64,000 nucleotides of DNA from Iodidimonas sp. SYSU 1G8. GTDB taxonomy: Bacteria > Pseudomonadota > Alphaproteobacteria > SMXS01. Numbering within the stretch: position 1 is the first letter of the stretch; each line of letters opens with the position of its first letter. The position numbers and the translations under genes were made by a program. The stretch is taken from contig NZ_JBBYXJ010000001.1 in the NCBI RefSeq assembly GCF_039655775.1, positions 1,594,001 through 1,658,000 of the forward strand, in the 5' to 3' direction. The notes under the pieces are model-generated. The model was not told where the DNA came from and did not search any database. It saw nothing but the letters and a program-made list of their open reading frames with translations. Shown here one piece after another: positions 1 through 64,000 of this stretch.

Positions 1-1042
1 CGTCGTCGGCACCAGTCAGCGTACCCTTGCCGTTCAACGTGACGGTGGTACCCACATCGTCGATGCTGATGCCGTCATCGCTGCCCTTAATGTCGCCAGC
101 GTTGTTGATGGTAACCGTGTCGGCGCCGCCAGCGGCGATACCGTCGCCGTTGGTGCCTTCGATGGTCGCGCCCTTGGCGTTGCCGATGGTCGCAAAGTCA
201 TCGGCGAAGATACCGGTCGCGCCCTTGATGGAGCCGCCGAAGTTGTCGACCACGTTGGCGCCGGAACCGGCGGTGCCGCCCTTCAGGTTGATACCCGATT
301 CGTCACCCTGGATGGTGCCGGTGCGGGTCGGCGAGGTCTGGCTGCCGTTGGTGACGCTGTTGCCGGTGCCGTTGATGAGGATGGCATCGCCGGTGCCCGA
401 GCTGATGACGCCCGTGCCGGCCGTGTCGGTGCCGTCGCTCTGGTTGACGATCTTGTTGTTGTTGCCGGTGACGTCGATGGCGTTGTCGTCGTTGCTGTTG
501 CCGGTGGTCGAGATGATGCCGCCGCCGATCAGCGGATCGGATTTGCCGTCGCCCTTGGCGCCGCCGTTGAAGATGACGTTGCTGTCACCGACGATGGCGA
601 TGGCGTCGCTCTGCGAGCTGGTCACCTGGCCGGGACCAGCGAACAGGCCACTGAAGTCCTCGAGAACGATGACCACGTTCTGGTTGGCGTTACCGTCGGC
701 GCCCGCCGTCAGATCGATGCCCACGCCGGTGCCGCCGCCCGCGACGCCGATTTCCGTGAGGCTGCCGCCGACGACGATGACGTTTTCATCGAAGCCGTCC
801 GCGTCGAAGCTGCCCGCCGTGTTGGTGCCGCAGGTGACGTTAGTATTGTCCGCAGCCGCCGTCGCCGGGGAGCAGGCCGCAGCCGCGTCGCCCGAGTAAC
901 CCGTGATGTAGGTAACGGCCGACAGCGCGACCGCCACCATGGCGCCGCGCGTGACGAACTTCATGGGCGCGCTGGCAGTCATATCGACGGCGAAGCGCGA
1001 CACTGAGTTCAGCAGCGTGTTCTTTTCGTTGGAGAGATTCAT
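1..1042 (-). CDS. Autotransporter-like repeat surface protein, 5' part only
   Basis: The frame is open from an ATG at 1042 to the left window edge (347 codons, no stop), so the C-terminus is missing. A Shine-Dalgarno AAAGGGAG lies about 10 nt before the ATG. Residues about 1-60 form a long positively charged then hydrophobic leader (VTRGAMVAVALSAVTYITGY) ending near DAAAAC, which looks like an extended signal peptide. The remainder is rich in Gly, Asn, Asp and Thr and made of imperfect 20-25-residue units with the pattern N-x-G-x-I-x-G-x-x-x-G-I (for example NNAGDIKGSDDGISI). That is typical of parallel beta-helix passengers of autotransporters. An adhesin or autotransporter role is inferred; no barrel domain is visible inside the window. 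A long frame on the opposite strand is only its antisense shadow. Confidence 0.75.
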   Translation of the reverse strand, partial: MNLSNEKNTLLNSVSRFAVDMTASAPMKFVTRGAMVAVALSAVTYITGYSGDAAAACSPATAAADNTNVTCGTNTAGSFDADGFDENVIVVGGSLTEIGVAGGGTGVGIDLTAGADGNANQNVVIVLEDFSGLFAGPGQVTSSQSDAIAIVGDSNVIFNGGAKGDGKSDPLIGGGIISTTGNSNDDNAIDVTGNNNKIVNQSDGTDTAGTGVISSGTGDAILINGTGNSVTNGSQTSPTRTGTIQGDESGINLKGGTAGSGANVVDNFGGSIKGATGIFADDFATIGNAKGATIEGTNGDGIAAGGADTVTINNAGDIKGSDDGISIDDVGTTVTLNGKGTLTGADD

Positions 1043-1459
1043 CGATCTCGACTCCCTTTAAAGCGAAACAGCAGCGAAGACGTCCATAGCGGACGCCGCG
1101 GTTTTTAAAATCCGGGGCATTGAGCCATGACGCGTGTTTGAACACAACGTCAAAACGTTACGTCTATTCTTGAAACCCAAGCAGATTGGCTCCCTTAACC
1201 CCTCCCGGAGGCCGTTCACAGCAGCAGAACGTTTCCCGAACCCCACGGCGCCTAAGGCTTATGGCCCTTCGGTCGACGGTATTAATACGCCTCAGTAATG
1301 TCTGTTTGCAAGCCCCTGAAGCCGGGAAAGCTAAAAATTTTATGGAGTTAGCGGCGGAATTCCGCGACTTTCGGCGCGTTTTCGCCATAGTTTCGCTGCC
1401 GTGCGGTAACATGATGCAGCGGTTATGTTGCGGGAAAGACACACAAAGGGAGAATCTTC
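1043..1459. other. Intergenic region between divergent genes
   Basis: This 417-bp gap separates the surface-protein gene (leftward) from the crotonase gene (rightward) and should hold both promoters. It is less GC-rich than the flanking coding DNA, with an AT patch around 1330-1345. The one symmetrical element I see is a perfect 12-bp palindrome, GCGGAATTCCGC, at 1354-1365, about 95 bp before the crotonase start. No convincing RNA gene or coding frame was found. Confidence 0.4.
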
Positions 1460-2287
<828 letters not shown>

Positions 2288-2357
2288 GGCGGCGCCGCAT
2301 TCACGCCGCATTCCCGGTGTGACCCGCAGACCACAGCGGCGCGCAAGTCACTGGCGT

Positions 2358-2387
2358 GACAAGTAAGTTGATATTTCGTTACTTGTC
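2358..2387. repeat. Perfect 9-bp inverted repeat, 12-nt AT-rich spacer
   Basis: GACAAGTAA (2358-2366) and its exact reverse complement TTACTTGTC (2379-2387) flank a 12-nt spacer. It lies between two convergent genes, just before the strong GC-rich terminator. It may be an extra stem-loop, an operator left over from a rearrangement, or chance. No second copy was noticed in the window. Confidence 0.5.
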
Positions 2388-2428
2388 CGCGTGAGTCCGC
2401 AATGCGTATGCAGCGCGCCGACACGGCG

Positions 2429-2462
2429 AAGGGCCGCGCCCCGGAAACAGGGCGCGGCCCTT
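2429..2462. terminator. Bidirectional hairpin terminator between convergent genes
   Basis: A perfect 13-bp stem, AAGGGCCGCGCCC with its complement, encloses an 8-nt loop. It sits between the crotonase stop and the methyltransferase stop. The flanking A and T residues are short, so termination is plausible in both directions though without a long U-tract. Confidence 0.75.
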
Positions 2463-2473
2463 CTAGTTTCGGC

Positions 2474-4003
2474 TCAGGCGATGCCGAGGTTGCGCAGGAT
2501 CGGGAAGGCCAGTTCCTCGCCGCGCGTGGCCTCGGCGACGAATTCGGCGCGGGCCTCGACCGGATCGGACACGACCGCGCCGTTGCGGGTAATCCGCCGG
2601 CCGTTGCGGGTGAAATTGCCGTAGGCGGCCTCGATCCGCGTCTCCAGCGACTGGTAGCCTTCGGCCCGCGCCGCGAGCATGAGCTGGGGGATGTGGCCGA
2701 CGACGACGCCGCCGCCGGTGAGCGGGCTGACCAGATAGGACATCTGACGGCCGGACCTAGCCATGCTCAGAAGCTCGGCGTTCAGGGCGTCGGTGCGCGG
2801 GCGCGCGGCGGCGGCGGCCTCGTCGGACACGGCCGGCGAGACGTCGCCCTTGCCGATCAGCACGATGGCGGCCTGGAGCACCTGGTTGAACGTCTTGCCG
2901 GCGGCCTTCACCGCCTGTTCGATGTCGCCGAGGCTGTGCGGCTTGTTGTCGGCGAGGACATCGAGCACCGGGTCGTAGACGTCGTGGTTCAGGCTGGCGC
3001 TGCCGCGCGCGCCGCTCGCCTCGAGCTTCACGTCCTCGCGCCGCGAGGTGAGCACAATGCGCTCGGCGCGCAGGGCCTGGAGCTGCTGGGTCACGGTCAT
3101 GGTGCGAGGGCCGCGCACCCAATAGTCGCGGCGGAACTGCTGGTTGACCATGTAGTCGCGCACCGTCTCGCGGAACACGGGATCGGCGATCTCGCCCAGG
3201 ATGGTCTGCTGATCGTCCGAAAGGTTCAGCGCCTCGACATGCTCGCGATAGGTCGCCGAGCAGGCGTAGCTGAGCTTGGCGCCCGACAGCTGGGCGGCCA
3301 CGTCGGAGAAGTACATCGGCACCCAATTGTCGTTGAAATACTCGCCGGCGAGGTAGTTGCGGTCGCTCTTGCGCAGGCTCTTGAGCCGCTCGGCGGCGAC
3401 GGGCGCGGTGCGGGCATAGGCCGGATTGGTGGCCATCAGGCGGTCGGCGAAGTCGAGCGCCGCGTCGATGCGCGGCACGACGCCGGCGCCGGGCGCGGAC
3501 ATGGTGTCGGCGTGCTGCGTCATCAGGTGGCGCAGCGGGCCGACGGCGGCCCAGCCGGGCAGCGTGTTGTAGCTGATGTAGCACAGGCCGCCGACCTTGA
3601 GCTTGCGGCGCAGGAAGTCGACGATCACGGCGCGGTTCTCGTCGGAGATCCAGCTCCAGATGCCGTGCAGGCCGATGAAGTCGAACTCGGGCAGGTCGTC
3701 GCGGGCGCAGAATTCGGCGAAGGACTGGTCGAACAGGCTGGCGCCGGTGACGGCGCCCAGATCCTGCGCGAACGCGGCCTGGGACGGGTTGAAGTCGGTG
3801 GCGTGCCAGCGGGCCTCGCCGGCCGCCGCGTGCATGTTGACGCTGAGGCCCTGACCGAAGCCGAGCTCGCACGCCGCGCCGACCGGCGGCACGGCGAAGC
3901 CGCTCTTGAGCAGCGCCAGGCGCGCCCGCAGCGGGTTCAGCTCGCTGTAGTAGCCATAGGTATAGCCGACATCGACCAGATAGCCCTCAGACCAGTTCGA
4001 CAT
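2474..4003 (-). CDS. Class I SAM-dependent methyltransferase with methyltransferase regulatory domain
   Basis: A 509-aa protein. Residues 46-52 (ELGFGQG) are the SAM-binding motif I. DFN at 70-72 fits the acidic motif II region, FDFIGLHGIWSWI at 107-119 is motif IV, and GGLCYISYNTLPGW follows at 138-151. The middle and C-terminal parts (about 210-500) match the layout of proteins carrying the methyltransferase regulatory domain (PF10119 type) followed by a C-terminal helical domain. Substrates of this family are largely unknown; some members sit in surface-glycan loci. Start ATG 4003 has AGGGGAC upstream. It follows the thioesterase gene by 91 bp and may be read with it. Confidence 0.8.
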   Translation of the reverse strand: MSNWSEGYLVDVGYTYGYYSELNPLRARLALLKSGFAVPPVGAACELGFGQGLSVNMHAAAGEARWHATDFNPSQAAFAQDLGAVTGASLFDQSFAEFCARDDLPEFDFIGLHGIWSWISDENRAVIVDFLRRKLKVGGLCYISYNTLPGWAAVGPLRHLMTQHADTMSAPGAGVVPRIDAALDFADRLMATNPAYARTAPVAAERLKSLRKSDRNYLAGEYFNDNWVPMYFSDVAAQLSGAKLSYACSATYREHVEALNLSDDQQTILGEIADPVFRETVRDYMVNQQFRRDYWVRGPRTMTVTQQLQALRAERIVLTSRREDVKLEASGARGSASLNHDVYDPVLDVLADNKPHSLGDIEQAVKAAGKTFNQVLQAAIVLIGKGDVSPAVSDEAAAAARPRTDALNAELLSMARSGRQMSYLVSPLTGGGVVVGHIPQLMLAARAEGYQSLETRIEAAYGNFTRNGRRITRNGAVVSDPVEARAEFVAEATRGEELAFPILRNLGIA

Positions 4004-4094
4004 GAAGTCCCCTCTCGCAAGAAAATCCCGGCCAAATGGGCCGGCGCGTCGTTCGTATGTACCCTTGCGGACGCAGGCCGTCTATGGCCACGGT

Positions 4095-4535
4095 TCAGCG
4101 GCGCCCGTGGCGCTCCAGCACCGCGCGGTACGCCGCGGGCAGAGGCGTGCCGCGGCGGGCGGCCAGATCGATGAACACTTCGGTGCCCAGGCAGGTCGCG
4201 GCGCAGGCGTCGCCGACGAACAGGCCCTGGCCGAGGGTGAACGAGCTGGTGCCGACCCGCGTCACGCAGGTGCCGATCTCGACGGCGGCGCCCAGGTGAA
4301 TCTCGGCGAGATAGCGCACATGGACGTCCGCCAGCACGAAGCCGGTGCCCGCGAGACGCTCCAGGTCGCCCATCACGCTCATGCGCGCGGATTCGAAGAA
4401 GGTGACGATGACCGCGTGATTCACATGGCCCATCATGTCGAGATCCCGGTAGCGCACCTGGACATCGCTCCACGCCGCGAAGGCGGCGCGCTGGTTCAGT
4501 CCCTCGTGACCGCTCGGCGGGGCTGTCATGCTCAT
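4095..4535 (-). CDS. Acyl-CoA thioesterase, 4HBT/YbgC hotdog family
   Basis: A 146-aa single hotdog-fold protein. The signature YRDLDMMGHVNH at 29-40, followed by FFESAR, is the 4-hydroxybenzoyl-CoA thioesterase/YbgC active-site helix; Asp31 or Asp33 is the likely nucleophile or base. It hydrolyses acyl-CoA thioesters in the cytoplasm; chain length is not predictable. Its ATG overlaps the stop of the preceding protease gene by 4 nt (ATGA), so translation is coupled and it is the distal gene of the minus-strand oxidation operon. Confidence 0.85.
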   Translation of the reverse strand: MSMTAPPSGHEGLNQRAAFAAWSDVQVRYRDLDMMGHVNHAVIVTFFESARMSVMGDLERLAGTGFVLADVHVRYLAEIHLGAAVEIGTCVTRVGTSSFTLGQGLFVGDACAATCLGTEVFIDLAARRGTPLPAAYRAVLERHGRR

Positions 4536-5278
4536 TGCCGCAGGGTCAGGCGGTCGCCGGTCACCTGATAGCCGGACAGACGGTTGAGGAAACTCATGCC
4601 GAGCAGCGAGACGCCCATGTCGCCCTCGGCGACGGAGGCGGCCACGTTGCGCACGTCGATGGGGCCGATGGCGACGCTGTCCAGCGTCACCGGCGCGCCG
4701 CGCATGGTGCCGTTGGCGGTCTGGTAGATGCGGGTAAACTCGCGCTCAGACGGCGAAAGGCCCAGTCTGTCGGCATCCTTGCGCGACAGGGCGATGTCAC
4801 TGGCGCCGGTATCGACCATGAACAGGATCTCCTTCCCCTCCACTTCGACCTGCGCGTAGAAATGCCCGTCGGACTGGGCAAAAAGCGTCACCTCGCGGGT
4901 GCCGTCGGTGGTGGTGTTCGCGACACCGCGGGCCGGCGCCAGATTGCCCGTCACCCGATCGCGCGCCATGCCGAATTCGTGCCGAAACGAGTAGAGCAGC
5001 GCCAGGCTGGCGACGATGGCCATCCAGATCGCGACGTGGCGCAACGTGCGGCCCGGGTTGGCCCGGAACACGCCCGCCATGCTGACGCCGACGACCGACA
5101 ACAGCAAGAGTAGATAGACCAGTCTAGGCCATTCGAAGGTGACGCCGGGAGCGTCGGGGAACGCGACGAGCAGGGCGACGACGATGCCGACGATCCCGAG
5201 CAGGAAGATGACGGCCCAGAAGCAGCCGCCCTGCCCGCCGGGCTCATCGCCGTCGGGATCGTATCGATAGTCCGCCAT
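4532..5278 (-). CDS. Membrane-anchored retropepsin-like aspartic protease (TIGR02281 type)
   Basis: A 248-aa protein with three hydrophobic segments (about 20-41, 53-71 and 82-97), then a C-terminal clan AA aspartic protease domain of about 120 residues with the single motif D156-T-G-A-S. One motif per chain implies an active dimer, as in retropepsins. The domain ends LLGMSFLNRLSGYQV, the conserved second half of this family. Its natural substrates are not known. It starts 1 nt after the stop of the upstream dehydrogenase and overlaps the thioesterase by 4 nt, so it belongs to the same transcript. Confidence 0.85.
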   Translation of the reverse strand: MADYRYDPDGDEPGGQGGCFWAVIFLLGIVGIVVALLVAFPDAPGVTFEWPRLVYLLLLLSVVGVSMAGVFRANPGRTLRHVAIWMAIVASLALLYSFRHEFGMARDRVTGNLAPARGVANTTTDGTREVTLFAQSDGHFYAQVEVEGKEILFMVDTGASDIALSRKDADRLGLSPSEREFTRIYQTANGTMRGAPVTLDSVAIGPIDVRNVAASVAEGDMGVSLLGMSFLNRLSGYQVTGDRLTLRQ

Positions 5279-5279
5279 T

Positions 5280-7244
5280 CTAGTCCTTGCCGAAAACCAG
5301 CATCACATTACCGGGCATATGGAAATATAGACCATAGCCCGAGTTGGCGAACAGCATTCCATTCGCCGTGACCGGTCCGGAGGAGCCGCCGAACGACCCG
5401 CCATGGGCCTGCTCGCCCGAGACGGTGATCACCGGGGGCGCGGTGTCATGCTGCCAGACGATCTCGCCCGTCCGACTGTCATGAATACGCAGCACGCCAT
5501 CCATGGAGCCAGCCAGCACGATGCCCGGCGCGGCGGTGACGGCCTGCGAGATGCCGGCATGGCAGAATTCGCGTCCCGCGCAGCCGGCGCCGGTGTAAGG
5601 CTGCTTCCAGGCGAATTCACCAGTCTTCATGTCGAGGGCGAACAGGCCGGGCCGTCCCTCTTCCTTGTAGGTCCGCCCGTCCGGCGCATCGTTGATGCCG
5701 ACGAACAGGAGGTCGCCTTCCGCCGCCATGCCGAAGTGCACGCCGCCCTGAATGGCGCCGCGCCCGACCTGGTTCTGCCAGACGACTTTCCCGGTCGCCG
5801 GATCCAGCGCATGGACCTCGCCGGACTTCTGGCCGCCGACCACGAGGTCGCGCCCGTCGCTCAGCGTGACCAGCATGGTGGCCGCGCCGAAGTCGAAATC
5901 CGGACCGTTCTCCATGGGGCAGTTATCGTCATTGACCGTGTCGCATGCGCCGTTCCACGCGTCGTTGGCCGTGCCCTGGAACGTCCACTTCACCTTTCCC
6001 GTGTCCATATCGAGCGCGAAGATGGCATCGCTGGTCAGGGTGGCGGGCGAGGACAGGTTTTCGGCCGTGCCGAAATAGAGCTGGCGGCGCTTGAGATCGA
6101 GCGCCGGGCTGTTCCACACCGCCGCGCCGGACGGGCCATAATTGTCGGTGCCGGAGCGGTTCTTGCCGGTCAGCGCCGGTTCCTGGTCGATGGTGTAGGT
6201 CTGCCAGACCTTCTTGCCGTCCGCGGCGTCATAGGCCACGACCGAGCCCCGGAACTTGCAGCATTCATATTTCGGGTCGGTCGGCGGCCCCGTCTCCAGC
6301 GAGGAGACCGGCACGTAGAGGCGGCCCTCGTGATAGGAAGGCGAGCCCGTGATGGTGGCGTTGGGATGGTCGTCGGGCCTGTCGCGCCAGATCAGCGTGC
6401 CGTCGAGCGCGTTGATCGCATAGACATTGCCGAGAATGTCGCCGAAGAAAGCGCGCGGCCGCGCGGCCTTGTCGCCGCTGGTCCACGGCTCGATGACGAT
6501 GGCGGTACGCACCTCGCCCGAGGCCTCGAACGTCCAGCGCAGACAGCCGGTCTGCTGGTCGAGCGCGTAGACCTTGCCGTTCTGGGCGCCGACATGCACC
6601 GCGCCGCCCGCCAGACTGGGCTGGGAGCGCGCGCGGTTCGCGCCCGGATAGGCGAATGCCCATTTCAGCTTCAACGTGGCGAAATCCGTCTTCGCCAGCG
6701 GCTTCGCGGATGCCGGAATCAGACGCGTATTGCTTTCCTGCAGCCCCCAGTTACGCCCCACGGGAGTGTCCGCATAATCAAATACAGACCTGTCCGCATG
6801 GCACAACTGTGGCTCCAGCATCTTTACTTCGCCCATGTGCTTGCCGGCGAGATATTCGGCGACTTGCACCTTCTGCTCCTCGCTCAGCCCCGCGGCTTCG
6901 TCCTTCATCACGCCGGTCGTCAGCGCCCGCAGGATCGCTTCGGGCGTCATCATGGAGATCATGGATTCGTGGGGCGCCTTGGGCATGCCGCCCTCGTGAC
7001 AGGCCGCGCAGGTCTCCTTGAAGATGGCCCGGCCCGGCATGGCCTCACGCGCCTTCCGCGCCTCGACCAGCCGCTCCATGCTTTCGCTGGCGCTCCGGTC
7101 GACGCTGAAGCCGGGATCGTTCGCCGCCGCCTGCTCGGGCGCGGGCGGCGCGGTATCATCGCCGCACGCCGCGAGACCGGCCGCGATCACCGCCGCCAGG
7201 GTAAAACGCCGGGCGGCGCGCAATCCTTCCTGAAGACCGATCAT
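5280..7244 (-). CDS. PQQ-dependent dehydrogenase with N-terminal cytochrome c, PVA-dehydrogenase-like lipoprotein (copy 2)
   Basis: The chosen start at 7244 gives 654 aa and a clean lipoprotein signal ending LAAC27; a longer frame would run into the preceding gene. C79-A-A-C82-H83 is a heme c site in a small N-terminal cytochrome domain. From about 190 onward it is a PQQ-type beta-propeller with repeated W-docking segments (ALDQQTGCLRWTF, ALDMDTGKVKWTF, ALDPATGKVVWQ). Vicinal cysteines C328-C329 match the disulfide ring beside PQQ in quinoprotein alcohol dehydrogenases. N-terminal heme plus propeller is the arrangement of polyvinyl alcohol dehydrogenase (EC 1.1.2.6). Substrate could be PVA or another secondary alcohol; that part is inferred. 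It begins 5 nt after its paralogue. Confidence 0.82.
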   Translation of the reverse strand: MIGLQEGLRAARRFTLAAVIAAGLAACGDDTAPPAPEQAAANDPGFSVDRSASESMERLVEARKAREAMPGRAIFKETCAACHEGGMPKAPHESMISMMTPEAILRALTTGVMKDEAAGLSEEQKVQVAEYLAGKHMGEVKMLEPQLCHADRSVFDYADTPVGRNWGLQESNTRLIPASAKPLAKTDFATLKLKWAFAYPGANRARSQPSLAGGAVHVGAQNGKVYALDQQTGCLRWTFEASGEVRTAIVIEPWTSGDKAARPRAFFGDILGNVYAINALDGTLIWRDRPDDHPNATITGSPSYHEGRLYVPVSSLETGPPTDPKYECCKFRGSVVAYDAADGKKVWQTYTIDQEPALTGKNRSGTDNYGPSGAAVWNSPALDLKRRQLYFGTAENLSSPATLTSDAIFALDMDTGKVKWTFQGTANDAWNGACDTVNDDNCPMENGPDFDFGAATMLVTLSDGRDLVVGGQKSGEVHALDPATGKVVWQNQVGRGAIQGGVHFGMAAEGDLLFVGINDAPDGRTYKEEGRPGLFALDMKTGEFAWKQPYTGAGCAGREFCHAGISQAVTAAPGIVLAGSMDGVLRIHDSRTGEIVWQHDTAPPVITVSGEQAHGGSFGGSSGPVTANGMLFANSGYGLYFHMPGNVMLVFGKD

Positions 7245-7249
7245 CGCCG

Positions 7250-9124
7250 CTACTCGGTGCCGAAGACCAGCAGCACGTTGCCGGGCATGTGCCCGTAGAT
7301 GCCGTAGCCGGAATTCACGTAGAGCCGGCCATCGACCACGATCGGGCCGGAGGCGCCGCCGATCGAGCCGCCATGCGCCTTGGTCCCGGCGATGGAGGTC
7401 ACCTCGCCCGTGGTGTCGTATTCCCACAGCACCGCGCCCGTGCCGCCATCATGGATGCGCAGCATGCCGTCCATGCCGCCGGCGATGACCATGCCGGGGA
7501 TGGCGGTGACCGCGCCTGAGATACCGCGCTCGCAGAACTTTCGGCCGTTGCACACGTCCACGGCGGGCGACTTCCACACATACTCGCCGGTCTTCATGTC
7601 GAGGCCATAGAGGCCAGGGCGGCGTTCCTCGGGGTAGGTCCGGCCGTCCTCGCCATCGCTGATGGGCACGTAAAGCGTGTCGCCATCGGCGGCCATGCCG
7701 AAATGGATGCCGCCCTGAATTCCGCCCCTGCCGACCTTCTGGTTCCACACCAGCTTGCCCGTATCGGGATCGAGCGCCCAGACCATGCCGGATTTCTGAC
7801 CGCCCAGCACCAGATCGCGACCGTCGCTCAGCGAGGCCACCATGGTCGCGGCGCCAAAGTCGAAATCGGGACCGTCTTCCTTGGGACAATTGTCGGGCGT
7901 CTTGGAATCGCACGACACGTTCCACGCATCGTTGGGCGTCGCCTGGAACGACCAGTTCACCTTGCCGGACTTCAGATCGATGGCGATGATCGCGTCGCTG
8001 GTCAGCGTGGCCGGCGACGAATAGTTCTCGCCCGTGCCGACATAGAGCTGCCCGCGCTTGGCGTCGATGGCCGGGCTGTTCCAGATCGGCGCGCCCGATG
8101 GGCCATACATGTCCGTTCCCGACGGATTCTTGCCGGTCACGGCGGCCGGCGTATCGATGGTGAAGGTCTGCCAGACACGGCGTCCCGTCGCGGCCTCGTA
8201 GGCCACGACCGAGCCGCGGAACTTGCAGCATTCGAATTTGGGATCGACGGCCGGAGAGACCTCGAGCGAGGACACCGGAACGTAAAGCATGCCGTCATGG
8301 AGCGAGGGCGAGCCGGTAATGGTCGCATTCTGATGCTCGTCGGCCCGGTCGCGCCACAGCTCCTGGCCGCTGAAGGCATCGACGGCATACACATTGCCGA
8401 GAAGATCGCCGAAATACAGGGCCGGCTTGGCGGCAGGATCGCCCGCCTGCCACGGGGTGACCGCGATGCCGGTCCGCACTTCCGCCGATGCGTGGAACGT
8501 CCAGCGCACACAGCCGGTGGCCTGATCGAGAGCGAAGACGCTGCCGTCGTGGCTGCCGACGAAGATGGCGCCCGCCGCGATGGTGGGCTGCGACCGGGCG
8601 CGCACCGCGTCCGGATAAGCAAAGGCCCAGAGCAGCTTCAGCTTGGGTGCCTGCTCCTTGGAGAGGCGCGCGGTCGCGGCATCGATGATGCGGGTATTGT
8701 TCGCGCGCAGCCCCCAGTTCACCGTACCAGGCGGCGCATCGCGGTCGAACGCGGCGGTGTCGCCCGTGCACTGGGGCAGCTTGGCCGCCGTGCTTTCGCC
8801 GAAATCATGGCCGGACAGATACCGGGCAACGTCACGCTTTTGAGTATCACTGAGGCTCGCCGCCTCGTCCTGCATGACGCCGATGGTCAGCGCCCGGTAG
8901 ATGGACTCCGGCGACATGATTTGCAGCATGGAGAAATGGGGCGCCTTGGGGACCTGGCCTTCATGGCAGGTGACACAGAGCGATGCGTAGACAGCCTTGC
9001 CTGGTGGATCAGCCTGCGCGGCGACGGCCGGTGCCTTTTCCGCCTCGTCCGTCTTGGTCGAATCGCCGCACGCCGCGAGCAGGCACAGCAGGGCGCCGGC
9101 CGCAAAAACAGTCTTCCAGGTCAT
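7250..9124 (-). CDS. PQQ-dependent dehydrogenase with N-terminal cytochrome c, PVA-dehydrogenase-like lipoprotein (copy 1)
   Basis: A 624-aa paralogue of the next gene. ATG 9124 is chosen because GGGGAG lies 8 nt upstream and the product begins with a lipoprotein signal ending LAAC19. Heme site C50-V-T-C53-H54; vicinal C299-C300; PQQ propeller segments such as ALDQATGCVRWTF and ALDPDTGKLVWN. The two copies keep the same domain order and many identical blocks (GNVYA, NATITGSPS, ECCKFRGSVVAY, GPDFDFGAATM), so they arose by tandem duplication. Electrons would pass from PQQH2 to the fused heme and on to a respiratory cytochrome. The gene is 85 bp after the molybdenum subunit gene. Confidence 0.82.
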   Translation of the reverse strand: MTWKTVFAAGALLCLLAACGDSTKTDEAEKAPAVAAQADPPGKAVYASLCVTCHEGQVPKAPHFSMLQIMSPESIYRALTIGVMQDEAASLSDTQKRDVARYLSGHDFGESTAAKLPQCTGDTAAFDRDAPPGTVNWGLRANNTRIIDAATARLSKEQAPKLKLLWAFAYPDAVRARSQPTIAAGAIFVGSHDGSVFALDQATGCVRWTFHASAEVRTGIAVTPWQAGDPAAKPALYFGDLLGNVYAVDAFSGQELWRDRADEHQNATITGSPSLHDGMLYVPVSSLEVSPAVDPKFECCKFRGSVVAYEAATGRRVWQTFTIDTPAAVTGKNPSGTDMYGPSGAPIWNSPAIDAKRGQLYVGTGENYSSPATLTSDAIIAIDLKSGKVNWSFQATPNDAWNVSCDSKTPDNCPKEDGPDFDFGAATMVASLSDGRDLVLGGQKSGMVWALDPDTGKLVWNQKVGRGGIQGGIHFGMAADGDTLYVPISDGEDGRTYPEERRPGLYGLDMKTGEYVWKSPAVDVCNGRKFCERGISGAVTAIPGMVIAGGMDGMLRIHDGGTGAVLWEYDTTGEVTSIAGTKAHGGSIGGASGPIVVDGRLYVNSGYGIYGHMPGNVLLVFGTE

Positions 9125-9209
9125 TGAAGTCTCCCCATTCCGCGCGGATCGTGCCACGCGTCATGGGGCTGCGCAAGCACGCGTAAAGGTTACGCGCGGC
9201 CTGTTCGAC

Positions 9210-11354
9210 TCAGGCGAAGGCGATACCCTCGTCCATCAGCGGAAGCTTGCGGTAGCGCTTGCCTCCCGCGGCCACGATGGCGTTGGCGAGAGCCGGCGCG
9301 AGCGGCGGGACACCGGGCTCGGTGATGCCGCCGATGGGTCCGTTTTCGATGATGTGCACGGAAACCGGGGGCACGTGCTGCATCAGGGCCATCTTGTAGG
9401 TGTCAAAATCGCGCTGCACGGTGGCGCCGTCCTTGATGTCGATCCGTCCGTACATGGCCGCGGTCAGCGCGAACACCATGGCGCCCTCGATCTGGGCTTC
9501 GATGCCCTTGGGGTTGATGGCCGTGCCGCAATCGACGGCCGCCGTCATCTTGAGGAGCCTGACCGTCGTCGGCGACGGCATTTCCAGTTCCACGACCTGG
9601 GCGCAGATCGATCCGAAACTCTCGTGAATGGCGATGCCACGGCCACGGCCCGCGGGCAGCGGCGTGCCCCAGCCGGCTTCCTTGGCCGCGCGTTCCAGAA
9701 CCGCGAGATGCCGCGGATAGCCGCGCATGATGCCACGGCGCATCACGAGAGGATCGACCCCGGTTTCGCGCGCGATCTCGTCGAGGAAGCTCTCGATGAA
9801 GAAGGCGTTATAGCTGTGCGGGACGGAGCGCCAGAAACCGAGCGGCACGCCGGCGGACGGCATCGCGTATTCCAGCTTCTGACTGGGAATGTCATAGCGA
9901 AGGACATCGGCGCCAAACACGGAAATGGGATCGATCCCGTTCCGGACGCGGGTGGGTGTGAGCTGCTCGGCGATGGATGGAACGACCAGTCTGTTTTCCC
10001 AGTTCAACGGCGCGCCCGCCTCGTTGACGGCGGCGGTCAACTTGCTGACGGCGCAGGGGCGCATCATGCCCTGGGTCATGTCTTCCTGCCGGGTCCAGAT
10101 GATCTTCACCGGACGTCCCACCGCTTTCGACGCGACGATGGCGGGCCGGATGAAACCCATGCCGATCCGCCGGCCGAAACCGCCCCCCATATAGGGGACG
10201 TGCACATTCACATTTTCCGGCCGAACGTTGAACTCCTCGGCGATGGAGTAGCGCTCGCGGCCGGCATTCTGCGTCGGCGCCCACACCTCGATCTTGTCAT
10301 CATGCACCCATGCGGTGGCATTCATGGGCTCCATGGTGGCATGGTGCAGGAAGGGTACCTGATAGGTCGCGCTGACCGTTTTCTTGGCCGACTTCGAAGC
10401 GGCCTTCCCATCGCCGCGATCGACGGCGATGGCGCCAGGCTGCTTCAGCGCGGCGAGCATGGCCGCCTCGATCTTTTCGGACGAATTCTTGGCGTTTGCC
10501 CCCGCGGTCCATTCCGGCTTCAACGCCGCGGCGCCCTTCCTGGCGGCCCAGAAGCCCGTGGCGACGACGACGAAATAATCATCCATCGGAATCACGCGGT
10601 TCACGCCGCGCACGGCCATGGCGGGAGCAGGATCCAGCGACTTCAGCTTGCCGCCAAAGACCGGCGATTGAACCACGGTCCCGACCAGCATGTTGTCGAC
10701 GGCGATGTCGATTCCGAAAACCGCCTTTCCCGTCGCATGATCACGCGCGTCGAGCCGGGTGGTCGGCTTGCCGATGAGACGCCGTTCGCTGGCCGGTTTG
10801 AGCGCCACGTTCTGCGGCGGCACCAGATTGGCCGCGCCGCGCGCCAGTTCGCCGAAGGTCGCGGACTTGCCATTGGGATGAGAGACGACGCCGTTGCGCG
10901 CGATGCATTCGCTGACGGGTACCGCCCACCTGTTCGACGCCGCCTGGAGCATCAACTGACGCGCCGTCGCGCCCGCCTTGGAGAGAGGTTCGAAATTCAC
11001 CCGTACCGAACGGCTGCCGCCGGTACCCATGGCGGCCGGCTCCATGCCGTTCACCGGAATGGCCGAGGCGTGGACGACCCGGATCTTGTTCCAGTCGGCT
11101 TCCAGTTCCTCGGCGACGATCATGGGCAGCGAGGTCTGCACGCCCTGACCCATTTCGGCCTGATGGAGCGTGATGGTGACGACACCGTCGCTGCCGATCT
11201 GAACGAAGGTGTTCAGGCGGCCGGGTTCCGCAGGCGCGACCTGCTGGCCAAGGGCATCGAAAACGGGAAGGGAAACGCCGAGGATCAGACCACCGGTCGC
11301 GGCGGACGCGCCCTTGATGAAACCACGCCGCGAGACGTTGAAGACTTCAGTCAT
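9210..11354 (-). CDS. Molybdopterin-binding subunit of xanthine dehydrogenase family, IorB/aldehyde dehydrogenase type
   Basis: A 714-aa catalytic subunit with a twin-arginine signal (SRRGFIKG at 8-15, then a hydrophobic stretch), so it is exported folded with its cofactor. The family's two molybdopterin-binding halves are recognisable (GKAVFGIDI; YMGGGFGRRIG; LGFWRSVPHSYNAF). Glu679 in GGITEPGVPPLAPALANAI is in the place of the catalytic glutamate of molybdenum hydroxylases. Members include isoquinoline 1-oxidoreductase and membrane aldehyde dehydrogenases of acetic acid bacteria. Beside PQQ dehydrogenases an aldehyde-oxidising role is the better guess, but this is inference. It follows the 2Fe-2S subunit by 10 nt. 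Confidence 0.86.
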   Translation of the reverse strand: MTEVFNVSRRGFIKGASAATGGLILGVSLPVFDALGQQVAPAEPGRLNTFVQIGSDGVVTITLHQAEMGQGVQTSLPMIVAEELEADWNKIRVVHASAIPVNGMEPAAMGTGGSRSVRVNFEPLSKAGATARQLMLQAASNRWAVPVSECIARNGVVSHPNGKSATFGELARGAANLVPPQNVALKPASERRLIGKPTTRLDARDHATGKAVFGIDIAVDNMLVGTVVQSPVFGGKLKSLDPAPAMAVRGVNRVIPMDDYFVVVATGFWAARKGAAALKPEWTAGANAKNSSEKIEAAMLAALKQPGAIAVDRGDGKAASKSAKKTVSATYQVPFLHHATMEPMNATAWVHDDKIEVWAPTQNAGRERYSIAEEFNVRPENVNVHVPYMGGGFGRRIGMGFIRPAIVASKAVGRPVKIIWTRQEDMTQGMMRPCAVSKLTAAVNEAGAPLNWENRLVVPSIAEQLTPTRVRNGIDPISVFGADVLRYDIPSQKLEYAMPSAGVPLGFWRSVPHSYNAFFIESFLDEIARETGVDPLVMRRGIMRGYPRHLAVLERAAKEAGWGTPLPAGRGRGIAIHESFGSICAQVVELEMPSPTTVRLLKMTAAVDCGTAINPKGIEAQIEGAMVFALTAAMYGRIDIKDGATVQRDFDTYKMALMQHVPPVSVHIIENGPIGGITEPGVPPLAPALANAIVAAGGKRYRKLPLMDEGIAFA

Positions 11355-11364
11355 GCGGACTCTC

Positions 11365-11817
11365 CTAACCCTGGCCCGAGGCGCGTTTGATCGCGGCCTT
11401 GATGCGGTTGTAGGTGCCGCAGCGGCAGATGTTGCTCATGGCCTTATCGATATCGGCGTCGCTTGGCTTGGCGCCTTTGGCGACCAGCGCCGCCGCCGTC
11501 ATGATCTGGCCGCTTTGACAGTAGCCGCACTGGGACACGTCCTGCTCGATCCACGCGGTCTGCAGGGGATGGAGCGCCGAGGCCCCGAGACCCTCGATGG
11601 TCACGATCTCGCGCTCGCCCGCTTCCTGAACCGATACGGCGCAACTGCGCGTGACGCTGCCGCCAAGGTGAATGGTGCAGGCGCCGCAGGTGGCCACGTC
11701 ACAGCCGTACTTGGTGCCCGTCAAGCCCAGCGCCTCGCGCAGCACCCAGAGCAGCGGCGTATCGCCATCCACATCCACGTTGTGTTGCGTGCCGTTGACC
11801 TTGATCGAAAATGCCAT
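11365..11817 (-). CDS. 2Fe-2S subunit of molybdenum hydroxylase (IorA type)
   Basis: A 150-aa protein with the two iron-sulfur clusters of the family. The plant-type ferredoxin cluster uses Cys39, 44, 47 and 59 ([10 protein letters not shown]). The helical-bundle cluster uses Cys97, 100, 131 and 133 (CGYCQSG and CRCGTYNRI). It transfers electrons from the molybdenum centre of the partner encoded next. It has no export signal, as usual for this subunit, and is presumably carried across by the Tat signal of the large subunit. No FAD-binding medium subunit is encoded nearby, which fits the IorAB two-subunit type rather than xanthine or CO dehydrogenase. It is the first gene of the operon. Confidence 0.92.
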
Positions 11818-11916
11818 GGAGTATCCCCGCCCTACCCGCGAACCCTGTGCGTCTCGATGCCATAGTTAGTGTTATTTATCGGCCGCGCCAACAGCCGGTT
11901 GTATTTTGGCGTCGGA

Positions 11917-13872
11917 TTATTGCCGGCTGACCCGCCCGCCCAGGTGGCGTGCCAGGAACTGCTCCATGCGCGCCGCCACGACCATGAACTGGGCGGGAGA
12001 CGTGAGGCCGTGTCCCTGATCCGGCAACCAGAGGGTTTCGACCGGCCGACCCAGCGCCTGAAGCCGCGAGGCCATGCGCTCGCCCTGGTCGAAGGGCACC
12101 CGGTCGTCATCCTGCGCATGGACGATCAGCACCGGATCGACGATCTTCTCGGCCTGCAGCAGCGGCGAGCGGCTGTTCATGTCGACGACCGCCTCGGGCC
12201 AGTCCGGATTCCCGGCGAAGGCGGTCCAGATGCTGACCATGGGCGAGAGCCAGGCGACGAGGCCGGCCAAATCCGATGGCCCGTTGACAGACACGCCGGC
12301 CACGAAGCGGTCGGGCGACTGGGCCAGACCGACCAGCGCGGCCCATCCGCCATAGGACGCACCGCCGATCGCCACATGATCCGGATCGACCATGCCCTGA
12401 GCGATGGCCCAATCGAGGGCATCGATCAGATCGGTGTGCATCTTGCGGCCGAACTCGCCCCTGGCCGCGCCCAGAAACGCCTTGCCGTAACCGGTCGAGC
12501 CCCGATAGTTGACGTCGATCACCACATAACCACGGTTGGCCAGGAACTGGACCATGGGATCGAACGCCCAGTAACTGCGCGCGAACGGGCCGCCGTGAAC
12601 CCAAACGACAGCGGGAAGACGGCGCCCCTCGCCGCCGCGGGGCACGGTTACATAGCCATGCAGCATGAGGCCGTCGCGGGCACGGACGCTGAACGGCTCG
12701 GTGGGCGCGAAGCGGCGATCGCTCCGACCGCGCGGATCATCCTGCACCATGCGCTTGCGGCCGTTGTCCCGGTCCACCAACCAGGTTTCCGACCGGCCCT
12801 GATCGGACACCACCCGGACGACCAGCCGCCGTGCGTTGGCATCCAGATCCTCGATCGACACGACGGCGCGGGGATCGTCGCCGGCCAGTCCGGCCAGCGC
12901 GGTATCGAGCACCGTATCGAAATAGTGGGCGGTGCGGCGGCCGGGATAGGCCTCGGCGACCAGCGGACGGTTTTCCGGCCCGGTCCGCCAGACCCATTCC
13001 ACGTCCGCATCCGGATCGGCATGCACCACCTGCTCGGCGCCATCGGCGAGCGAGAAGCGGACCAGCGCCACCTTGTCGCGGCCCCGGTTCGACAGGGCCA
13101 GGACGCTGCCGTCGATGACGCGGTTGCCGATGAACTGAAAGGTCTCGTCCACGGCCACGTCGGCGAGATGGACCCAGTCCTCGCCGCGCAGCACGTCGAT
13201 CTCGCCGCCGCCGGAGCGGACGCGCCTGGTGCGGGCAAATAGTCCCGCATCGCGCAGGGCGTGCCAGTCGATGACGTCGCCCGGGTTGCGCGCGATCCGG
13301 ACCTCGTCGCCGGTGCGCAGATTGCGGCGATAGACATCCATCAGGTCGCCATTGCGCCTGTTGTCGCTGATCAGGATGTCGTCACCCCAGTACTGCTCGA
13401 TCTCGGTGGTGATTTCCTCGTCGGCGAGCGGCAGCGGCACGGCCGCGGGGTCCTCGAGTTTCAGATAATATGTCCGGAAATGCTCGTTGCCGATGGGATC
13501 GACGTCGAGGAACAGGGTGTCGAGACCCGGTCCCCAGCTCAGCTCGTCCGGCTGCATGGGCAGTTCGATGACACGGCGTGCGCCACCGGGCAGGCTCTCG
13601 ATCACCAGCCGCGCGGTGCCCGCGGCGCGCGGCTCGAGCCAGGCCAGGCGATCGCCGGCATCCGACAGGCGCCATGCATAGGCCTGATGCCGTTCGCCGA
13701 ACAGCTCGCGCCGGCTGACGATCGGCGCCAGGGGGGCGTCGATCAATGCCGGGTGAGAGGGCTTCGTGGCGATGTTGGGGTCGTCCTGGGAGCAGCCCGC
13801 CAGCAGGGCCGCCGCGAGCGCGGCGATCAGCCAGCGCCGCGTTCCCGTTATCAGGCCGCCCCCCGCCCCCAA
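11917..13872 (-). CDS. S9 family peptidase (prolyl oligopeptidase/acylaminoacyl-peptidase-like), lipoprotein
   Basis: A 651-aa protein. The N-terminus is a lipoprotein-like signal (ALLAGC at about 21-26). Residues about 50-390 form a TolB-like beta-propeller and the C-terminal third is an alpha/beta hydrolase. The triad is visible as Ser about 505 in GGASYGGW, Asp about 589 in AQDDDRVP and His about 621 in DQGHGL. The family cleaves short peptides in the envelope or cytoplasm. It starts 10 bp after the SDR gene and may be read from the same promoter as that gene and the small membrane protein. Confidence 0.88.
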   Translation of the reverse strand: MGAGGGLITGTRRWLIAALAAALLAGCSQDDPNIATKPSHPALIDAPLAPIVSRRELFGERHQAYAWRLSDAGDRLAWLEPRAAGTARLVIESLPGGARRVIELPMQPDELSWGPGLDTLFLDVDPIGNEHFRTYYLKLEDPAAVPLPLADEEITTEIEQYWGDDILISDNRRNGDLMDVYRRNLRTGDEVRIARNPGDVIDWHALRDAGLFARTRRVRSGGGEIDVLRGEDWVHLADVAVDETFQFIGNRVIDGSVLALSNRGRDKVALVRFSLADGAEQVVHADPDADVEWVWRTGPENRPLVAEAYPGRRTAHYFDTVLDTALAGLAGDDPRAVVSIEDLDANARRLVVRVVSDQGRSETWLVDRDNGRKRMVQDDPRGRSDRRFAPTEPFSVRARDGLMLHGYVTVPRGGEGRRLPAVVWVHGGPFARSYWAFDPMVQFLANRGYVVIDVNYRGSTGYGKAFLGAARGEFGRKMHTDLIDALDWAIAQGMVDPDHVAIGGASYGGWAALVGLAQSPDRFVAGVSVNGPSDLAGLVAWLSPMVSIWTAFAGNPDWPEAVVDMNSRSPLLQAEKIVDPVLIVHAQDDDRVPFDQGERMASRLQALGRPVETLWLPDQGHGLTSPAQFMVVAARMEQFLARHLGGRVSRQ

Positions 13873-13882
13873 TGACGGCGCC

Positions 13883-14671
13883 TTAGCGTTGCGGCATGCG
13901 CGCCGCCTGCCCCAGATGGGTGCCGGCGTCCACCAGCAGGGTTTCGCCCGTGGTGTGGCGTGCGCTGAGCGCGAAGTAGATGACCGGCTCGGCGACCTCG
14001 ACGGGCGTGCTCGCCGCCTTCAGCGGGTTGCTGCGCGCGACGGCATCCTTCATGGCGTCGAACTTTTCCGCGCCCAGGCCGGTCCGCAGCCAGCGGGTGT
14101 CGATGAACCCCGGGCAGACCGTGTTGACGCGGATTTCCGGACCAAGCGCACGGGCGAGCGACATGGTCATGTTGTTCAGCGCGCCCTTGGACGCCGCGTA
14201 GGCGATGGAACTGCCGACGCCGCGCACGCCCGCGAGCGACGAGATCATCACCACCGAACCGGCGCCCTGACTTTTCATGGCGGGCGCGACCGCGCGCGTC
14301 ATCTGATAGGGGCCGATGACGTTCACGGCATAGATGCGCTGGAAATCCTCGGCGGTCAGGCCTTCCAGATCGTCATGGGCGACGAACTTGGAGGTCCCGG
14401 CATTGTTCACCAGCACATCGATCCGGCCCCACTTGTCGAGCGCGGCCTGCGCCATGCGGCGGCAGTCCTCGTCGCGGGACACATCGGCCTGCACCAGCAG
14501 CGTCTCGACACCCAGCGCCGCGCACGCCGCCTCGCTCTCGCGGGCCTCGGCCTCGCTCTTGGTGTAGTTGATGACGACGTTGCAGCCACGCTCCGCCAGC
14601 TGACGCGCCACTTCCGCGCCAACGCCCGTCGCCGAGCCCGTCACGATGGCGACCTTGCCCTTCGCGTCCAT
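13883..14671 (-). CDS. SDR family NAD(P)-dependent oxidoreductase
   Basis: A 262-aa classical short-chain dehydrogenase. It has the cofactor motif TGSATGVG (11-18), the structural motif NNAG (89-92), catalytic Ser145, Tyr158 and Lys162 in YAASK, and the PG motif CPGF. No acidic residue immediately follows beta-2 (VVINYTKSE), so NADP(H) may be preferred. The substrate is unknown; many close types are annotated as 3-oxoacyl-ACP or glucose dehydrogenases without evidence. Its ATG follows the stop of the upstream membrane-protein gene without a gap. Confidence 0.9.
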   Translation of the reverse strand: MDAKGKVAIVTGSATGVGAEVARQLAERGCNVVINYTKSEAEARESEAACAALGVETLLVQADVSRDEDCRRMAQAALDKWGRIDVLVNNAGTSKFVAHDDLEGLTAEDFQRIYAVNVIGPYQMTRAVAPAMKSQGAGSVVMISSLAGVRGVGSSIAYAASKGALNNMTMSLARALGPEIRVNTVCPGFIDTRWLRTGLGAEKFDAMKDAVARSNPLKAASTPVEVAEPVIYFALSARHTTGETLLVDAGTHLGQAARMPQR

Positions 14672-14989
14672 TCAAACCCCTTCCCTGGCCCGCTTCAGCG
14701 CGGGTCCAATCCTGTTCAGATTGAGCAACAGGTAAACGGCCGCGACCAGATTACCCACGAAAAACAGTGGAATGATCCACAGCGCCGCCCGCACCGGGGA
14801 CCGCTCCAGAAGAGCGATCATCACGGCGAGGAGCACGAAGCCCAGATACAGGTCCGCCATCGCCAACGCGACCCACGGATCGGCGGTGAACGCCGCCCAG
14901 TCGACCGGCACGCCGGTGGAAAACGACCATGCCGTGATGCCGAGGAATACGACGGCACCGATGGCCACGATGATCTTGGCGACCCCCAT
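14672..14989 (-). CDS. Small three-helix membrane protein (resembles DUF1475)
   Basis: A 105-aa hydrophobic protein with three or four predicted membrane segments (about 4-23, 41-62, 67-90). The central DPWVALAMADLYLGFVL and the following helix resemble the DUF1475 family, whose function is unknown; that assignment is from memory of the family pattern. It directly abuts the SDR gene and is the first gene of that minus-strand group. Confidence 0.72.
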   Translation of the reverse strand: MGVAKIIVAIGAVVFLGITAWSFSTGVPVDWAAFTADPWVALAMADLYLGFVLLAVMIALLERSPVRAALWIIPLFFVGNLVAAVYLLLNLNRIGPALKRAREGV

Positions 14990-15103
14990 CTTCCGATCTC
15001 CCCTGTGGTGCCAGTCTAGGCACAGTAGGCAGCGCGGTAAATCGGATTAAAGTCGCCGATGACGGTCCGCCATTGACAGGCGCCCGCGTCTGGCGCAGCG
15101 TGG

Positions 15104-15117
15104 CTAACGAACGTTAG
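15104..15117. promoter_or_regulatory. Palindromic operator candidate upstream of tetR-type gene
   Basis: CTAAC-GAAC-GTTAG is a perfect 5-bp inverted repeat with a 4-nt spacer, 13 nt before the ATG of the TetR-family regulator. Its position and form fit autoregulation of the efflux operon by that regulator. A second partial half-site (GTTAG) follows. Confidence 0.55.
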
Positions 15118-15129
15118 TTAGGTGGGTGC

Positions 15130-15732
15130 ATGATAATATCGACCGCGGCCGACTTTTCCACCCGCGAGCGGGTCGCCGCGATGGCGGCGACGCTGTTCGC
15201 CGAGCGCGGTTTCGCCGGCGTGTCCATGCGCGACATCGCGCTGGCGGTGGGGATGAAGGCGGCCAGCCTCTACAATCACTTCGCCGACAAGGAGACGCTG
15301 TACGGCGCGGCGCTGGCCCATGCCTTCACCGGGCGCGTGCGCATCATCGACGAGGCGCTCAACGCCGCCGGCGCGCCGCGCGAAAGACTGCGGGCCATGG
15401 TCATGGCGCTGGTCCAAGCGACGGCGGGCGATCCCGATGCCGCGCGCCTGCTGCAGCGCGAGCTGCTCGATGCCGGGCCCGGCCGGCTGGAGCGCCTGAC
15501 TCGGGACCTGTTCAGGGCGCCGTTCGACCGGATGACGGCGCTGCTGTCCGAGCTGGCGCCGGGCACCGATGGCGCGCGGATCGCGATCTATCTGATCGCG
15601 CTGGTCCAGGGCCTGTTCATGCTGTCGCCGCTGCTGCCCTTCCTGGACGACTCGCTGCCGACCGACACGGCGCATTTCAGCGACGGGCTGGTCGAGGAAC
15701 TGGTGACGCGGCTCGGCGGGGCCGTGACGTGA
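15130..15732 (+). CDS. TetR/AcrR family transcriptional regulator
   Basis: A 200-aa regulator. The N-terminal helix-turn-helix (about 25-50) reads GVSMRDIALAVGMKAASLYNHFADKE written in pieces: GVSMRDIALAVGM then ASLYNHFADKE, the TetR recognition-helix pattern. The C-terminal ligand domain is helical. It is the first gene of an efflux operon and its stop codon overlaps the GTG of the next gene (GTGA). AGGTGG precedes the ATG. It most likely represses this operon through the palindrome at 15104-15117 and releases it when a substrate of the pump binds. Confidence 0.9.
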   Translation: MIISTAADFSTRERVAAMAATLFAERGFAGVSMRDIALAVGMKAASLYNHFADKETLYGAALAHAFTGRVRIIDEALNAAGAPRERLRAMVMALVQATAGDPDAARLLQRELLDAGPGRLERLTRDLFRAPFDRMTALLSELAPGTDGARIAIYLIALVQGLFMLSPLLPFLDDSLPTDTAHFSDGLVEELVTRLGGAVT

Positions 15733-16814
15733 TCGCGCGCGCGCGCCTTTGCCTCGTGCTGCTGCTGGCCGCGTGCGGCGACGGCAACTCGGTCACGCCC
15801 GACGCGCCGATCCCGCCGGTGGCCATCGGCACGGTAACCGCACGCACCGCCGAGGTGAGTGACCCGATCCTGGCGACGGGTGAAGTCCACGCCGACAAGA
15901 TCACCGAAATCAAGCCGCGGGTCGACGGCATCATCGACACCGTGTTCGTCGATGTGGGCGACCGGGTGAAGGCCGGCCAGCCGCTGTTCCGGACGCGCCA
16001 GGCCGATTACCGCAACAGCCTGGCGGAGCGGGAACAGGCGCTGGCGCTGGCCGAGGCGGAACGCCGGCAGGCGGCGGGCGATCTGGAGCGGGCGACGGCG
16101 TTGCGCGCCAAGGGCGTGGTCTCGCAGGGGCGCATGGACGAGATGCAGGCGCGGCACGACACGGCGCGGGCCCGGCTCGGCATGGCGCAGGCCAGCCTGA
16201 GCCAGGCGCGGCAGGACCTCGCCGACGCGACGGTCGCCGCGCCCTATGACGCCATCGTCACCGCGCGCTATGTCGACGAGGGCACCATGATCCAGGTCGC
16301 CACGTCGAACACGCCGGTGCTGGAGATCGCCAAGCTGGACGTGGTCGAGATCATCGCCCAGGTCGCGGCGATCCACCTGCCGCGGCTGCGTCCAGACACG
16401 CGGGTGACGCTCTCGGTGGAAGGCGTCGCCGCGCCGGTCGAGGCGAGGCTGGGTGTCATCAACGACAAGGTGGACGCCCGCACGCGCGGCGTCGAAATCC
16501 GGCTGCGGCTGCCCAATCCCGACCTGGCGATGAAGCCGGGGCTGTTCGCCAAGCTGACGCTGCACCCGGTCCCGCGCCAGGCGACGGTGATCGACCGCGC
16601 GGCGATGCTGGGCAGCAATACGGATCCTTACGTGTTCGTGCCCTCGGCCAATGTGGCGCGCCGGCTCGGGCTGCGCGTCCGGGACGTGGATGCCGGCCTG
16701 GTCGAGGTGCTCGACGGCCTCGAGCCCGGCGACGTCGCCCTGGCGGGACCGAATTTGCCGGACATCAGGGAGGGCGCGGCCATCGCCGTCAGGGCCGATC
16801 ATGGGGCTCGCTGA
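15729..16814 (+). CDS. RND efflux periplasmic adaptor subunit (membrane fusion protein), lipoprotein
   Basis: Starting at GTG 15729, coupled by 4 nt to the regulator stop, gives 361 aa. A short signal ends LLAAC, so the adaptor is lipid-anchored. It has the standard layout: barrel-sandwich half (VDGIIDTVFVDVGDRVKAGQPL), alpha-hairpin of about 75 residues rich in Ala, Arg and Glu (about 95-165), second lipoyl half (ATVAAPYDAIVTARYVDEGTM), then beta-barrel. It connects the inner-membrane pump to an outer-membrane channel. No TolC-type gene is in this operon, so the channel is encoded elsewhere. It overlaps the pump gene by 14 nt. Confidence 0.9.
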   Translation: MIARARLCLVLLLAACGDGNSVTPDAPIPPVAIGTVTARTAEVSDPILATGEVHADKITEIKPRVDGIIDTVFVDVGDRVKAGQPLFRTRQADYRNSLAEREQALALAEAERRQAAGDLERATALRAKGVVSQGRMDEMQARHDTARARLGMAQASLSQARQDLADATVAAPYDAIVTARYVDEGTMIQVATSNTPVLEIAKLDVVEIIAQVAAIHLPRLRPDTRVTLSVEGVAAPVEARLGVINDKVDARTRGVEIRLRLPNPDLAMKPGLFAKLTLHPVPRQATVIDRAAMLGSNTDPYVFVPSANVARRLGLRVRDVDAGLVEVLDGLEPGDVALAGPNLPDIREGAAIAVRADHGAR

Positions 16815-19800
16815 TTTCTGCATCCGCCGCCCGGTCTTCGCGGTCATGCTGATCGCGGGCCTGGTGGCGCTGGGCTGGCTGTCCATCGGACGGGTCGGGA
16901 TCGACCTGTTCCCTCGCGTCGAGTATCCGTTCATCGCCGTGTCCACCGTGCTGGAGGGCGCGACGCCGGAGACGGTCGAGACGGAAGTCACCGATGCGCT
17001 GGAAGAAAAGCTCAACACCATCTCGGGCATCAAGACGCTGCGCTCGGTCAGCTCGGAAGGCCTGAGCCAGATCTTCCTCGAGTTCGAGCTGAACGAGAAC
17101 GTCGACGTCAAGAGCCAGGAGGTGCGCGACCGGATCGCGCTGGCGCGCGCCGACATTCCCGTCGAGGCGGAGCCGCCCGTGGTGGAAAAGGTCGACCCGG
17201 ATTCCGAGCCGATCATGTCGGTGCTGGTCGCGGGTGATTTTCCCGTGCGCGACCTGACGACCTATGCCGACGACGTGGTGAAGGAGGCGCTGCAGCGCAT
17301 TCCCGGCGTCGGCTCGGTGGAGCTGGTCGGCGGCCGCGAGCGCGAGGTGCGGATCTGGCTGGACGCCGACAGGCTGCGCGGCTTCGGCGTGTCGGCGCAG
17401 CAGGTGCTGGCGGCGATCGGCGCGGAGCACGCCGAAATTCCCGGTGGCCGGCTCGAAGCGGGCGGCGGCACGCGGGAATTCTCGGTCAAGACCAAGGGCG
17501 AGGTGGAATCGGTCGCCGCGTTCGGCGACATCGTCGTCGCCTTCCGGGACGGCGCGCCGACATGGCTGCGCGACGTCGCCCGGATCGAGGACGGCGTCGA
17601 GGACGAGCGCACCTATGCCGAACTGGGCGGCAAGCGCGGCGTCTCGCTCGATATCCGGCGCCAGTCCGGCAAGAACACGGTCGCCGTGGCCAGCGAGGTG
17701 CGCGCGGCGCTGGCGGCGCTGGAGCGCGACGCGCCGGCGGGCTTGGAACTGGTGGTCGCCAAGGACGTGGCCAGGTTCATCGAATCCTCGATCCGCGACG
17801 TCAGTTTCGACATGGTGCTGGGCGGGTTTCTCGCCGCCATGATCACCTTCATCTTCCTGCTCGACAGCCGCAGCACGCTGATCGTCGCGGTCGCCATTCC
17901 CACATCGGTGGTCGCGACCTTCTTCGCGTTCTACGTGGCCGGCTTCACCGTCAACATGCTGACGATGATGGCGCTGTCCGTGTCGGTCGGCCTGCTGGTC
18001 GACGACGCCATCGTCGTGGTCGAGAGCATTCACCGCTACATCCAGGCGGGCGAGCCGCCCTTGCAGGCCGCCTCGAAAGGCGTGCGGCGCGTCGGCGCGG
18101 CGGTGCTGGCCGGCACACTCACCATCGTCGCGGTGTTCGTGCCGATCGCGTTCATGGAAGGGCTGGTCGGCGCCTTCTTCTTCCAGTACGGCCTGAGCGT
18201 GTCGTTCGCGGTCATGGTGTCGTGGCTGATTTCCATGACGCTGACGCCCATGCTGGCGTCGCGTTTCCTGACCAAGCACGAGGCGCACGGGCCGGTGCTG
18301 CGGCGGCTCGAAGGCTTTCACACGGCCATGGAGGCGCATTACCGGCAGGCGCTGGCCGCGACGCTGCGGCGGCGATGGGTCGCCATGGTGGCGCTGGTGG
18401 CGGCGATCTATCTGGGCGTCACCGTCGCCGCCCTGGTGCCGAACGAGTTCATGCCGCGCACGGACCGGAGCGAGTTCACCGCGCTGGTCCAGCTGCCGCT
18501 GGGCACGGGCATCGAGGAGACCAAGCAGGTCGCCGGCGGCATCGCCCGCGAGATCGAAACCATTGGCGGCGTCACGTCGGTGTTCGTCACGGTCGGCGCG
18601 GGCGTCCAGAACAAGGTCAACGAGGCCAGCTACTACATCGCCCTCGCGCCGAAGGCGGACCGTGACGACGGCCAGTTCGCCATCATGGACAAGGTACGCG
18701 CGGTGCTCGACCGGCACGGCGCGGCGCTGAAATCGTACAAGCTGCTGGAAATTCCCTGGGTCTCGGGCGGCGCGGGCAGCGCACCGCCGGTCGAGCAGCT
18801 GTTCCAGGGCCGCGACCTGAGGGAACTGGACCGGCTGAGCCAGGATCTGGCGGCGAAAATGCGGCCGCTGCCCGCCTTCCAGGACGTGAAGACTTCGTTC
18901 GAGACCGGCAAGCCCGAGCTGCAGATTCATGTGGACCGGCAGCGGGCGGCCGATCTGGGCGTCTCGGTCGACCGGCTGGCCGGCACCGTGCGCGCGCTGG
19001 TCGGCGGAATCGACGCCGGCACTTATCAGGAGGGCGGCGAGCGCCATGACGTACGGATCCGGCTCGAGGAAGGCCAGCGCGACGATCTCGACCGGCTCAG
19101 CATGCTGCAGATCCCCAACACGCGCGGGGACCTGGTCGACATCGACAACGTCGCCACTCTCGCCATCGGCCTTGGCCCTGTGGAGATCACCCGCATGGAT
19201 CGCAGCCGGATGGTGGCCGTGACCGCCGCCAACAGCTCCAGCGTCACCCTGGGGCAGGCCGATGCCGAGCTGCACCGGCTCGTGTCGGGCATGACCGTGC
19301 CGCCGGGATATACGGCTCGGACGGAAGGCATGGCCAAGACCATGAAGGAATCGACGGCCGCCGTCGGCTTTGCGTTCGGGATGGCGCTGCTGGTGATCTA
19401 CATGGTGCTCGCCAGCCAGTTCAACAGCTTCACCCAGCCGGCGATCATGATGCTGTGCGCGCCGCTCGCCTTCATCGGCGCGTTTCTCGGCATCTGGCTG
19501 GAAGGCAGCGGCCTCAGCCTGTTCGCCCAGATCGGCCTCGTCGTCCTGATGGGGCTGGTGATGAAGAACGGCATCCTGCTGGTGGAGTACGCCAACCAGT
19601 TCCGCGAGGAACATGGCATGGACGCGAGAACCGCCATGCTGGAGGCCGCGCCGCTGCGCCTGCGGCCGATCCTGATGACGGCGCTCGCCGCCATCTTCGG
19701 CATGATTCCCATCGCCCTCGCCACGTCCGACGGGGCGGAATGGCGGCGGCCCATGGGCGTGCTGGTCATCGGCGGCCTGCTGTCGTCGACCTTCCTGACC

Positions 19801-19902
19801 CTGCTGATCGTGCCCGTCGCCTATACGCTGATGGCGGACGCCGGTGGGCTCATGCGGCGCATGACGGCGCGGCTGCGCGGGCGGCGGGCACCGGCCGAAT
19901 AG
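16801..19902 (+). CDS. RND family efflux pump permease (AcrB/HAE1 superfamily)
   Basis: A 1033-aa pump with the normal family length; ATG 16801 gives the conserved N-terminus GLADFCIRRPVFAVML. The proton-relay aspartate pair D401-D402 lies in GLLVDDAIVVVE, equivalent to D407/D408 of AcrB. Two large periplasmic loops follow TM1 and TM7. It exports hydrophobic compounds or metabolites; specificity is not deducible. It is the last gene of the TetR-MFP-RND operon and is followed by a hairpin at 19909-19928. Confidence 0.93.
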   Translation: MGLADFCIRRPVFAVMLIAGLVALGWLSIGRVGIDLFPRVEYPFIAVSTVLEGATPETVETEVTDALEEKLNTISGIKTLRSVSSEGLSQIFLEFELNENVDVKSQEVRDRIALARADIPVEAEPPVVEKVDPDSEPIMSVLVAGDFPVRDLTTYADDVVKEALQRIPGVGSVELVGGREREVRIWLDADRLRGFGVSAQQVLAAIGAEHAEIPGGRLEAGGGTREFSVKTKGEVESVAAFGDIVVAFRDGAPTWLRDVARIEDGVEDERTYAELGGKRGVSLDIRRQSGKNTVAVASEVRAALAALERDAPAGLELVVAKDVARFIESSIRDVSFDMVLGGFLAAMITFIFLLDSRSTLIVAVAIPTSVVATFFAFYVAGFTVNMLTMMALSVSVGLLVDDAIVVVESIHRYIQAGEPPLQAASKGVRRVGAAVLAGTLTIVAVFVPIAFMEGLVGAFFFQYGLSVSFAVMVSWLISMTLTPMLASRFLTKHEAHGPVLRRLEGFHTAMEAHYRQALAATLRRRWVAMVALVAAIYLGVTVAALVPNEFMPRTDRSEFTALVQLPLGTGIEETKQVAGGIAREIETIGGVTSVFVTVGAGVQNKVNEASYYIALAPKADRDDGQFAIMDKVRAVLDRHGAALKSYKLLEIPWVSGGAGSAPPVEQLFQGRDLRELDRLSQDLAAKMRPLPAFQDVKTSFETGKPELQIHVDRQRAADLGVSVDRLAGTVRALVGGIDAGTYQEGGERHDVRIRLEEGQRDDLDRLSMLQIPNTRGDLVDIDNVATLAIGLGPVEITRMDRSRMVAVTAANSSSVTLGQADAELHRLVSGMTVPPGYTARTEGMAKTMKESTAAVGFAFGMALLVIYMVLASQFNSFTQPAIMMLCAPLAFIGAFLGIWLEGSGLSLFAQIGLVVLMGLVMKNGILLVEYANQFREEHGMDARTAMLEAAPLRLRPILMTALAAIFGMIPIALATSDGAEWRRPMGVLVIGGLLSSTFLTLLIVPVAYTLMADAGGLMRRMTARLRGRRAPAE

Positions 19903-19908
19903 CAGAAA

Positions 19909-19928
19909 AGGCGGCCCCTCGGCCGCCT
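19909..19928 (+). terminator. Hairpin after the RND operon
   Basis: An 8-bp GC stem AGGCGGCC/GGCCGCCT with a 4-nt loop lies 7 nt after the pump stop codon. There is no U-tract, so it may end transcription weakly or protect the 3' end. Confidence 0.5.
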
Positions 19929-20058
19929 CATCCGCCGTCACTTTGCAACAGCGCAAAGATTTCCGGGCGCCCCGGCGCCAGGTCTGTGACCCGGCACGTC
20001 CGCGACTTATGCACACAAACGCCCGCTTCCGCCGATTGTTTCTCGGCGAGCCCCCGGT

Positions 20059-20072
20059 TTGATCCCAATCAA
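20059..20072. promoter_or_regulatory. FNR/FixK-type binding site upstream of the Rieske oxygenase
   Basis: TTGATCCCAATCAA is a perfect match to TTGAT-N4-ATCAA, the consensus of FNR/FixK/ANR regulators. Its centre is 66.5 bp before the ATG at 20132. If it acts at -41.5, transcription would begin near 20107 with a 25-nt leader. The site overlaps an earlier in-frame ATG at 20072, which argues against that upstream start. Confidence 0.72.
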
Positions 20073-20131
20073 TGAGGCCCGCCGCGAGCGCGCGCATGGT
20101 TCAACCGTCAGCAAAACTGGGGCCACGCGCC

Positions 20132-21526
20132 ATGAACATCCAACTCCCGAAGACCATCCGCCCCGGCGAAGCCCGCTGCGATGCGCCCTCGGTTCAGGAC
20201 ATTCTGGACCGCGACACACGAGAGATTCCGGCGGTCCTGCGCCAGCAGAACTACACGTTCACCGGCTCGGACGACATTCCGGCCGACCGCTACTTCTCGC
20301 GGCAATGGCACGATCTGGAAGTCGAGCACGTGTGGCGCAAGGTCTGGCAGATGGCCTGCCGCGAGGAGGAAATCCCGGAGGTGGGCGATCATGTCCTCTA
20401 TGAGGTCGTCGGCCTGTCGTTCATCGTGATCCGGACGGCGCCGGACGCGATCAAGGCGTTCGTGAACGCTTGCCTGCACCGCGGCCGCAAACTCCGTACC
20501 GAGGACGGCTCGGTCGCCAGTTTCCGCTGTCCCTATCATGGCTGGACCTGGGACATCTCGGGCGCGCTGTCCGAGGTGCCGTGCGGCTGGGACTTTCCCC
20601 ATGTGGACGCGAACACCGGCCGTCTGCCGGAAGCGCGCGTCGGGACCTGGGGCGGGTTCGTGTTCATCAATCCGGATCCGGACTGCGGCCCGCTTGAGCA
20701 GTATCTGGGCGACCTCCCCGCCCATTTCGACCGCTGGAGGCTGGAGGATTGCTACAAGGCCGTGCATGTGAAGAAGCGGATGCCGGCCAACTGGAAGGTC
20801 TGCGCCGAAGCCTTCATCGAAAGCTATCACGTCATCGACACCCACCCGCAGATCATGCCCCACACGGCGGATGCGAACACCCAATACGACAATTATGAAG
20901 GCCAGCATTTCAACCGGATGATCACGCCCATGGGCGTGCCGAGCCCGCATCTGAGCGCGTGCAGCGGGCAGCAGACGGTGGACGCCATGGTCAATACCTC
21001 CGGGCGCCAGGTCGGCGCGGTGGGCAAGCTGGCGCTACCCGAAGGACAGACGGCGCGGGCCTTCATGGCCGAGGTCGCCCGCCAGCGCTGCGGCGAACTC
21101 ACGGGGGTGGATTACGCCGACGCATCCGACAGCGAGATGCTGGACGCCATCCAGTACTTCGTCTTTCCGAACTTCTTTCCCTGGGGCGGCTTCAGCCCGA
21201 ACATCGTCTACCGGTTCCGTCCCGACGGAAACAATCCGGAATCCGCTATCGTCGAGATCATGATCCTGCACCGCTTCGACCCGTCGCAGCCGCGGCCCGC
21301 GCCGGTGCCGGTGCACGAGATGACCGACGAACAGGTCTGGGCCGACGCGCCGGAACTCGGCGGCCTGGGCGCCGTGTTCGATCAGGACATGTCCAACATC
21401 CCCTACGTGCAGGAAGGCCTGCACGCGACGACGGCCGGCAAGAACGCCGTGTCCATCGGCAACTATCAGGAAAGCCGCATCCGCGACCTGCACCGCAATC
21501 TGGAACGGTATATTCAGCACGCCTGA
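20132..21526 (+). CDS. Aromatic ring-hydroxylating (Rieske non-heme iron) oxygenase alpha subunit
   Basis: A 464-aa protein from ATG 20132; an in-frame ATG at 20072 lies inside a regulator site. The Rieske 2Fe-2S ligands are C114-L-H116 and C133-P-Y-H136. The mononuclear iron histidines are H233 and H238 in ESYHVIDTH. It adds one or two oxygen atoms to an aromatic or demethylates a ligand, with electrons from a ferredoxin reductase. No reductase, ferredoxin or beta subunit is encoded nearby, so partners come from elsewhere. A strong terminator ends the unit. The substrate is unknown. Confidence 0.88.
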   Translation: MNIQLPKTIRPGEARCDAPSVQDILDRDTREIPAVLRQQNYTFTGSDDIPADRYFSRQWHDLEVEHVWRKVWQMACREEEIPEVGDHVLYEVVGLSFIVIRTAPDAIKAFVNACLHRGRKLRTEDGSVASFRCPYHGWTWDISGALSEVPCGWDFPHVDANTGRLPEARVGTWGGFVFINPDPDCGPLEQYLGDLPAHFDRWRLEDCYKAVHVKKRMPANWKVCAEAFIESYHVIDTHPQIMPHTADANTQYDNYEGQHFNRMITPMGVPSPHLSACSGQQTVDAMVNTSGRQVGAVGKLALPEGQTARAFMAEVARQRCGELTGVDYADASDSEMLDAIQYFVFPNFFPWGGFSPNIVYRFRPDGNNPESAIVEIMILHRFDPSQPRPAPVPVHEMTDEQVWADAPELGGLGAVFDQDMSNIPYVQEGLHATTAGKNAVSIGNYQESRIRDLHRNLERYIQHA

Positions 21527-21557
21527 AGACGCTTCCCGCACCGTACCGTTCCTGACT

Positions 21558-21589
21558 AGCCCCGGCCAGACCCCTGGCCGGGGCTTTTT
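21558..21589 (+). terminator. Rho-independent terminator after the Rieske oxygenase gene
   Basis: A 12-bp perfect stem AGCCCCGGCCAG/CTGGCCGGGGCT with a 4-nt loop is followed by TTTTT. It ends immediately before the stop codon of the convergent amidohydrolase gene. Confidence 0.92.
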
Positions 21590-22900
21590 CTATCGCGGTC
21601 CCGAAAGGTATTCGAGGGCGACACGGGTCATCGCCTCGACACCGACTTTCAGCGTGTCATCGTTGACGCGGAATTCGGGCGAGTGACCGGGACGGCCCTG
21701 ATCGGCGGGCACGCCGGCATCGTTGATGCCGAGGAAAAAGAACAGGCCGGGGATTTCCTTCTGGTAATAGGCGAAATCCTCGGACGCCATGATCGGCGGC
21801 GCATCCTTCTGGACGCCGGCATGGCCCGCGCCGGCGCGCTCGAGCGCGGGCAGGACACGCTCCAGCAGCGCCGTGGGATTGAACACCGGCGGGGCGTAGG
21901 GGACGATGTTGACCTCGGCCGTCGCGCCCGACGCCTGCGCGGTGAAGGTGGCGGTCCGCCGGATATTCTCCAGCAGCGCGTCGTGGCTGGTGGGGTCCAG
22001 ATGCCGGATGGTGCCCGCCATCTCGACCTTGGCGGGAATGATGTTGTGCCGCACACCGCCATCGATCTTGCCGATGGAGATGACGGAAGGCGACAGGGCC
22101 GCGTTCATCTGGCGCGTGATCATGGTCTGGAGCGCGAGCACCGTCTGGGCCGAGACAACGACCGGATCGACGCCGGTCCAAGGGCTGGCACCGTGGGTCT
22201 GGCGGCCGTTCACGGTGATGTAGAGCTGATCCGAGCCAGCCATGGCGCCGCCGGGCCGGACGAAAATCTGCCCGGCCAGACCGGCCCAGACATGCATGCC
22301 GAAGATCGCCTCGGGCCTGGGATCGGCCAGCGCGCCCTCCTTGATCATCAGCCGCGCGCCGCCTTCCTCGCCTTCCGGCGCGCCCTCCTCGGCGGGCTGG
22401 AACAGGAACACCACCGTTCCGGGCAGGTCGGCCTTCATGCCGGACAGGATGGTGGCGACGCCCATCAGCATGGCGGTATGGGCGTCGTGCCCGCAGGCAT
22501 GCATGACGCCGACCTCCTTGCCGTTATAGGTCGTGCGCACCTTGGAGGCGAAAGGCAGGCCTTCCGGTTCGGTCACGGGCAATGCGTCCATGTCGGCGCG
22601 CAGGGCAATCACCGGTCCGGGTCTGCCTCCCTTCAGCACGCCGACGACTCCGGTATGGGCGACATTCTCGCGAACCTCGTCCAGACCCAGCGCGCGCAGA
22701 TGTCCGGCAACGATCCCGGCGGTGCGCACCTCGCGGTTGCCCAGTTCCGGGTACTGATGGAAATCGCGGCGCCACGTGATGACGTCCTGCTCCACCGCGA
22801 TGGCCTTCTGGCGGATTCCGTCCTGATCCTGCGCCAGGGCGCCGCCGGCCGCGGCCAACAACAATGCGCCTGCCAGCGCCGTGCTTCTGATCTTCATCAC
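21590..22900 (-). CDS. M20 family metallo-amidohydrolase (hippurate/IAA-amino-acid hydrolase type), exported
   Basis: A 436-aa protein with a Sec signal (1-23, cleavage after ALA). Metal and catalytic residues of the M20D family are visible: Asp103-x-Asp105 in RADMDALP, C136-G-H138-D139-A-H141 in HACGHDAHTAM, and the glutamate pair 171-172 in FQPAEEG. A dimerisation insert follows. It hydrolyses N-acyl amino acids or similar amides, here probably in the periplasm. Its start lies 63 bp from the FNR-type box at 22963-22976 on the other side. Confidence 0.9.
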   Translation of the reverse strand: MMKIRSTALAGALLLAAAGGALAQDQDGIRQKAIAVEQDVITWRRDFHQYPELGNREVRTAGIVAGHLRALGLDEVRENVAHTGVVGVLKGGRPGPVIALRADMDALPVTEPEGLPFASKVRTTYNGKEVGVMHACGHDAHTAMLMGVATILSGMKADLPGTVVFLFQPAEEGAPEGEEGGARLMIKEGALADPRPEAIFGMHVWAGLAGQIFVRPGGAMAGSDQLYITVNGRQTHGASPWTGVDPVVVSAQTVLALQTMITRQMNAALSPSVISIGKIDGGVRHNIIPAKVEMAGTIRHLDPTSHDALLENIRRTATFTAQASGATAEVNIVPYAPPVFNPTALLERVLPALERAGAGHAGVQKDAPPIMASEDFAYYQKEIPGLFFFLGINDAGVPADQGRPGHSPEFRVNDDTLKVGVEAMTRVALEYLSGPR

Positions 22901-22962
22901 CGGGCCACCCTCATGTTGGAGGGCGCAAGGCTAAGCGGCACTGGCCGGGCTGTCCACAGGCC

Positions 22963-22976
22963 TTGATCTGGATCAA
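22963..22976. promoter_or_regulatory. FNR/FixK-type binding site upstream of a 64-aa gene
   Basis: TTGATCTGGATCAA matches TTGAT-N4-ATCAA perfectly. The centre lies 68.5 bp before the small gene's ATG at 23038, nearly the same distance as the first box keeps from the Rieske gene. The site is also 63 bp upstream of the divergent amidohydrolase start, so it could affect either side. Confidence 0.72.
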
Positions 22977-23037
22977 CGCGGGGCCGCCTGACCGTGCGCA
23001 TTCTGGCTCGGTCAACACCGCCACGGGGAATAGCATC

Positions 23038-23232
23038 ATGAACATTGCCCAGAACGCCTCCTGCATCTGCCAGAACGCCGCGATCCGCGCCTATGAAGGG
23101 CTGCGCGAGCGCGGCGTCCGCGACCTGCATGCGTTCGACGCCGCCGTCACCGTTTTCCGGCACCATCATCCGGAGGTGAGGCCCGAGCAGGCGCGCCACG
23201 CCGTCGCCGAGTGGATCGCGCCGGACGCCTGA
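23038..23232 (+). CDS. Small conserved-looking protein of unknown function
   Basis: A 64-aa soluble protein. ATG 23038 is preferred over an earlier in-frame ATG because GGGGAA lies about 8 nt upstream and the FNR-type box overlaps the earlier start. The sequence has a Cys-x-Cys near the N-terminus (NASCICQNA), then a helix AIRAYEGLRERGV, a histidine run FRHHHPEV and an acidic tail. No family is recognised. It ends 7 bp before the convergent rhomboid stop. An FNR-type site suggests expression when oxygen is low. Confidence 0.65.
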   Translation: MNIAQNASCICQNAAIRAYEGLRERGVRDLHAFDAAVTVFRHHHPEVRPEQARHAVAEWIAPDA

Positions 23233-23239
23233 GGCCCAC

Positions 23240-23992
23240 TCAGCGGCGCCGGCCCCAGGGACCATCCCGGGGATCGCGCGGCGTGCGGTGGACCTTGCGA
23301 AAGGGCCGGTCGTGGCCCCTGGCGAAGTACCGGACGCCGGCGGGTTTGAAGAAGGGCAGCAGCACCATGCCGGCGAGGAATCCGCCGACATGGGCCCAGA
23401 AGGCGACGCCGCCCTCACCCGTGGGCGCCGACATGCCGCTGTACAGTTGAAGCCCGAACCACAACCCGAGCACGATGACGGCGGGAACGGCGACGAGGCC
23501 GAACGGAAACATCAGGACGCGCACATTGGCGCGGGGAAACAGCAGCAGGTAGGCGCCCAGCACGCCGGAGATCGCCCCGCTCGCGCCGACCATGGGAATT
23601 TCCGACCGGACATCGAGGAATGCCTGCGTCAACGCCGCGGCGATGCCGCACAGTAGGTAGAACACCAGGAAGCGGACGCGGCCCAACGCCACTTCCGTGT
23701 TATCGCCGAAGATCCAGAGATACAGCATGTTGCCGGCAAGATGCATGAAACCGCCATGCATGAACATGGAGGTGACCAATGTCGTCCACGCGGGCACGAC
23801 GGCCATCCCGTCGGGTAGCGTGGCATCGGTGAACAGCAGCGCCGGCACCATGCCCAGGGTATAGAACGCCGCCCGCGCGGCCTCGGCCGGCAGGCTCGCC
23901 TGCCAGAGCCAGACGCCGATGCACGCGGCGATGAGGAGCCAGGTCACGACCGGCTTGTGATCGTGGGGATTGTCGTCGAACAAGGGAAACAT
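23240..23992 (-). CDS. Rhomboid family intramembrane serine protease
   Basis: A 250-aa protein with six or seven membrane helices. The catalytic dyad is Ser138 in GASGAISG and His201 in AHVGGFLAG; the oxyanion helix HGGFMHLAGNMLYLW supplies His84 and Asn88. It cleaves transmembrane segments within the inner membrane. A basic C-terminal tail (PFRKVHRTPRDP) is cytoplasmic. The target is unknown. Confidence 0.92.
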   Translation of the reverse strand: MFPLFDDNPHDHKPVVTWLLIAACIGVWLWQASLPAEAARAAFYTLGMVPALLFTDATLPDGMAVVPAWTTLVTSMFMHGGFMHLAGNMLYLWIFGDNTEVALGRVRFLVFYLLCGIAAALTQAFLDVRSEIPMVGASGAISGVLGAYLLLFPRANVRVLMFPFGLVAVPAVIVLGLWFGLQLYSGMSAPTGEGGVAFWAHVGGFLAGMVLLPFFKPAGVRYFARGHDRPFRKVHRTPRDPRDGPWGRRR

Positions 23993-24128
23993 GGGCGGAG
24001 CTTACAGAGGCCGCCAGCGGCGGGACAGGCTTTTGCGCGGGGGGCAGCAGCAGCCGGTGCTTTCTCTTGCCGGTTCCGCTGGCTAGTATATCGCGCGACT
24101 CACAACGTCATTTGGGGAGAGAGAGATC

Positions 24129-24656
24129 ATGGCGCTGCTCAATCGGGCGAACGTCGTCCAGAACTGCTATGTCGTCAACGATTTGCGCGCCGCGTGCCAG
24201 CGGTACCACGACGTGTACGGCGTCGGGCCGTTCTTCGTTTTCGACCACATTCCGCTGGTCAAGAACTGGTACCGGGGGGAGGAAATGCCGCTCGACATTT
24301 CGGCCGCCTTCGTCCAGTCGGGCGACCTGAACATCGAATTCATCCAGCAGCACAATGACGGCCCGAGCTGCTACCGCGACATGTTCAAGCCGGGCGAGGA
24401 AGGCTTCCACCACACGGCCATCTTCTGCAAGGATTACGCGGCGGAAAAGGCTGCCTTCGAGGCCGCCGGCTTTCCCATCGCCAACGAGTTCCAGACGGGC
24501 GCGGACACCTTCCTGTGCTACACGGATACCCGTTCCGCGCTCGGCCACATGATCGAGCTGTACCAGGACCATGCCGGGGTGCGCGGCATGTACGCGGCGA
24601 TCCGCGCCGCCGCCGAGAACTGGGACGGCAAGAACATCTTCCACCCGCTGGGTTAA
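24129..24656 (+). CDS. VOC (glyoxalase/bleomycin resistance/dioxygenase) family protein
   Basis: A 175-aa protein of the glyoxalase_4 type. It begins with the betaalphabetabetabeta unit (NVVQNCYVVNDLRAACQRYHD) and has the later GFHHTAIFCKDY segment that usually carries metal ligands (His139-like) and a terminal ALGHMIELY with Glu. Substrate unknown; relatives near acyl-CoA catabolic genes include methylmalonyl-CoA epimerase-like proteins. A GGGGAGAGAGAG ribosome site precedes the ATG. Confidence 0.85.
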   Translation: MALLNRANVVQNCYVVNDLRAACQRYHDVYGVGPFFVFDHIPLVKNWYRGEEMPLDISAAFVQSGDLNIEFIQQHNDGPSCYRDMFKPGEEGFHHTAIFCKDYAAEKAAFEAAGFPIANEFQTGADTFLCYTDTRSALGHMIELYQDHAGVRGMYAAIRAAAENWDGKNIFHPLG

Positions 24657-24663
24657 GTTGCCG

Positions 24664-24689
24664 ACGGGCCGGCTCAGACCGGCCCGTTT
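24664..24689. terminator. Terminator between VOC and Arg/Asp-rich lipoprotein genes
   Basis: A 9-bp GC stem ACGGGCCGG/CCGGCCCGT with a 6-nt loop is followed by a short T run. It lies between two convergent genes and can serve the plus-strand transcript. Confidence 0.72.
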
Positions 24690-25511
24690 CTAACGGCCCC
24701 TGCGTCCGCCACCATCGCCGCCGCCACCGCGATAGCCTCCGCCGCCGCCGCGATAGGATGGCGTGCTCGGCCGGCTCGATCCCTCATAGGCCCCTGAATT
24801 ACCGCCCGAGCGCGACTCACTCGCGCCGCTCCGGTAGTTCGCCTTGCCGGAGTCACGGCCACGCGGCGCCGTCTGGGCGGGTCGTGACCGGCCCTCGCCG
24901 CCGCGCCAGGCACGATTCTCCTGCACGCCCCGCGGCATGGATGGCCTCACACGCGCCGCCGCCGAGGCCCGGTCGGCCTGCTGACGAACCTGTCCCGGAT
25001 CGCGCGCCAGCGATGGCATGCGGTTGCCGCCGCCCCGCTCGCGCAGTCCGGCGCCGTCATAGGCCTTGCCCCGATAGCTCGGCTCACCCGGCGAGCGATC
25101 CCGGTCCCTCGGACCATCCCGGTCGCGGTCTCGGTCTCTCGGGCGGTCGCGGTCCCAGTGGCGGTCTCTGTCACGGCCATGCCAGGCATGGTCCCTGTCG
25201 CGCCAGCGGTGATGGCGCCAGCCGTCGGGCCAATGCCGATGCTGCCGCCAATAGGAATAATAATGGCGCGGAATCCGGACGGGCGGCGAATAGGCGTAGT
25301 AGCCTGGGTAATAGGAATAATAGTGCCCGGGATAGTAGAACAGCCCGTCATCGTAGCCATCATACCCTCCGCCATAGTAGCCAGCGCCACCATAATAACC
25401 CGCGTCGCTGACCTCGTCGGGGTAGGTCGCGCAGGCGCTCAGGACCATCGCCATCATCGCGCCCAGCAGGGGCGTACGCCACCGTCTTCCCATCGCCTGT
25501 ACCACCCGCAT
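24690..25511 (-). CDS. Low-complexity lipoprotein with Tyr/Gly and Arg-Asp repeats
   Basis: A 273-aa protein of unknown function. The signal peptide ends LSAC (lipobox, about residue 27). Residues about 35-85 are Tyr/Gly-rich (YYGGGYDGYDD, YYSYYPGYYAY). Residues about 98-145 are an alternating Arg-Asp block (RDRDRHWDRDRPRDRDRDRD). The C-terminus is Gly/Arg-rich (YRGGGGDGGGRRGR). The whole chain looks disordered after an exported anchor. Such proteins may bind polyanions or envelope polymers, but nothing here proves a role. Confidence 0.75.
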   Translation of the reverse strand: MRVVQAMGRRWRTPLLGAMMAMVLSACATYPDEVSDAGYYGGAGYYGGGYDGYDDGLFYYPGHYYSYYPGYYAYSPPVRIPRHYYSYWRQHRHWPDGWRHHRWRDRDHAWHGRDRDRHWDRDRPRDRDRDRDGPRDRDRSPGEPSYRGKAYDGAGLRERGGGNRMPSLARDPGQVRQQADRASAAARVRPSMPRGVQENRAWRGGEGRSRPAQTAPRGRDSGKANYRSGASESRSGGNSGAYEGSSRPSTPSYRGGGGGYRGGGGDGGGRRGR

Positions 25512-25694
25512 TTCAAGCCTCCAGCTACCCTGTGTCTGGATATAGACCAGCCGTGCCGGCCGGCGACCGTTACGACATCGGTCCGACTTCCCGCCCGCTC
25601 GGCCGCGTCCCCTTTTTCGATAACGGCTTGAACGGGGCTATGCTAGCGTCCTTGGTGAACCGTTGCATTCACGCGATCTTGGGGAGGAACGCGA

Positions 25695-26918
25695 ATGTCC
25701 AGCATCACAACCGCCGTGTCCGATGGCCGCATGGACATTGGCGGGCCGCGCCTGATCGCCCTGACCTGTCTGCTGCTGCTGGTGTTCTCCGCCGCCGTGG
25801 CCATGTCGTTCAACATTTCGGGCTTCGTCACCTCGTTCAACATCTCGTTTACCGAGGCAGGCACCATCGCCACCCTGGAGCTCGGCGGCATCGCAGTCAG
25901 CTCCCTCGTCTTCTCGCAGCTGGCGCCCCGGCTGCAGCCGCGCACCGTCTATACCTTCGGCATCGGCACCATCGCGCTGATGAATGCCGCGACCATCTTC
26001 GTGCCCAACATGACGGCGCTGCTGGTCGTGCGCGCCATCGCCGGCATGGCTGCCGGGTCAGTGACGGCCATGGTGATGTACACCGCCGGCCACAGCCGGA
26101 CGCCCGAGAAGACCTTCGGCATCATCAACAGCTTCGTCGGCGTGCTCGGCATCATCCTGGCGCTGGTGCTGCCGCAGGCGGGCAAACTGTACCTGCTGCC
26201 CGGCGCGCCGGCGGGCACGACCGAAGCCGACGGCCTGTTCCTCGTCTATCTGGTCGCCTCGATCGCCGCCCTGTTCTTCGTCCGCTCGGTCCCGGTGCCG
26301 CCGCGCGCGGCGCTGGCGGGCGAAGGCGGGCGGTCCAAGGCCGCGCCGCCGCTGATCGGCTGGCTCGCGTTGGTCGGCATCGGTATCATCTTCTTCGGCC
26401 ACGGCGTGCTCGCGCTCTACATCGTCGATGTGGGCAAGGGAGTCGGGCTCTCGGCGGAAACCATCGGCCTGGTCTTCAGCTTCGCGGCGATCATGGGCAT
26501 CGCCCTACCCCTGATCGCCGGGTTCCTGGGCGCCAAGTTCCCCGCCACGCCGCCGGTTTTCATCGTGCTGGTTCTCGCCGCGATCTTCGCGCTGCTGCTT
26601 GGCCACGCCGCCACGCCGCTGGCGTATTTCCTGAGCGCGCCGATCTATGCGTTCGTGCCGATCGCCATGCTGCCGATCGCGCTCGGCGCGCTGGTCCGGA
26701 TCGACCCGAGCGGCCGGCTCGCGGCGGCCCATCCCGCCTTCGTGACCCTGGGCGGCGCGGCGGCGCCGCTGACCGGCGGCGCGATCCGCGACTGGGCCGG
26801 CAACTTCTCGGCGAGCGGCTGGTTCGTCGTCGGCTGCATCGCGGTCGGCGCGGTCTTCATGGCGGCGGCCATGCTGAAGGCCGACCAGCTGCGGCGGCAA
26901 CAGCTGGCCGGGGCCTAG
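25695..26918 (+). CDS. MFS transporter
   Basis: A 407-aa protein with about twelve hydrophobic helices and a central loop rich in Ala, Gly and Lys (about 195-215). It carries major-facilitator features, including small-residue-rich TM helices (VRAIAGMAAGSVTAM) and a GHSRTPEKTFG loop in the position of the cytoplasmic 2-3 or 4-5 motif. The substrate is unknown. A GGGGAGGAA site precedes the ATG. It is monocistronic and lies just before the P450 operon. Confidence 0.85.
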   Translation: MSSITTAVSDGRMDIGGPRLIALTCLLLLVFSAAVAMSFNISGFVTSFNISFTEAGTIATLELGGIAVSSLVFSQLAPRLQPRTVYTFGIGTIALMNAATIFVPNMTALLVVRAIAGMAAGSVTAMVMYTAGHSRTPEKTFGIINSFVGVLGIILALVLPQAGKLYLLPGAPAGTTEADGLFLVYLVASIAALFFVRSVPVPPRAALAGEGGRSKAAPPLIGWLALVGIGIIFFGHGVLALYIVDVGKGVGLSAETIGLVFSFAAIMGIALPLIAGFLGAKFPATPPVFIVLVLAAIFALLLGHAATPLAYFLSAPIYAFVPIAMLPIALGALVRIDPSGRLAAAHPAFVTLGGAAAPLTGGAIRDWAGNFSASGWFVVGCIAVGAVFMAAAMLKADQLRRQQLAGA

Positions 26919-26950
26919 CCCGCCCAATTTGGGGTCCCGCTCCAGCACGG

Positions 26951-26984
26951 GTTACTTGATGGTAACATTTGTTTGGACTATATG
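26951..26984 (+). promoter_or_regulatory. Promoter with operator enclosing the -35 box, P450/acyl-CoA dehydrogenase operon
   Basis: A -35-like TTGATG (26956-26961) and a -10-like TATATG (26979-26984) are 17 bp apart, a good sigma-70 arrangement. The -35 hexamer is exactly the spacer of a perfect inverted repeat GTTAC-N6-GTAAC (26951-26966). A repressor bound there would block polymerase. The P450 start is 27 nt after the -10. Confidence 0.6.
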
Positions 26985-27010
26985 CTCTCCATGAACCAAG
27001 GAGACACCGC

Positions 27011-28351
27011 ATGTCCCGCACGTCGTACCTGAACGGCATTCCCGGCGAGGCTGGCCTGCCGCTCGTCGGCAAATCGCTGGAACTCCTGCGCGATCCCGCG
27101 CGGGTCAGCAAGGAAATGGTCAGCAAGTACGGCAAGGTGTACTGGAGCAACGCCTTCGGGCGCACCAACGTGACCCTGCTGGGACCGGAAGCCAACGAGT
27201 TCGTGCTGATGGACCGGGACCGGAATTTCTCGTCCAAGGGCGGCTGGGACCCGATTCTCGCGCGGCTGTTTCCCAACGGCCTGATGCTGCGCGACTTCGA
27301 GGACCACCGCGCGCACCGCCGGATCATGCAGGTGGCCTTCAAGCAGCCCGCCATGGTCAACTATGTCGAGAAGCTGAACGAGGGCATCCATCAGGGCCTG
27401 TCGCGCTGGAAAGCGCAGGGCGACTTCAAATTCTACAACGCCATCAAGCAGCTGACCCTCAACACCGCCGCCTCGGTGTTCCTCGGCATGCCGCTGGGCC
27501 CGGAGGCCGACCGGCTGAACCAGGCGTTCTTCGACAGCGTGCAGGCCTCCGTCTCCGTCATCCGCCGGCCGATCCCCGGCACCAGGATGTGGCGCGGCGT
27601 GCAGGGGCGCAAATTCCTCGAACAATATTTCCGTGGCCAGATTCCGCTGCGCCGCGGCGGCCAGGGCAGCGACATGTTCACGCTGCTGTGCAACGCGGTC
27701 GACGAGGACGGCAATTCCTACACGGATGACGACATCGTCGATCACATGGACTTCCTGATGATGGCGGCGCACGACACGCTGACCAGTTCGATCACCACGC
27801 TGATCTACCAGCTGTGCCGGCATCCGGACTGGCAGGACGCGGCCCGCCGCGAGTGCGCCGCGCTGCAGCTGGCGCCCGACGCCCTGCCTTACGAGCATCT
27901 GGCCGATCTGCAGATCATCGAATGGTGCTTCAAGGAAGCGCTGCGCATGAACCCGCCGGTGCCGTCGATCCCGCGCCGCGCGGTGCGCGACGTGCAGTTC
28001 GGCGGCTATACGATTCCCGCCGGCACGACGGTGAACATCAGCCCTGGCTATACCCACAAGATGCCGGAGCTGTGGAGCAATCCGCACAGTTTCGAGCCGG
28101 ACCGCTTTTCCGAGCAGCGCGCCGAGGACCGGAAGCACAAATTCGCCTGGGTGCCGTTCGGCGGCGGCGCGCACATGTGCATCGGCCTGCACTTCGCCTA
28201 CATGCAGACAAAGGTCTTCATGTACCAGCTGCTGCTGAACTATCGTTTCCACCTGGATGACGGTTACGAAGCCGATTTCCAGATCATGCCGATTCCGAAA
28301 CCCAAGGACGGCCTGCCAATCCACCTGAGACCGCTCGAGGACGCCGCCTGA
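27011..28351 (+). CDS. Cytochrome P450
   Basis: From ATG 27011, preceded by AAGGAGAC, the protein has 446 aa. Heme ligand Cys390 lies in FGGGAHMCIG. The I-helix oxygen-activation segment is MAAHDTLTSS (251-260) with Asp255-Thr256, and Glu309-x-x-Arg312 is the K-helix ExxR. The N-terminus carries no membrane anchor, so it is soluble and class I-like, needing ferredoxin and reductase from elsewhere. The P-P-x-P-S-I-P-R turn (PPVPSIPRRAV) is typical of CYP families acting on terpenes, sterols or fatty acids. It overlaps the acyl-CoA dehydrogenase gene by one base, so both serve one pathway. Confidence 0.93.
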   Translation: MSRTSYLNGIPGEAGLPLVGKSLELLRDPARVSKEMVSKYGKVYWSNAFGRTNVTLLGPEANEFVLMDRDRNFSSKGGWDPILARLFPNGLMLRDFEDHRAHRRIMQVAFKQPAMVNYVEKLNEGIHQGLSRWKAQGDFKFYNAIKQLTLNTAASVFLGMPLGPEADRLNQAFFDSVQASVSVIRRPIPGTRMWRGVQGRKFLEQYFRGQIPLRRGGQGSDMFTLLCNAVDEDGNSYTDDDIVDHMDFLMMAAHDTLTSSITTLIYQLCRHPDWQDAARRECAALQLAPDALPYEHLADLQIIEWCFKEALRMNPPVPSIPRRAVRDVQFGGYTIPAGTTVNISPGYTHKMPELWSNPHSFEPDRFSEQRAEDRKHKFAWVPFGGGAHMCIGLHFAYMQTKVFMYQLLLNYRFHLDDGYEADFQIMPIPKPKDGLPIHLRPLEDAA

Positions 28352-29580
28352 TGAATTTCGAAGACTCGCCCGAAGAAGCCGCCTTCCGCGCCGACGCCCG
28401 CGCCTGGCTCGCCGAGAACGCCGCCCCGTACAAGAAGCCGCTGCCGGAGAACCTGACCGAGGCGCAGGCCGTGGCGATGGCCAAGGAATGGCAGGCGAAG
28501 AAGGCGGCGGCGGGCTACGCGGCGATCACCTGGCCCAAGGAGGTCGGCGGCATGGGCGGCACGCCGATGCAGCGGGTGATCTTCGAGCAGGAAGAGGCGC
28601 AGTACAATCTGCCGCCGAACGTGTTCGCCATCGGCCTTGGCATGTGCATGCCCACCATGCTGGCCTTCGCCACGCCCGAGCAGCAGAAGCGCCACGTGCC
28701 CAAGGCGCTGAGCGGCGAGGAAATCTGGTGCCAGCTGTTCTCGGAGCCGGCCGGCGGCTCGGATCTGGCGGCGCTGCGGACCAAGGCCGAGAAGGATGGC
28801 GACGACTGGGTCGTCAACGGCCAGAAGATCTGGACCTCGGGCGCGCATCTGTCCGACTGGGGCATCCTGGTCACGCGGACCGACCCGACCAAGCCCAAGC
28901 ATGAGGGCCTGACCTTCTTCTTCCTGAACATGAAGTCACCCGGCGTCGAGGTGAAGCCGATCAAGCAGGCCTCGGGCGCGCGCGGCTTCAACGAAGTGTA
29001 TTTCACCGATGTGCGCATTCCCGACAGCCAGCGCCTGGGCGCGGTCGGCGACGGCTGGAAGGTGTCGCTGACGACGCTGATGAACGAGCGCCTGTCGATC
29101 AGCGAGAATTCCCAGCGCGGCATCAATTTCGACATGCTGATGAAGCTCGCCGGCAGCGTCGACGGCGCCAACGGCCCGGCGATCCGCGACAAGGCGGTGC
29201 GCGAGCAGCTGGCCGACTGGTATGCCAAGTACATGGGCCTGCGCAACGGCCGCTACCGCACCATGACCGCGCTGTCGCAGGGCGCGCGGCCCGGCCCGGA
29301 AGCGTCGATCAACAAGGCGGTGTTCGCGTCCATGCTGCAGGACATGGCCTCGTTCGGCCTCGACCTGCTCGACACCGCCGGCGTCGCCACCGATCCGCAC
29401 CTGGAGGGCTTCCGCCGCCAGTTCGCCGACGCCTATATGGGCGCGCCGGGCCTGCGCATCGCGGGCGGCACCGACGAGATCCTGCGCAACATCATCGCCG
29501 AGCGCGTGCTGGGCCTGCCGCCGGACATCCGCGCCGACAAGGGCATTCCGTTCAACAAGGTCCCGACCAGCGCGAACTGA
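28351..29580 (+). CDS. Acyl-CoA dehydrogenase
   Basis: A 409-aa FAD enzyme. It has the N-terminal helical domain, the middle beta-barrel with QLFSEPAGGSDLA and KIWTSGAH, and the C-terminal helical domain ending AGGTDEILRNIIAERVLGLP, a standard acyl-CoA dehydrogenase signature. It oxidises an acyl-CoA to the 2-enoyl-CoA. Start and P450 stop share a base (TGATG), giving translational coupling. A hydroxylated or oxidised P450 product activated to a CoA ester would be the logical substrate; that is inference. Confidence 0.92.
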   Translation: MNFEDSPEEAAFRADARAWLAENAAPYKKPLPENLTEAQAVAMAKEWQAKKAAAGYAAITWPKEVGGMGGTPMQRVIFEQEEAQYNLPPNVFAIGLGMCMPTMLAFATPEQQKRHVPKALSGEEIWCQLFSEPAGGSDLAALRTKAEKDGDDWVVNGQKIWTSGAHLSDWGILVTRTDPTKPKHEGLTFFFLNMKSPGVEVKPIKQASGARGFNEVYFTDVRIPDSQRLGAVGDGWKVSLTTLMNERLSISENSQRGINFDMLMKLAGSVDGANGPAIRDKAVREQLADWYAKYMGLRNGRYRTMTALSQGARPGPEASINKAVFASMLQDMASFGLDLLDTAGVATDPHLEGFRRQFADAYMGAPGLRIAGGTDEILRNIIAERVLGLPPDIRADKGIPFNKVPTSAN

Positions 29581-29590
29581 CGGGCTTTCA

Positions 29591-29634
29591 TCGGCGGAGG
29601 GCAATGTTCGCCGCTCTCCGCCGAGGCAGCCATC
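29591..29634. terminator. Weak hairpin after the acyl-CoA dehydrogenase gene
   Basis: A 9-bp inverted repeat (TCGGCGGAG at 29591-29599, CTCCGCCGA at 29626-29634) encloses a long 26-nt loop and has no T run. It is a possible terminator for the P450 operon, but weak. Confidence 0.3.
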
Positions 29635-29687
29635 GACATCGCGGCGCCATCCTCTAAGATGCGTCTCCTGAAACAGGGGGACGGACC

Positions 29688-30674
29688 ATGAAATATACCC
29701 GGCTGGGAAACACCGGCATGCGCGTGTCGCGCCTGTGCCTGGGCACGATGACCTATGGCGACCCGGCGCAGCGCGCCTGGGTGCTCGACGAGGCGCAGTC
29801 GCGTCCGTTCTACGAAAAGGCGATCGAGGCGGGGATCAATTTCTTCGACACCGCCGACGTCTACTGCAACGGCGTCACCGAGGAAATCCTCGGCCGGGCG
29901 ATCCGGGATCTGGTGCCCGACCGCGAGGACGTGGTCATCGCCACCAAATGCTTCGGCGGCACCCATAACGGCAAGCTCAACCGGCACGGCCTGTCGCGCA
30001 AGAACATCATCGCCTCGTGCGATGCCTCGCTCAAGCGCATGGGGCTCGACTACATCGACCTCTACCAGATCCACCGCTTCGACTACAAAACGCCCATGGA
30101 AGAAACCATGGAGGCGCTGAGCGACCTGGTCCGCGCCGGCAAGGTGCGCTATCTGGGCGCGTCCTCCATGTTCGCGTGGCAGTTCGCCGAGTATCTGCAC
30201 CTGTCGGACAAACATGGCTGGGCGAAGTTCGTCGCCATGCAGAACCACTACAATCTGGTTTACCGCGAGGAAGAGCGCGAGATGATCCCGCTGTGCGAGG
30301 CCAAGGGCGTCGGCCTGATCCCCTGGAGCCCGCTGGCGCGCGGCTTCCTCGCCGGCAACCGGCATCGCCAGGGCGGCGGCGAGACCAAGCGCGCCACCTC
30401 CGACGACTTCGCGACCCAGCTCTATTACGGCGATGACGACTTCAAGGTCGCCGACCGGAACCTGGAGGTCGCGTCGCGCCTGGGCGTGAAGCCGATGCAG
30501 GTGGCGCTGGCCTGGATCCTGTCGAAACCGGCGGTTTCGGCGCCGATCATCGGCGCCAGCAAGCTGGAGCATCTCGACGATGCAATCGCCGCGCTTGATC
30601 TGATCCTTGAAGCGGCCGATATAAAGTCGTTGGAAGAGCCCTATCGCCCACATGCGGTCCTGGGGCATTCGTGA
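29688..30674 (+). CDS. Aldo/keto reductase
   Basis: A 328-aa (beta/alpha)8 NADPH-dependent oxidoreductase. The catalytic tetrad is visible: Asp54 and Tyr59 in FFDTADVY, Lys87 in ATKCFG, His129 in YQIHRFD. The NADP-binding region IPWSPLARG and IIGASKLEHLDDA is present. The type resembles AKR11/12-like proteins that act on aldehydes and ketones. Substrate unknown. A GGGGGAC site precedes the ATG and hspQ follows after 12 bp. Confidence 0.9.
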   Translation: MKYTRLGNTGMRVSRLCLGTMTYGDPAQRAWVLDEAQSRPFYEKAIEAGINFFDTADVYCNGVTEEILGRAIRDLVPDREDVVIATKCFGGTHNGKLNRHGLSRKNIIASCDASLKRMGLDYIDLYQIHRFDYKTPMEETMEALSDLVRAGKVRYLGASSMFAWQFAEYLHLSDKHGWAKFVAMQNHYNLVYREEEREMIPLCEAKGVGLIPWSPLARGFLAGNRHRQGGGETKRATSDDFATQLYYGDDDFKVADRNLEVASRLGVKPMQVALAWILSKPAVSAPIIGASKLEHLDDAIAALDLILEAADIKSLEEPYRPHAVLGHS

Positions 30675-30686
30675 GGTAACGACGAC

Positions 30687-31016
30687 GTGCTGTTGCGAGA
30701 GGCCAAATATCATATCGGACAGGTGGTGAAGCACCGGTTCTACCCGTTCCGGGGCGTGATCTTCGACATCGACGCCACCTTCAGCAATACCGAGGAGTGG
30801 TGGCAGTCGATTCCCGAGCACATGCGGCCGGAGAAGGATCAGCCCTATTATCACCTGCTGGCCGAGAACGACGAGAGCACGTATATCGCCTATGTGTCGC
30901 AGCAGAACCTGCTGCCCGACGATTCAGGCGAGCCGGTCCATCATCCCCAGGTCCCTGAAATGTTCGGCGACATGGAAGATGGCGCCTACGAGCCCATCAA
31001 CGTCCACACGCACTAA
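30687..31016 (+). CDS. hspQ: Heat shock protein HspQ
   Basis: A 109-aa protein with the HspQ/YccV pattern: KYHIGQVVKHRFYPFRGVIFDID near the N-terminus, given here in parts (HIGQVVKHRFYPFRG, VIFDIDATFSNTEEWW), then PYYHLLAEN and YIAYVSQQNL. Known members bind hemimethylated oriC DNA and act as specificity enhancers for Lon protease. The start is GTG, 12 bp after the aldo/keto reductase stop, so they may be cotranscribed. Confidence 0.93.
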   Translation: MLLREAKYHIGQVVKHRFYPFRGVIFDIDATFSNTEEWWQSIPEHMRPEKDQPYYHLLAENDESTYIAYVSQQNLLPDDSGEPVHHPQVPEMFGDMEDGAYEPINVHTH

Positions 31017-31037
31017 CAAGCTTCATTCGGGCCGCGT

Positions 31038-31415
31038 TCACTCAGGCGACGGGACCGGCCCGCCGGCGTGATGATGCACGAGGCGCCACATGCCGGCCTC
31101 GCGCACGAAGACGTTGGTCGCCAGCAGGCACGCCGTCTCCATCAGTTCGTAGCAGAGCACGATGGCCGTATCGCCATGGATGGTGGCGGTCGGCCTGAGG
31201 CACTCGATCTGAGGCCGGCCGGGGTGCATCAGGATACCGCGCCAGCTGTTCAGCACGGCCTCGCGTCCCTCGAGGCGCGGCCAGCCCGGATGCAGGCAGG
31301 TCACGTCGGACTGATGCGCCCAGATCGCTTCCATCGCTGAAATATCCGCCGCGGCGAAAGCGTCATAGAACGCCTCGTTCGCCGATATCGCCGATTCCTG
31401 ATCGCCAAGCGCCAT
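31038..31415 (-). CDS. Nuclear transport factor 2-like (SnoaL/DUF4440-type) protein
   Basis: A 125-aa protein from ATG 31415; longer frames upstream overlap the carboxylase region and lack a ribosome site. The sequence SANEAFYDAFAAADISAMEAIW followed by VTCLHPGWPRLEGREAVLNSW (shown in parts) is the NTF2-like pattern of helices then beta-strands (ALVLC-type strand TAIVLCYELM; WRLVHHHAG end). Such proteins are small hydrolases, isomerases or stress proteins. The role here is unknown. Confidence 0.8.
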   Translation of the reverse strand: MALGDQESAISANEAFYDAFAAADISAMEAIWAHQSDVTCLHPGWPRLEGREAVLNSWRGILMHPGRPQIECLRPTATIHGDTAIVLCYELMETACLLATNVFVREAGMWRLVHHHAGGPVPSPE

Positions 31416-31485
31416 GTCCAGAGTGTGCGGTTGCCCGGCCCGCGCCGTCAAGTTTACAGTCCATGGCCCACGAAAGGACATGCCG

Positions 31486-33036
31486 ATGAGCTGGAAGGAC
31501 GAGGCGGACCAGATCCGCAAGCGGCGCGAGATGGCCAAGCAGCAGGGCGGTCCCGACGGCATCGCACGCCAGCACGCCAAGGGCCGCCTGACCGTGCGCG
31601 AGCGCGTGGCGGGGCTGATCGATCCCGGCAGTTTCGAGGAGCAGGGCGAAGGCGCGGGCCAGGCGGAAGTCGACGCGGATGGCAATCTGACCGGCTTCCA
31701 GCCCGCCAACTACATCCTCGGCTTCGGCAAGCTGGGCGGCCGCCGCGTGGTGGTGGGCGGCGAGGATTTCACCCTGAAGGGCGGCTCACCCAACGCGGCG
31801 GGCCTGCGCAAGAGCGTGTTCGCCGAGGACATGGCCATCCGCTACCGGGTGCCGCTGGTGCGCTTCCTGGAAGGCGGCGGCGGCAGCGTCGCCGGGTCGA
31901 GCGGCAAGGGCCTGACCTTCTCGCCCGTCTATGACCGCGCCCGCTTCAAGTCGCTGGGCGACGCCATGGCGCTGGTGCCCGTCGCCTCGGCGGCCTGCGG
32001 CCCGGTCGCCGGCTTTCCCGCGGCGCGGCTGGCGGCGTCGCACTTCTCGGTCATGGTCAAGGACATCGCCCAGGTGCTGGTGGCCGGGCCCGCCGTGGTC
32101 GAGCGCGCTCTGGGCGTCGCCATGACCAAGGAACAGCTGGGCGGCTATCAGGTTCACCTGAAGAATGGCACCGTCGACAATCTGGCGAGCGATGAACAGG
32201 ACGCGTTCGATCAGGTGCGGCGCTTCCTGTCCTACGTGCCGGCCAATGTCTGGGAGCTGCCGCCGGTGCTGAAGACCGGCGACGATCCGGCGCGGGCCGA
32301 CGAGGCGCTGCTGAGCGTCATCCCGCGCGACCGCCGCAAACCCTATGACGGACGCAAGCTGGTCGGCCATGTGGTCGATCAGGGCAGCTTCTTCGAGCTG
32401 GGGCGCCGCTTCGGCCCGGGCCAGATCGTCGGGCTGGCGCGGCTCGATGGGCGCCCCGTCGGCGTGATCGCCAGCGATTGCCGCTTCGCGGCCGGCGCCA
32501 TGACCGCCCATGGCGCGCAGAAGGTGCGCCGCTTCGTCGATCTGTGCGACACGTTCCACCTGCCGATCCTCAGCTTCGTCGATGAGCCCGGCTTCATGAT
32601 CGGCCCCGACGCGGAACAGGCCGCCACCATCCGCTACGGCACCGCGCTGGTGCTGGCGGTGATGCAGAGCCGGGTGCCGTGGGCGTCCATCGTGGTGCGC
32701 AAGAGCTTCGGCGTCGCCGCCGCCGCCCATTACGGGCCGGACGGCCTGGTGCTGGCCTGGCCCTCGGCGGAAATGGGCGCGCTGCCGGTGGAAGGCGGCG
32801 TGGCCGTGGCCTTTGCCCGGCAGCTGGCGGAAGCGGACGACCCGGACGCGCTGCGCGCCGAACTGGAGACGAAGATGGCGGCGGCCAACGGCGCGTTCCC
32901 GCGCGGCGAGCAGTTCAACGTGCACGAGCTGATCGATCCGCGCGAAACCCGCGCCCGCCTGTGCGCCTGGCTGGAATGGGTGACGCCGTTGCTGGAGACC
33001 CAGAAAGGGCCGACGGGCTATCCGATCAGGCCGTAA
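31486..33036 (+). CDS. Acyl-CoA carboxylase carboxyltransferase (beta) subunit
   Basis: ATG 31486 is favoured by AAAGGA 7 nt upstream; the product has 516 aa, the family size. It carries both crotonase-like halves of the carboxyltransferase: N-half with LEGGGGSVAGSSGKG and GGYQVHLKNGTVDNLASDE, C-half with PYDGRKLVGHVVDQGSFFE, GRPVGVIASD and PGFMIGPDAE. It transfers CO2 from carboxybiotin to an acyl-CoA (propionyl-, methylcrotonyl- or geranyl-CoA). No biotin-carboxylase alpha subunit is next to it, so the partner is elsewhere. Exact substrate unknown. Confidence 0.9.
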   Translation: MSWKDEADQIRKRREMAKQQGGPDGIARQHAKGRLTVRERVAGLIDPGSFEEQGEGAGQAEVDADGNLTGFQPANYILGFGKLGGRRVVVGGEDFTLKGGSPNAAGLRKSVFAEDMAIRYRVPLVRFLEGGGGSVAGSSGKGLTFSPVYDRARFKSLGDAMALVPVASAACGPVAGFPAARLAASHFSVMVKDIAQVLVAGPAVVERALGVAMTKEQLGGYQVHLKNGTVDNLASDEQDAFDQVRRFLSYVPANVWELPPVLKTGDDPARADEALLSVIPRDRRKPYDGRKLVGHVVDQGSFFELGRRFGPGQIVGLARLDGRPVGVIASDCRFAAGAMTAHGAQKVRRFVDLCDTFHLPILSFVDEPGFMIGPDAEQAATIRYGTALVLAVMQSRVPWASIVVRKSFGVAAAAHYGPDGLVLAWPSAEMGALPVEGGVAVAFARQLAEADDPDALRAELETKMAAANGAFPRGEQFNVHELIDPRETRARLCAWLEWVTPLLETQKGPTGYPIRP

Positions 33037-33068
33037 CCACAAAGATGATAATCAAGCCCTGGGAGCTA

Positions 33069-33761
33069 TCACTTAGGAGAATCACAAGGTCGGGTTCCGG
33101 CCAGAGAGTGTAGCTCGTGACCGGCTGGATCGAAGTTGCTGGGATGCAGCCAAGCCTCAAAGGCATTTCGACGGGCTGGCCACTCATGCCTCAAGATCGC
33201 ATGCCATGCCACATCACAAATCTGCCCCTTGATGTAAGCACCACCGCGCCAAATCCCCTCAGCACGGAAACCGAAACGCTCCGCTGCACGTAAGGATGCC
33301 AAGTTGTTCGCCGAGCAGCGCCAGACCACGCGACGATAACCCAGTTCGCTGAAAGCATGATCCATCAATAAGTACACGGCCTCGGTCGCCGCGCGAGTTC
33401 GCTGGAGGACTGGGGAAAACCAAATCTGACCAACTTCGATTGATTGATCACGTTGAGATATGTCGCAATACGAAAGCCATCCTTGCGCTTCATCTCCACC
33501 CTTCGGGCGAATAGCCCAGAACGGCTGGCCTTCTCGGGTCATCAATTCCCGCAAAGTCCTCGCAAACAGATCTTTGGAGGAGAAGGGACCAAATCTCAGA
33601 TGGTCCCAAGAGGAATCTGCCCCCGCCGTAGCCGCCCAGAGGCCCTGAATATGGGCCGCCGTCAAAGGTTCCAGGATGACATATCGTCCCTCATGGAGGT
33701 GGTGTCCGGGCAAGGGCGGGAAATCCACGAAGGAAGGCCAGACGTCAGGCTTATTATGCAT
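33069..33761 (-). CDS. GNAT family N-acetyltransferase (RimJ/RimL type)
   Basis: A 230-aa acetyltransferase. The pattern VILEPLTAAHIQGLW, then WLSYCDISQRDQSIEVGQIWFSP split over two strands, QRTRAATEAVYLLMDHAF (acetyl-CoA loop) and NLASLRAAERFGFRAEGIWR, is the acetyltransferase_3 (RimL-like) fold. Its base composition is visibly less GC-rich than the neighbours, suggesting later acquisition. The substrate (protein N-terminus, aminoglycoside or small amine) is not readable. GAGGG precedes the ATG. Confidence 0.88.
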   Translation of the reverse strand: MHNKPDVWPSFVDFPPLPGHHLHEGRYVILEPLTAAHIQGLWAATAGADSSWDHLRFGPFSSKDLFARTLRELMTREGQPFWAIRPKGGDEAQGWLSYCDISQRDQSIEVGQIWFSPVLQRTRAATEAVYLLMDHAFSELGYRRVVWRCSANNLASLRAAERFGFRAEGIWRGGAYIKGQICDVAWHAILRHEWPARRNAFEAWLHPSNFDPAGHELHSLAGTRPCDSPK

Positions 33762-33810
33762 GCAGCACCCTCATCTCGGCCTCCCCTAGGATAACCGGCT
33801 GTTACAGGTT

Positions 33811-34725
33811 TCACCCACCCCGGTTCGGGCGCGAATGGCGCCATTCGGCGAGCAGGGCGCGCAGGGCCGCGACGAAGGGCAGAGGCTGGTCGATGAACAG
33901 ATGGTGGTCCGCTTCCGGGATCGCCACGAACGGCACGGAACTGTCCAGTACCTCGAACATGTAGTCGGCGATGTCCTGGGTGAACAGCTGGCTGCGGTCG
34001 CCATAGATGACGCCGACCCGGCATTGGAGGCTCTTCAGCGCTTCGGTCATGTCGCCGAAGCGGAACTTGCGGAACAGCTGGTCGTCGAATTTCCATGTCC
34101 AGCCGCCGTCCGCCTCGGTGACGGAATGCCGGCCGATATAGTCGATCACATAATCGCTGTCGCATTCCTGCGGCGGCATCAGGCGGAACCGGGCCAGCGC
34201 CGTCTCGAAATCCGGATAGATTTTCTTCGGGCGCACCGGCGCGCGGTTGCGCTGGTGCTGCCACTGGTAATCGGGCGGCCTGACCGGGGAATCGACCAGC
34301 ACCACGCCCGTCAGCCTGTCGCCGAACAGGGTGCCGGTGTTGAGGGTGACGAAGCCGCCGAAACTGTGGCCGACGATGATCGGCTTGTCATCGAATCCGG
34401 CGTCCGCGCATACACCCATGAGTTCGGCCGAGAACAGTTCGGCGGAATAGGCCTCGCGCCGCCCGCTGTCGCCGGCGCCCGACATGTCCAGCGCCGCGAC
34501 GCTGTAATGGTCGGTGAAGAAGGGCGCCAGGAAGGTCCACCAATGGGCGTGGGCGCCGCCGCCATGGACCAGCAGCAGGCCCGGCTTGCCCGGCCTCTCC
34601 CAGTGCAGATAGTGGATGGGGCAGCCCTCGACCATCACCGTCTTGTCCTCGAACGGGACGGCGAGCGCCTTGTTGAACCAGGCGGGAGCTGAGGGATGGT
34701 GGGCGATGGGCGATTCCGTGTTCAT
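33811..34725 (-). CDS. Alpha/beta hydrolase
   Basis: A 304-aa protein from ATG 34725, which has GGAGGA upstream. The oxyanion motif is LVHGGGAHAHWW (52-63), the nucleophile elbow G119-H-S121-F-G-G, an acid in VIYGDRSQL and a histidine in PEADHHLFID. It hydrolyses esters or C-C bonds in the cytoplasm; no signal peptide. The sequence is closest in feel to lactonase/epoxide-hydrolase type enzymes. Substrate unknown. Confidence 0.87.
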   Translation of the reverse strand: MNTESPIAHHPSAPAWFNKALAVPFEDKTVMVEGCPIHYLHWERPGKPGLLLVHGGGAHAHWWTFLAPFFTDHYSVAALDMSGAGDSGRREAYSAELFSAELMGVCADAGFDDKPIIVGHSFGGFVTLNTGTLFGDRLTGVVLVDSPVRPPDYQWQHQRNRAPVRPKKIYPDFETALARFRLMPPQECDSDYVIDYIGRHSVTEADGGWTWKFDDQLFRKFRFGDMTEALKSLQCRVGVIYGDRSQLFTQDIADYMFEVLDSSVPFVAIPEADHHLFIDQPLPFVAALRALLAEWRHSRPNRGG

Positions 34726-34786
34726 GCCGCCATCTTCCTCCGGCCGGCGACACCGCGCAAGCACCGGCGCCGAAATTGTCGTGCGG

Positions 34787-35260
34787 TCAGGCGGTCCAGA
34801 TCCCCGCCGGCTTGCCCTGCCCCAGATCCGAAATCGACCAGGTCTCGATCCGCCACGGCACCAGTTTCAGCGCGCCATAGGTCGGGTCCTCGACGTTTTT
34901 CCAGAACATGTGCAGGTCATAGCCATAAGGCTCGGGTTTGGAGCCGAACAGCGTCCAGACCCGCTCCTTCTCGGCCAGATCCTCGGCCCATTCGGTCTTG
35001 CAGTCGGCGATGACGTGTTCCATCTGGGGCGTCCAGTACGCGACCGAGACGTAGGGGTTGCCCGCCAGATGCTTGGCCTTGAGGCTCTGGCGGCCAGTGG
35101 CGATCCAGCCCTGCGGCAGGCCATCCGGAAACTCCCAGACGGGATGCAGGATGCGGGCCCGCATGCGTCCTTTCGTATCCTGGGTCGTCACCGACGCCCA
35201 CACCACCGACGACACGCGCTGCTCGAAGGTTTCGCGCAGTTGGTCGAACGATTTGCTCAT
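34787..35260 (-). CDS. Pyridoxamine 5'-phosphate oxidase family protein (flavin split barrel)
   Basis: A 157-aa FMN- or F420-binding split-barrel protein. The features are VVWASVTTQDTKGRMRARIL at the first strands, KAKHLAGNPYVSVAYWTP (phosphate-binding segment) and a C-terminal PWRIETWSISDL. A general flavoenzyme or heme-handling role is possible. It has AGGGGAGAGG upstream. It stands between two hydrolase genes on the same strand, with gaps of 61 and 81 bp. Confidence 0.8.
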   Translation of the reverse strand: MSKSFDQLRETFEQRVSSVVWASVTTQDTKGRMRARILHPVWEFPDGLPQGWIATGRQSLKAKHLAGNPYVSVAYWTPQMEHVIADCKTEWAEDLAEKERVWTLFGSKPEPYGYDLHMFWKNVEDPTYGALKLVPWRIETWSISDLGQGKPAGIWTA

Positions 35261-35341
35261 GTTGCCTCTCCCCTGGAGTTACCGGTGAGAAACATAACAG
35301 CCGGGCGCCGGAAATCCATCAACAAAAAGCCGTTTTCGACC

Positions 35342-36253
35342 TCAGCCTTGCGGGTAGATCCGAGCCAGGCGGCGCAGCGCGTCCTGCACAAGCTCGGTCC
35401 GTTCCATGGGCAGGAAGTGCGTCGTACCCGGCACCAGCTCCAGATCCCATGCCGGCTGGCGGCCCCGGATCAGCTCCGGCACGCCCTCGCGCAGGGTGGA
35501 CTCGCTTTCGGCATAGAGCACATGCACCGGACAACGCACCTTGCCGAGCGCGCGCCAGAAGAACTGCCCCGCCGAGCCGAAGGTGGCCGCTTCCCATGCC
35601 GGCGCGCAGGACAGCTCGACCTCGCCATTGGGCAGGTCGCGGGTGCCGCCATCGATGTAGTCGCGCAGATAGGCATCGGGCCAGGTGGCGAAGGCGCCGC
35701 GTCCCCGATAGGCGTCCATCATCATGTCGCGCGAGCCGAACACGGCGCGACGCCGTGCGGCGCCCTGCGCCAGCGGATTGGGCGGCGGCCGGCCGAACTT
35801 GCGCGCCAGCCACAGCTTGCGCGAGACGCTGGGGTGCATCAGCACCGGCTCGATCATCAGCAGGCCGCGCGCCAGATCCGGCCGCGCGGCGGCCGCCAGC
35901 ATGACGACCCGGCCGCCCATGGAGTGGCCGGAAAGAAACGCCGGTTCATCCAGCAGGTCGAGCAGCGCCACCAGATCGTCGCTGAAGGTATCCCATGTCT
36001 TGAGTTCGTCCGGTTCCGCCCGCGCGGGTGAAAGCCCATGGCCGCGTTGGTCGATCGCGATGATGCGGAACTGGTCCGACAGCGGCCCGAGCAGGCTGCG
36101 ATAGGTTCCGGCGTTGAAGCCGGTCGCATGGGCGAAGACCAGCAGGGGTTTGGCCGCATCGCCATCCCAGCGCAACGCGGAAAACACGCCGCGCCCGGGC
36201 ACGTCGATCAGGTCGCGCATGGGTTCGGCGCTGCTAGAAACGGGCTGGGGCAT
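35342..36253 (-). CDS. Alpha/beta hydrolase
   Basis: A 303-aa protein from ATG 36253, preceded by AAGGGA. Oxyanion region FAHATGFNAGTYRSLL, the strand IIAIDQRGHGLS, the nucleophile in LSGHS111MGG, and the histidine in PGTTHFLPME make it a typical alpha/beta hydrolase of the esterase/MhpC group. Its 5' end overlaps the preceding transporter gene by about 20 nt, so the two are coupled. Confidence 0.88.
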   Translation of the reverse strand: MPQPVSSSAEPMRDLIDVPGRGVFSALRWDGDAAKPLLVFAHATGFNAGTYRSLLGPLSDQFRIIAIDQRGHGLSPARAEPDELKTWDTFSDDLVALLDLLDEPAFLSGHSMGGRVVMLAAAARPDLARGLLMIEPVLMHPSVSRKLWLARKFGRPPPNPLAQGAARRRAVFGSRDMMMDAYRGRGAFATWPDAYLRDYIDGGTRDLPNGEVELSCAPAWEAATFGSAGQFFWRALGKVRCPVHVLYAESESTLREGVPELIRGRQPAWDLELVPGTTHFLPMERTELVQDALRRLARIYPQG

Positions 36254-37292
36254 GCTGGATTCCCTTGATGTTGCCATCGGCGGACAAGAGCACGGCGATG
36301 CCCTTGGTCTGGTCGAAATTGGCGAAGATGATCATCATGATAACCATGATCGGCACGCTGAGGAACATGCCGACGATCCCCCAGATCGACCCCCAGATGG
36401 CGAGGGAGAGCAGGACCGCCAGCGAGCTCAGGTTGAGCGCGCCGCCCATCAGGCGCGGCTCGACCACATTGTCGATGATGATCTGCACGCTGGTCAGCCC
36501 CAGGCTGACGATCAGGAACGGTCCGATGGTCTCGAACTGCACCAGCGTCAACAGCGCGGGGAACATGATGCCGATGATGGAGCCGATGGTCGGAATGAAG
36601 TTGAGCAGGAAGATGATGAAGGCCCAGAACGCCGCGTAATCGACGCCCACGAGACTAAGCACCACATAGGAGAACACGCCGGTCAGCGCGCTCATGGCGG
36701 TTTTCAGCCGGATGTACTTGCGCGTGTCCTCGTTGATTTCACGCAGGATGCGGCGGATGCGCTCGCGGCGGTCGGGATCGGGAAACAGCGCCTTGAACTT
36801 GGGCTCGAACGCGGCCTGCTCGACGAAGATGAACAGCAGATAGACCAGTACCAGACCCACATTGCCCATCAGATTGGCGAGCGTGCCGGCTACCGATCCG
36901 ATGACGGGGGCGATCTCGAACTGCTTGAGCAGTTCGGAGAGCTTGGGCACCCGGTCGATGCCGAAAGTGGGCGCGAGGCGCTCGATCAGGGCCTCGAACT
37001 TGCGCTGGTATTCAGGCGCCGCCGCCGCCACGGAGGCGACATTCTCGCTGACCATCAGCACGATCAGCGCGCCGACGCCGAGCACGGTCAAACCCGCGGC
37101 GGTCAGGGCGATCCAACGGGCCAGCGGCGCGCCGCCGATGACGATGCGCTGATAGATGCCGGCCAGCCCGTCGATCAGGAACCAGACCATGATCGCCACC
37201 GCGAGCGGCACCAGAAGCGCCCGCCCCTCGACCAGGAAGAGCACGATAAGGGCGACGATGCCCAGCGCGGCCGCGTAGTTGACGATTTTCAT
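36234..37292 (-). CDS. AI-2E family transporter (PerM-like)
   Basis: A 352-aa membrane protein starting at ATG 37292 (MKIVNYAAALG). It has about eight helices with the AI-2E pattern: an N-terminal pair, a central soluble stretch (about 95-140), and C-terminal helices with FIPTIGSIIGIMFPALL and NVVEPRLMGGALNLSSLAVLLSLAIWGSIWG split in the family order. Family members export autoinducer-2 or act as Na+/H+ exchangers; the cargo here is unknown. Confidence 0.9.
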   Translation of the reverse strand: MKIVNYAAALGIVALIVLFLVEGRALLVPLAVAIMVWFLIDGLAGIYQRIVIGGAPLARWIALTAAGLTVLGVGALIVLMVSENVASVAAAAPEYQRKFEALIERLAPTFGIDRVPKLSELLKQFEIAPVIGSVAGTLANLMGNVGLVLVYLLFIFVEQAAFEPKFKALFPDPDRRERIRRILREINEDTRKYIRLKTAMSALTGVFSYVVLSLVGVDYAAFWAFIIFLLNFIPTIGSIIGIMFPALLTLVQFETIGPFLIVSLGLTSVQIIIDNVVEPRLMGGALNLSSLAVLLSLAIWGSIWGIVGMFLSVPIMVIMMIIFANFDQTKGIAVLLSADGNIKGIQHAPARF

Positions 37293-37437
37293 GGGGCGCA
37301 CCTGGGCGAGTCTGTCTGGCGCGTATTCTTGAGGCCGGCCGCGATCCGGGTCAACGCTGTTGCGGGGCGGAATAATCGGCGTGACAACCGCTTGGCCGCG
37401 CGGCCATAGTCGCGCCAGCAATCTCGCCGGAGCCAGC

Positions 37438-38340
37438 GTGACCCCGCCGCATACCGATACCGACAATCCCATGCGCGGCATCCTGCTGATGCTGGGCGCG
37501 TTCATCACCTTCTCGTGCATGGACACTCTGGCCAAGCTGCTGGGGACCATGGGCTATCAGGCGGTGTTCATCACCTGGGGCCGGCTGCTCGCGCAGGTCT
37601 TCATGCTCGTGCCGCTGGTGCTGGTCATGGGCGGCACGAAGGCCCTGCGCACCCGCCACCCCAAGTTCCAGCTGCTGCGCGGCATCGGCATGCTGGGGGC
37701 CGGCGTGTTCTTCGTCTCGGGCCTGCATTACCTGCCGCTGGCGACGATGACGTCGATCAACTTCGTCGGCCCGTTCATCGTCACTTTGATGTCGGTCATC
37801 TTCCTGAAGGAGCATGTCGGCCGCAACCGGTGGATCGCCATCCTGATCGGCTTCGCCGGCGCGCTGGTCATCATCCGGCCCGGCACCGAAGGCTTCCATG
37901 TCGCCGGGCTTTTCGCCGTGGCCGCCGCCACCTGCTGGTCGATCGGCATGATCACGACGCGGCTGGTGCAGCCCGAGGATTCGACTCTGACCACGCTGGT
38001 GCTGACGGCCCTGGTCGGGCTGGTCGGCGCGTCACTGCTGGTCCCCATGTTCTGGAAGCCGCTGACGCTGGAGGCGCTGATCTACATCGTCGGCATGGGC
38101 ATCGGCGGCACGCTCGGCCAGTTCTTCATGATCCAGGCACTGCGCTATGCGGGACCCTCGGTCCTCGCGCCCTTCGCCTACAGCCAGATCATCTGGGCGA
38201 CCCTGCTGGGCTATGTGCTGTGGGGCGAGTTTCCCGACGGCTGGACCTGGGTCGGCGCGGCGATCATCGTCTCGTGCGGCCTTTACGTCTGGTACCGCGA
38301 ACGGCGCGCGGCGGCGCCCCGGCTGAAGAAGCCCGTCTAG
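37438..38340 (+). CDS. EamA/DMT family transporter
   Basis: With GTG 37438 (CGGAG 7 nt upstream) the product has 300 aa, ten helices and two EamA repeats, as normal for this superfamily; ATG 37471 is an alternative. Conserved pieces are NFVGPFIVTLMSVIFLKE in repeat one and GGTLGQFFMIQALRYAGPS with YVLWGEFPDGWTWVGAAIIV in repeat two. It exports or imports a metabolite. Another EamA gene lies at 59573-60535. Confidence 0.9.
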   Translation: MTPPHTDTDNPMRGILLMLGAFITFSCMDTLAKLLGTMGYQAVFITWGRLLAQVFMLVPLVLVMGGTKALRTRHPKFQLLRGIGMLGAGVFFVSGLHYLPLATMTSINFVGPFIVTLMSVIFLKEHVGRNRWIAILIGFAGALVIIRPGTEGFHVAGLFAVAAATCWSIGMITTRLVQPEDSTLTTLVLTALVGLVGASLLVPMFWKPLTLEALIYIVGMGIGGTLGQFFMIQALRYAGPSVLAPFAYSQIIWATLLGYVLWGEFPDGWTWVGAAIIVSCGLYVWYRERRAAAPRLKKPV

Positions 38341-38433
38341 ACGCCGCCACAGGCAAAACCTTCACACGTGCTTGGTGTGCCGGGCGAAACAGGGCTATCA
38401 TCTCTCCACCGTCGACCGGGGAGATCGCACGTC

Positions 38434-40602
38434 ATGACCGAGACCAGAACCGCCATCTGCCGCTTCTGCCATTCCTTCTGCGGCATCAAGGTAACCATCG
38501 AGAACGGCAAGGCCGTCAAGGTCGTCGGCGACAAGGATAACCCGATGTATTTCGGGTACACCTGCGTCAAGGGTCGGCAACTACCCCGCCAGCACGACAA
38601 TCCGGAACGGGTTCTCCGGCCGCTCCAGCGGCATGGCGATCATCATCACCCCGTCAGGTCGGACGCGGCGCTCGACGCCATCGCCGAGAAACTCAACGGC
38701 CTGATCGCCGCGCACGGCCCGCGTTCGGTGGCGCTCTATACCGGCACCTATACCTTCCCCTATCCGGCAGGCCGGGCCATGGCCATGGCCTTCATGGATG
38801 CGATCAAATCGCCCATGCGGTTTACGTCGGCGACCATCGACCAGCCCGGCAAACCCATGGCCATGGCGCTGCACGGGCGCTGGCATGCCGGGCCGCGCCC
38901 CTTCGCCGAGTCCGACGTCTGGATCCTGGTGGGCGCCAATCCGGTGATTTCCAAATGGGGCGGCATTCCCCAGTACAACCCCGCCAAGCGTCTGCACGAC
39001 GCGCTCAAGCGCGGCATGAAGCTGGTGGTGATCGACCCGAGGCGCACGGAAACCGCCGAGAAGGCGCACATCCACCTGCAATGCAAGCCGGGCGAGGACC
39101 CGACCATCCTGGCGGGCATCGCCAACATCATCCTCTCGGAAGGACTGATCGACGCGGAATTCCTCGACGGCGACGTCTCGGGACTGGAGGCGTTCCGCGA
39201 GGCCGTCGCGCCCTTCACGCCCGACTATGTGGCGCGGCGCGCGGGCGTCGACGCCGGGCAGCTGATCGAGGCGGCGCGGCTGTTCGCCGCCGGCCCGAGC
39301 GGCATGATCACGGCCGGCACCGGGCCGAACATGGCGCCGCGCGGCACCCTGAGCGAATATCTGGTGCTGGCCATCAACACGCTGTGCGGCCGCTGGCTGC
39401 GCGCGGGTGAAAAGATGCCGAACCCCTTCGTGCTGATCCCCGAACGCCGCGGCCGGGCGCAGGCGGAGATCAAGCCGAAGCCGTGGGGCTATGGCGAGCA
39501 GCTGCGGGTGCGCAATCTGGGCGACAATGCCAGCGGCCTGACACCGGCCGCCCTTGCCGAGGAAATCCTGCTGGAGGGCGAAGGACAGGTGAAGGCGCTG
39601 CTCTGCGTCGGCAGCAACCCCATGGGCGCGTGGCCCGATCAGCTCCGGACGTACGAAGCGCTGAAGACGCTGGAGCTGCTGGCGACCATCGACATCAAGA
39701 TGTCGGCGACGGCGAAGATGGCGGATTTCGTCCTGCCGCCACGGCTGGGATTCGAGGCGCCGGCGATCACCATGTCCAACGAGAACGCCTGGTTCTACGG
39801 CTCGGCGACCGGCTATCCGGAGCCCTATGCCCAGTATCAGCCGCAGCTTGTCGAGCCGCCCGAAGGGTCGGACCTGCTGGAGGAGTGGGAAGTGTTTTAT
39901 GGCCTCGGCCAGCGCATGGGGCTTCAGCTGCGGATCAACGGGCAGGATGTGGACATGGTCCGCAAGCCGACCACGGACGAGCTGTTCGAGATGATGTGCC
40001 GCGGCTCGCGCATTCCCCTGTCCGAGGTGAAGAAATACCCGCACGGCCACATCTTCGACGATCCGTCCATCCTCGTCCTACCCAAGGAAGAGGACTGGGA
40101 GGAGACGCTGGATATCGGCCATGAGGAGATGATGGGCGAACTGGCGGCGGTCTTCGCCGAGCCAATCACCGAACATGCCGGCTACAGTGCCCAGCGCTTC
40201 AGCCACCGGCTGGTCAGCCGGCGCATGAACGACGTGTACAACTCGTCGGGCCGGGACATTCCGGCGCTGACCCGCAACCACAGCTACAACCCGGCCTTCA
40301 TGAATCCCGGCGATCTGGCGGCGCTGGGCCTGAACGCGGGCGACGTGGTGCGCATTTCGTCGGGTCACGGCTCGATCCTTGGCGTGGTCGAGGAAGCCGA
40401 GGACGTGCGTCCCGGCGTCATCTCCATGGCGCATGCGTTCGGCGACGCGCCGCGCTTCGACGATCAGCTGTTCTTCATCGGCTCCAACACCGGCCGGCTG
40501 ACCAACACGACCGAGGATTACGACCGGCGCACGGGGATGCCGCGCATGAGCGCCATCCCCGTCAACGTGACGCCGGCCAGCCTGGAACAGGCGGCGCAGT
40601 AA
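38434..40602 (+). CDS. Molybdopterin-dependent oxidoreductase (DMSO reductase family)
   Basis: ATG 38434 with GGGGAG upstream gives 722 aa. Cys9, Cys12, Cys16 and Cys44 bind a [4Fe-4S] cluster, followed by molybdopterin domains with VLVGANPVISKWGG (about 170), VVIDPRRTETAEKA, TGPNMAPRG, LLCVGSNPMGAW and a C-terminal dinucleotide-binding part NPAFMNPGDLAALGLNAGD. There is no Tat signal, so it acts in the cytoplasm. It may oxidise or hydrate an organic substrate; formate dehydrogenase, acetylene hydratase and assimilatory types share the fold. It converges with the ketosteroid-dehydrogenase-like flavoprotein gene. Confidence 0.88.
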   Translation: MTETRTAICRFCHSFCGIKVTIENGKAVKVVGDKDNPMYFGYTCVKGRQLPRQHDNPERVLRPLQRHGDHHHPVRSDAALDAIAEKLNGLIAAHGPRSVALYTGTYTFPYPAGRAMAMAFMDAIKSPMRFTSATIDQPGKPMAMALHGRWHAGPRPFAESDVWILVGANPVISKWGGIPQYNPAKRLHDALKRGMKLVVIDPRRTETAEKAHIHLQCKPGEDPTILAGIANIILSEGLIDAEFLDGDVSGLEAFREAVAPFTPDYVARRAGVDAGQLIEAARLFAAGPSGMITAGTGPNMAPRGTLSEYLVLAINTLCGRWLRAGEKMPNPFVLIPERRGRAQAEIKPKPWGYGEQLRVRNLGDNASGLTPAALAEEILLEGEGQVKALLCVGSNPMGAWPDQLRTYEALKTLELLATIDIKMSATAKMADFVLPPRLGFEAPAITMSNENAWFYGSATGYPEPYAQYQPQLVEPPEGSDLLEEWEVFYGLGQRMGLQLRINGQDVDMVRKPTTDELFEMMCRGSRIPLSEVKKYPHGHIFDDPSILVLPKEEDWEETLDIGHEEMMGELAAVFAEPITEHAGYSAQRFSHRLVSRRMNDVYNSSGRDIPALTRNHSYNPAFMNPGDLAALGLNAGDVVRISSGHGSILGVVEEAEDVRPGVISMAHAFGDAPRFDDQLFFIGSNTGRLTNTTEDYDRRTGMPRMSAIPVNVTPASLEQAAQ

Positions 40603-40606
40603 TGGG

Positions 40607-42283
40607 TCAGACCTGCCGCCCCGCCGCGTGCATGGCGGCGAGGTAGGAATAGGTCATGCCGGCGCCGATGGTGCCGCCGCCGCCGGGGTAGAAATTGCCG
40701 ACGACACAGGCCGAGCTGTTGCCCGCCGCGTAGAGGCCCTCGATCACCGTGCCGTCCTCGCGCAGCACCTGGGCGCGCTCGTTGGTCAGCAGGCCGCCCT
40801 TGGTCCCGAGATCGCCGGCATGAATCTCGATGGCGTAGAACGGCGCCTTGGCGACGGGGCCGAGGCAGGGATTGGGCTTGTGCGACTTGTCGCCGGCATA
40901 GAGGTCGAAGGCGCTCTGGCCCTTGCCGAAATCGTCGTCCCTGCCCGCCTCGGCCATGGCGTTGAAGCGGCTGACGGTTTCCTTCAGCCCGGCGGCGTCG
41001 ATGCCGCACTGGCGCGCCAGATCGTCCAGGGTCTCGGCCTTCTTGACGTAGCCGTCGCGGATGAAGCGTTCCGGCGTCATGCCCGGGAGCATGGTGCCGA
41101 CCGTGTAACGGTTGCGGTAGTCGTTATCGAACACCATGAAGGCGGGCGGCGCGTCGTCCTCGTAGATCACCCGGCCGAGCTCGTTGTAGGGCCGCGCCTC
41201 ATTGGCGAAGCGCTTGCCCTTACTGTTGACGATGATGATGTGCGGCAGGCCGCGCTCGAACACATGGATGGTCGGCGCCAGCGCGCCTGGCTCGTTGGAC
41301 GAGGGCATCCACCACATGTCGTCCATCAGGTCGAGCGCCGCGCCCACCGCCTGGCCGGCGCGGATGCCGTCGCCCATGCTGCCCGGCGCGCCGGAGCTGT
41401 AGGCGCCGGAGGCCCAGGACTCGCTGGCCTTGTCGAAATATTGCTGGCGCATGGCCTTGTTGTGGTCGAAGCCGCCTGCGGCGATCACCACGCCCTTGCG
41501 CGCCCGGATATTCAGGCTGTTGCCCTCTTTCGTGACCCGCGCGCCGGTGACGGCGCCGTTTTCGGTGATCAGCTCGTCAAGGCCGGTGTTGAGCCACAGC
41601 GGCACATTCTTTTCCTGCAGCGAATAGCGCAGGCGGGCGACCAGCGCGCGGCCGCTGGAGACGTGCTGGCGTCCGGCGACGCGGTTCCAGATGTTGCGCG
41701 GGATGACGTACCAGACATCCAGAAGGCCTTTCGGATCGGACTTGAAGAACGCCAGCCGCCGCAGCTCCTTGACCGAGCCGACGACGCCGCCCGGAAGCGA
41801 GCCCGGCCGTTTGCGCAGGCGGTCGAAATCCTTCAGCTTGCGGCCGGAAAAGACCTTGGGATCGATGGAACGGCCGCCCTTACAGCCGCCCGGTGTCTCC
41901 GGCCGGTAGTCGGGGAAGTCTTCCATCATCTGGAACTGGACGGCGCTGTTGTCGGACATGTAACGCGCCATGACCGGCGCATGCTCGACGAACGCCTCCA
42001 GCTTGGACGGGGCGACCCGGTTGCCGATATTGTGCTTGAGATAGGTCAGCGCATCCTGCCGCGTGTCGGGGATGCCGGCATCCTTCATCAGGTGATTGTC
42101 GGGAATCCAGGCGACGCCGCCCGAGAAGGCGGTGGTGCCGCCATAGAATTCGGTCTTCTCGATCACCAGGACCTTCAGGCCCTCGTTGGCGGCGACGACG
42201 GCGGCGGTCAGCCCCGCCGCGCCCGTGCCCACGACCAAAAGGTCGGTCTCTTGATCCCATGCCTCGATTGCATCGCCCGTCAT
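40607..42283 (-). CDS. FAD-dependent oxidoreductase, 3-ketosteroid delta-1-dehydrogenase-like
   Basis: A 558-aa flavoprotein of the FAD_binding_2 group. The FAD dinucleotide motif GTGAAGLTAA occupies 19-28, and FYGGTTAFSGGVAWIPDNHLM matches the segment following the fold in ketosteroid dehydrogenases. Also present are GVVIAAGGFDHN and a C-terminal GLLTNERAQVLREDG and GLYAAGNSSA with GGTIGAGMTYSYLA. It would introduce a C1=C2 double bond in a steroid or similar cyclic ketone. A terpenoid or fumarate-reductase-like substrate is an alternative. GGGGAGAG precedes the ATG. Confidence 0.82.
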   Translation of the reverse strand: MTGDAIEAWDQETDLLVVGTGAAGLTAAVVAANEGLKVLVIEKTEFYGGTTAFSGGVAWIPDNHLMKDAGIPDTRQDALTYLKHNIGNRVAPSKLEAFVEHAPVMARYMSDNSAVQFQMMEDFPDYRPETPGGCKGGRSIDPKVFSGRKLKDFDRLRKRPGSLPGGVVGSVKELRRLAFFKSDPKGLLDVWYVIPRNIWNRVAGRQHVSSGRALVARLRYSLQEKNVPLWLNTGLDELITENGAVTGARVTKEGNSLNIRARKGVVIAAGGFDHNKAMRQQYFDKASESWASGAYSSGAPGSMGDGIRAGQAVGAALDLMDDMWWMPSSNEPGALAPTIHVFERGLPHIIIVNSKGKRFANEARPYNELGRVIYEDDAPPAFMVFDNDYRNRYTVGTMLPGMTPERFIRDGYVKKAETLDDLARQCGIDAAGLKETVSRFNAMAEAGRDDDFGKGQSAFDLYAGDKSHKPNPCLGPVAKAPFYAIEIHAGDLGTKGGLLTNERAQVLREDGTVIEGLYAAGNSSACVVGNFYPGGGGTIGAGMTYSYLAAMHAAGRQV

Positions 42284-42303
42284 CGCACTCTCCCCGTTCG
42301 TGA

Positions 42304-42329
42304 TAACGGGAGCCAGCGGGCTCCCGTTA
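42304..42329 (-). terminator. Hairpin between the HSD10-like SDR and the ketosteroid-dehydrogenase-like gene
   Basis: An 11-bp perfect stem TAACGGGAGCC/GGCTCCCGTTA with a 4-nt loop lies on the minus-strand path 54 bp after the SDR stop and 21 bp before the flavoprotein start. There is no U-tract. It may end SDR transcription or act as an attenuator in the leader of the next gene. Confidence 0.5.
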
Positions 42330-42382
42330 ATACGACGAGTGTTATACGAAAACGGCGCTGGCGCAAGCCGGGCCGTTAGGGA

Positions 42383-43144
42383 TCAGCGCGGCGCCATGCG
42401 GATCGCGCCGTCGAGGCGGATGGTCTCGCCGTTCAGCATGGTGTTCTGGCAGATCTCACGCACCAGCGAGCCGAACTCTTCCGGCTTGCCGAGACGCTTG
42501 GGGAACGGGATCGAGTTGGCCAGCGACTGCAGCACCTCGTCGCGCGCGCGCAGCATCAGCGGCGTGGCGAAGATGCCGGGGCAGATGGTGTTGCAGCGGA
42601 TGCCCACATTGGCGAGGTCGCGGGCGATGACCAGGGTCATGCCGACGATGCCGGCCTTGGTGGCGGTGTAGGCGATCTGGCCGACCTGGCCGTCGAAGGC
42701 CGCGACCGAGGCGGTCTGGACGATCACGCCGCGCTCGCCATCTTCCAGCGGCTCCAGCGTCTGCATTTCGGCGGCCACGAGGCGCGAGCAGTTGAAATGG
42801 CCGATCAGGTTGGTGTTCACCACGCGCTGGAAGTCGGCCAGCGCCATCGGGCCGTCCTTGCCGACGATCTTGTTGGCCTTGCCGATGCCGGCGCAGTTGA
42901 CGAGGATGCGCGGAATGCCGTGCGCCTTCTTGGCGACCTCGATGCCGGCCAGCACGTCTTCCTCGGACGCCACTTCCACCTTGGCGAAGGCGCCGCCGAT
43001 TTCCGCCGCGACCTTCTGGCCCAGTTCCTCGTTGAGGTCCCACAATGTGACCTTCACGCCATTGGCCGTCAGCTCGCGCGCCGTCGCCGCGCCCAGACCC
43101 GATGCGCCGCCGGTGATGATGGCGGACTGTCCCTGCAGTTTCAT
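42383..43144 (-). CDS. SDR family 3-hydroxyacyl-CoA dehydrogenase, HSD17B10-like
   Basis: A 253-aa short-chain dehydrogenase with TGGASGLG (11-18), Asp36 after strand beta-2 (NAD specificity), NCAGIG, catalytic Ser146, Tyr159 and Lys163 and the tail NGETIRLDGAIRMAPR, all typical of type II 3-hydroxyacyl-CoA dehydrogenase (HSD10). It oxidises 3-hydroxy-acyl-CoA or 17beta-hydroxysteroids, feeding beta-oxidation. AGGGAAG precedes the ATG. It is divergent from the ABM operon and may share its operator region. Confidence 0.9.
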   Translation of the reverse strand: MKLQGQSAIITGGASGLGAATARELTANGVKVTLWDLNEELGQKVAAEIGGAFAKVEVASEEDVLAGIEVAKKAHGIPRILVNCAGIGKANKIVGKDGPMALADFQRVVNTNLIGHFNCSRLVAAEMQTLEPLEDGERGVIVQTASVAAFDGQVGQIAYTATKAGIVGMTLVIARDLANVGIRCNTICPGIFATPLMLRARDEVLQSLANSIPFPKRLGKPEEFGSLVREICQNTMLNGETIRLDGAIRMAPR

Positions 43145-43228
43145 GTTGGTTCTTCCCTGATGGTTCGGACTGAAAAATTCTTGCCGCTTCCGGATTAAAG
43201 GCCGATCGCGCCCATGGCAAGACCCGCC

Positions 43229-43244
43229 GTTACCGAAAGGTAAA
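43229..43244. promoter_or_regulatory. Candidate operator in the divergent HSD10 / ABM intergenic region
   Basis: GTTAC-CGAAAG-GTAAA resembles the GTTAC-N6-GTAAC repeat around the P450 promoter, with the same spacing and one changed end base. It lies about 85 bp from each of the two divergent starts. A shared repressor is possible but is inferred from two sites only. Confidence 0.35.
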
Positions 43245-43314
43245 GTCGCAAGCAGCGTTGACTTATCCGGTCTCGCGACGCAGGGTTTGCGGCCTGTGAA
43301 ACGAGGAGCAAGCC

Positions 43315-43629
43315 ATGACCATCATCATCGGCGCGGAAATCCGCATCGAGCCGTCCGACATGCCGAAAATCCGCGAATTCGCGTCCGTGATGGTCGAAAA
43401 GACCACCACGCTCGAGAAGGATACGTGCATCACCTACTCCTTCGCCGAGGACTTCAACGAGCCCGGTCTGGTGCGCATTTTCGAGGTGTGGGAATCGGAC
43501 GAGGCGCTGGCCGAGCACTTCAAGACCCAGCACATGGCGGACTTCCAGAAGGGCATGGCCGGCATCACCGTGAAGGGCGTGAAGGCCGTGCGGTATGAAG
43601 TGTCCAGCTATGGCGACCTGAAGCGCTGA
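43315..43629 (+). CDS. Antibiotic biosynthesis monooxygenase (ABM) family protein
   Basis: A 104-aa ferredoxin-like fold protein of the YgiN/ABM type, which often oxidises quinols, or binds small aromatics without cofactors. The pattern runs IIGAEIRIEPSD then CITYSFAEDFNEPGLVRIFEVWES with a His-x-x-x-x-His-x-x-Met tail (AEHFKTQHM). GAGGAG precedes the ATG. It is the first of five closely spaced plus-strand genes. Confidence 0.85.
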   Translation: MTIIIGAEIRIEPSDMPKIREFASVMVEKTTTLEKDTCITYSFAEDFNEPGLVRIFEVWESDEALAEHFKTQHMADFQKGMAGITVKGVKAVRYEVSSYGDLKR

Positions 43630-43639
43630 GGGCCCTGAC

Positions 43640-44188
43640 ATGAGCATTCCCGGACCCGCGCGCATCGCCCCGCTTGCCGACGACCAGCTTCCCGACTGGA
43701 TGCAGAATGGCCCGGCCATCCTGCGCGTCAACATCATGAAGACCCTGGCCCATCACGAGGACCTGTTGAAGCCGTGGAACCGGTTCGCCGGCCACATCAT
43801 GGGCTTCACCAGCACCCTCAACGGCCGCGAGCGCGAGATCCTGATCCTGCGCACCGGCTGGAACCATCAGTCCGACTATGAGTGGGGCCAGCACGTCATC
43901 ATCGGCCGCAATTCGGGACTTAATGACGACGAGATCCTCGCCATCGCCAAATGGCCGGAAGGCGGCGCCTGGACCGGGCAGGAGACGCTGCTGCTGCAGG
44001 CCGCCGACGACCTCTACAAGGACTCGCAGATCAGCGAGGCGACGTGGAACGGCCTTGCGGCGCATTACAGTGAAAAGCAGCTGCTCGACATCATCTTCAC
44101 CGTGGGCCAGTACACGCTGGTGTGCTTTACCCTGAAGACGGTGCGCGTGCAGCTGGACGACGGCGTCGGCGGCCTGCCGTCGCTGTGA
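43640..44188 (+). CDS. Carboxymuconolactone decarboxylase family protein
   Basis: A 182-aa helical CMD-fold protein (NREREILILRTGWNHQSDYEWGQH, shown here in parts). The AhpD-type CxxC redox pair is missing, so it is not a peroxiredoxin partner and may be a lactone or gamma-carboxymuconolactone decarboxylase-like enzyme or a structural paralogue. It begins 10 bp after the ABM gene, consistent with one transcript. Substrate unknown. Confidence 0.86.
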   Translation: MSIPGPARIAPLADDQLPDWMQNGPAILRVNIMKTLAHHEDLLKPWNRFAGHIMGFTSTLNGREREILILRTGWNHQSDYEWGQHVIIGRNSGLNDDEILAIAKWPEGGAWTGQETLLLQAADDLYKDSQISEATWNGLAAHYSEKQLLDIIFTVGQYTLVCFTLKTVRVQLDDGVGGLPSL

Positions 44189-44204
44189 TCCGTCCGGGGG
44201 CCGA

Positions 44205-44630
44205 ATGGAACAGCGCATCAGCCTGATCACCCTCGGCGTCGCCGATCTCGACCGCAGCCGGGCCTTTTATGAAGGGCTCGGCTGGCGCCGGTCGGTGAAG
44301 GATGCCGAGGGCGTGTGTTTCTTCCAGGTCGGCGGCCTGGTGCTGTCGCTGTGGCCCCGGGCCAATCTGGCCGAGGACGCCAACCAGACCGACGATGGCG
44401 GCAAGTTCGCGGGCATCGCCCTCGCCTATAACTGCCGCAGCAAGGCCGACGTGGACGCCGTGCTGGCCGAGGCGGTCGCGGCCGGCGCGCGCCTGCTGAA
44501 ACCGGCGACCGACACGTTCTGGGGCGGCTATTCCGGCCATTTCGCCGATCCCGACGGCTATGCGTGGGAAGTCGCCTGGAACCCGGGCTTCACCCTGAAC
44601 GACGACGGCAGCATCACCCTGCCCGACTGA
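44205..44630 (+). CDS. VOC family protein
   Basis: A 141-aa two-module glyoxalase-fold protein. The modules are ISLITLGVADLDRSRAFYEGL and the C-terminal GGYSGHFADPDGYAWEVAWNP; metal ligands could be the Glu in WEVAWNP and His in GHF. The role is unknown (ring cleavage, epimerisation or resistance are all seen in the family). It is 16 bp after the CMD gene. Confidence 0.88.
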   Translation: MEQRISLITLGVADLDRSRAFYEGLGWRRSVKDAEGVCFFQVGGLVLSLWPRANLAEDANQTDDGGKFAGIALAYNCRSKADVDAVLAEAVAAGARLLKPATDTFWGGYSGHFADPDGYAWEVAWNPGFTLNDDGSITLPD

Positions 44631-44678
44631 GAGCGGCACGGCCACGCGGCGCCGGCCCATTTGCTGGAGAACGAGGCA

Positions 44679-45668
44679 GTGAACACATCCCAGACACAGA
44701 ATTCGGCCCGCATCGCCGTGGCCACCATTCCCCGCGCCGCCGGTCTTGCCGCCGGGATCATCGCGGCGCTGCGCGAACACGGCCTCGACGCCGCGCAATA
44801 TGACGTGAACCGGCTCGACGAGGTGGCGGACATGTCCGAGGTCGAGGTGCTGCTGTCCATCGGCGTGCTGTGCCGCGCGCAGGAGATGGACCGCATGCCC
44901 CGGCTGCGCGCCATCGTCTCGCCCGTGCTGGGTTTCGACTGGATCGACGCCGACGAGGCGACGCGCCGCGGCATCGCCGTGTGCAACACCGAGGCGGCCG
45001 AGAACCGCGAGGGCATGGCCGAATCGACCATCATGCTGCTGCTCGCCTTGCTCTACCGCCTGCAGGACACCGAGGCGCTGCTGCGCACCAATGCGGGCGC
45101 CGACCCGATCAAGCGCCACATCCTGAAGGGCCGCACCCTCGGCATCATCGGCTGGGGCGGCATCACCCGCGAGGTGATCGCCCGGCTGGCCGCCTGGGGC
45201 TGTCATTTCATCGTCCACAGCCGCTCGGCGAGCGCGCCGGTGCCCGGCGTGAGCTTCGTGCCGCTCGACGAGCTGCTGGCGCGCGCCGACGCCATCCTGG
45301 TGCTGACCAGCCTCAATCCGGCGACGCGCCACATGCTGGGCCGCGAGCAGTTCGCCATGGTTCGCCCCGGCACGCTGCTGGTCAACACGGCGCGCGGCGC
45401 GATCATCGACGAGGCCGCGCTGGTCGAGGCATTGAAATCCGGCCAGCTCGGCGCCGCCGCCATCGACGTGTTCGAGAAGGAACCCTGCCCGCCGGATCAT
45501 CCGCTGCGCGAGTTGCCCAACGTGATCCTGACGCCGCACTGCATCGGCCACAACGAGGAAGCCAAGGAGGCCGGCCCGGGCCTGACGGCGGGCATCCTGA
45601 AAACCCTGGCCGAAGGCGGGATGCCGGACAGTTGCCGGAACGCCGAGGCGCTGGCCCGGCGCGATTGA
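44679..45668 (+). CDS. D-2-hydroxyacid dehydrogenase family protein
   Basis: GTG 44679 (GGAG and GAGG upstream; TTG 44661 is an alternative) gives 329 aa. Rossmann motif G158-W-G-G-I-T with the third glycine replaced by Thr163, catalytic Arg239 in NTARG, Glu268 in DVFEKEP and His287 in TPHCIG. It reduces 2-oxoacids to D-2-hydroxyacids or the reverse with NAD(P)H. The fourth gene of the ABM operon, 48 bp after the VOC gene. Confidence 0.9.
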
Positions 45669-45682
45669 CGAGGGAGACCGCC

Positions 45683-46036
45683 ATGACCAGGCACCGCATC
45701 TTCGCCGCCGCCGTCGCCAGCGTCTATCCGTTCTACGTGGCCAAGGCCGAGAAGAAGGGCCGCACCAAGGCCGAGGTGGACGAGATCATCCGCTGGCTGA
45801 CCGGCTACGACGACGACGGGCTGGCAGCCCAACTGGCCGCCGGCACCAGCTTCGAGGATTTCTTCGCCCAGGCCCCTGCCATGAACCCGGCCCGGTCGCT
45901 GATCACCGGCAGCGTCTGCGGCGTGCGGGTGGAGACCATCGAGGAGCCGGTGATGCGGGAGATCCGCTATCTGGACAAGCTGGTGGACGAGCTGGCCAGG
46001 GGTAAGGCCATGGCCAAGATTTTGCGCGGAACCTGA
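45683..46036 (+). CDS. DUF2200 family protein
   Basis: A 117-aa protein from ATG 45683 with GAGGGAGA upstream. The blocks [21 protein letters not shown], split across helices, [29 protein letters not shown] and [23 protein letters not shown] match DUF2200, a conserved family of unknown function common in bacteria. It is the last gene of the operon; the gene has no obvious chemistry. Confidence 0.9.
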
Positions 46037-46068
46037 AACCCGCCGTCACCGAAAATCCCAAAACATCA

Positions 46069-46220
46069 CGTCATCCCCGCGCACGCGGGGACCCAGTCGG
46101 GGCCGTCACGCGGCCTCTCGAACCGCACTGTCACGAAAAAGCGATTCCTCGTTGGATCGGGTGCGGCCGTGAGCAAGCAGCCCTACGAAGGTCTGGGTCC
46201 CCGCGTGCGCGGGGATGACG
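46069..46220. mobile_element. MITE-like repeat, copy 1 (152 bp)
   Basis: The element has perfect 28-bp terminal inverted repeats beginning CGTCATCCCCGCG. Each terminus itself holds the palindrome CCCCGCG-CA-CGCGGGG, so each end can form a hairpin. It is nearly identical to the copy at 46601-46751, with differences clustered in the middle (about positions 46126-46185). No coding capacity and no clear target duplication. It is like the dispersed TCATCCCCGC repeats of alphaproteobacteria, and non-autonomous. Confidence 0.8.
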
Positions 46221-46266
46221 ATTTTGTGGGTGGGCGCGTCCATTCCCTCATACCGTCCGTCTCGCT

Positions 46267-46491
46267 CTATTCACTTACCCACTCGCCCGTGAGCATCCAT
46301 GCCACGAGGTTGAGTAGCGGCCCCATGAACGCATAAGAAAACGCGGCGATCCGGGTACTGCGTCCATAGCCGCGCCGGAGCAGCAACCAGACGAAAATAA
46401 GCGGCAACGCAATCAGACCCGCCATCAGGACGAAGCTGATATAGCGTGGTTCTTCGGTCGCCCCTGTTGCCCGATTTTCGACCGTCAGCAT
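46267..46491 (-). CDS. Small two-helix membrane protein between the MITE copies
   Basis: A 74-aa protein with two hydrophobic segments (about 18-38 and 47-67) separated by a basic loop (RRGYGRSTR), ending MLTGEWVSE. No family is recognised. The ribosome-binding site is poor, so expression is uncertain. It lies between two near-identical inverted-repeat elements, less GC-rich than the surroundings; it may be a cargo or a bystander. Confidence 0.5.
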   Translation of the reverse strand: MLTVENRATGATEEPRYISFVLMAGLIALPLIFVWLLLRRGYGRSTRIAAFSYAFMGPLLNLVAWMLTGEWVSE

Positions 46492-46600
46492 GAGTGCATT
46501 TCAAATAAGTGATCTGACACAGTAGCCTAGCATAGGCTTCAGACTGGATCGAATTCATCGTCAGCCTCGAGAAAATGAGCGACCCACGTTTAAAATCAGC

Positions 46601-46751
46601 CGTCATCCCCGCGCACGCGGGGACCCAGTCGGGGCCGTCACGCGGCCTCTCGAGCGCACCGTCACGAAGAAGCGGTTCTTCGTTGGATCGGGTGCGGCCG
46701 TGGTCGGCGCGCCCTACGAAGGTCTGGGTCCCCGCGTGCGCGGGGATGACG
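46601..46751. mobile_element. MITE-like repeat, copy 2 (151 bp)
   Basis: Same 28-bp perfect inverted termini and internal layout as copy 1, in the same orientation, about 380 bp away. One base is lost and there are scattered substitutions in the core (for example GAACCGCACTG in copy 1 against GAGCGCACCG here). It ends 25 bp before the stop codon of the next minus-strand gene and may add a 3' hairpin to its transcript. Confidence 0.8.
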
Positions 46752-46775
46752 ATAATGGTGGGGACGCGCGCCGCC

Positions 46776-48017
46776 TCACACCGGCCGGATCAGGGCCTTG
46801 TAGCTGTCGGCCAGGTCGTGGCCGAAGAAGGTCTTGCCGATGTTCTCGTAGTGCCGGTACGAGATCAGCGCGTGGTTCGCCGCCTGCTGGGCGTCGCGCA
46901 ACTGGCGCTCGAGCGGGCTGTCCATGCGGCAGCCGGTGGTGGCGGCGGTGTTGTTGATGACGCCGACGATCTCGCGGCAGGACTGGGCCGCATGGGCGCA
47001 GGCGAGCAGCGCGGGCCAGAAGAACTCCCATTCCGGCACCAGCCGCCCGCCATCCTTGGGCAGCGGGCCGAGATGGTCTTCCAGCCGGTCCTGCGTGTCC
47101 ATGACGAAGGCGCGCGCGGCCATCAGCTTGGCCTGCGCCTCGCCGACGCGGTACTGCACCACGGCCTGGTCCTTCAGCGTGGTGGACAGGCCCCACGGCA
47201 CCTTGCCCATGGCGAGGTCGATGAAGTTGTCGATGGCGCCCCGGCACACGCCCAGCGCCACCGCCGCCTTGTTGTAGACCGCGTGCGTGGGGTTGCGGTA
47301 GGTCGGGTTGGCGTAGAGCTCGCTGGGCGCCAGCGAGCGCGCCGGCAGCAGGTGCTCGGGCGGCACGTACTGGTCCACCATGCGCACGTCATGGCTGCCC
47401 GAGCCGCGCATGCCCGACACGTCCCAGGTGTCGACGATCTCGAACTCGCCCCGGGGGAACATGAAGGACGCTTCCGCCGGCTCGCCGGTCGCTTCGTCCT
47501 TCACCTGGGCGGCCATCAGATAGTTCCAGGTGGCGTTGGGCGAGCCGCTGGCGAAGCTCCCCTGATAGGTCACCCGCCAGCCGTCGCCGTCGCGGCGGCA
47601 GGTGCGGCCGGGATTGGGACCGTTGGGCGGGCCGAGGCCCGAGCACACCAGCGCGTACCAGTCGTTGAAGATTTTCCGCGCCAGGTCGGGCGGCATCTGG
47701 CGGATGACGAGGCCGTTGATCTCGGACGAGATCTGCACGCACCAGCCGACCGACCCGTCGATGGCCGAGCACGCCTCGATCACCTCGATCTGCTCGCGCG
47801 CCGTCAGGTTCTCGCCGCCCAGCTCGGGCGGCAGCACGTAGCGGTAGATGCCGATATCGGCCATCAGGTTCGACGCCCAGGCCGGCAGGTGCCGCAGCCG
47901 CTGCGCCTCGTCGCCCGCCGCGGCGAGCTGGTCGCGAATGCCGGCGATGCGCGCCAGCATGGGCGTTGCCTGCAGCGCCTTCTGGCGCGCGATGATGTCT
48001 TCATTGACGATGGCCAT
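46776..48017 (-). CDS. Acyl-CoA dehydrogenase-like flavin-dependent monooxygenase (HsaA/DszC type)
   Basis: A 413-aa member of the acyl-CoA dehydrogenase superfamily with the Acyl-CoA_dh_2 C-terminal domain. Signature parts: LPPELGGENLTAREQIEVIEACSAIDGSVGW split over helices, GRTCRRDGDGWRVTYQGSFASG, VSGMRGSGSHDVRM and RHYENIGKTFFGHDL. Relatives (HsaA, DszC, NcnH) use reduced flavin from a separate reductase to hydroxylate phenols or oxidise sulfur compounds. No reductase is next to it. AGGGGAGA precedes the ATG. Confidence 0.86.
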   Translation of the reverse strand: MAIVNEDIIARQKALQATPMLARIAGIRDQLAAAGDEAQRLRHLPAWASNLMADIGIYRYVLPPELGGENLTAREQIEVIEACSAIDGSVGWCVQISSEINGLVIRQMPPDLARKIFNDWYALVCSGLGPPNGPNPGRTCRRDGDGWRVTYQGSFASGSPNATWNYLMAAQVKDEATGEPAEASFMFPRGEFEIVDTWDVSGMRGSGSHDVRMVDQYVPPEHLLPARSLAPSELYANPTYRNPTHAVYNKAAVALGVCRGAIDNFIDLAMGKVPWGLSTTLKDQAVVQYRVGEAQAKLMAARAFVMDTQDRLEDHLGPLPKDGGRLVPEWEFFWPALLACAHAAQSCREIVGVINNTAATTGCRMDSPLERQLRDAQQAANHALISYRHYENIGKTFFGHDLADSYKALIRPV

Positions 48018-48475
48018 GGTGTCTCCCCTAATCGATCATCCGCCCCGAGCGCACGCAGGGCGTCTCGCCCCACGGATACACGGTCACGGATTGCTGCACG
48101 GTTTCGCCGACCCCACCGTTTCCCCTACGAAAACGGGCGAAACCGACACTTTCCCCAACAGTCATCCTAGCTGGTAAGGGGCGGGAGGTTGAGCCAAAAT
48201 TTTGGTCCTTCCAACTATATGCGAACGGCCCCGACTTCAGTGTTCTCCGACATCGCTCAACGTCTGGACGAAGAGGCGCCGAGAGAAATGTTCGCGATAG
48301 AAATCGGCCTGCTCCATGCAGCGTACTCTCGGTAAGTTTTCCGGACCGCTCGGTAGGCACCGGAGATTGTGCAGTCGATGCCGCTTTACCGAAAAAAGGA
48401 AACTAGCATATCAGCCAAATAAGGTAGAATTTGGCGCGGTAGGTTCACAAATCAGCTCTGCTATTAGGGTATTTG
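48018..48475. other. Intergenic region before the SIR2-HerA genes, with a hairpin at 48100-48144
   Basis: A 458-bp gap between divergent genes. At 48100-48144 GGTTTCGCC and GGCGAAACC (9 bp, exact) flank a nested shorter repeat (CCGTTT and AAACGG), so a branched hairpin can form. From about 48180 base composition falls toward that of the island, which places the left boundary here. A 26-codon minus-strand frame (48237-48317) looks protein-like but is too short to assign. Nothing else is seen. Confidence 0.5.
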
Positions 48476-49825
48476 ATGACAACAGCTAATACGTTTGAAT
48501 CAGCCGAATATCAGCTCATTGGCCCAGCAGAAGATGGGAAAATTAGCAACCTTCTAGCTGATAAGTCGGGCAAAGAAGCCCGCCAACGGCTTCAGGCCCT
48601 CATTTCAGAATGGCTCAGAATGGAAAACCTCGTCGTTCTGACCGGGGCGGGCACTTCTCACTCGTCAGGTGGGATGTTGATGAAGGATCTTGAGACCAGT
48701 GTCTTAGAAACCGTTGCTGCATCTCCAGACATACCGACCAACAGTAGTAGAATAATTATAGCCCGCCAAGCACCGCCAACTGCGGGTGGATTAAAACTAG
48801 GCTTCGAAGACTGGCTATCGTATCTCGTGAATGCCGCGCATCTTTCCTCAACAGCCTCATCCCCATTTAGCGGGGTCACTTGGAAAGAGGGGCCTACACC
48901 TAGTTCATCAGAACTAAATTGGTTAACCGATCGGATCTCAAAAGCGATATTTCTCGACTGCGCCCTAAGTCTCTGTGAAGGAAGCGGCGCCAGCCAAATC
49001 TCCCCTCATCTTTCTTTCTTGGCCAAACTGGTCTCAAGAGATAGCAATCTTGGTCGCTCTCATATATTCACGTTGAATTATGATACTTTATTTGAACAGG
49101 CATTTGAATTACTTGGCATCCAATATTTTGATGGATTTACTGGCCGGGCGAATGCACGATTTGATCCCTCCGTGTATGGTCTCGACATTTATTGGCCGGG
49201 GGAGGTTGCAGAAGGACGGGTTCGCAGATTCGATAAATTTGTTCATTTCTACAAACTTCACGGGTCCATACATTGGCATATTGATAACAGCGAGCTTAGA
49301 GCGCGACACCCTAACTTGCAGGCTCTAAAGGAGTTCGCAACGCTCGACGTCAACGCCAAGGCAGCAAGACTTTCGGAAGTTGCCGGGTTCCTCAATGCGG
49401 TTGGGATTTTGCCAACTGCGAACAAGTTTGCACAGACTCTTACGATGCCATTCGCGCACCTATTTCGAGCGTTCCAAATTAGACTGAGCGCCCCTCAAAC
49501 CTTCTTGCTCGTAATGGGATATGGCTTTGGAGACGACCACGTTACACGGGTAATTGAGACCGCGCTCATGAACCCTTCGCTAATAATGCTGGTTGTAGAA
49601 CCTGACCCCACCAGCCCGATCATCAAACGCATCGAACGATACAAGGAGTTGGGCAAGCGGGCTTTCGTGCTGACAGCCACGCTTGAAAGCCACAAGGGCA
49701 ATCCATTTACTCGCGCGACGTTTGACGATTTCGCAACAAACGTCATGCCTGATGTTCAGTGGCTTGACGACTTTTTGCGGCTGCGCCGCTTTGAAAAGCA
49801 GATTAGCTCAAGCGGAGATGCTTGA
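48476..49825 (+). CDS. SIR2 family NAD-hydrolase-like protein of a SIR2-HerA defence system
   Basis: A 449-aa protein from ATG 48476 (a TTG one codon earlier is also possible; AGGGT precedes). SIR2 motifs: NAD-binding GAGTSHSSGG (57-66), TLNYDT (199-204) with Asn201 and Asp203, LHGS (261-264) with the putative catalytic His262, and GYGFGDDH (348-355). There is no zinc-binding four-cysteine module, so it is not a CobB-type deacetylase but the SIR2_2 type found in defence systems, where it degrades NAD+ on infection. It is immediately followed by herA (TGA-GTG). AT-richer than all neighbours. Confidence 0.9.
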   Translation: MTTANTFESAEYQLIGPAEDGKISNLLADKSGKEARQRLQALISEWLRMENLVVLTGAGTSHSSGGMLMKDLETSVLETVAASPDIPTNSSRIIIARQAPPTAGGLKLGFEDWLSYLVNAAHLSSTASSPFSGVTWKEGPTPSSSELNWLTDRISKAIFLDCALSLCEGSGASQISPHLSFLAKLVSRDSNLGRSHIFTLNYDTLFEQAFELLGIQYFDGFTGRANARFDPSVYGLDIYWPGEVAEGRVRRFDKFVHFYKLHGSIHWHIDNSELRARHPNLQALKEFATLDVNAKAARLSEVAGFLNAVGILPTANKFAQTLTMPFAHLFRAFQIRLSAPQTFLLVMGYGFGDDHVTRVIETALMNPSLIMLVVEPDPTSPIIKRIERYKELGKRAFVLTATLESHKGNPFTRATFDDFATNVMPDVQWLDDFLRLRRFEKQISSSGDA

Positions 49826-51934
49826 GTGGATAGCCCTCGCGTCATAGGCCATATAGTGGCCGTTCAAGGCTTTCGCGTAAAAGTTGAATTGCTCCCGGAT
49901 ACGAAGTCCGCGATGCGGGCCACTCTAGACGGTGTTCAGGCAGCGGTTTCGATCAATGCATACGTAACGTTTTCCATTGGAGCAGGCCAACTTGTTATAG
50001 GGATCATCACAGATCTAGAAGCCCGCGAAAGCTATGATCCTGAGAGTGGCGACGATCTCACGCTTGAACTTATGAAACCTCGCCGAATTGCAAGCATTCA
50101 GCTCTTAGGGACCATTGACTTCAGTGGATCACAAGGTGTGTTCAGCCCTGGTATTACAATCCTACCAACCCTAGACACCCCCGCAGAGATCGGTGCTCCC
50201 AGAATTCTCAAAGCCGTTTTCGAAACACCGCCGAAGCGCAATAAGCCTGAAAATCACCAAGGTGATGATTACGACTGCGACCTTGATATTGGTCGCCCCA
50301 CAGGGCAGCCCGCAAATCGAGTGAAAGCATCGTACAATGATCTCTTTTCGCGCCCACTAGCGATCGTAGGCAATACTGGATCAGGAAAATCATTCACCGT
50401 ATCTAGCATCTTGCAGAAAGGGATGGCGACCTTAGGAAAATTCGGAGATGAGCCCCACATTTTTATTTTGGATGTAAATGGAGAGTATGAACAGGCCTTT
50501 AGCACAAATGGTCTTACTCCGGAAAAAAGGCCAGATCATATCTATCTAAATGGCAAACCCTTTGGAATTCCAATCTGGTTTCTAAACGCAGCCGAAATTT
50601 GTTCCTGGCTTAGCGCCTCCGAACAGACACAGGAACCGGTACTAAAAGACTGGTGGGCACTGGCCAAAGCGCGCGGTACACAACAACGGTTGGCTACCAA
50701 TGCGAATTCACTTCATCATGCCATATCGAAGACCCAAGCTCTAATTGCCGCGCTAGATGCAAATAGGCCAAAAAAGCAGGCGTGCGTACAGCTAATGGGC
50801 ATTATCAAACAGTACCTTGCTAATCGCCAAACAGTAGCATATCCCAAGCTGCGTGATACGCTCTTACCTTATAGGGATCAGTTCAACGAAACGAAGAACG
50901 TAGATTGGAGCCCTCCGCAAAACGAACCACAAATTAGAGCTGCAGCAGAAGAGCTAATCACTGAACTGAACGCCATATTAAGCACCGAATTTACGCTAGC
51001 AACCCTTAGCTCTACGACAGCGGACAGCCCGCGTTTCATAAGCAGAGGTAGCCTATATGACCCAACGCTAATAGATGACGCAACGTCACCTGAGGATGCA
51101 GGCCGGATCGAGGCTCATTTAACGACCCTAAAACTGAGGCTACGCGCCCGTCTAGATGACCCGCGATGGCGTTCGTTTTTCAATTACGAGCAGGACGGCA
51201 CTAAGATCGAGTCGCTAGAAAGTTGGTTACGCTCGTTTGGGCTCGGAGCCAAGTCAGGCCCGCGCGTTTCTGTGATCGACCTCTCGATGCTCAGCCACGA
51301 GGTATTGCCCTATGCGTGTACTATAATTGGTAGAGTGCTGCTTGAGGCGAGAGAGAATCTAAGAGCAACTCAACGTTACAAACATCCATGGGTCTTAGTT
51401 CTTGAAGAAGCACATAACTATGCCCGCCCGCCGCGATCAGACGAAGAGAGAGGTCAAACGCTTTCTCGATTGGCTTTCGAGCGCATTGCGAAAGAGGGTC
51501 GAAAATTCGGATTTAGCCTCATTGTTGCCAGCCAACGACCAAGTGAAATTAGCCCGACTATTATCAGCCAATGCGCCAATTTTGTAAGCCACAGGCTCCA
51601 GAATCCGGAAGACATTGATCATTTTCGGCGAATAATTCCGATGCAGGCGCGAAGATTGCTGGATCAGGTGACCATACTAGCATCAGGAGAGGCGATCGTT
51701 TTCGGCAGCGCATTTCATGTTCCCACCAGAGTCCTATTTGACGCTCCCGCTCCTGGACCATACAGTCAAACTGCGGCCCCCTTCCATGAGTGGCAAAGCA
51801 CCGAAACGTTCCCAATTCAAAGCATCATAGGAGCTTGGGGATTGCAGGCTACCGAACCAGCCGAAGTCCAGGCTGAAAGGACTTCGCAAGACAGAGAAGG
51901 CGTCCAGACAAGCGCTGACGATAATCCCTTTTGA
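49826..51934 (+). CDS. HerA family hexameric ATPase/helicase of a SIR2-HerA defence system
   Basis: A 702-aa protein starting at GTG 49826 directly after the SIR2 stop. Residues about 1-95 form a beta-rich HAS-barrel-like domain; Walker A G182-N-T-G-S-G-K188-S; Walker B WVLVLEEAHNY with Glu527-Glu528; then ASQRPSEISPTI, SHRLQNPEDIDHF and a C-terminal lid. The roughly 345 residues between Walker A and B exceed the usual HerA distance, so this member carries an insert (about 250-450). In described SIR2-HerA systems the two form a large complex that destroys DNA and NAD+ during phage infection. Confidence 0.92.
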   Translation: MDSPRVIGHIVAVQGFRVKVELLPDTKSAMRATLDGVQAAVSINAYVTFSIGAGQLVIGIITDLEARESYDPESGDDLTLELMKPRRIASIQLLGTIDFSGSQGVFSPGITILPTLDTPAEIGAPRILKAVFETPPKRNKPENHQGDDYDCDLDIGRPTGQPANRVKASYNDLFSRPLAIVGNTGSGKSFTVSSILQKGMATLGKFGDEPHIFILDVNGEYEQAFSTNGLTPEKRPDHIYLNGKPFGIPIWFLNAAEICSWLSASEQTQEPVLKDWWALAKARGTQQRLATNANSLHHAISKTQALIAALDANRPKKQACVQLMGIIKQYLANRQTVAYPKLRDTLLPYRDQFNETKNVDWSPPQNEPQIRAAAEELITELNAILSTEFTLATLSSTTADSPRFISRGSLYDPTLIDDATSPEDAGRIEAHLTTLKLRLRARLDDPRWRSFFNYEQDGTKIESLESWLRSFGLGAKSGPRVSVIDLSMLSHEVLPYACTIIGRVLLEARENLRATQRYKHPWVLVLEEAHNYARPPRSDEERGQTLSRLAFERIAKEGRKFGFSLIVASQRPSEISPTIISQCANFVSHRLQNPEDIDHFRRIIPMQARRLLDQVTILASGEAIVFGSAFHVPTRVLFDAPAPGPYSQTAAPFHEWQSTETFPIQSIIGAWGLQATEPAEVQAERTSQDREGVQTSADDNPF

Positions 51935-52036
51935 AGGCGTGTCTTAACAGCTTCAGATAGTCTTTCTCAGGTAAGTAGACGAAGTGTTATTTCTGCTGGT
52001 CGGGAGGCTTCACGCCTAACTTGCCCTGCCCCCAAC

Positions 52037-52068
52037 AAAAAAAGGGCCGCCCTTTCGAGCGGCCCTTT
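52037..52068 (-). terminator. Rho-independent terminator of the groES-groEL operon
   Basis: Read on the minus strand, the stem AAAGGGCCGC/GCGGCCCTTT (10 bp, 8-nt loop) is followed by a run of seven T. It lies 30 bp after the groEL stop codon. It also separates groEL from the convergent herA transcript. Confidence 0.9.
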
Positions 52069-52097
52069 CCGTATCCCTTGCGGGGAGTGGCTTGGAC

Positions 52098-53756
<1,659 letters not shown>

Positions 53757-53773
53757 CTACTCCCGAAAATGAA

Positions 53774-54088
53774 TTAGGCCGCGGCCTTGGCGGCTGCGCC
53801 GGCTTCGACGATGCCCATGATGTCCGACTCCTTCATGATCAACAGCTCCTGGCCGTCGATCTTGACTTCGGTGCCGGACCACTTGCCGAACAGCACGCGA
53901 TCGCCGGGCTGCACTTCCAGAGCGACGATGTCGCCCTTGTCGTTGCGCGCGCCGGGACCCACCGCGATCACTTCACCCTCGGACGGCTTTTCCTTGGCCG
54001 TGTCCGGGATGATGATGCCACCGGCAGTCTTCTCTTCTTCCTTGATCCGCCGAACGACGACGCGATCCTGAAGCGGTTTGAACTTCAT
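53774..54088 (-). CDS. groS: Co-chaperonin GroES
   Basis: A 104-aa protein from ATG 54088, which follows GAGGAGG; a longer frame upstream is ignored. It holds [23 protein letters not shown] in two parts, the mobile loop, [24 protein letters not shown] and the short conserved end DIMGIVE. It is about eight residues longer than E. coli GroES through an Ala-rich C-terminal tail (AGAAAKAAA). It caps the GroEL ring. Confidence 0.97.
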
Positions 54089-54175
54089 CGAGTGAACCTC
54101 CTCTTGTTGAAGCCCAGAAATTCTGGATTGCAAAGAAAACGCCCGATTCCCCTGAGGGCGCCTCGACCGCCTATG

Positions 54176-54202
54176 TAAGGGAGGTTTGGCAGTCGTTCAA
54201 GG
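54176..54202 (-). promoter_or_regulatory. Candidate heat-shock sigma (RpoH) promoter for groES-groEL
   Basis: On the minus strand CTTGAA and TCCCTTA are separated by 13 bp, partly matching the RpoH consensus CTTGAA-N13-CCCCAT. The -35 lies inside the CIRCE element, so HrcA would overlap it. This is a pattern match of middling quality. Confidence 0.4.
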
Positions 54203-54212
54203 GGAGTGCCAA
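54186..54212 (-). promoter_or_regulatory. CIRCE operator (HrcA site) upstream of groES-groEL
   Basis: TTGGCAGTC-N9-GAGTGCCAA fits the CIRCE consensus TTAGCACTC-N9-GAGTGCTAA with the right spacing. The two arms differ at one base (G against C in the left arm). It lies 98-124 bp upstream of the groES start. HrcA is the usual repressor; its gene is not in the window. Confidence 0.85.
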
Positions 54213-54357
54213 AAATAATTGGCAGCCACGGGAACTGATTGCTAACAAATTGATTTGGCAAGAAAAATTTTCCGCGCCCCTTGTCAGCCTACAGCGACTC
54301 GGGCACAGTTTTATTGCAGGTGCGTTATGGATATGTGATCAGCCGAGAGGAGGTCCC

Positions 54358-54645
54358 ATGGCTGTCGGGCAACGGCGCGATTATCGCGACATCGAGTTGG
54401 TACTCAAGGGTTATCGTCTGGCGACCGCCGAAATCCTGTACCGAATGCCCGACAATCCGGATTTCCTGCAGGCCTATCTCTGGCAGGATTTCGACATGGC
54501 GCCGCAATTTCCGGTGCTGCGCAAATTCCTGAAATTCTGGAGCGACAATCTGGACGGGCCGCTGCATTCGGTGCGCGTCGCCTCGACCCAGCTCATGACC
54601 CCGGCGGAGTTCCGCGCCGTCGACGGCGTGCTGCGCATTCACTGA
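54358..54645 (+). CDS. usg: Usg family protein
   Basis: A 95-aa protein from ATG 54358, preceded by GAGAGGAGG. The blocks DIELVLKGYRLATAEILYRMPDNP, LQAYLWQDFDMAPQFPVLRKFL and PLHSVRVASTQLMTPAEFR (shown in family order) match Usg, a small alphaproteobacterial family historically annotated as a tryptophan-operon protein of unknown function. It is divergent from groES and stands without trp genes here. Confidence 0.88.
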   Translation: MAVGQRRDYRDIELVLKGYRLATAEILYRMPDNPDFLQAYLWQDFDMAPQFPVLRKFLKFWSDNLDGPLHSVRVASTQLMTPAEFRAVDGVLRIH

Positions 54646-54727
54646 GCCGCGTCCAACAGCCTCGACGGGGCGCGCCGGGCGCTCTATCGTCTGACGCCGC
54701 CGGACGGACCGGCGACGAGGAGCGGAT

Positions 54728-57400
54728 TTGGACGTTCTCGGCATCCTGATCGGCCTGGCCGTGCTCATCGGCATCCCGGTCGCCGCGCTGGTGGCGCTGG
54801 CGCGCACCGCGACGTTGCAGCGCGAGATGATGGCGTTGCGCCGGGAAGTCGCGCTGCTGAAGCAGGCGGCGCAAGGCACGGCGCCCGTCACCCGGCCAGC
54901 CGTGCCGGTGACACCGGTCGCGGCGGCGCCGGTGACAGCCGCGCCCGTCACCACCGCGCCGCTGGTGGCGGCGGCGGCGGCGGCCGAGCCTGCCGTTCCC
55001 CCGCCTGATCCCGTTCCGCCGCCCAAGCCGCGTCCGGCACCGGCGGAAAAGAAATCCGCCGAGGGACAGCTGACCTCGCGCTGGATGGTGTGGATCGGCG
55101 GCCTCGCCCTCGCGCTGGGCGGCGTGTTCCTGGTGAAATATTCCATCGAGGCCGGCTATCTCGGGCCGCTGGTGCGGGTCGCGCTGGGCGTCGCCGCCGG
55201 TCTCGGCATGCTGGCGGCGGGCGAAGCGGCGCGGCGGCATCCGTCGCGGCGTCCTTCGGCGGTACCGTTCGCGCAGGCCGACTACATTCCCGCCGTGATC
55301 ACCGGCGCGGGCTTCCTGACCCTGTTCGCCAGCGTCTATTCGGCCCATGCGCTGTACGATCTGCTGCCATCGGCGGCGGCCTTCGTCCTGCTGGCGGTGG
55401 TGGGCCTCGCCGCCATCGCCGTGTCGCTGCTGCACGGGCAGGCCATGGCGCTGTTCGGCCTGATCGGCGCCATGACCGTGCCGCTGCTGGTTGCGTCCGA
55501 CACGCCGCAGCCGCTGGTGCTGTTCGGCTATCTGGCCGTCGTCACCGGCGCGCTGGCCGCCATCGCGCGGCTGCGCCGCTGGTGGGCGGTGCTCGCCGCC
55601 GCCATGGCCGGCGCGGCGCTGTGGGTGGTGCTGTGGCTGGCCGGACAGGCGCCGCCGCAGCCGGCGGTGCTGGGCCCGTTCCTCCTGCTGCTCGCCGTGC
55701 TGCCGTTGTGGACGCTGTGGCCGACCGCCGATGCCGAGCGCGCGCCCGGCGCGCTGTCGCTATCGCTGCCGGACTATGTGGTCGCGGCGTCCGGCGCGGT
55801 GGTGGCGCTGCTGTGCCTGCTGCTGGTGCGCTGCGACCTCTACAGCACATTGTCGCTGGCGACCCTGGGCGCGGTGAGCGTGCTGTTCCTCGCCGCCGCC
55901 TGGCGCATCCCGGCGTGGCACGCGCTGCCCGTCGCCGCGGCCGTCGCCGTGCTGGCGGTGCTGGCGCTGTGGCACGTGCCGGTGCTGTTCAACCCGTATG
56001 CAGGCGCGGATGCCGAGATCGCCGCGCTCAACCCGGTGGTCTCGCCCGCGTTCGCCCGCTTCACCGGCGTGGCGGCGGCGTTCGCCGTCCTGTTCGGGGC
56101 GGGCGGCTTCGCGGCGCTGGGCCGGGGGCGCAGGCTGGGTTACTGGGCGGGCCTGTCGGCCGCGCTGCCGGTGCTGATCCTGTTCGTCGCCTATTGGCGC
56201 TGGACCGGCTTCCGCTCGGACGCCGGATGGGCGGCCATCGCCGTCGCCCTCGCCGCGCTGGCGACCTTCGCGGCGGAGCGGCAGCGGATGTCGCGCCCGG
56301 TGCTGGGCGCCTATGCGGCCGGCGCGGTCGCCGCGCTCAGCCTGGCGCTGGCCATGATCCTGCGCGAGGCGTGGCTGACGGCGGCGCTGTCACTGCAACT
56401 GCCGGCGCTGGCGTGGATCGCGCGCCGCCTCGACCTGCCGGTGCTGCGCGCCGTCGCCGCCGCGCTCGCCGCCGTGGTGCTGGTGCGGCTGCTGGCCAAT
56501 CCGGCGCTGGTCGAGTATCCGGCGGGCGGCTGGTTCGTGCTCAACTGGGTGCTCTATGGCTATGGCGTGCCGGCCCTCGCCTTCTGGACCGCCGCGCGGA
56601 TGCTGCTGACCCAGCGCGACGGGCTGAGCGTGACCTTGCTGGAAGCCGGCGCCGCCGCGTTCGTGACCTGCCTCGTCAGCCTGCAGATCCGGGTGATCTT
56701 CGCGGGCGGCATGGCCGCGCCCTATGACAGCCTGTTCGAGGCCAGCCTGCAATCGGCGGCATGGCTGGGCATGGGCTATGCGCTCTATGCCCGGCAGGGG
56801 CTGCGCGCGCGGCCCGCGCTCAACGCCGCGTCCATGGTGCTGCGCGCCGCCGGGGCGGCGCATCTGCTGCTGGTGCAGGTGCTGTACCTGAACCCGCTGT
56901 GGACGCACGCGCCGGTCGGCACGATGCCGGTGCTCAACACGCTGGCGCTCGCCTATCTGCTGCCGGCGGGCTTCGCCGGGCTCTATGCCTTAAGCGCCGC
57001 GCGGCGCGGCGACGGACTGATGTTCCGCATCGCCGGGGTTGCCGCCCTGCTGCTGGCGCTGCTGTGGCTCAGCCTGGAGGTGCGGCACATCTTCCAGGGC
57101 CCGTATCTGAACGGGCCGGGCGTCACCAATGCCGAGAACTATACCTATTCGGCGGTGTGGATGCTGTATGGCGCGGTGCTGTTCGCCGCCGGCCTGCGCT
57201 GGCGCAGCCAGGCGCTGCGGCTGGCGTCGCTGGCCATCTTCATGCTGACGGCGGCCAAGGTGTTCCTGCTCGACACCAGCAACCTCAGCGGCATGCTGCG
57301 GGCGCTGTCGTTCCTGGGCCTGGGCGGCGCGCTGCTGGCCGTCGCCTATCTGTCGCAGCGGCTGGTGCAGCGCCCGGCAGCGGGCGCCGATCCGGAGTGA
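54728..57400 (+). CDS. DUF2339 domain multi-pass membrane protein
   Basis: An 890-aa protein starting at TTG 54728 with GGAG upstream. One N-terminal helix, a coiled-coil stretch (ATLQREMMALRREVALLKQ), a long Pro/Ala-rich linker (about 52-110), and then around 20-25 hydrophobic helices with the DUF2339 pattern (WIGGLALALGGVFLVKYS; YLLPAGFAGLY; LSGMLRALSFLGLGGALLAVAY). Function unknown; large family members are common in Gram-negatives and may handle envelope lipids or respond to stress. Extreme GC content is due to Ala/Leu runs. Confidence 0.88.
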   Translation: MDVLGILIGLAVLIGIPVAALVALARTATLQREMMALRREVALLKQAAQGTAPVTRPAVPVTPVAAAPVTAAPVTTAPLVAAAAAAEPAVPPPDPVPPPKPRPAPAEKKSAEGQLTSRWMVWIGGLALALGGVFLVKYSIEAGYLGPLVRVALGVAAGLGMLAAGEAARRHPSRRPSAVPFAQADYIPAVITGAGFLTLFASVYSAHALYDLLPSAAAFVLLAVVGLAAIAVSLLHGQAMALFGLIGAMTVPLLVASDTPQPLVLFGYLAVVTGALAAIARLRRWWAVLAAAMAGAALWVVLWLAGQAPPQPAVLGPFLLLLAVLPLWTLWPTADAERAPGALSLSLPDYVVAASGAVVALLCLLLVRCDLYSTLSLATLGAVSVLFLAAAWRIPAWHALPVAAAVAVLAVLALWHVPVLFNPYAGADAEIAALNPVVSPAFARFTGVAAAFAVLFGAGGFAALGRGRRLGYWAGLSAALPVLILFVAYWRWTGFRSDAGWAAIAVALAALATFAAERQRMSRPVLGAYAAGAVAALSLALAMILREAWLTAALSLQLPALAWIARRLDLPVLRAVAAALAAVVLVRLLANPALVEYPAGGWFVLNWVLYGYGVPALAFWTAARMLLTQRDGLSVTLLEAGAAAFVTCLVSLQIRVIFAGGMAAPYDSLFEASLQSAAWLGMGYALYARQGLRARPALNAASMVLRAAGAAHLLLVQVLYLNPLWTHAPVGTMPVLNTLALAYLLPAGFAGLYALSAARRGDGLMFRIAGVAALLLALLWLSLEVRHIFQGPYLNGPGVTNAENYTYSAVWMLYGAVLFAAGLRWRSQALRLASLAIFMLTAAKVFLLDTSNLSGMLRALSFLGLGGALLAVAYLSQRLVQRPAAGADPE

Positions 57401-57425
57401 CCGGCGCTCCGCGACGGAGCGCCGG
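57401..57425. terminator. Bidirectional hairpin between the DUF2339 and crotonase genes
   Basis: An 11-bp perfect stem CCGGCGCTCCG/CGGAGCGCCGG with a 3-nt loop begins immediately after the DUF2339 stop codon and lies 8 bp before the stop of the convergent crotonase gene. It has no T run. Confidence 0.65.
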
Positions 57426-57433
57426 GGTAGCGA

Positions 57434-58210
57434 TCAGCGGCCAGTGAAGACCGGCTTGCGCTTTTCGACGAAGGCGCGCATCGCCTCCCTGGAATCCTCG
57501 GTCTTGCCGAGCTGGCCGGTCATGCCCTGCTCGAAGCGGTAGCCGTCGCGCAGGCTCATTTCCTCGATCTGGTTCAGCGAATGCTTGGCGAGGCGGCTGG
57601 CGATGGGGCTCTTGGACGCGATCTCGCGCGCCAGACCCATGGCGACGTCCATCAGGGTCTCCGGCGTGGTGCATTCCTCGACGATGCCGAGGCGGTACAG
57701 TTCCGGGCCATAGACGCGCAGGCCGGTCAGCATCATCCGGCGCAGGCGCGAATGGCCGAACAGGCGCTGGGCATGGCGGCCGCCGCCGAGCAGGCCGACA
57801 TCGATCTCCGGCAGGCCGAGGCAGCCCTTTTCCGACGCGACCAGGATGTCGCAGGACGCCGCGATGGCGAGGCCGCCGCCCAGCGCCGGGCCGTTGATCG
57901 CCGCGATCACCGGCTTCTGGCATTCCATGATGCAGTGATAGGCCTCGCGCGCGCGGCGGCTGCCCTGCCAGTGATCGCCGGGCTTGCGCTCGACGCCGAC
58001 CCGCGACTTGATGTCGGCGCCGGCGCAGAACACCTTGCCCGCGCCGGTCAGCACGGCGACCCGCACTTCATCGCGGTCGCTCAGGCTGTCGAAGGTCCAC
58101 ATCAGCTCGTCCAGCACCTGGGTGCTGTGCGCGTTGACGGGCGGGTTGTCGATGGTGACGAGCGCGATGTGCCCTTCGACCAGCTCGGTCTTGATCAGTT
58201 GCGGTTCCAT
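57434..58210 (-). CDS. Enoyl-CoA hydratase/isomerase family protein, one catalytic Glu missing
   Basis: A 258-aa crotonase. It has FCAGADIK (oxyanion half) and ALGGGLAIAASCD. The position of the first catalytic glutamate (GGG-x-E in classical ECH) holds Ala, while the second Glu (LPEIDVGLLGG) is kept. One Glu only is usual for isomerases, decarboxylases and other crotonases, so simple hydratase activity is doubtful. GGGGAG precedes the ATG. Confidence 0.87.
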   Translation of the reverse strand: MEPQLIKTELVEGHIALVTIDNPPVNAHSTQVLDELMWTFDSLSDRDEVRVAVLTGAGKVFCAGADIKSRVGVERKPGDHWQGSRRAREAYHCIMECQKPVIAAINGPALGGGLAIAASCDILVASEKGCLGLPEIDVGLLGGGRHAQRLFGHSRLRRMMLTGLRVYGPELYRLGIVEECTTPETLMDVAMGLAREIASKSPIASRLAKHSLNQIEEMSLRDGYRFEQGMTGQLGKTEDSREAMRAFVEKRKPVFTGR

Positions 58211-58314
58211 GCAGTCTCCCCGGAGGTTGCGGCGCCGGCGGTCCCGGCATCGGACCTTGCGCCTTCATTGATGACTGCTACGTTAGCCGTCCCGCCCATG
58301 AACGAGAAGGGGTC

Positions 58315-59352
58315 ATGAACGTCCTCCCGCGAAGCTTCCTGAGCGACAATGCCTCGGGCGTGTCACCCGAGATTCTCGCCGCCATCGCGCGCTGCAACGA
58401 CGGCGCCGTGCCCGGCTATGGCGCCGATCCGCTGACCGCCGCTCTGACCGAGCGCTTCGCCGCGTTCTTCGAGCGCGAGGTCGCCGTGTTCCTCGTCGCC
58501 ACCGGCACCGCCGCCAACGCCCTGTCGTTGGCCGCCTGTTGTCCGCCCTGGGGCGCGGTGCTGTGCCACCGCTTCGCCCATGTGATCCGCGACGAATGCG
58601 GCGCGCCCGAATTCTACACCGCCGGCGCCAAGCTGTGTCCGGTCGAGGGCGAGCATGGCCGGGTGACGACCGAGACGCTGGAGGCCGCCTATCGCGGCTT
58701 CCGGCTGAACGATCCGCACCAGACCCAGCCCGGCGGCGTCAGCCTGTCGCAGGCGACCGAAGCCGGCACGGTCTATCCGGCCGATGAGATCGCGGCGATC
58801 GCGGAGTGGACGCATGCGCGGGGCATGAAGCTGCACATGGATGGCGCGCGCCTCGGCAACGCGCTGGTGTCGCTGGGGATCAGTCCGGCGGAGATGACCT
58901 GGAAGGCCGGGGTGGACATCCTGTCCTTCGGCGCGACGAAGAACGGCGCCCTCGCCGCCGAGGCGATCATCGTGTTCGATGCGGCGCTGGCCAAGGACAT
59001 GGCCTATCGCCGCAAGCGCGCCGGCCAGCTGCTGTCCAAGTCGCGGTTCTTCGCCGCCCAGCTGCTCGCCTATCTGGAAGACGACCTGTGGCGCCGCAAT
59101 GCGTCACACGCCAACGAAATGGCGCGTCGCCTCGCCGATGGCCTCGCCGGCCTGCCGGGCGTCTCGCTCGCCCATCCGGTGGAGATCAACGAAGTCTTCG
59201 CCTGCCTGCCCGATGCCATGGCGGAGGCTCTGCGCGCGGCGGGCTGCCTGTTCCTCGACTGGCCGACCGCCGGCCCCGGCGGCCGCCGCTTCGTCACCAG
59301 CCCGGCAACGCCGGCCGAGGACGTCGCCGCCTTGCTGGCCGCCGCCCGCTGA
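58315..59352 (+). CDS. Threonine aldolase family PLP enzyme
   Basis: A 345-aa fold-type I PLP enzyme of the beta-eliminating lyase/low-specificity L-threonine aldolase group. PLP lysine is Lys209 in SFGATKNGA; Asp176 in LHMDGARLGNA pairs with the pyridine nitrogen; the N-terminus FLSDNASGVSPEIL and YGADPLT are family features. It cleaves L-threonine and similar beta-hydroxy amino acids to glycine and an aldehyde. GAAGGGG precedes the ATG. Confidence 0.9.
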   Translation: MNVLPRSFLSDNASGVSPEILAAIARCNDGAVPGYGADPLTAALTERFAAFFEREVAVFLVATGTAANALSLAACCPPWGAVLCHRFAHVIRDECGAPEFYTAGAKLCPVEGEHGRVTTETLEAAYRGFRLNDPHQTQPGGVSLSQATEAGTVYPADEIAAIAEWTHARGMKLHMDGARLGNALVSLGISPAEMTWKAGVDILSFGATKNGALAAEAIIVFDAALAKDMAYRRKRAGQLLSKSRFFAAQLLAYLEDDLWRRNASHANEMARRLADGLAGLPGVSLAHPVEINEVFACLPDAMAEALRAAGCLFLDWPTAGPGGRRFVTSPATPAEDVAALLAAAR

Positions 59353-59360
59353 CCAAGCCA

Positions 59361-59505
59361 GCCATGGCCCCCTGGAAGCCAGGGAGCCATGGCGGCGCCA
59401 CATCGGTCTTTCGGCCCGAAATTCCGCGCGGCTTCTGCCGGCCCTCGACCCAGCGTCCCTCGCCGCTGGGTCACCGATGCGCGGCAGCAGCGCCTCGCGC
59501 ATCGG
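59361..59505. other. Three consecutive stem-loops between convergent genes
   Basis: In a 220-bp gap three inverted repeats follow each other: 59361-59375 with 59379-59393 (15 bp, one mismatch, 3-nt loop), 59447-59455 with 59464-59472 (9 bp) and 59474-59483 with 59496-59505 (10 bp). The first fits a terminator for the threonine aldolase gene, without a T run. The others might be part of a structured RNA or repeat. No coding frame is credible here. Confidence 0.5.
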
Positions 59506-59572
59506 GCACTGATGATTTGTGCCGGCAATCGTGCGACCGCGCGGCGGAAATCAGGCATTTTCGTGTCGGTCG

Positions 59573-60535
59573 TTACGCTTCCGGTAGAATGTCGCGGTCG
59601 CGCCGAAGACGTCCCTCCCTGGCAAGATGCGCCTCGCGCAGGGTCAGATAGACCGTGCTGCAGAAGATCACGACGCCGCCGATCCAGACCCAGGCGTCGG
59701 GCAGTTCACCGAACGCCAGATAGCCGATCAGCGCGGCCCAGATGAATTTGACGAAGTCGAACGGCATGATGGCGCTGGCGTCGGTCATCCGCAGCGCCTG
59801 GGCCATGGCCAGTGTACCGGCCGTGCCGAGCACGCCGGTCAATCCCATCCACAGCAGCTGGGTGGCATCGGGCCAGCGCCACACGAAGAAGGCGGGAATC
59901 GCCGACAGCAGGGCAAGCATGATCGAGGACCAGACGGTGATGTTGAGCGGCGATTCCGTGCGCGACTGCACCTTGATGATCATCAGCGCCGCGCCCCATG
60001 CCGCGGTACCGAACAGCACGATCAGCGTGCCCTGGTTCATGTCCTCGGATCCCGGCCGGACGATCATCAGGGCGCCGACGATGCCGATGGCCAGGGCGAT
60101 CAGCCGGCGGGCGCGCAGCCGCTCCTTGAGCAGGATCGCGGCATAGACCGTGACGAACAGCGGCAGGGTGAAGCCCAGCGACGCCACATCGGCCAGCGGC
60201 GTGACGCTGACCGAATAGAAGAAGCACAGCATGGACACCACGTTGACCACGCCGCGCAGTAGATGAAGATGGAACCGGTTGGTGCGGACCGCGTCGGTCC
60301 AGTTGCGCAGGATCAGCGGCGCCAGCGCGACCAGCCCGAAGATGTTGCGAAAGAACGCCACCTCGAACGGGTGGATGCCGGAATGGGCGACATGCCGGAT
60401 CACCGCGTTCATGGACTGGAACATCAGCGCGGCGAAAATCATCAGGCACACCGCGCGCGGCAGCGGCGGCAGGTCGCGCACGAAGGCCTGCGCGCGGTCC
60501 GCGAAACCGGCCCGCGCCGGTGACTGCCCGTCCAT
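59573..60535 (-). CDS. EamA/DMT family transporter
   Basis: ATG 60535 gives 320 aa; longer frames overlap the upstream PPOX gene. Ten hydrophobic helices in two EamA repeats: HVAHSGIHPFEVAFFRNIFGLVAL, FTLPLFVTVYAAILLKERL in the first and TLAMAQALRMTDASAIMPFDF with IGYLAFGELPDAWVWIGGVVIF in the second (parts shown). It exports a metabolite; specificity is unknown. It is 11 bp after the PPOX gene. Confidence 0.9.
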   Translation of the reverse strand: MDGQSPARAGFADRAQAFVRDLPPLPRAVCLMIFAALMFQSMNAVIRHVAHSGIHPFEVAFFRNIFGLVALAPLILRNWTDAVRTNRFHLHLLRGVVNVVSMLCFFYSVSVTPLADVASLGFTLPLFVTVYAAILLKERLRARRLIALAIGIVGALMIVRPGSEDMNQGTLIVLFGTAAWGAALMIIKVQSRTESPLNITVWSSIMLALLSAIPAFFVWRWPDATQLLWMGLTGVLGTAGTLAMAQALRMTDASAIMPFDFVKFIWAALIGYLAFGELPDAWVWIGGVVIFCSTVYLTLREAHLAREGRLRRDRDILPEA

Positions 60536-60546
60536 CCGGGCGCGTC

Positions 60547-60957
60547 CTAGCGGATGACGCCGTAAACCTTTTCGGGATGGATGCGCAGGATCACCCGATC
60601 CTGGCTGTCGAGCCAGCCTTGCAGGTCCTCGGGCTCCTTCCAGCCGGAATCCGCAATGTTGGCGAACACCAGCTTGGTCATGGCCACGAGATCGTCCTTC
60701 TCGACGGTGGCGCGGCCCTCGACTGTGACGAAATTGAAGGGCGCCGCGTCGGTCGTGCAGCACAGCGCCACCCGGGCGTCGCGCTCCAGCGACTTGCGCT
60801 TGAACGTATGGCCGGGCGTGCTGACCACCAGCGTGTCGCCGTCGCGGGCATAGGCCACGAAGGTGCTGGAGGGCGTCCCGCTCTTGCGCAGCGTGGTGAT
60901 GACCGCCCAGCGATGCTCGGTAATGAACTGATCGAACTTGGGATCGGTACCGATCAT
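60547..60957 (-). CDS. PPOX class, F420-dependent-type oxidoreductase or split-barrel flavoprotein
   Basis: A 136-aa split-barrel protein: FITEHRWAVITTLRKSGTPSST, VVSTPGHTFKRKSLERDARVALCC and VEGRATVEKDDLV (parts), ending ILRIHPEKVYGVIR. This is the TIGR03618-type PPOX family, whose members use F420, FMN or heme. F420 is less common in Proteobacteria, so FMN is likelier here. AGGGGAC precedes the ATG. It is read with the downstream EamA gene. Confidence 0.82.
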   Translation of the reverse strand: MIGTDPKFDQFITEHRWAVITTLRKSGTPSSTFVAYARDGDTLVVSTPGHTFKRKSLERDARVALCCTTDAAPFNFVTVEGRATVEKDDLVAMTKLVFANIADSGWKEPEDLQGWLDSQDRVILRIHPEKVYGVIR

Positions 60958-61064
60958 GAAAAGTCCCCTTCTTCGCGTTTCGGGCGCAGCCTAACCATTC
61001 ACGCGTGCTGGAAAAAGACAAACTTCGCTCGGAACACTGCACTGAAGAAAATCCGAAAAATTCA

Positions 61065-61092
61065 TTGTCTCGCGGGCGGTGAACGTCATACT
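61065..61092 (+). promoter_or_regulatory. Candidate sigma-70 promoter for the second P450 gene
   Basis: TTGTCT and CATACT are separated by 16 bp, each matching four of six consensus bases, 55 bp upstream of the P450 ATG. No operator palindrome was seen beside it. Confidence 0.35.
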
Positions 61093-61146
61093 GGCCTTAC
61101 TGCCGCTGCCGGGGAGGCGCGGCACGCCCAAACGGAGGATTTTCGC

Positions 61147-62436
61147 ATGAGCACCGTGGCCGACAAGCCGTCGAGCGTCGCCGACATCAACCTGTTCGAT
61201 CCCGCGACCCTGATCGATCCCTGGGATGCCTATGAGCGTCTGCGCAACGAGGCGCCGGTCCATTTCATGCCGACCATGGGCGTCCACGTGGTGACACGCT
61301 ACGACCTGCTGATGCAGGTGCTCAAGGACACGGACACCTATTCGAGCCAGTTCGGACCGTTTCTCAACGGCACGCGCCAGATGTGGCTGCAGAACGCGCC
61401 GGAGTCCGTTCGAAACAAGTTCCTCGAAATCTCGGCCGGCATGCTGCCGCCGACGGACACGCTGCTGACCGCCGACCCGCCGACGCACAAGAAGTACCGC
61501 TCGCAGGTGGACCGGGTGTTCACGGCCGGCAACGTGCGGAAGATGGAGCCGTACATCCAGCAGATCATCGACGAGACCATCGACAGCTTCATCGACAAGG
61601 GCGAGGTGGACTTCATGGAGGCCTTCGCCCTGCCCGTGCCGCTGCGGATCATCGCCGACCGGCTGGGCGTGGCGCCCGAGGATCGGCCATTCTTTTATGA
61701 AGGCGCGACGGTCGCGGCCTCGGGCCTGCGTCTGACCAGCCATGACGACGAGGAACTGCTGCGCCGGGCGCAGGTGATGGTCGACCTGCAGAACTACATG
61801 GTCGGGCTGGTCGAGGCGCGCCGCAAGGACCCGCGCGACGACATGTGCACCATCCTGGGCGAAGTCCGGCTCGAGGACGAGGACAGGCCGCTGAACGCCG
61901 CCGAAACCTGGAGCATTCTCAACCAGTTCCTGGTCGCCGGACACGAGACGACGACCAGCACGTTTGGCTGGGGCATGCTGCTACTCTGCCGCAACCCGGC
62001 GCTGCAGGACCGTATCCTGGGCGATCCCAAGGCCATCCGCACCTTCTGCGAAGAAGCGCTTCGCCTCGAAGCGCCGGTGCAGGGACTGCCGCGGGTCGTC
62101 ACGAAGGACACCGAACTGGGCGGCGTGCCGCTGAAGGCGGGTTCGATGCTGATGCTGCGCTACGGCGCCGCCAATCGGGACGAACGGCATTTCGAGTGCC
62201 CGGTTGAGGTGAACGTGGAGCGCAAGAACGCGGGATCGCAGCTGGCGTTCGGTTCAGGCATTCACCACTGCGTCGGCGCGCCGCTGGCGCGGCAGGAGTT
62301 GAACCTGGGGTTCCCCGCCCTGCTCGCTCGGATGAAGAACTTCCGCCTCGCGCCCGGTCATGAACAGCCCAAGGCCGAGCCGAGCGTGATCCTGCGCAGC
62401 CTGCCGGAGCTCTACATCCAGTTCGACAAGAGGTAA
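61147..62436 (+). CDS. Cytochrome P450
   Basis: ATG 61147, with GGAGGA upstream, gives 429 aa. Heme ligand Cys375 in FGSGIHHCVGAPLAR; I-helix AGHETTTS (264-271) with Glu267 and Thr268 in the acid-alcohol pair; ExxR in EEALRLEA. No membrane anchor: a soluble bacterial class I P450, distinct from the one at 27011 (different heme-loop and I-helix). Redox partners are not adjacent. Substrate unknown. Confidence 0.93.
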   Translation: MSTVADKPSSVADINLFDPATLIDPWDAYERLRNEAPVHFMPTMGVHVVTRYDLLMQVLKDTDTYSSQFGPFLNGTRQMWLQNAPESVRNKFLEISAGMLPPTDTLLTADPPTHKKYRSQVDRVFTAGNVRKMEPYIQQIIDETIDSFIDKGEVDFMEAFALPVPLRIIADRLGVAPEDRPFFYEGATVAASGLRLTSHDDEELLRRAQVMVDLQNYMVGLVEARRKDPRDDMCTILGEVRLEDEDRPLNAAETWSILNQFLVAGHETTTSTFGWGMLLLCRNPALQDRILGDPKAIRTFCEEALRLEAPVQGLPRVVTKDTELGGVPLKAGSMLMLRYGAANRDERHFECPVEVNVERKNAGSQLAFGSGIHHCVGAPLARQELNLGFPALLARMKNFRLAPGHEQPKAEPSVILRSLPELYIQFDKR

Positions 62437-62447
62437 GCCACGCCCCT

Positions 62448-62975
62448 TCAGGGCATGACGCGCCAGCCGGTGATGTCGGTCAGGAACGCATCGCCACGCA
62501 TTTCCACCGTGCTGCAGATGGTCTTGCTGGCATCCTTGGGGTCGGTGGTGCGGGCGTATTTGTACTTGTCGAGCGCGCACAGGTCGCGCCTGAAGGTGCC
62601 GACGAACTCCATGCGCTTGCGGTTGTAGGAGCCGGCCAGCTTCAGGAAGCCCTCGGGATAGTCCATGCCGATCATGGCACGCCCGCAGGAGCCGATCCGC
62701 TTGGGATAAAGCTCGTGATGCAGATTGTTGTTGCGCGGCTCGACCAACGGCACGCCCTGGACGCGGATTTTCTGACCGTCATATTTCTCGGGCGAGCAAA
62801 CCACTTCGCCGAGTGCCACCAGAGGAATATCCGGGAACGGCGACCTGCCGTCATCGACCACGGGCTGAACCGCGTCGAACTTCGGCTGATCGATTCGGTC
62901 CACATCGCCGGTGATCCCGCCGCACGCGGCCAGCATGCCGGCCGCCGCCATACTCAACAGCCCCCGAAACTTCAT
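62448..62975 (-). CDS. Lipoprotein of unknown function
   Basis: A 175-aa exported protein: MKFRGLLSMAAAGMLAAC is a lipoprotein signal with Cys18. The rest has several Cys (CSPEKY, GSCGRA, RDLCALDKY, KTICSTVEM) and the VPLVALGEVV-like and KIRVQGVPLVEPR strands, suggesting a small beta-rich domain. No family is recognised. It overlaps the Nudix gene by 4 nt (ATGA), so the two are coupled. Confidence 0.78.
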   Translation of the reverse strand: MKFRGLLSMAAAGMLAACGGITGDVDRIDQPKFDAVQPVVDDGRSPFPDIPLVALGEVVCSPEKYDGQKIRVQGVPLVEPRNNNLHHELYPKRIGSCGRAMIGMDYPEGFLKLAGSYNRKRMEFVGTFRRDLCALDKYKYARTTDPKDASKTICSTVEMRGDAFLTDITGWRVMP

Positions 62976-63547
62976 GATCCTTGGCTCCGCAACCAGTAAA
63001 GGGCGAGCAGGGTCTTGGCGTCGGCGAAACGCCCGTCATCCGCCCAGCGATAGGCCTCATCCACCGTCAGCTCGACCAACCTGATGTCCTCATGACCGTC
63101 GCCGGGCGCATGGCCCGGATCGCCATCGACCTCGACATCGAACAGGTGCATGCGCTCGTCCGTATAGCCCGGCGAGACGAAGAAGCTGGTCACCGGCACG
63201 ACGGACAACGCCTCGTAGCCGGTTTCCTCCGTCAACTCGCGCCGCATCGCTTCCTCGGCGGTTTCGCCCGCGTCGATCTTCCCGGCACAGATTTCGACCA
63301 CCCAACCATTGCCCTTACCGGCGGAGGCAAGCCGGAACTGGTCGACGAAGATCAGCGTGCCGCGCGTCCGATGCCGCACCAGCGCCACGGAGGCATCCTG
63401 CCGCCGCACGACGTCGCGCGTCATCCGCTCGCCGAGGCCGCCCGAGAACTGTTCGAACCGGACGGTGACGTGGTCGACCTGCAACCAGCCGTCCAGAACG
63501 CGGGCCTGGGTGATGATCTCGTACTTGCTGGGGTGTTTGTCGGTCAT
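62972..63547 (-). CDS. Nudix hydrolase (ADP-ribose pyrophosphatase type)
   Basis: A 191-aa protein from ATG 63547 (a TTG two codons upstream is an alternative). A perfect Nudix box G-x5-E-x7-R-E-U-x-E-E-x-G-U covers residues 89-111 (GKIDAGETAEEAMRRELTEE then TGY). The N-terminal strand and the later SPGYTDERMHLF segment are like ADP-ribose or UDP-sugar diphosphatases. It cleaves a nucleoside diphosphate linked to another group, using Mg2+. Confidence 0.92.
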   Translation of the reverse strand: MTDKHPSKYEIITQARVLDGWLQVDHVTVRFEQFSGGLGERMTRDVVRRQDASVALVRHRTRGTLIFVDQFRLASAGKGNGWVVEICAGKIDAGETAEEAMRRELTEETGYEALSVVPVTSFFVSPGYTDERMHLFDVEVDGDPGHAPGDGHEDIRLVELTVDEAYRWADDGRFADAKTLLALYWLRSQGS

Positions 63548-63614
63548 GGCCAAGGCTTAACATACCCGGCGGAACGCGCGCCACCGCTCCATGACCGACA
63601 CACGCGCCGCGTGC

Positions 63615-64000
63615 CTACTTCTTGGCCTGCTGCGCGGCCTTGTACTTTTCGATGTTGCTGATGGTTTCGCGGAAATTGTCGTGCGCCTGCTCCACGTTCG
63701 GGCGGCGGCGCAGCGACTTGTCGTGGATCTCGGGTGCGACATAGCCATCGTCATCGTGGCTGATGTTCGTACCGGGCGGCACGATGGCATCGATGGCGTC
63801 CAGCGTCTCCTGCGACAGGGTCACGTCGGCGCCGGCCAGCAGGCCCTCCAGCTGGTCGAAGGTGCGCGGACCAATGATCGCCGACGTCACGGCCGGATGC
63901 GCCGTCACGAAGGCCAGCGCCATGTGCATCAGCGAAATGCCGGCCTCCTTGGCGACCAGATCCAGTTTCTCGATCAGGTCCAGCTTGCGCTGGTTGTCGG
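63615..64000 (-). CDS. Aldo/keto reductase, C-terminal part
   Basis: The frame is open from the right edge to a stop at 63615 (about 128 codons), so the N-terminus is missing. LMHMALAFVTAHPAVTSAIIGPRTFDQLEGLLAG is the C-terminal cofactor-binding region of aldo/keto reductases (parts shown), with the IIGPR motif that contacts NADP. It ends with an unusual Lys/Ala tail (YKAAQQAKK). Catalytic residues lie beyond the window. Confidence 0.88.
   Translation of the reverse strand, partial: DNQRKLDLIEKLDLVAKEAGISLMHMALAFVTAHPAVTSAIIGPRTFDQLEGLLAGADVTLSQETLDAIDAIVPPGTNISHDDDGYVAPEIHDKSLRRRPNVEQAHDNFRETISNIEKYKAAQQAKK

Follow-up and report, generated by a model that had tools for sequence, protein, structure and literature searches.

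The adjacent SIR2 and HerA genes in the 64,000-nucleotide stretch of Iodidimonas sp. SYSU 1G8 DNA analysed here (the window) are best read, with a probability of roughly 0.88, as an acquired two-gene SIR2-HerA (Nezha-type) anti-phage system that sits in a hotspot of exchangeable cargo, which extends from the groEL terminator to an acyl-CoA-dehydrogenase-like gene. The known reference is the SIR2-HerA (Nezha) system of E. coli, V. cholerae, Paenibacillus and Staphylococcus (8j4u, 8su9, 8wld and 8yhx), with which the original prediction had matched the pair, and the family identity, the gene order and the catalytic residues all agree with that match. These features, together with the base composition, the absence of the pair elsewhere in the genus and the patchy spread across phyla, fit a horizontally acquired SIR2-HerA, and the pair is probably an ordinary, working SIR2-HerA of a mostly proteobacterial branch, as judged from its sequence. 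The system itself is of an already known kind, and what is new beyond the original prediction is that the site varies among sister species.

Table 1. Coordinates of the SIR2-HerA segment and the features that flank it in the window.
Feature	Position	Strand	Description
Left flank, acyl-CoA-dehydrogenase-fold flavoprotein	46776..48017	-	Sister-species orthologues with 91-93% identity
AT-rich leader, presumed promoter-bearing	48189..48475	+	50% G+C
SIR2-like NADase effector	48476..49825	+	449 aa; Pfam SIR2_2; predicted NADase
HerA/DUF87 hexameric ATPase	49826..51934	+	702 aa; GTG start; Walker A GNTGSGKS (K188); LEEAH (E527/E528)
AT-rich trailer between herA and groEL terminator	51935..52028	.	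49% G+C
groEL intrinsic terminator	52040..52075	-	Right edge of variable slot
Right flank, groEL	52098..53750	-	Conserved in sister species; groES at 53774-54133

Intact SIR2 and HerA genes in a foreign segment

The SIR2 and HerA open reading frames were intact and adjacent on the same strand, as had been proposed, with SIR2 followed by herA as in SIR2-HerA (Nezha), and both were matched near full length by PADLOC models (SIR2 PDLC04085, 768.9 bits, residues 2-447; HerA PDLC04106, 1098.4 bits, residues 1-674). The ATG start of SIR2 has AGGG 6 nt before it and an in-frame TTG one codon upstream at 48473. The herA GTG directly follows the SIR2 TGA, with a GGAG ribosome-binding-like sequence upstream, and the genes therefore look translationally coupled.

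The GAG, NYD and LHG motifs were found in SIR2, the latter two containing N201 and H262, respectively, and aligning with FTTNYD and YKLHGS of the E. coli protein. N201, D203 and H262 were invariant in 40 aligned SIR2 relatives (46-68% identical to the window SIR2), and N201 and H262 correspond to the NADase residues N168 and H227 of the V. cholerae homologue (PMC11559045). The expectation that zinc cysteines are lacking also held, because C162 and C167 are the sole cysteines of the protein, which thus does not have the four-cysteine zinc site of the classical sirtuin deacylases. Among solved proteins, the nearest in sequence was SIR2 from the SIR2-HerA complex of E. coli (8j4u/8su9), which the clade profile matched at E 1.4e-39. 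A Foldseek search with the AlphaFold2 model of SIR2 (mean pLDDT 78) returned only SIR2 chains from SIR2-HerA entries at ranks 1-39, with SPARSA, ThsA and DSR2 coming much later at E values of 5e-7 or worse, indicating that the predicted fold is nearest to that in SIR2-HerA complexes rather than to those of DSR, ThsA and SPARSA.

The HerA protein is a HerA-type P-loop ATPase with Walker A and B motifs (Pfam DUF87, 73 bits), in which the Walker A residues G185-S189, including K188, and E527/E528 were invariant among 39 aligned HerA sequences. The same alignment was poorly conserved at about 283-400, with no invariant column before D400, and this stretch was helical in the AlphaFold2 model (mean pLDDT 70). 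Foldseek matches to the model comprised the HerA proteins of both SIR2 and DUF4297 systems. By sequence, the window HerA scored best against the HerA of the DUF4297-HerA complex (8ziq, 8xau and 9c1m), the branch profile giving 231, 223 and 218 bits for DUF4297-system HerA versus 184 bits for the E. coli SIR2-HerA HerA. However, the effector in the window is SIR2 and not a DUF4297 nuclease, and no DUF4297 match was found in the pair by PADLOC or Pfam. Thus, the pair resembles SIR2-HerA (Nezha) in gene content and order, SIR2 fold, catalytic N and H, the HerA P-loop ATPase and the requirement for no further genes, whereas it differs in being only about 25-35% identical to the solved or tested pairs, in belonging to a separate branch, set apart from the Bacillota and Bacteroidota SIR2-HerA pairs by long branches in the HerA tree, and in having a 702-aa HerA with the poorly conserved helical stretch.

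The segment from about 48189 to 52028 had a G+C content of 49.7%, compared with 66.8 ± 1.6% (minimum 63.6%) for every other 3.5-kb stretch across the window, and its GC3 was 47-49%, whereas groEL and the acyl-CoA-dehydrogenase-like gene had 91-95%, in line with the proposal that the pair is AT-richer than its flanks. The edges were placed at about 48189 and 52028-52036 by comparison with sister species, and the foreign segment therefore also takes in a 287-bp leader and a trailer of about 95 bp. The AT-rich block had thus been correctly recognised, and its extent is 3.84 kb rather than the approximately 3.5 kb originally given. A six-frame comparison of the leader with the neighbours of related loci gave nothing below E 0.03, and a remnant of an upstream partner gene was rejected. 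As for target-site duplications or inverted ends, the only candidate was an 8-bp match, CCCCAACA, at 48153 and 52030, of which the left copy lies inside a block conserved in sister species and is therefore not part of a duplication. No integrase, tRNA or IS was seen at the site, where the segment shows only the SIR2 and HerA genes, and there was no tRNA within the window.

Joint inheritance and recurrent gene partners

In nearly all of the roughly 55 close relatives, SIR2 was immediately followed by HerA, the exceptions being broken genes or short contigs. The distance matrices of SIR2 and HerA agreed with a Spearman correlation of 0.898, a value reached in none of 1000 permutations, indicating that the pair travels together. 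The relatives were found mainly in Pseudomonadota and were scattered in Acidobacteriota, Ignavibacteriota, Bdellovibrionota and others, several being contigs of metagenome-assembled genomes, as expected under horizontal transfer. No HerA of the window kind was present in the six remaining genomes of the genus. The searches used found no phage or viral-contig member of the branch, one plasmid record (1.9 Mb, 65% identity) and no tested or solved member.

In many related loci, SIR2 overlaps or closely trails another gene. In about 10 related loci, SIR2 is preceded by a PIN-domain toxin-like gene together with a small partner, and other upstream partners were type III restriction genes (four loci), a type ISP restriction enzyme (two) and a type II restriction enzyme (one). 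Thus, a PIN-domain gene is a recurrent operon partner in this SIR2-HerA branch and is absent at the window copy. Since such a partner is missing from the window copy and relatives of the pair stand beside defence genes, the pair is a self-contained cassette repeatedly set beside other defence genes. In L034, L036, L037, L020 and other loci, the PIN-domain (VapC-like) gene with its 118-aa partner overlaps or abuts the SIR2 start.

A variable interval beside groEL

The assignment of groESL as the right neighbour of the pair stood, and the left neighbour, which had been called a catabolic monooxygenase, proved to be a flavoprotein of the acyl-CoA-dehydrogenase fold (Pfam Acyl-CoA_dh_2, 77 bits), possibly a group-D flavin monooxygenase within that fold. 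In the three sister genomes in which the interval was assembled (G002, G004 and G005), the flanks were about 88-91% identical at the DNA level up to nearly equal edges, which were at about 48180-48189 on the left, but at 48029 in G002, and at about 52030-52036 on the right. The groEL terminator marks the right edge of the slot because conservation sets in again from its outer margin in all three of these genomes. Two inverted-repeat (REP-like) copies, GTCATCCCCGCGCACGCGGGGACCCAGT and its reverse complement, were also observed at 46070-46220 and 46602-46750 of the window, and similar elements were present in the sister-genome flanks. Distant copies of the flavoprotein in G001 (C13), G003 and G006 lie in other contexts and were set aside as having no bearing on the slot.

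The cargo differed in each of the four assembled intervals in the genus. The slot of G002 (L112:4589-7780) held a ThsB-type TIR gene (184 bits) accompanied by Nmad2, MazG_C-containing and UDG-superfamily genes, which may be regarded from their sequences as a candidate defence operon unlike classical Thoeris; these genes were closely spaced or overlapping, and there was no ThsA in the slot. That of G004 (L113:4334-5577) held a more weakly defence-like cargo, in which an AlbA_2/Schlafen-like gene (51 bits) overlaps a 229-aa gene without a Pfam match, possibly representing an uncharacterised two-gene defence pair. In G005 (L114:4474-5981), the reverse transcriptase of a type VI retron (255 bits) and its HTH gene (117 bits) were located beside groEL. 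The interval is therefore, on these four genomes, a small genus-level hotspot with exchangeable, largely defence-like cargo, and it may have been populated through recombination between the conserved flanks. It resembles the core defence hotspots cDHS1/2 of Pseudomonas aeruginosa (PMC10250203), where conserved flanking genes enclose varying defence cargo, and differs from them in being flanked by groESL, spanning only about 1.5-4.4 kb and being known from four genomes, all from one genus. In further genera of this family, other genes follow groEL, and no groEL-adjacent slot was found.

Proposed mechanism and alternatives

In the homologues, SIR2 assembles into dodecamers that bind a hexamer of HerA, and infection leads to hydrolysis of NAD+ (PMC11559045, PMC12198126), and in V. 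cholerae immunity is abolished or lowered by N168A, H227A or deletion of herA (PMC11559045). By analogy with these, the SIR2 and HerA of the window would form a 12:6 complex, in which SIR2 would be turned on by a phage cue, perhaps phage DNA or DNA ends that the HerA ATPase engages, and the hydrolysis of NAD+ via N201 and H262 could then cause the infected cell to cease supporting phage growth (abortive infection). Because of the low identity, the long HerA branches and the DUF4297-like HerA scores, the trigger and secondary activities may differ from those of the homologues. It is a tentative and rather unlikely extension of this that the branch is a distinct subtype, with a nuclease-associated-like HerA, a variable helical sensor of its own and another phage cue, and that the groESL slot is a standing site of swapping by recombination.

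It is improbable that defence by the pair consists chiefly in the degradation or unwinding of incoming DNA, with NAD+ loss being secondary or absent. Nuclease and helicase activities are reported for the E. coli complex, as cited in PMC11559045 and PMC12198126, and the resemblance of the window HerA to that of DUF4297 nuclease systems would accord with them, but the NADase residues do not vary within the branch and the V. cholerae NADase point mutants lose immunity in whole or in part. Still less probable is that plasmids or other mobile DNA are the target, instead of or besides phage. SIR2-containing systems such as SPARSA do act on plasmids, and relatives of the pair are chromosomal or, occasionally, plasmid-borne; however, the tested SIR2-HerA systems found in the literature restrict phage.

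A decayed or silent remnant without function, which the lack of a sigma-70-like site above chance in the leader (48189-48475) and the AT-rich codon use within a high-G+C host could suggest, is very improbable, given the full-length frames, the intact catalytic residues and the preserved gene coupling; moreover, several relatives of the same branch are broken, so that decay shows when it occurs. Finally, housekeeping sirtuin and HerA DNA-repair genes, for which the work of archaeal HerA with NurA in end resection (PMC12977600) might be cited, can practically be dismissed and were rejected as the origin of the pair, since the pair is missing from all six remaining genomes of the genus, which excludes the case of a housekeeping homologue in all relatives at this locus that would have refuted the original prediction, and its composition is foreign, its spread across phyla patchy, and the two-gene segment devoid of a NurA-like partner.

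Taken together, the window pair offers an intact representative of a branch of an NAD+-depleting system for which no tested member was found, and the interval between groEL and the flavoprotein gene provides a simple place to read for further defence genes in the genus.
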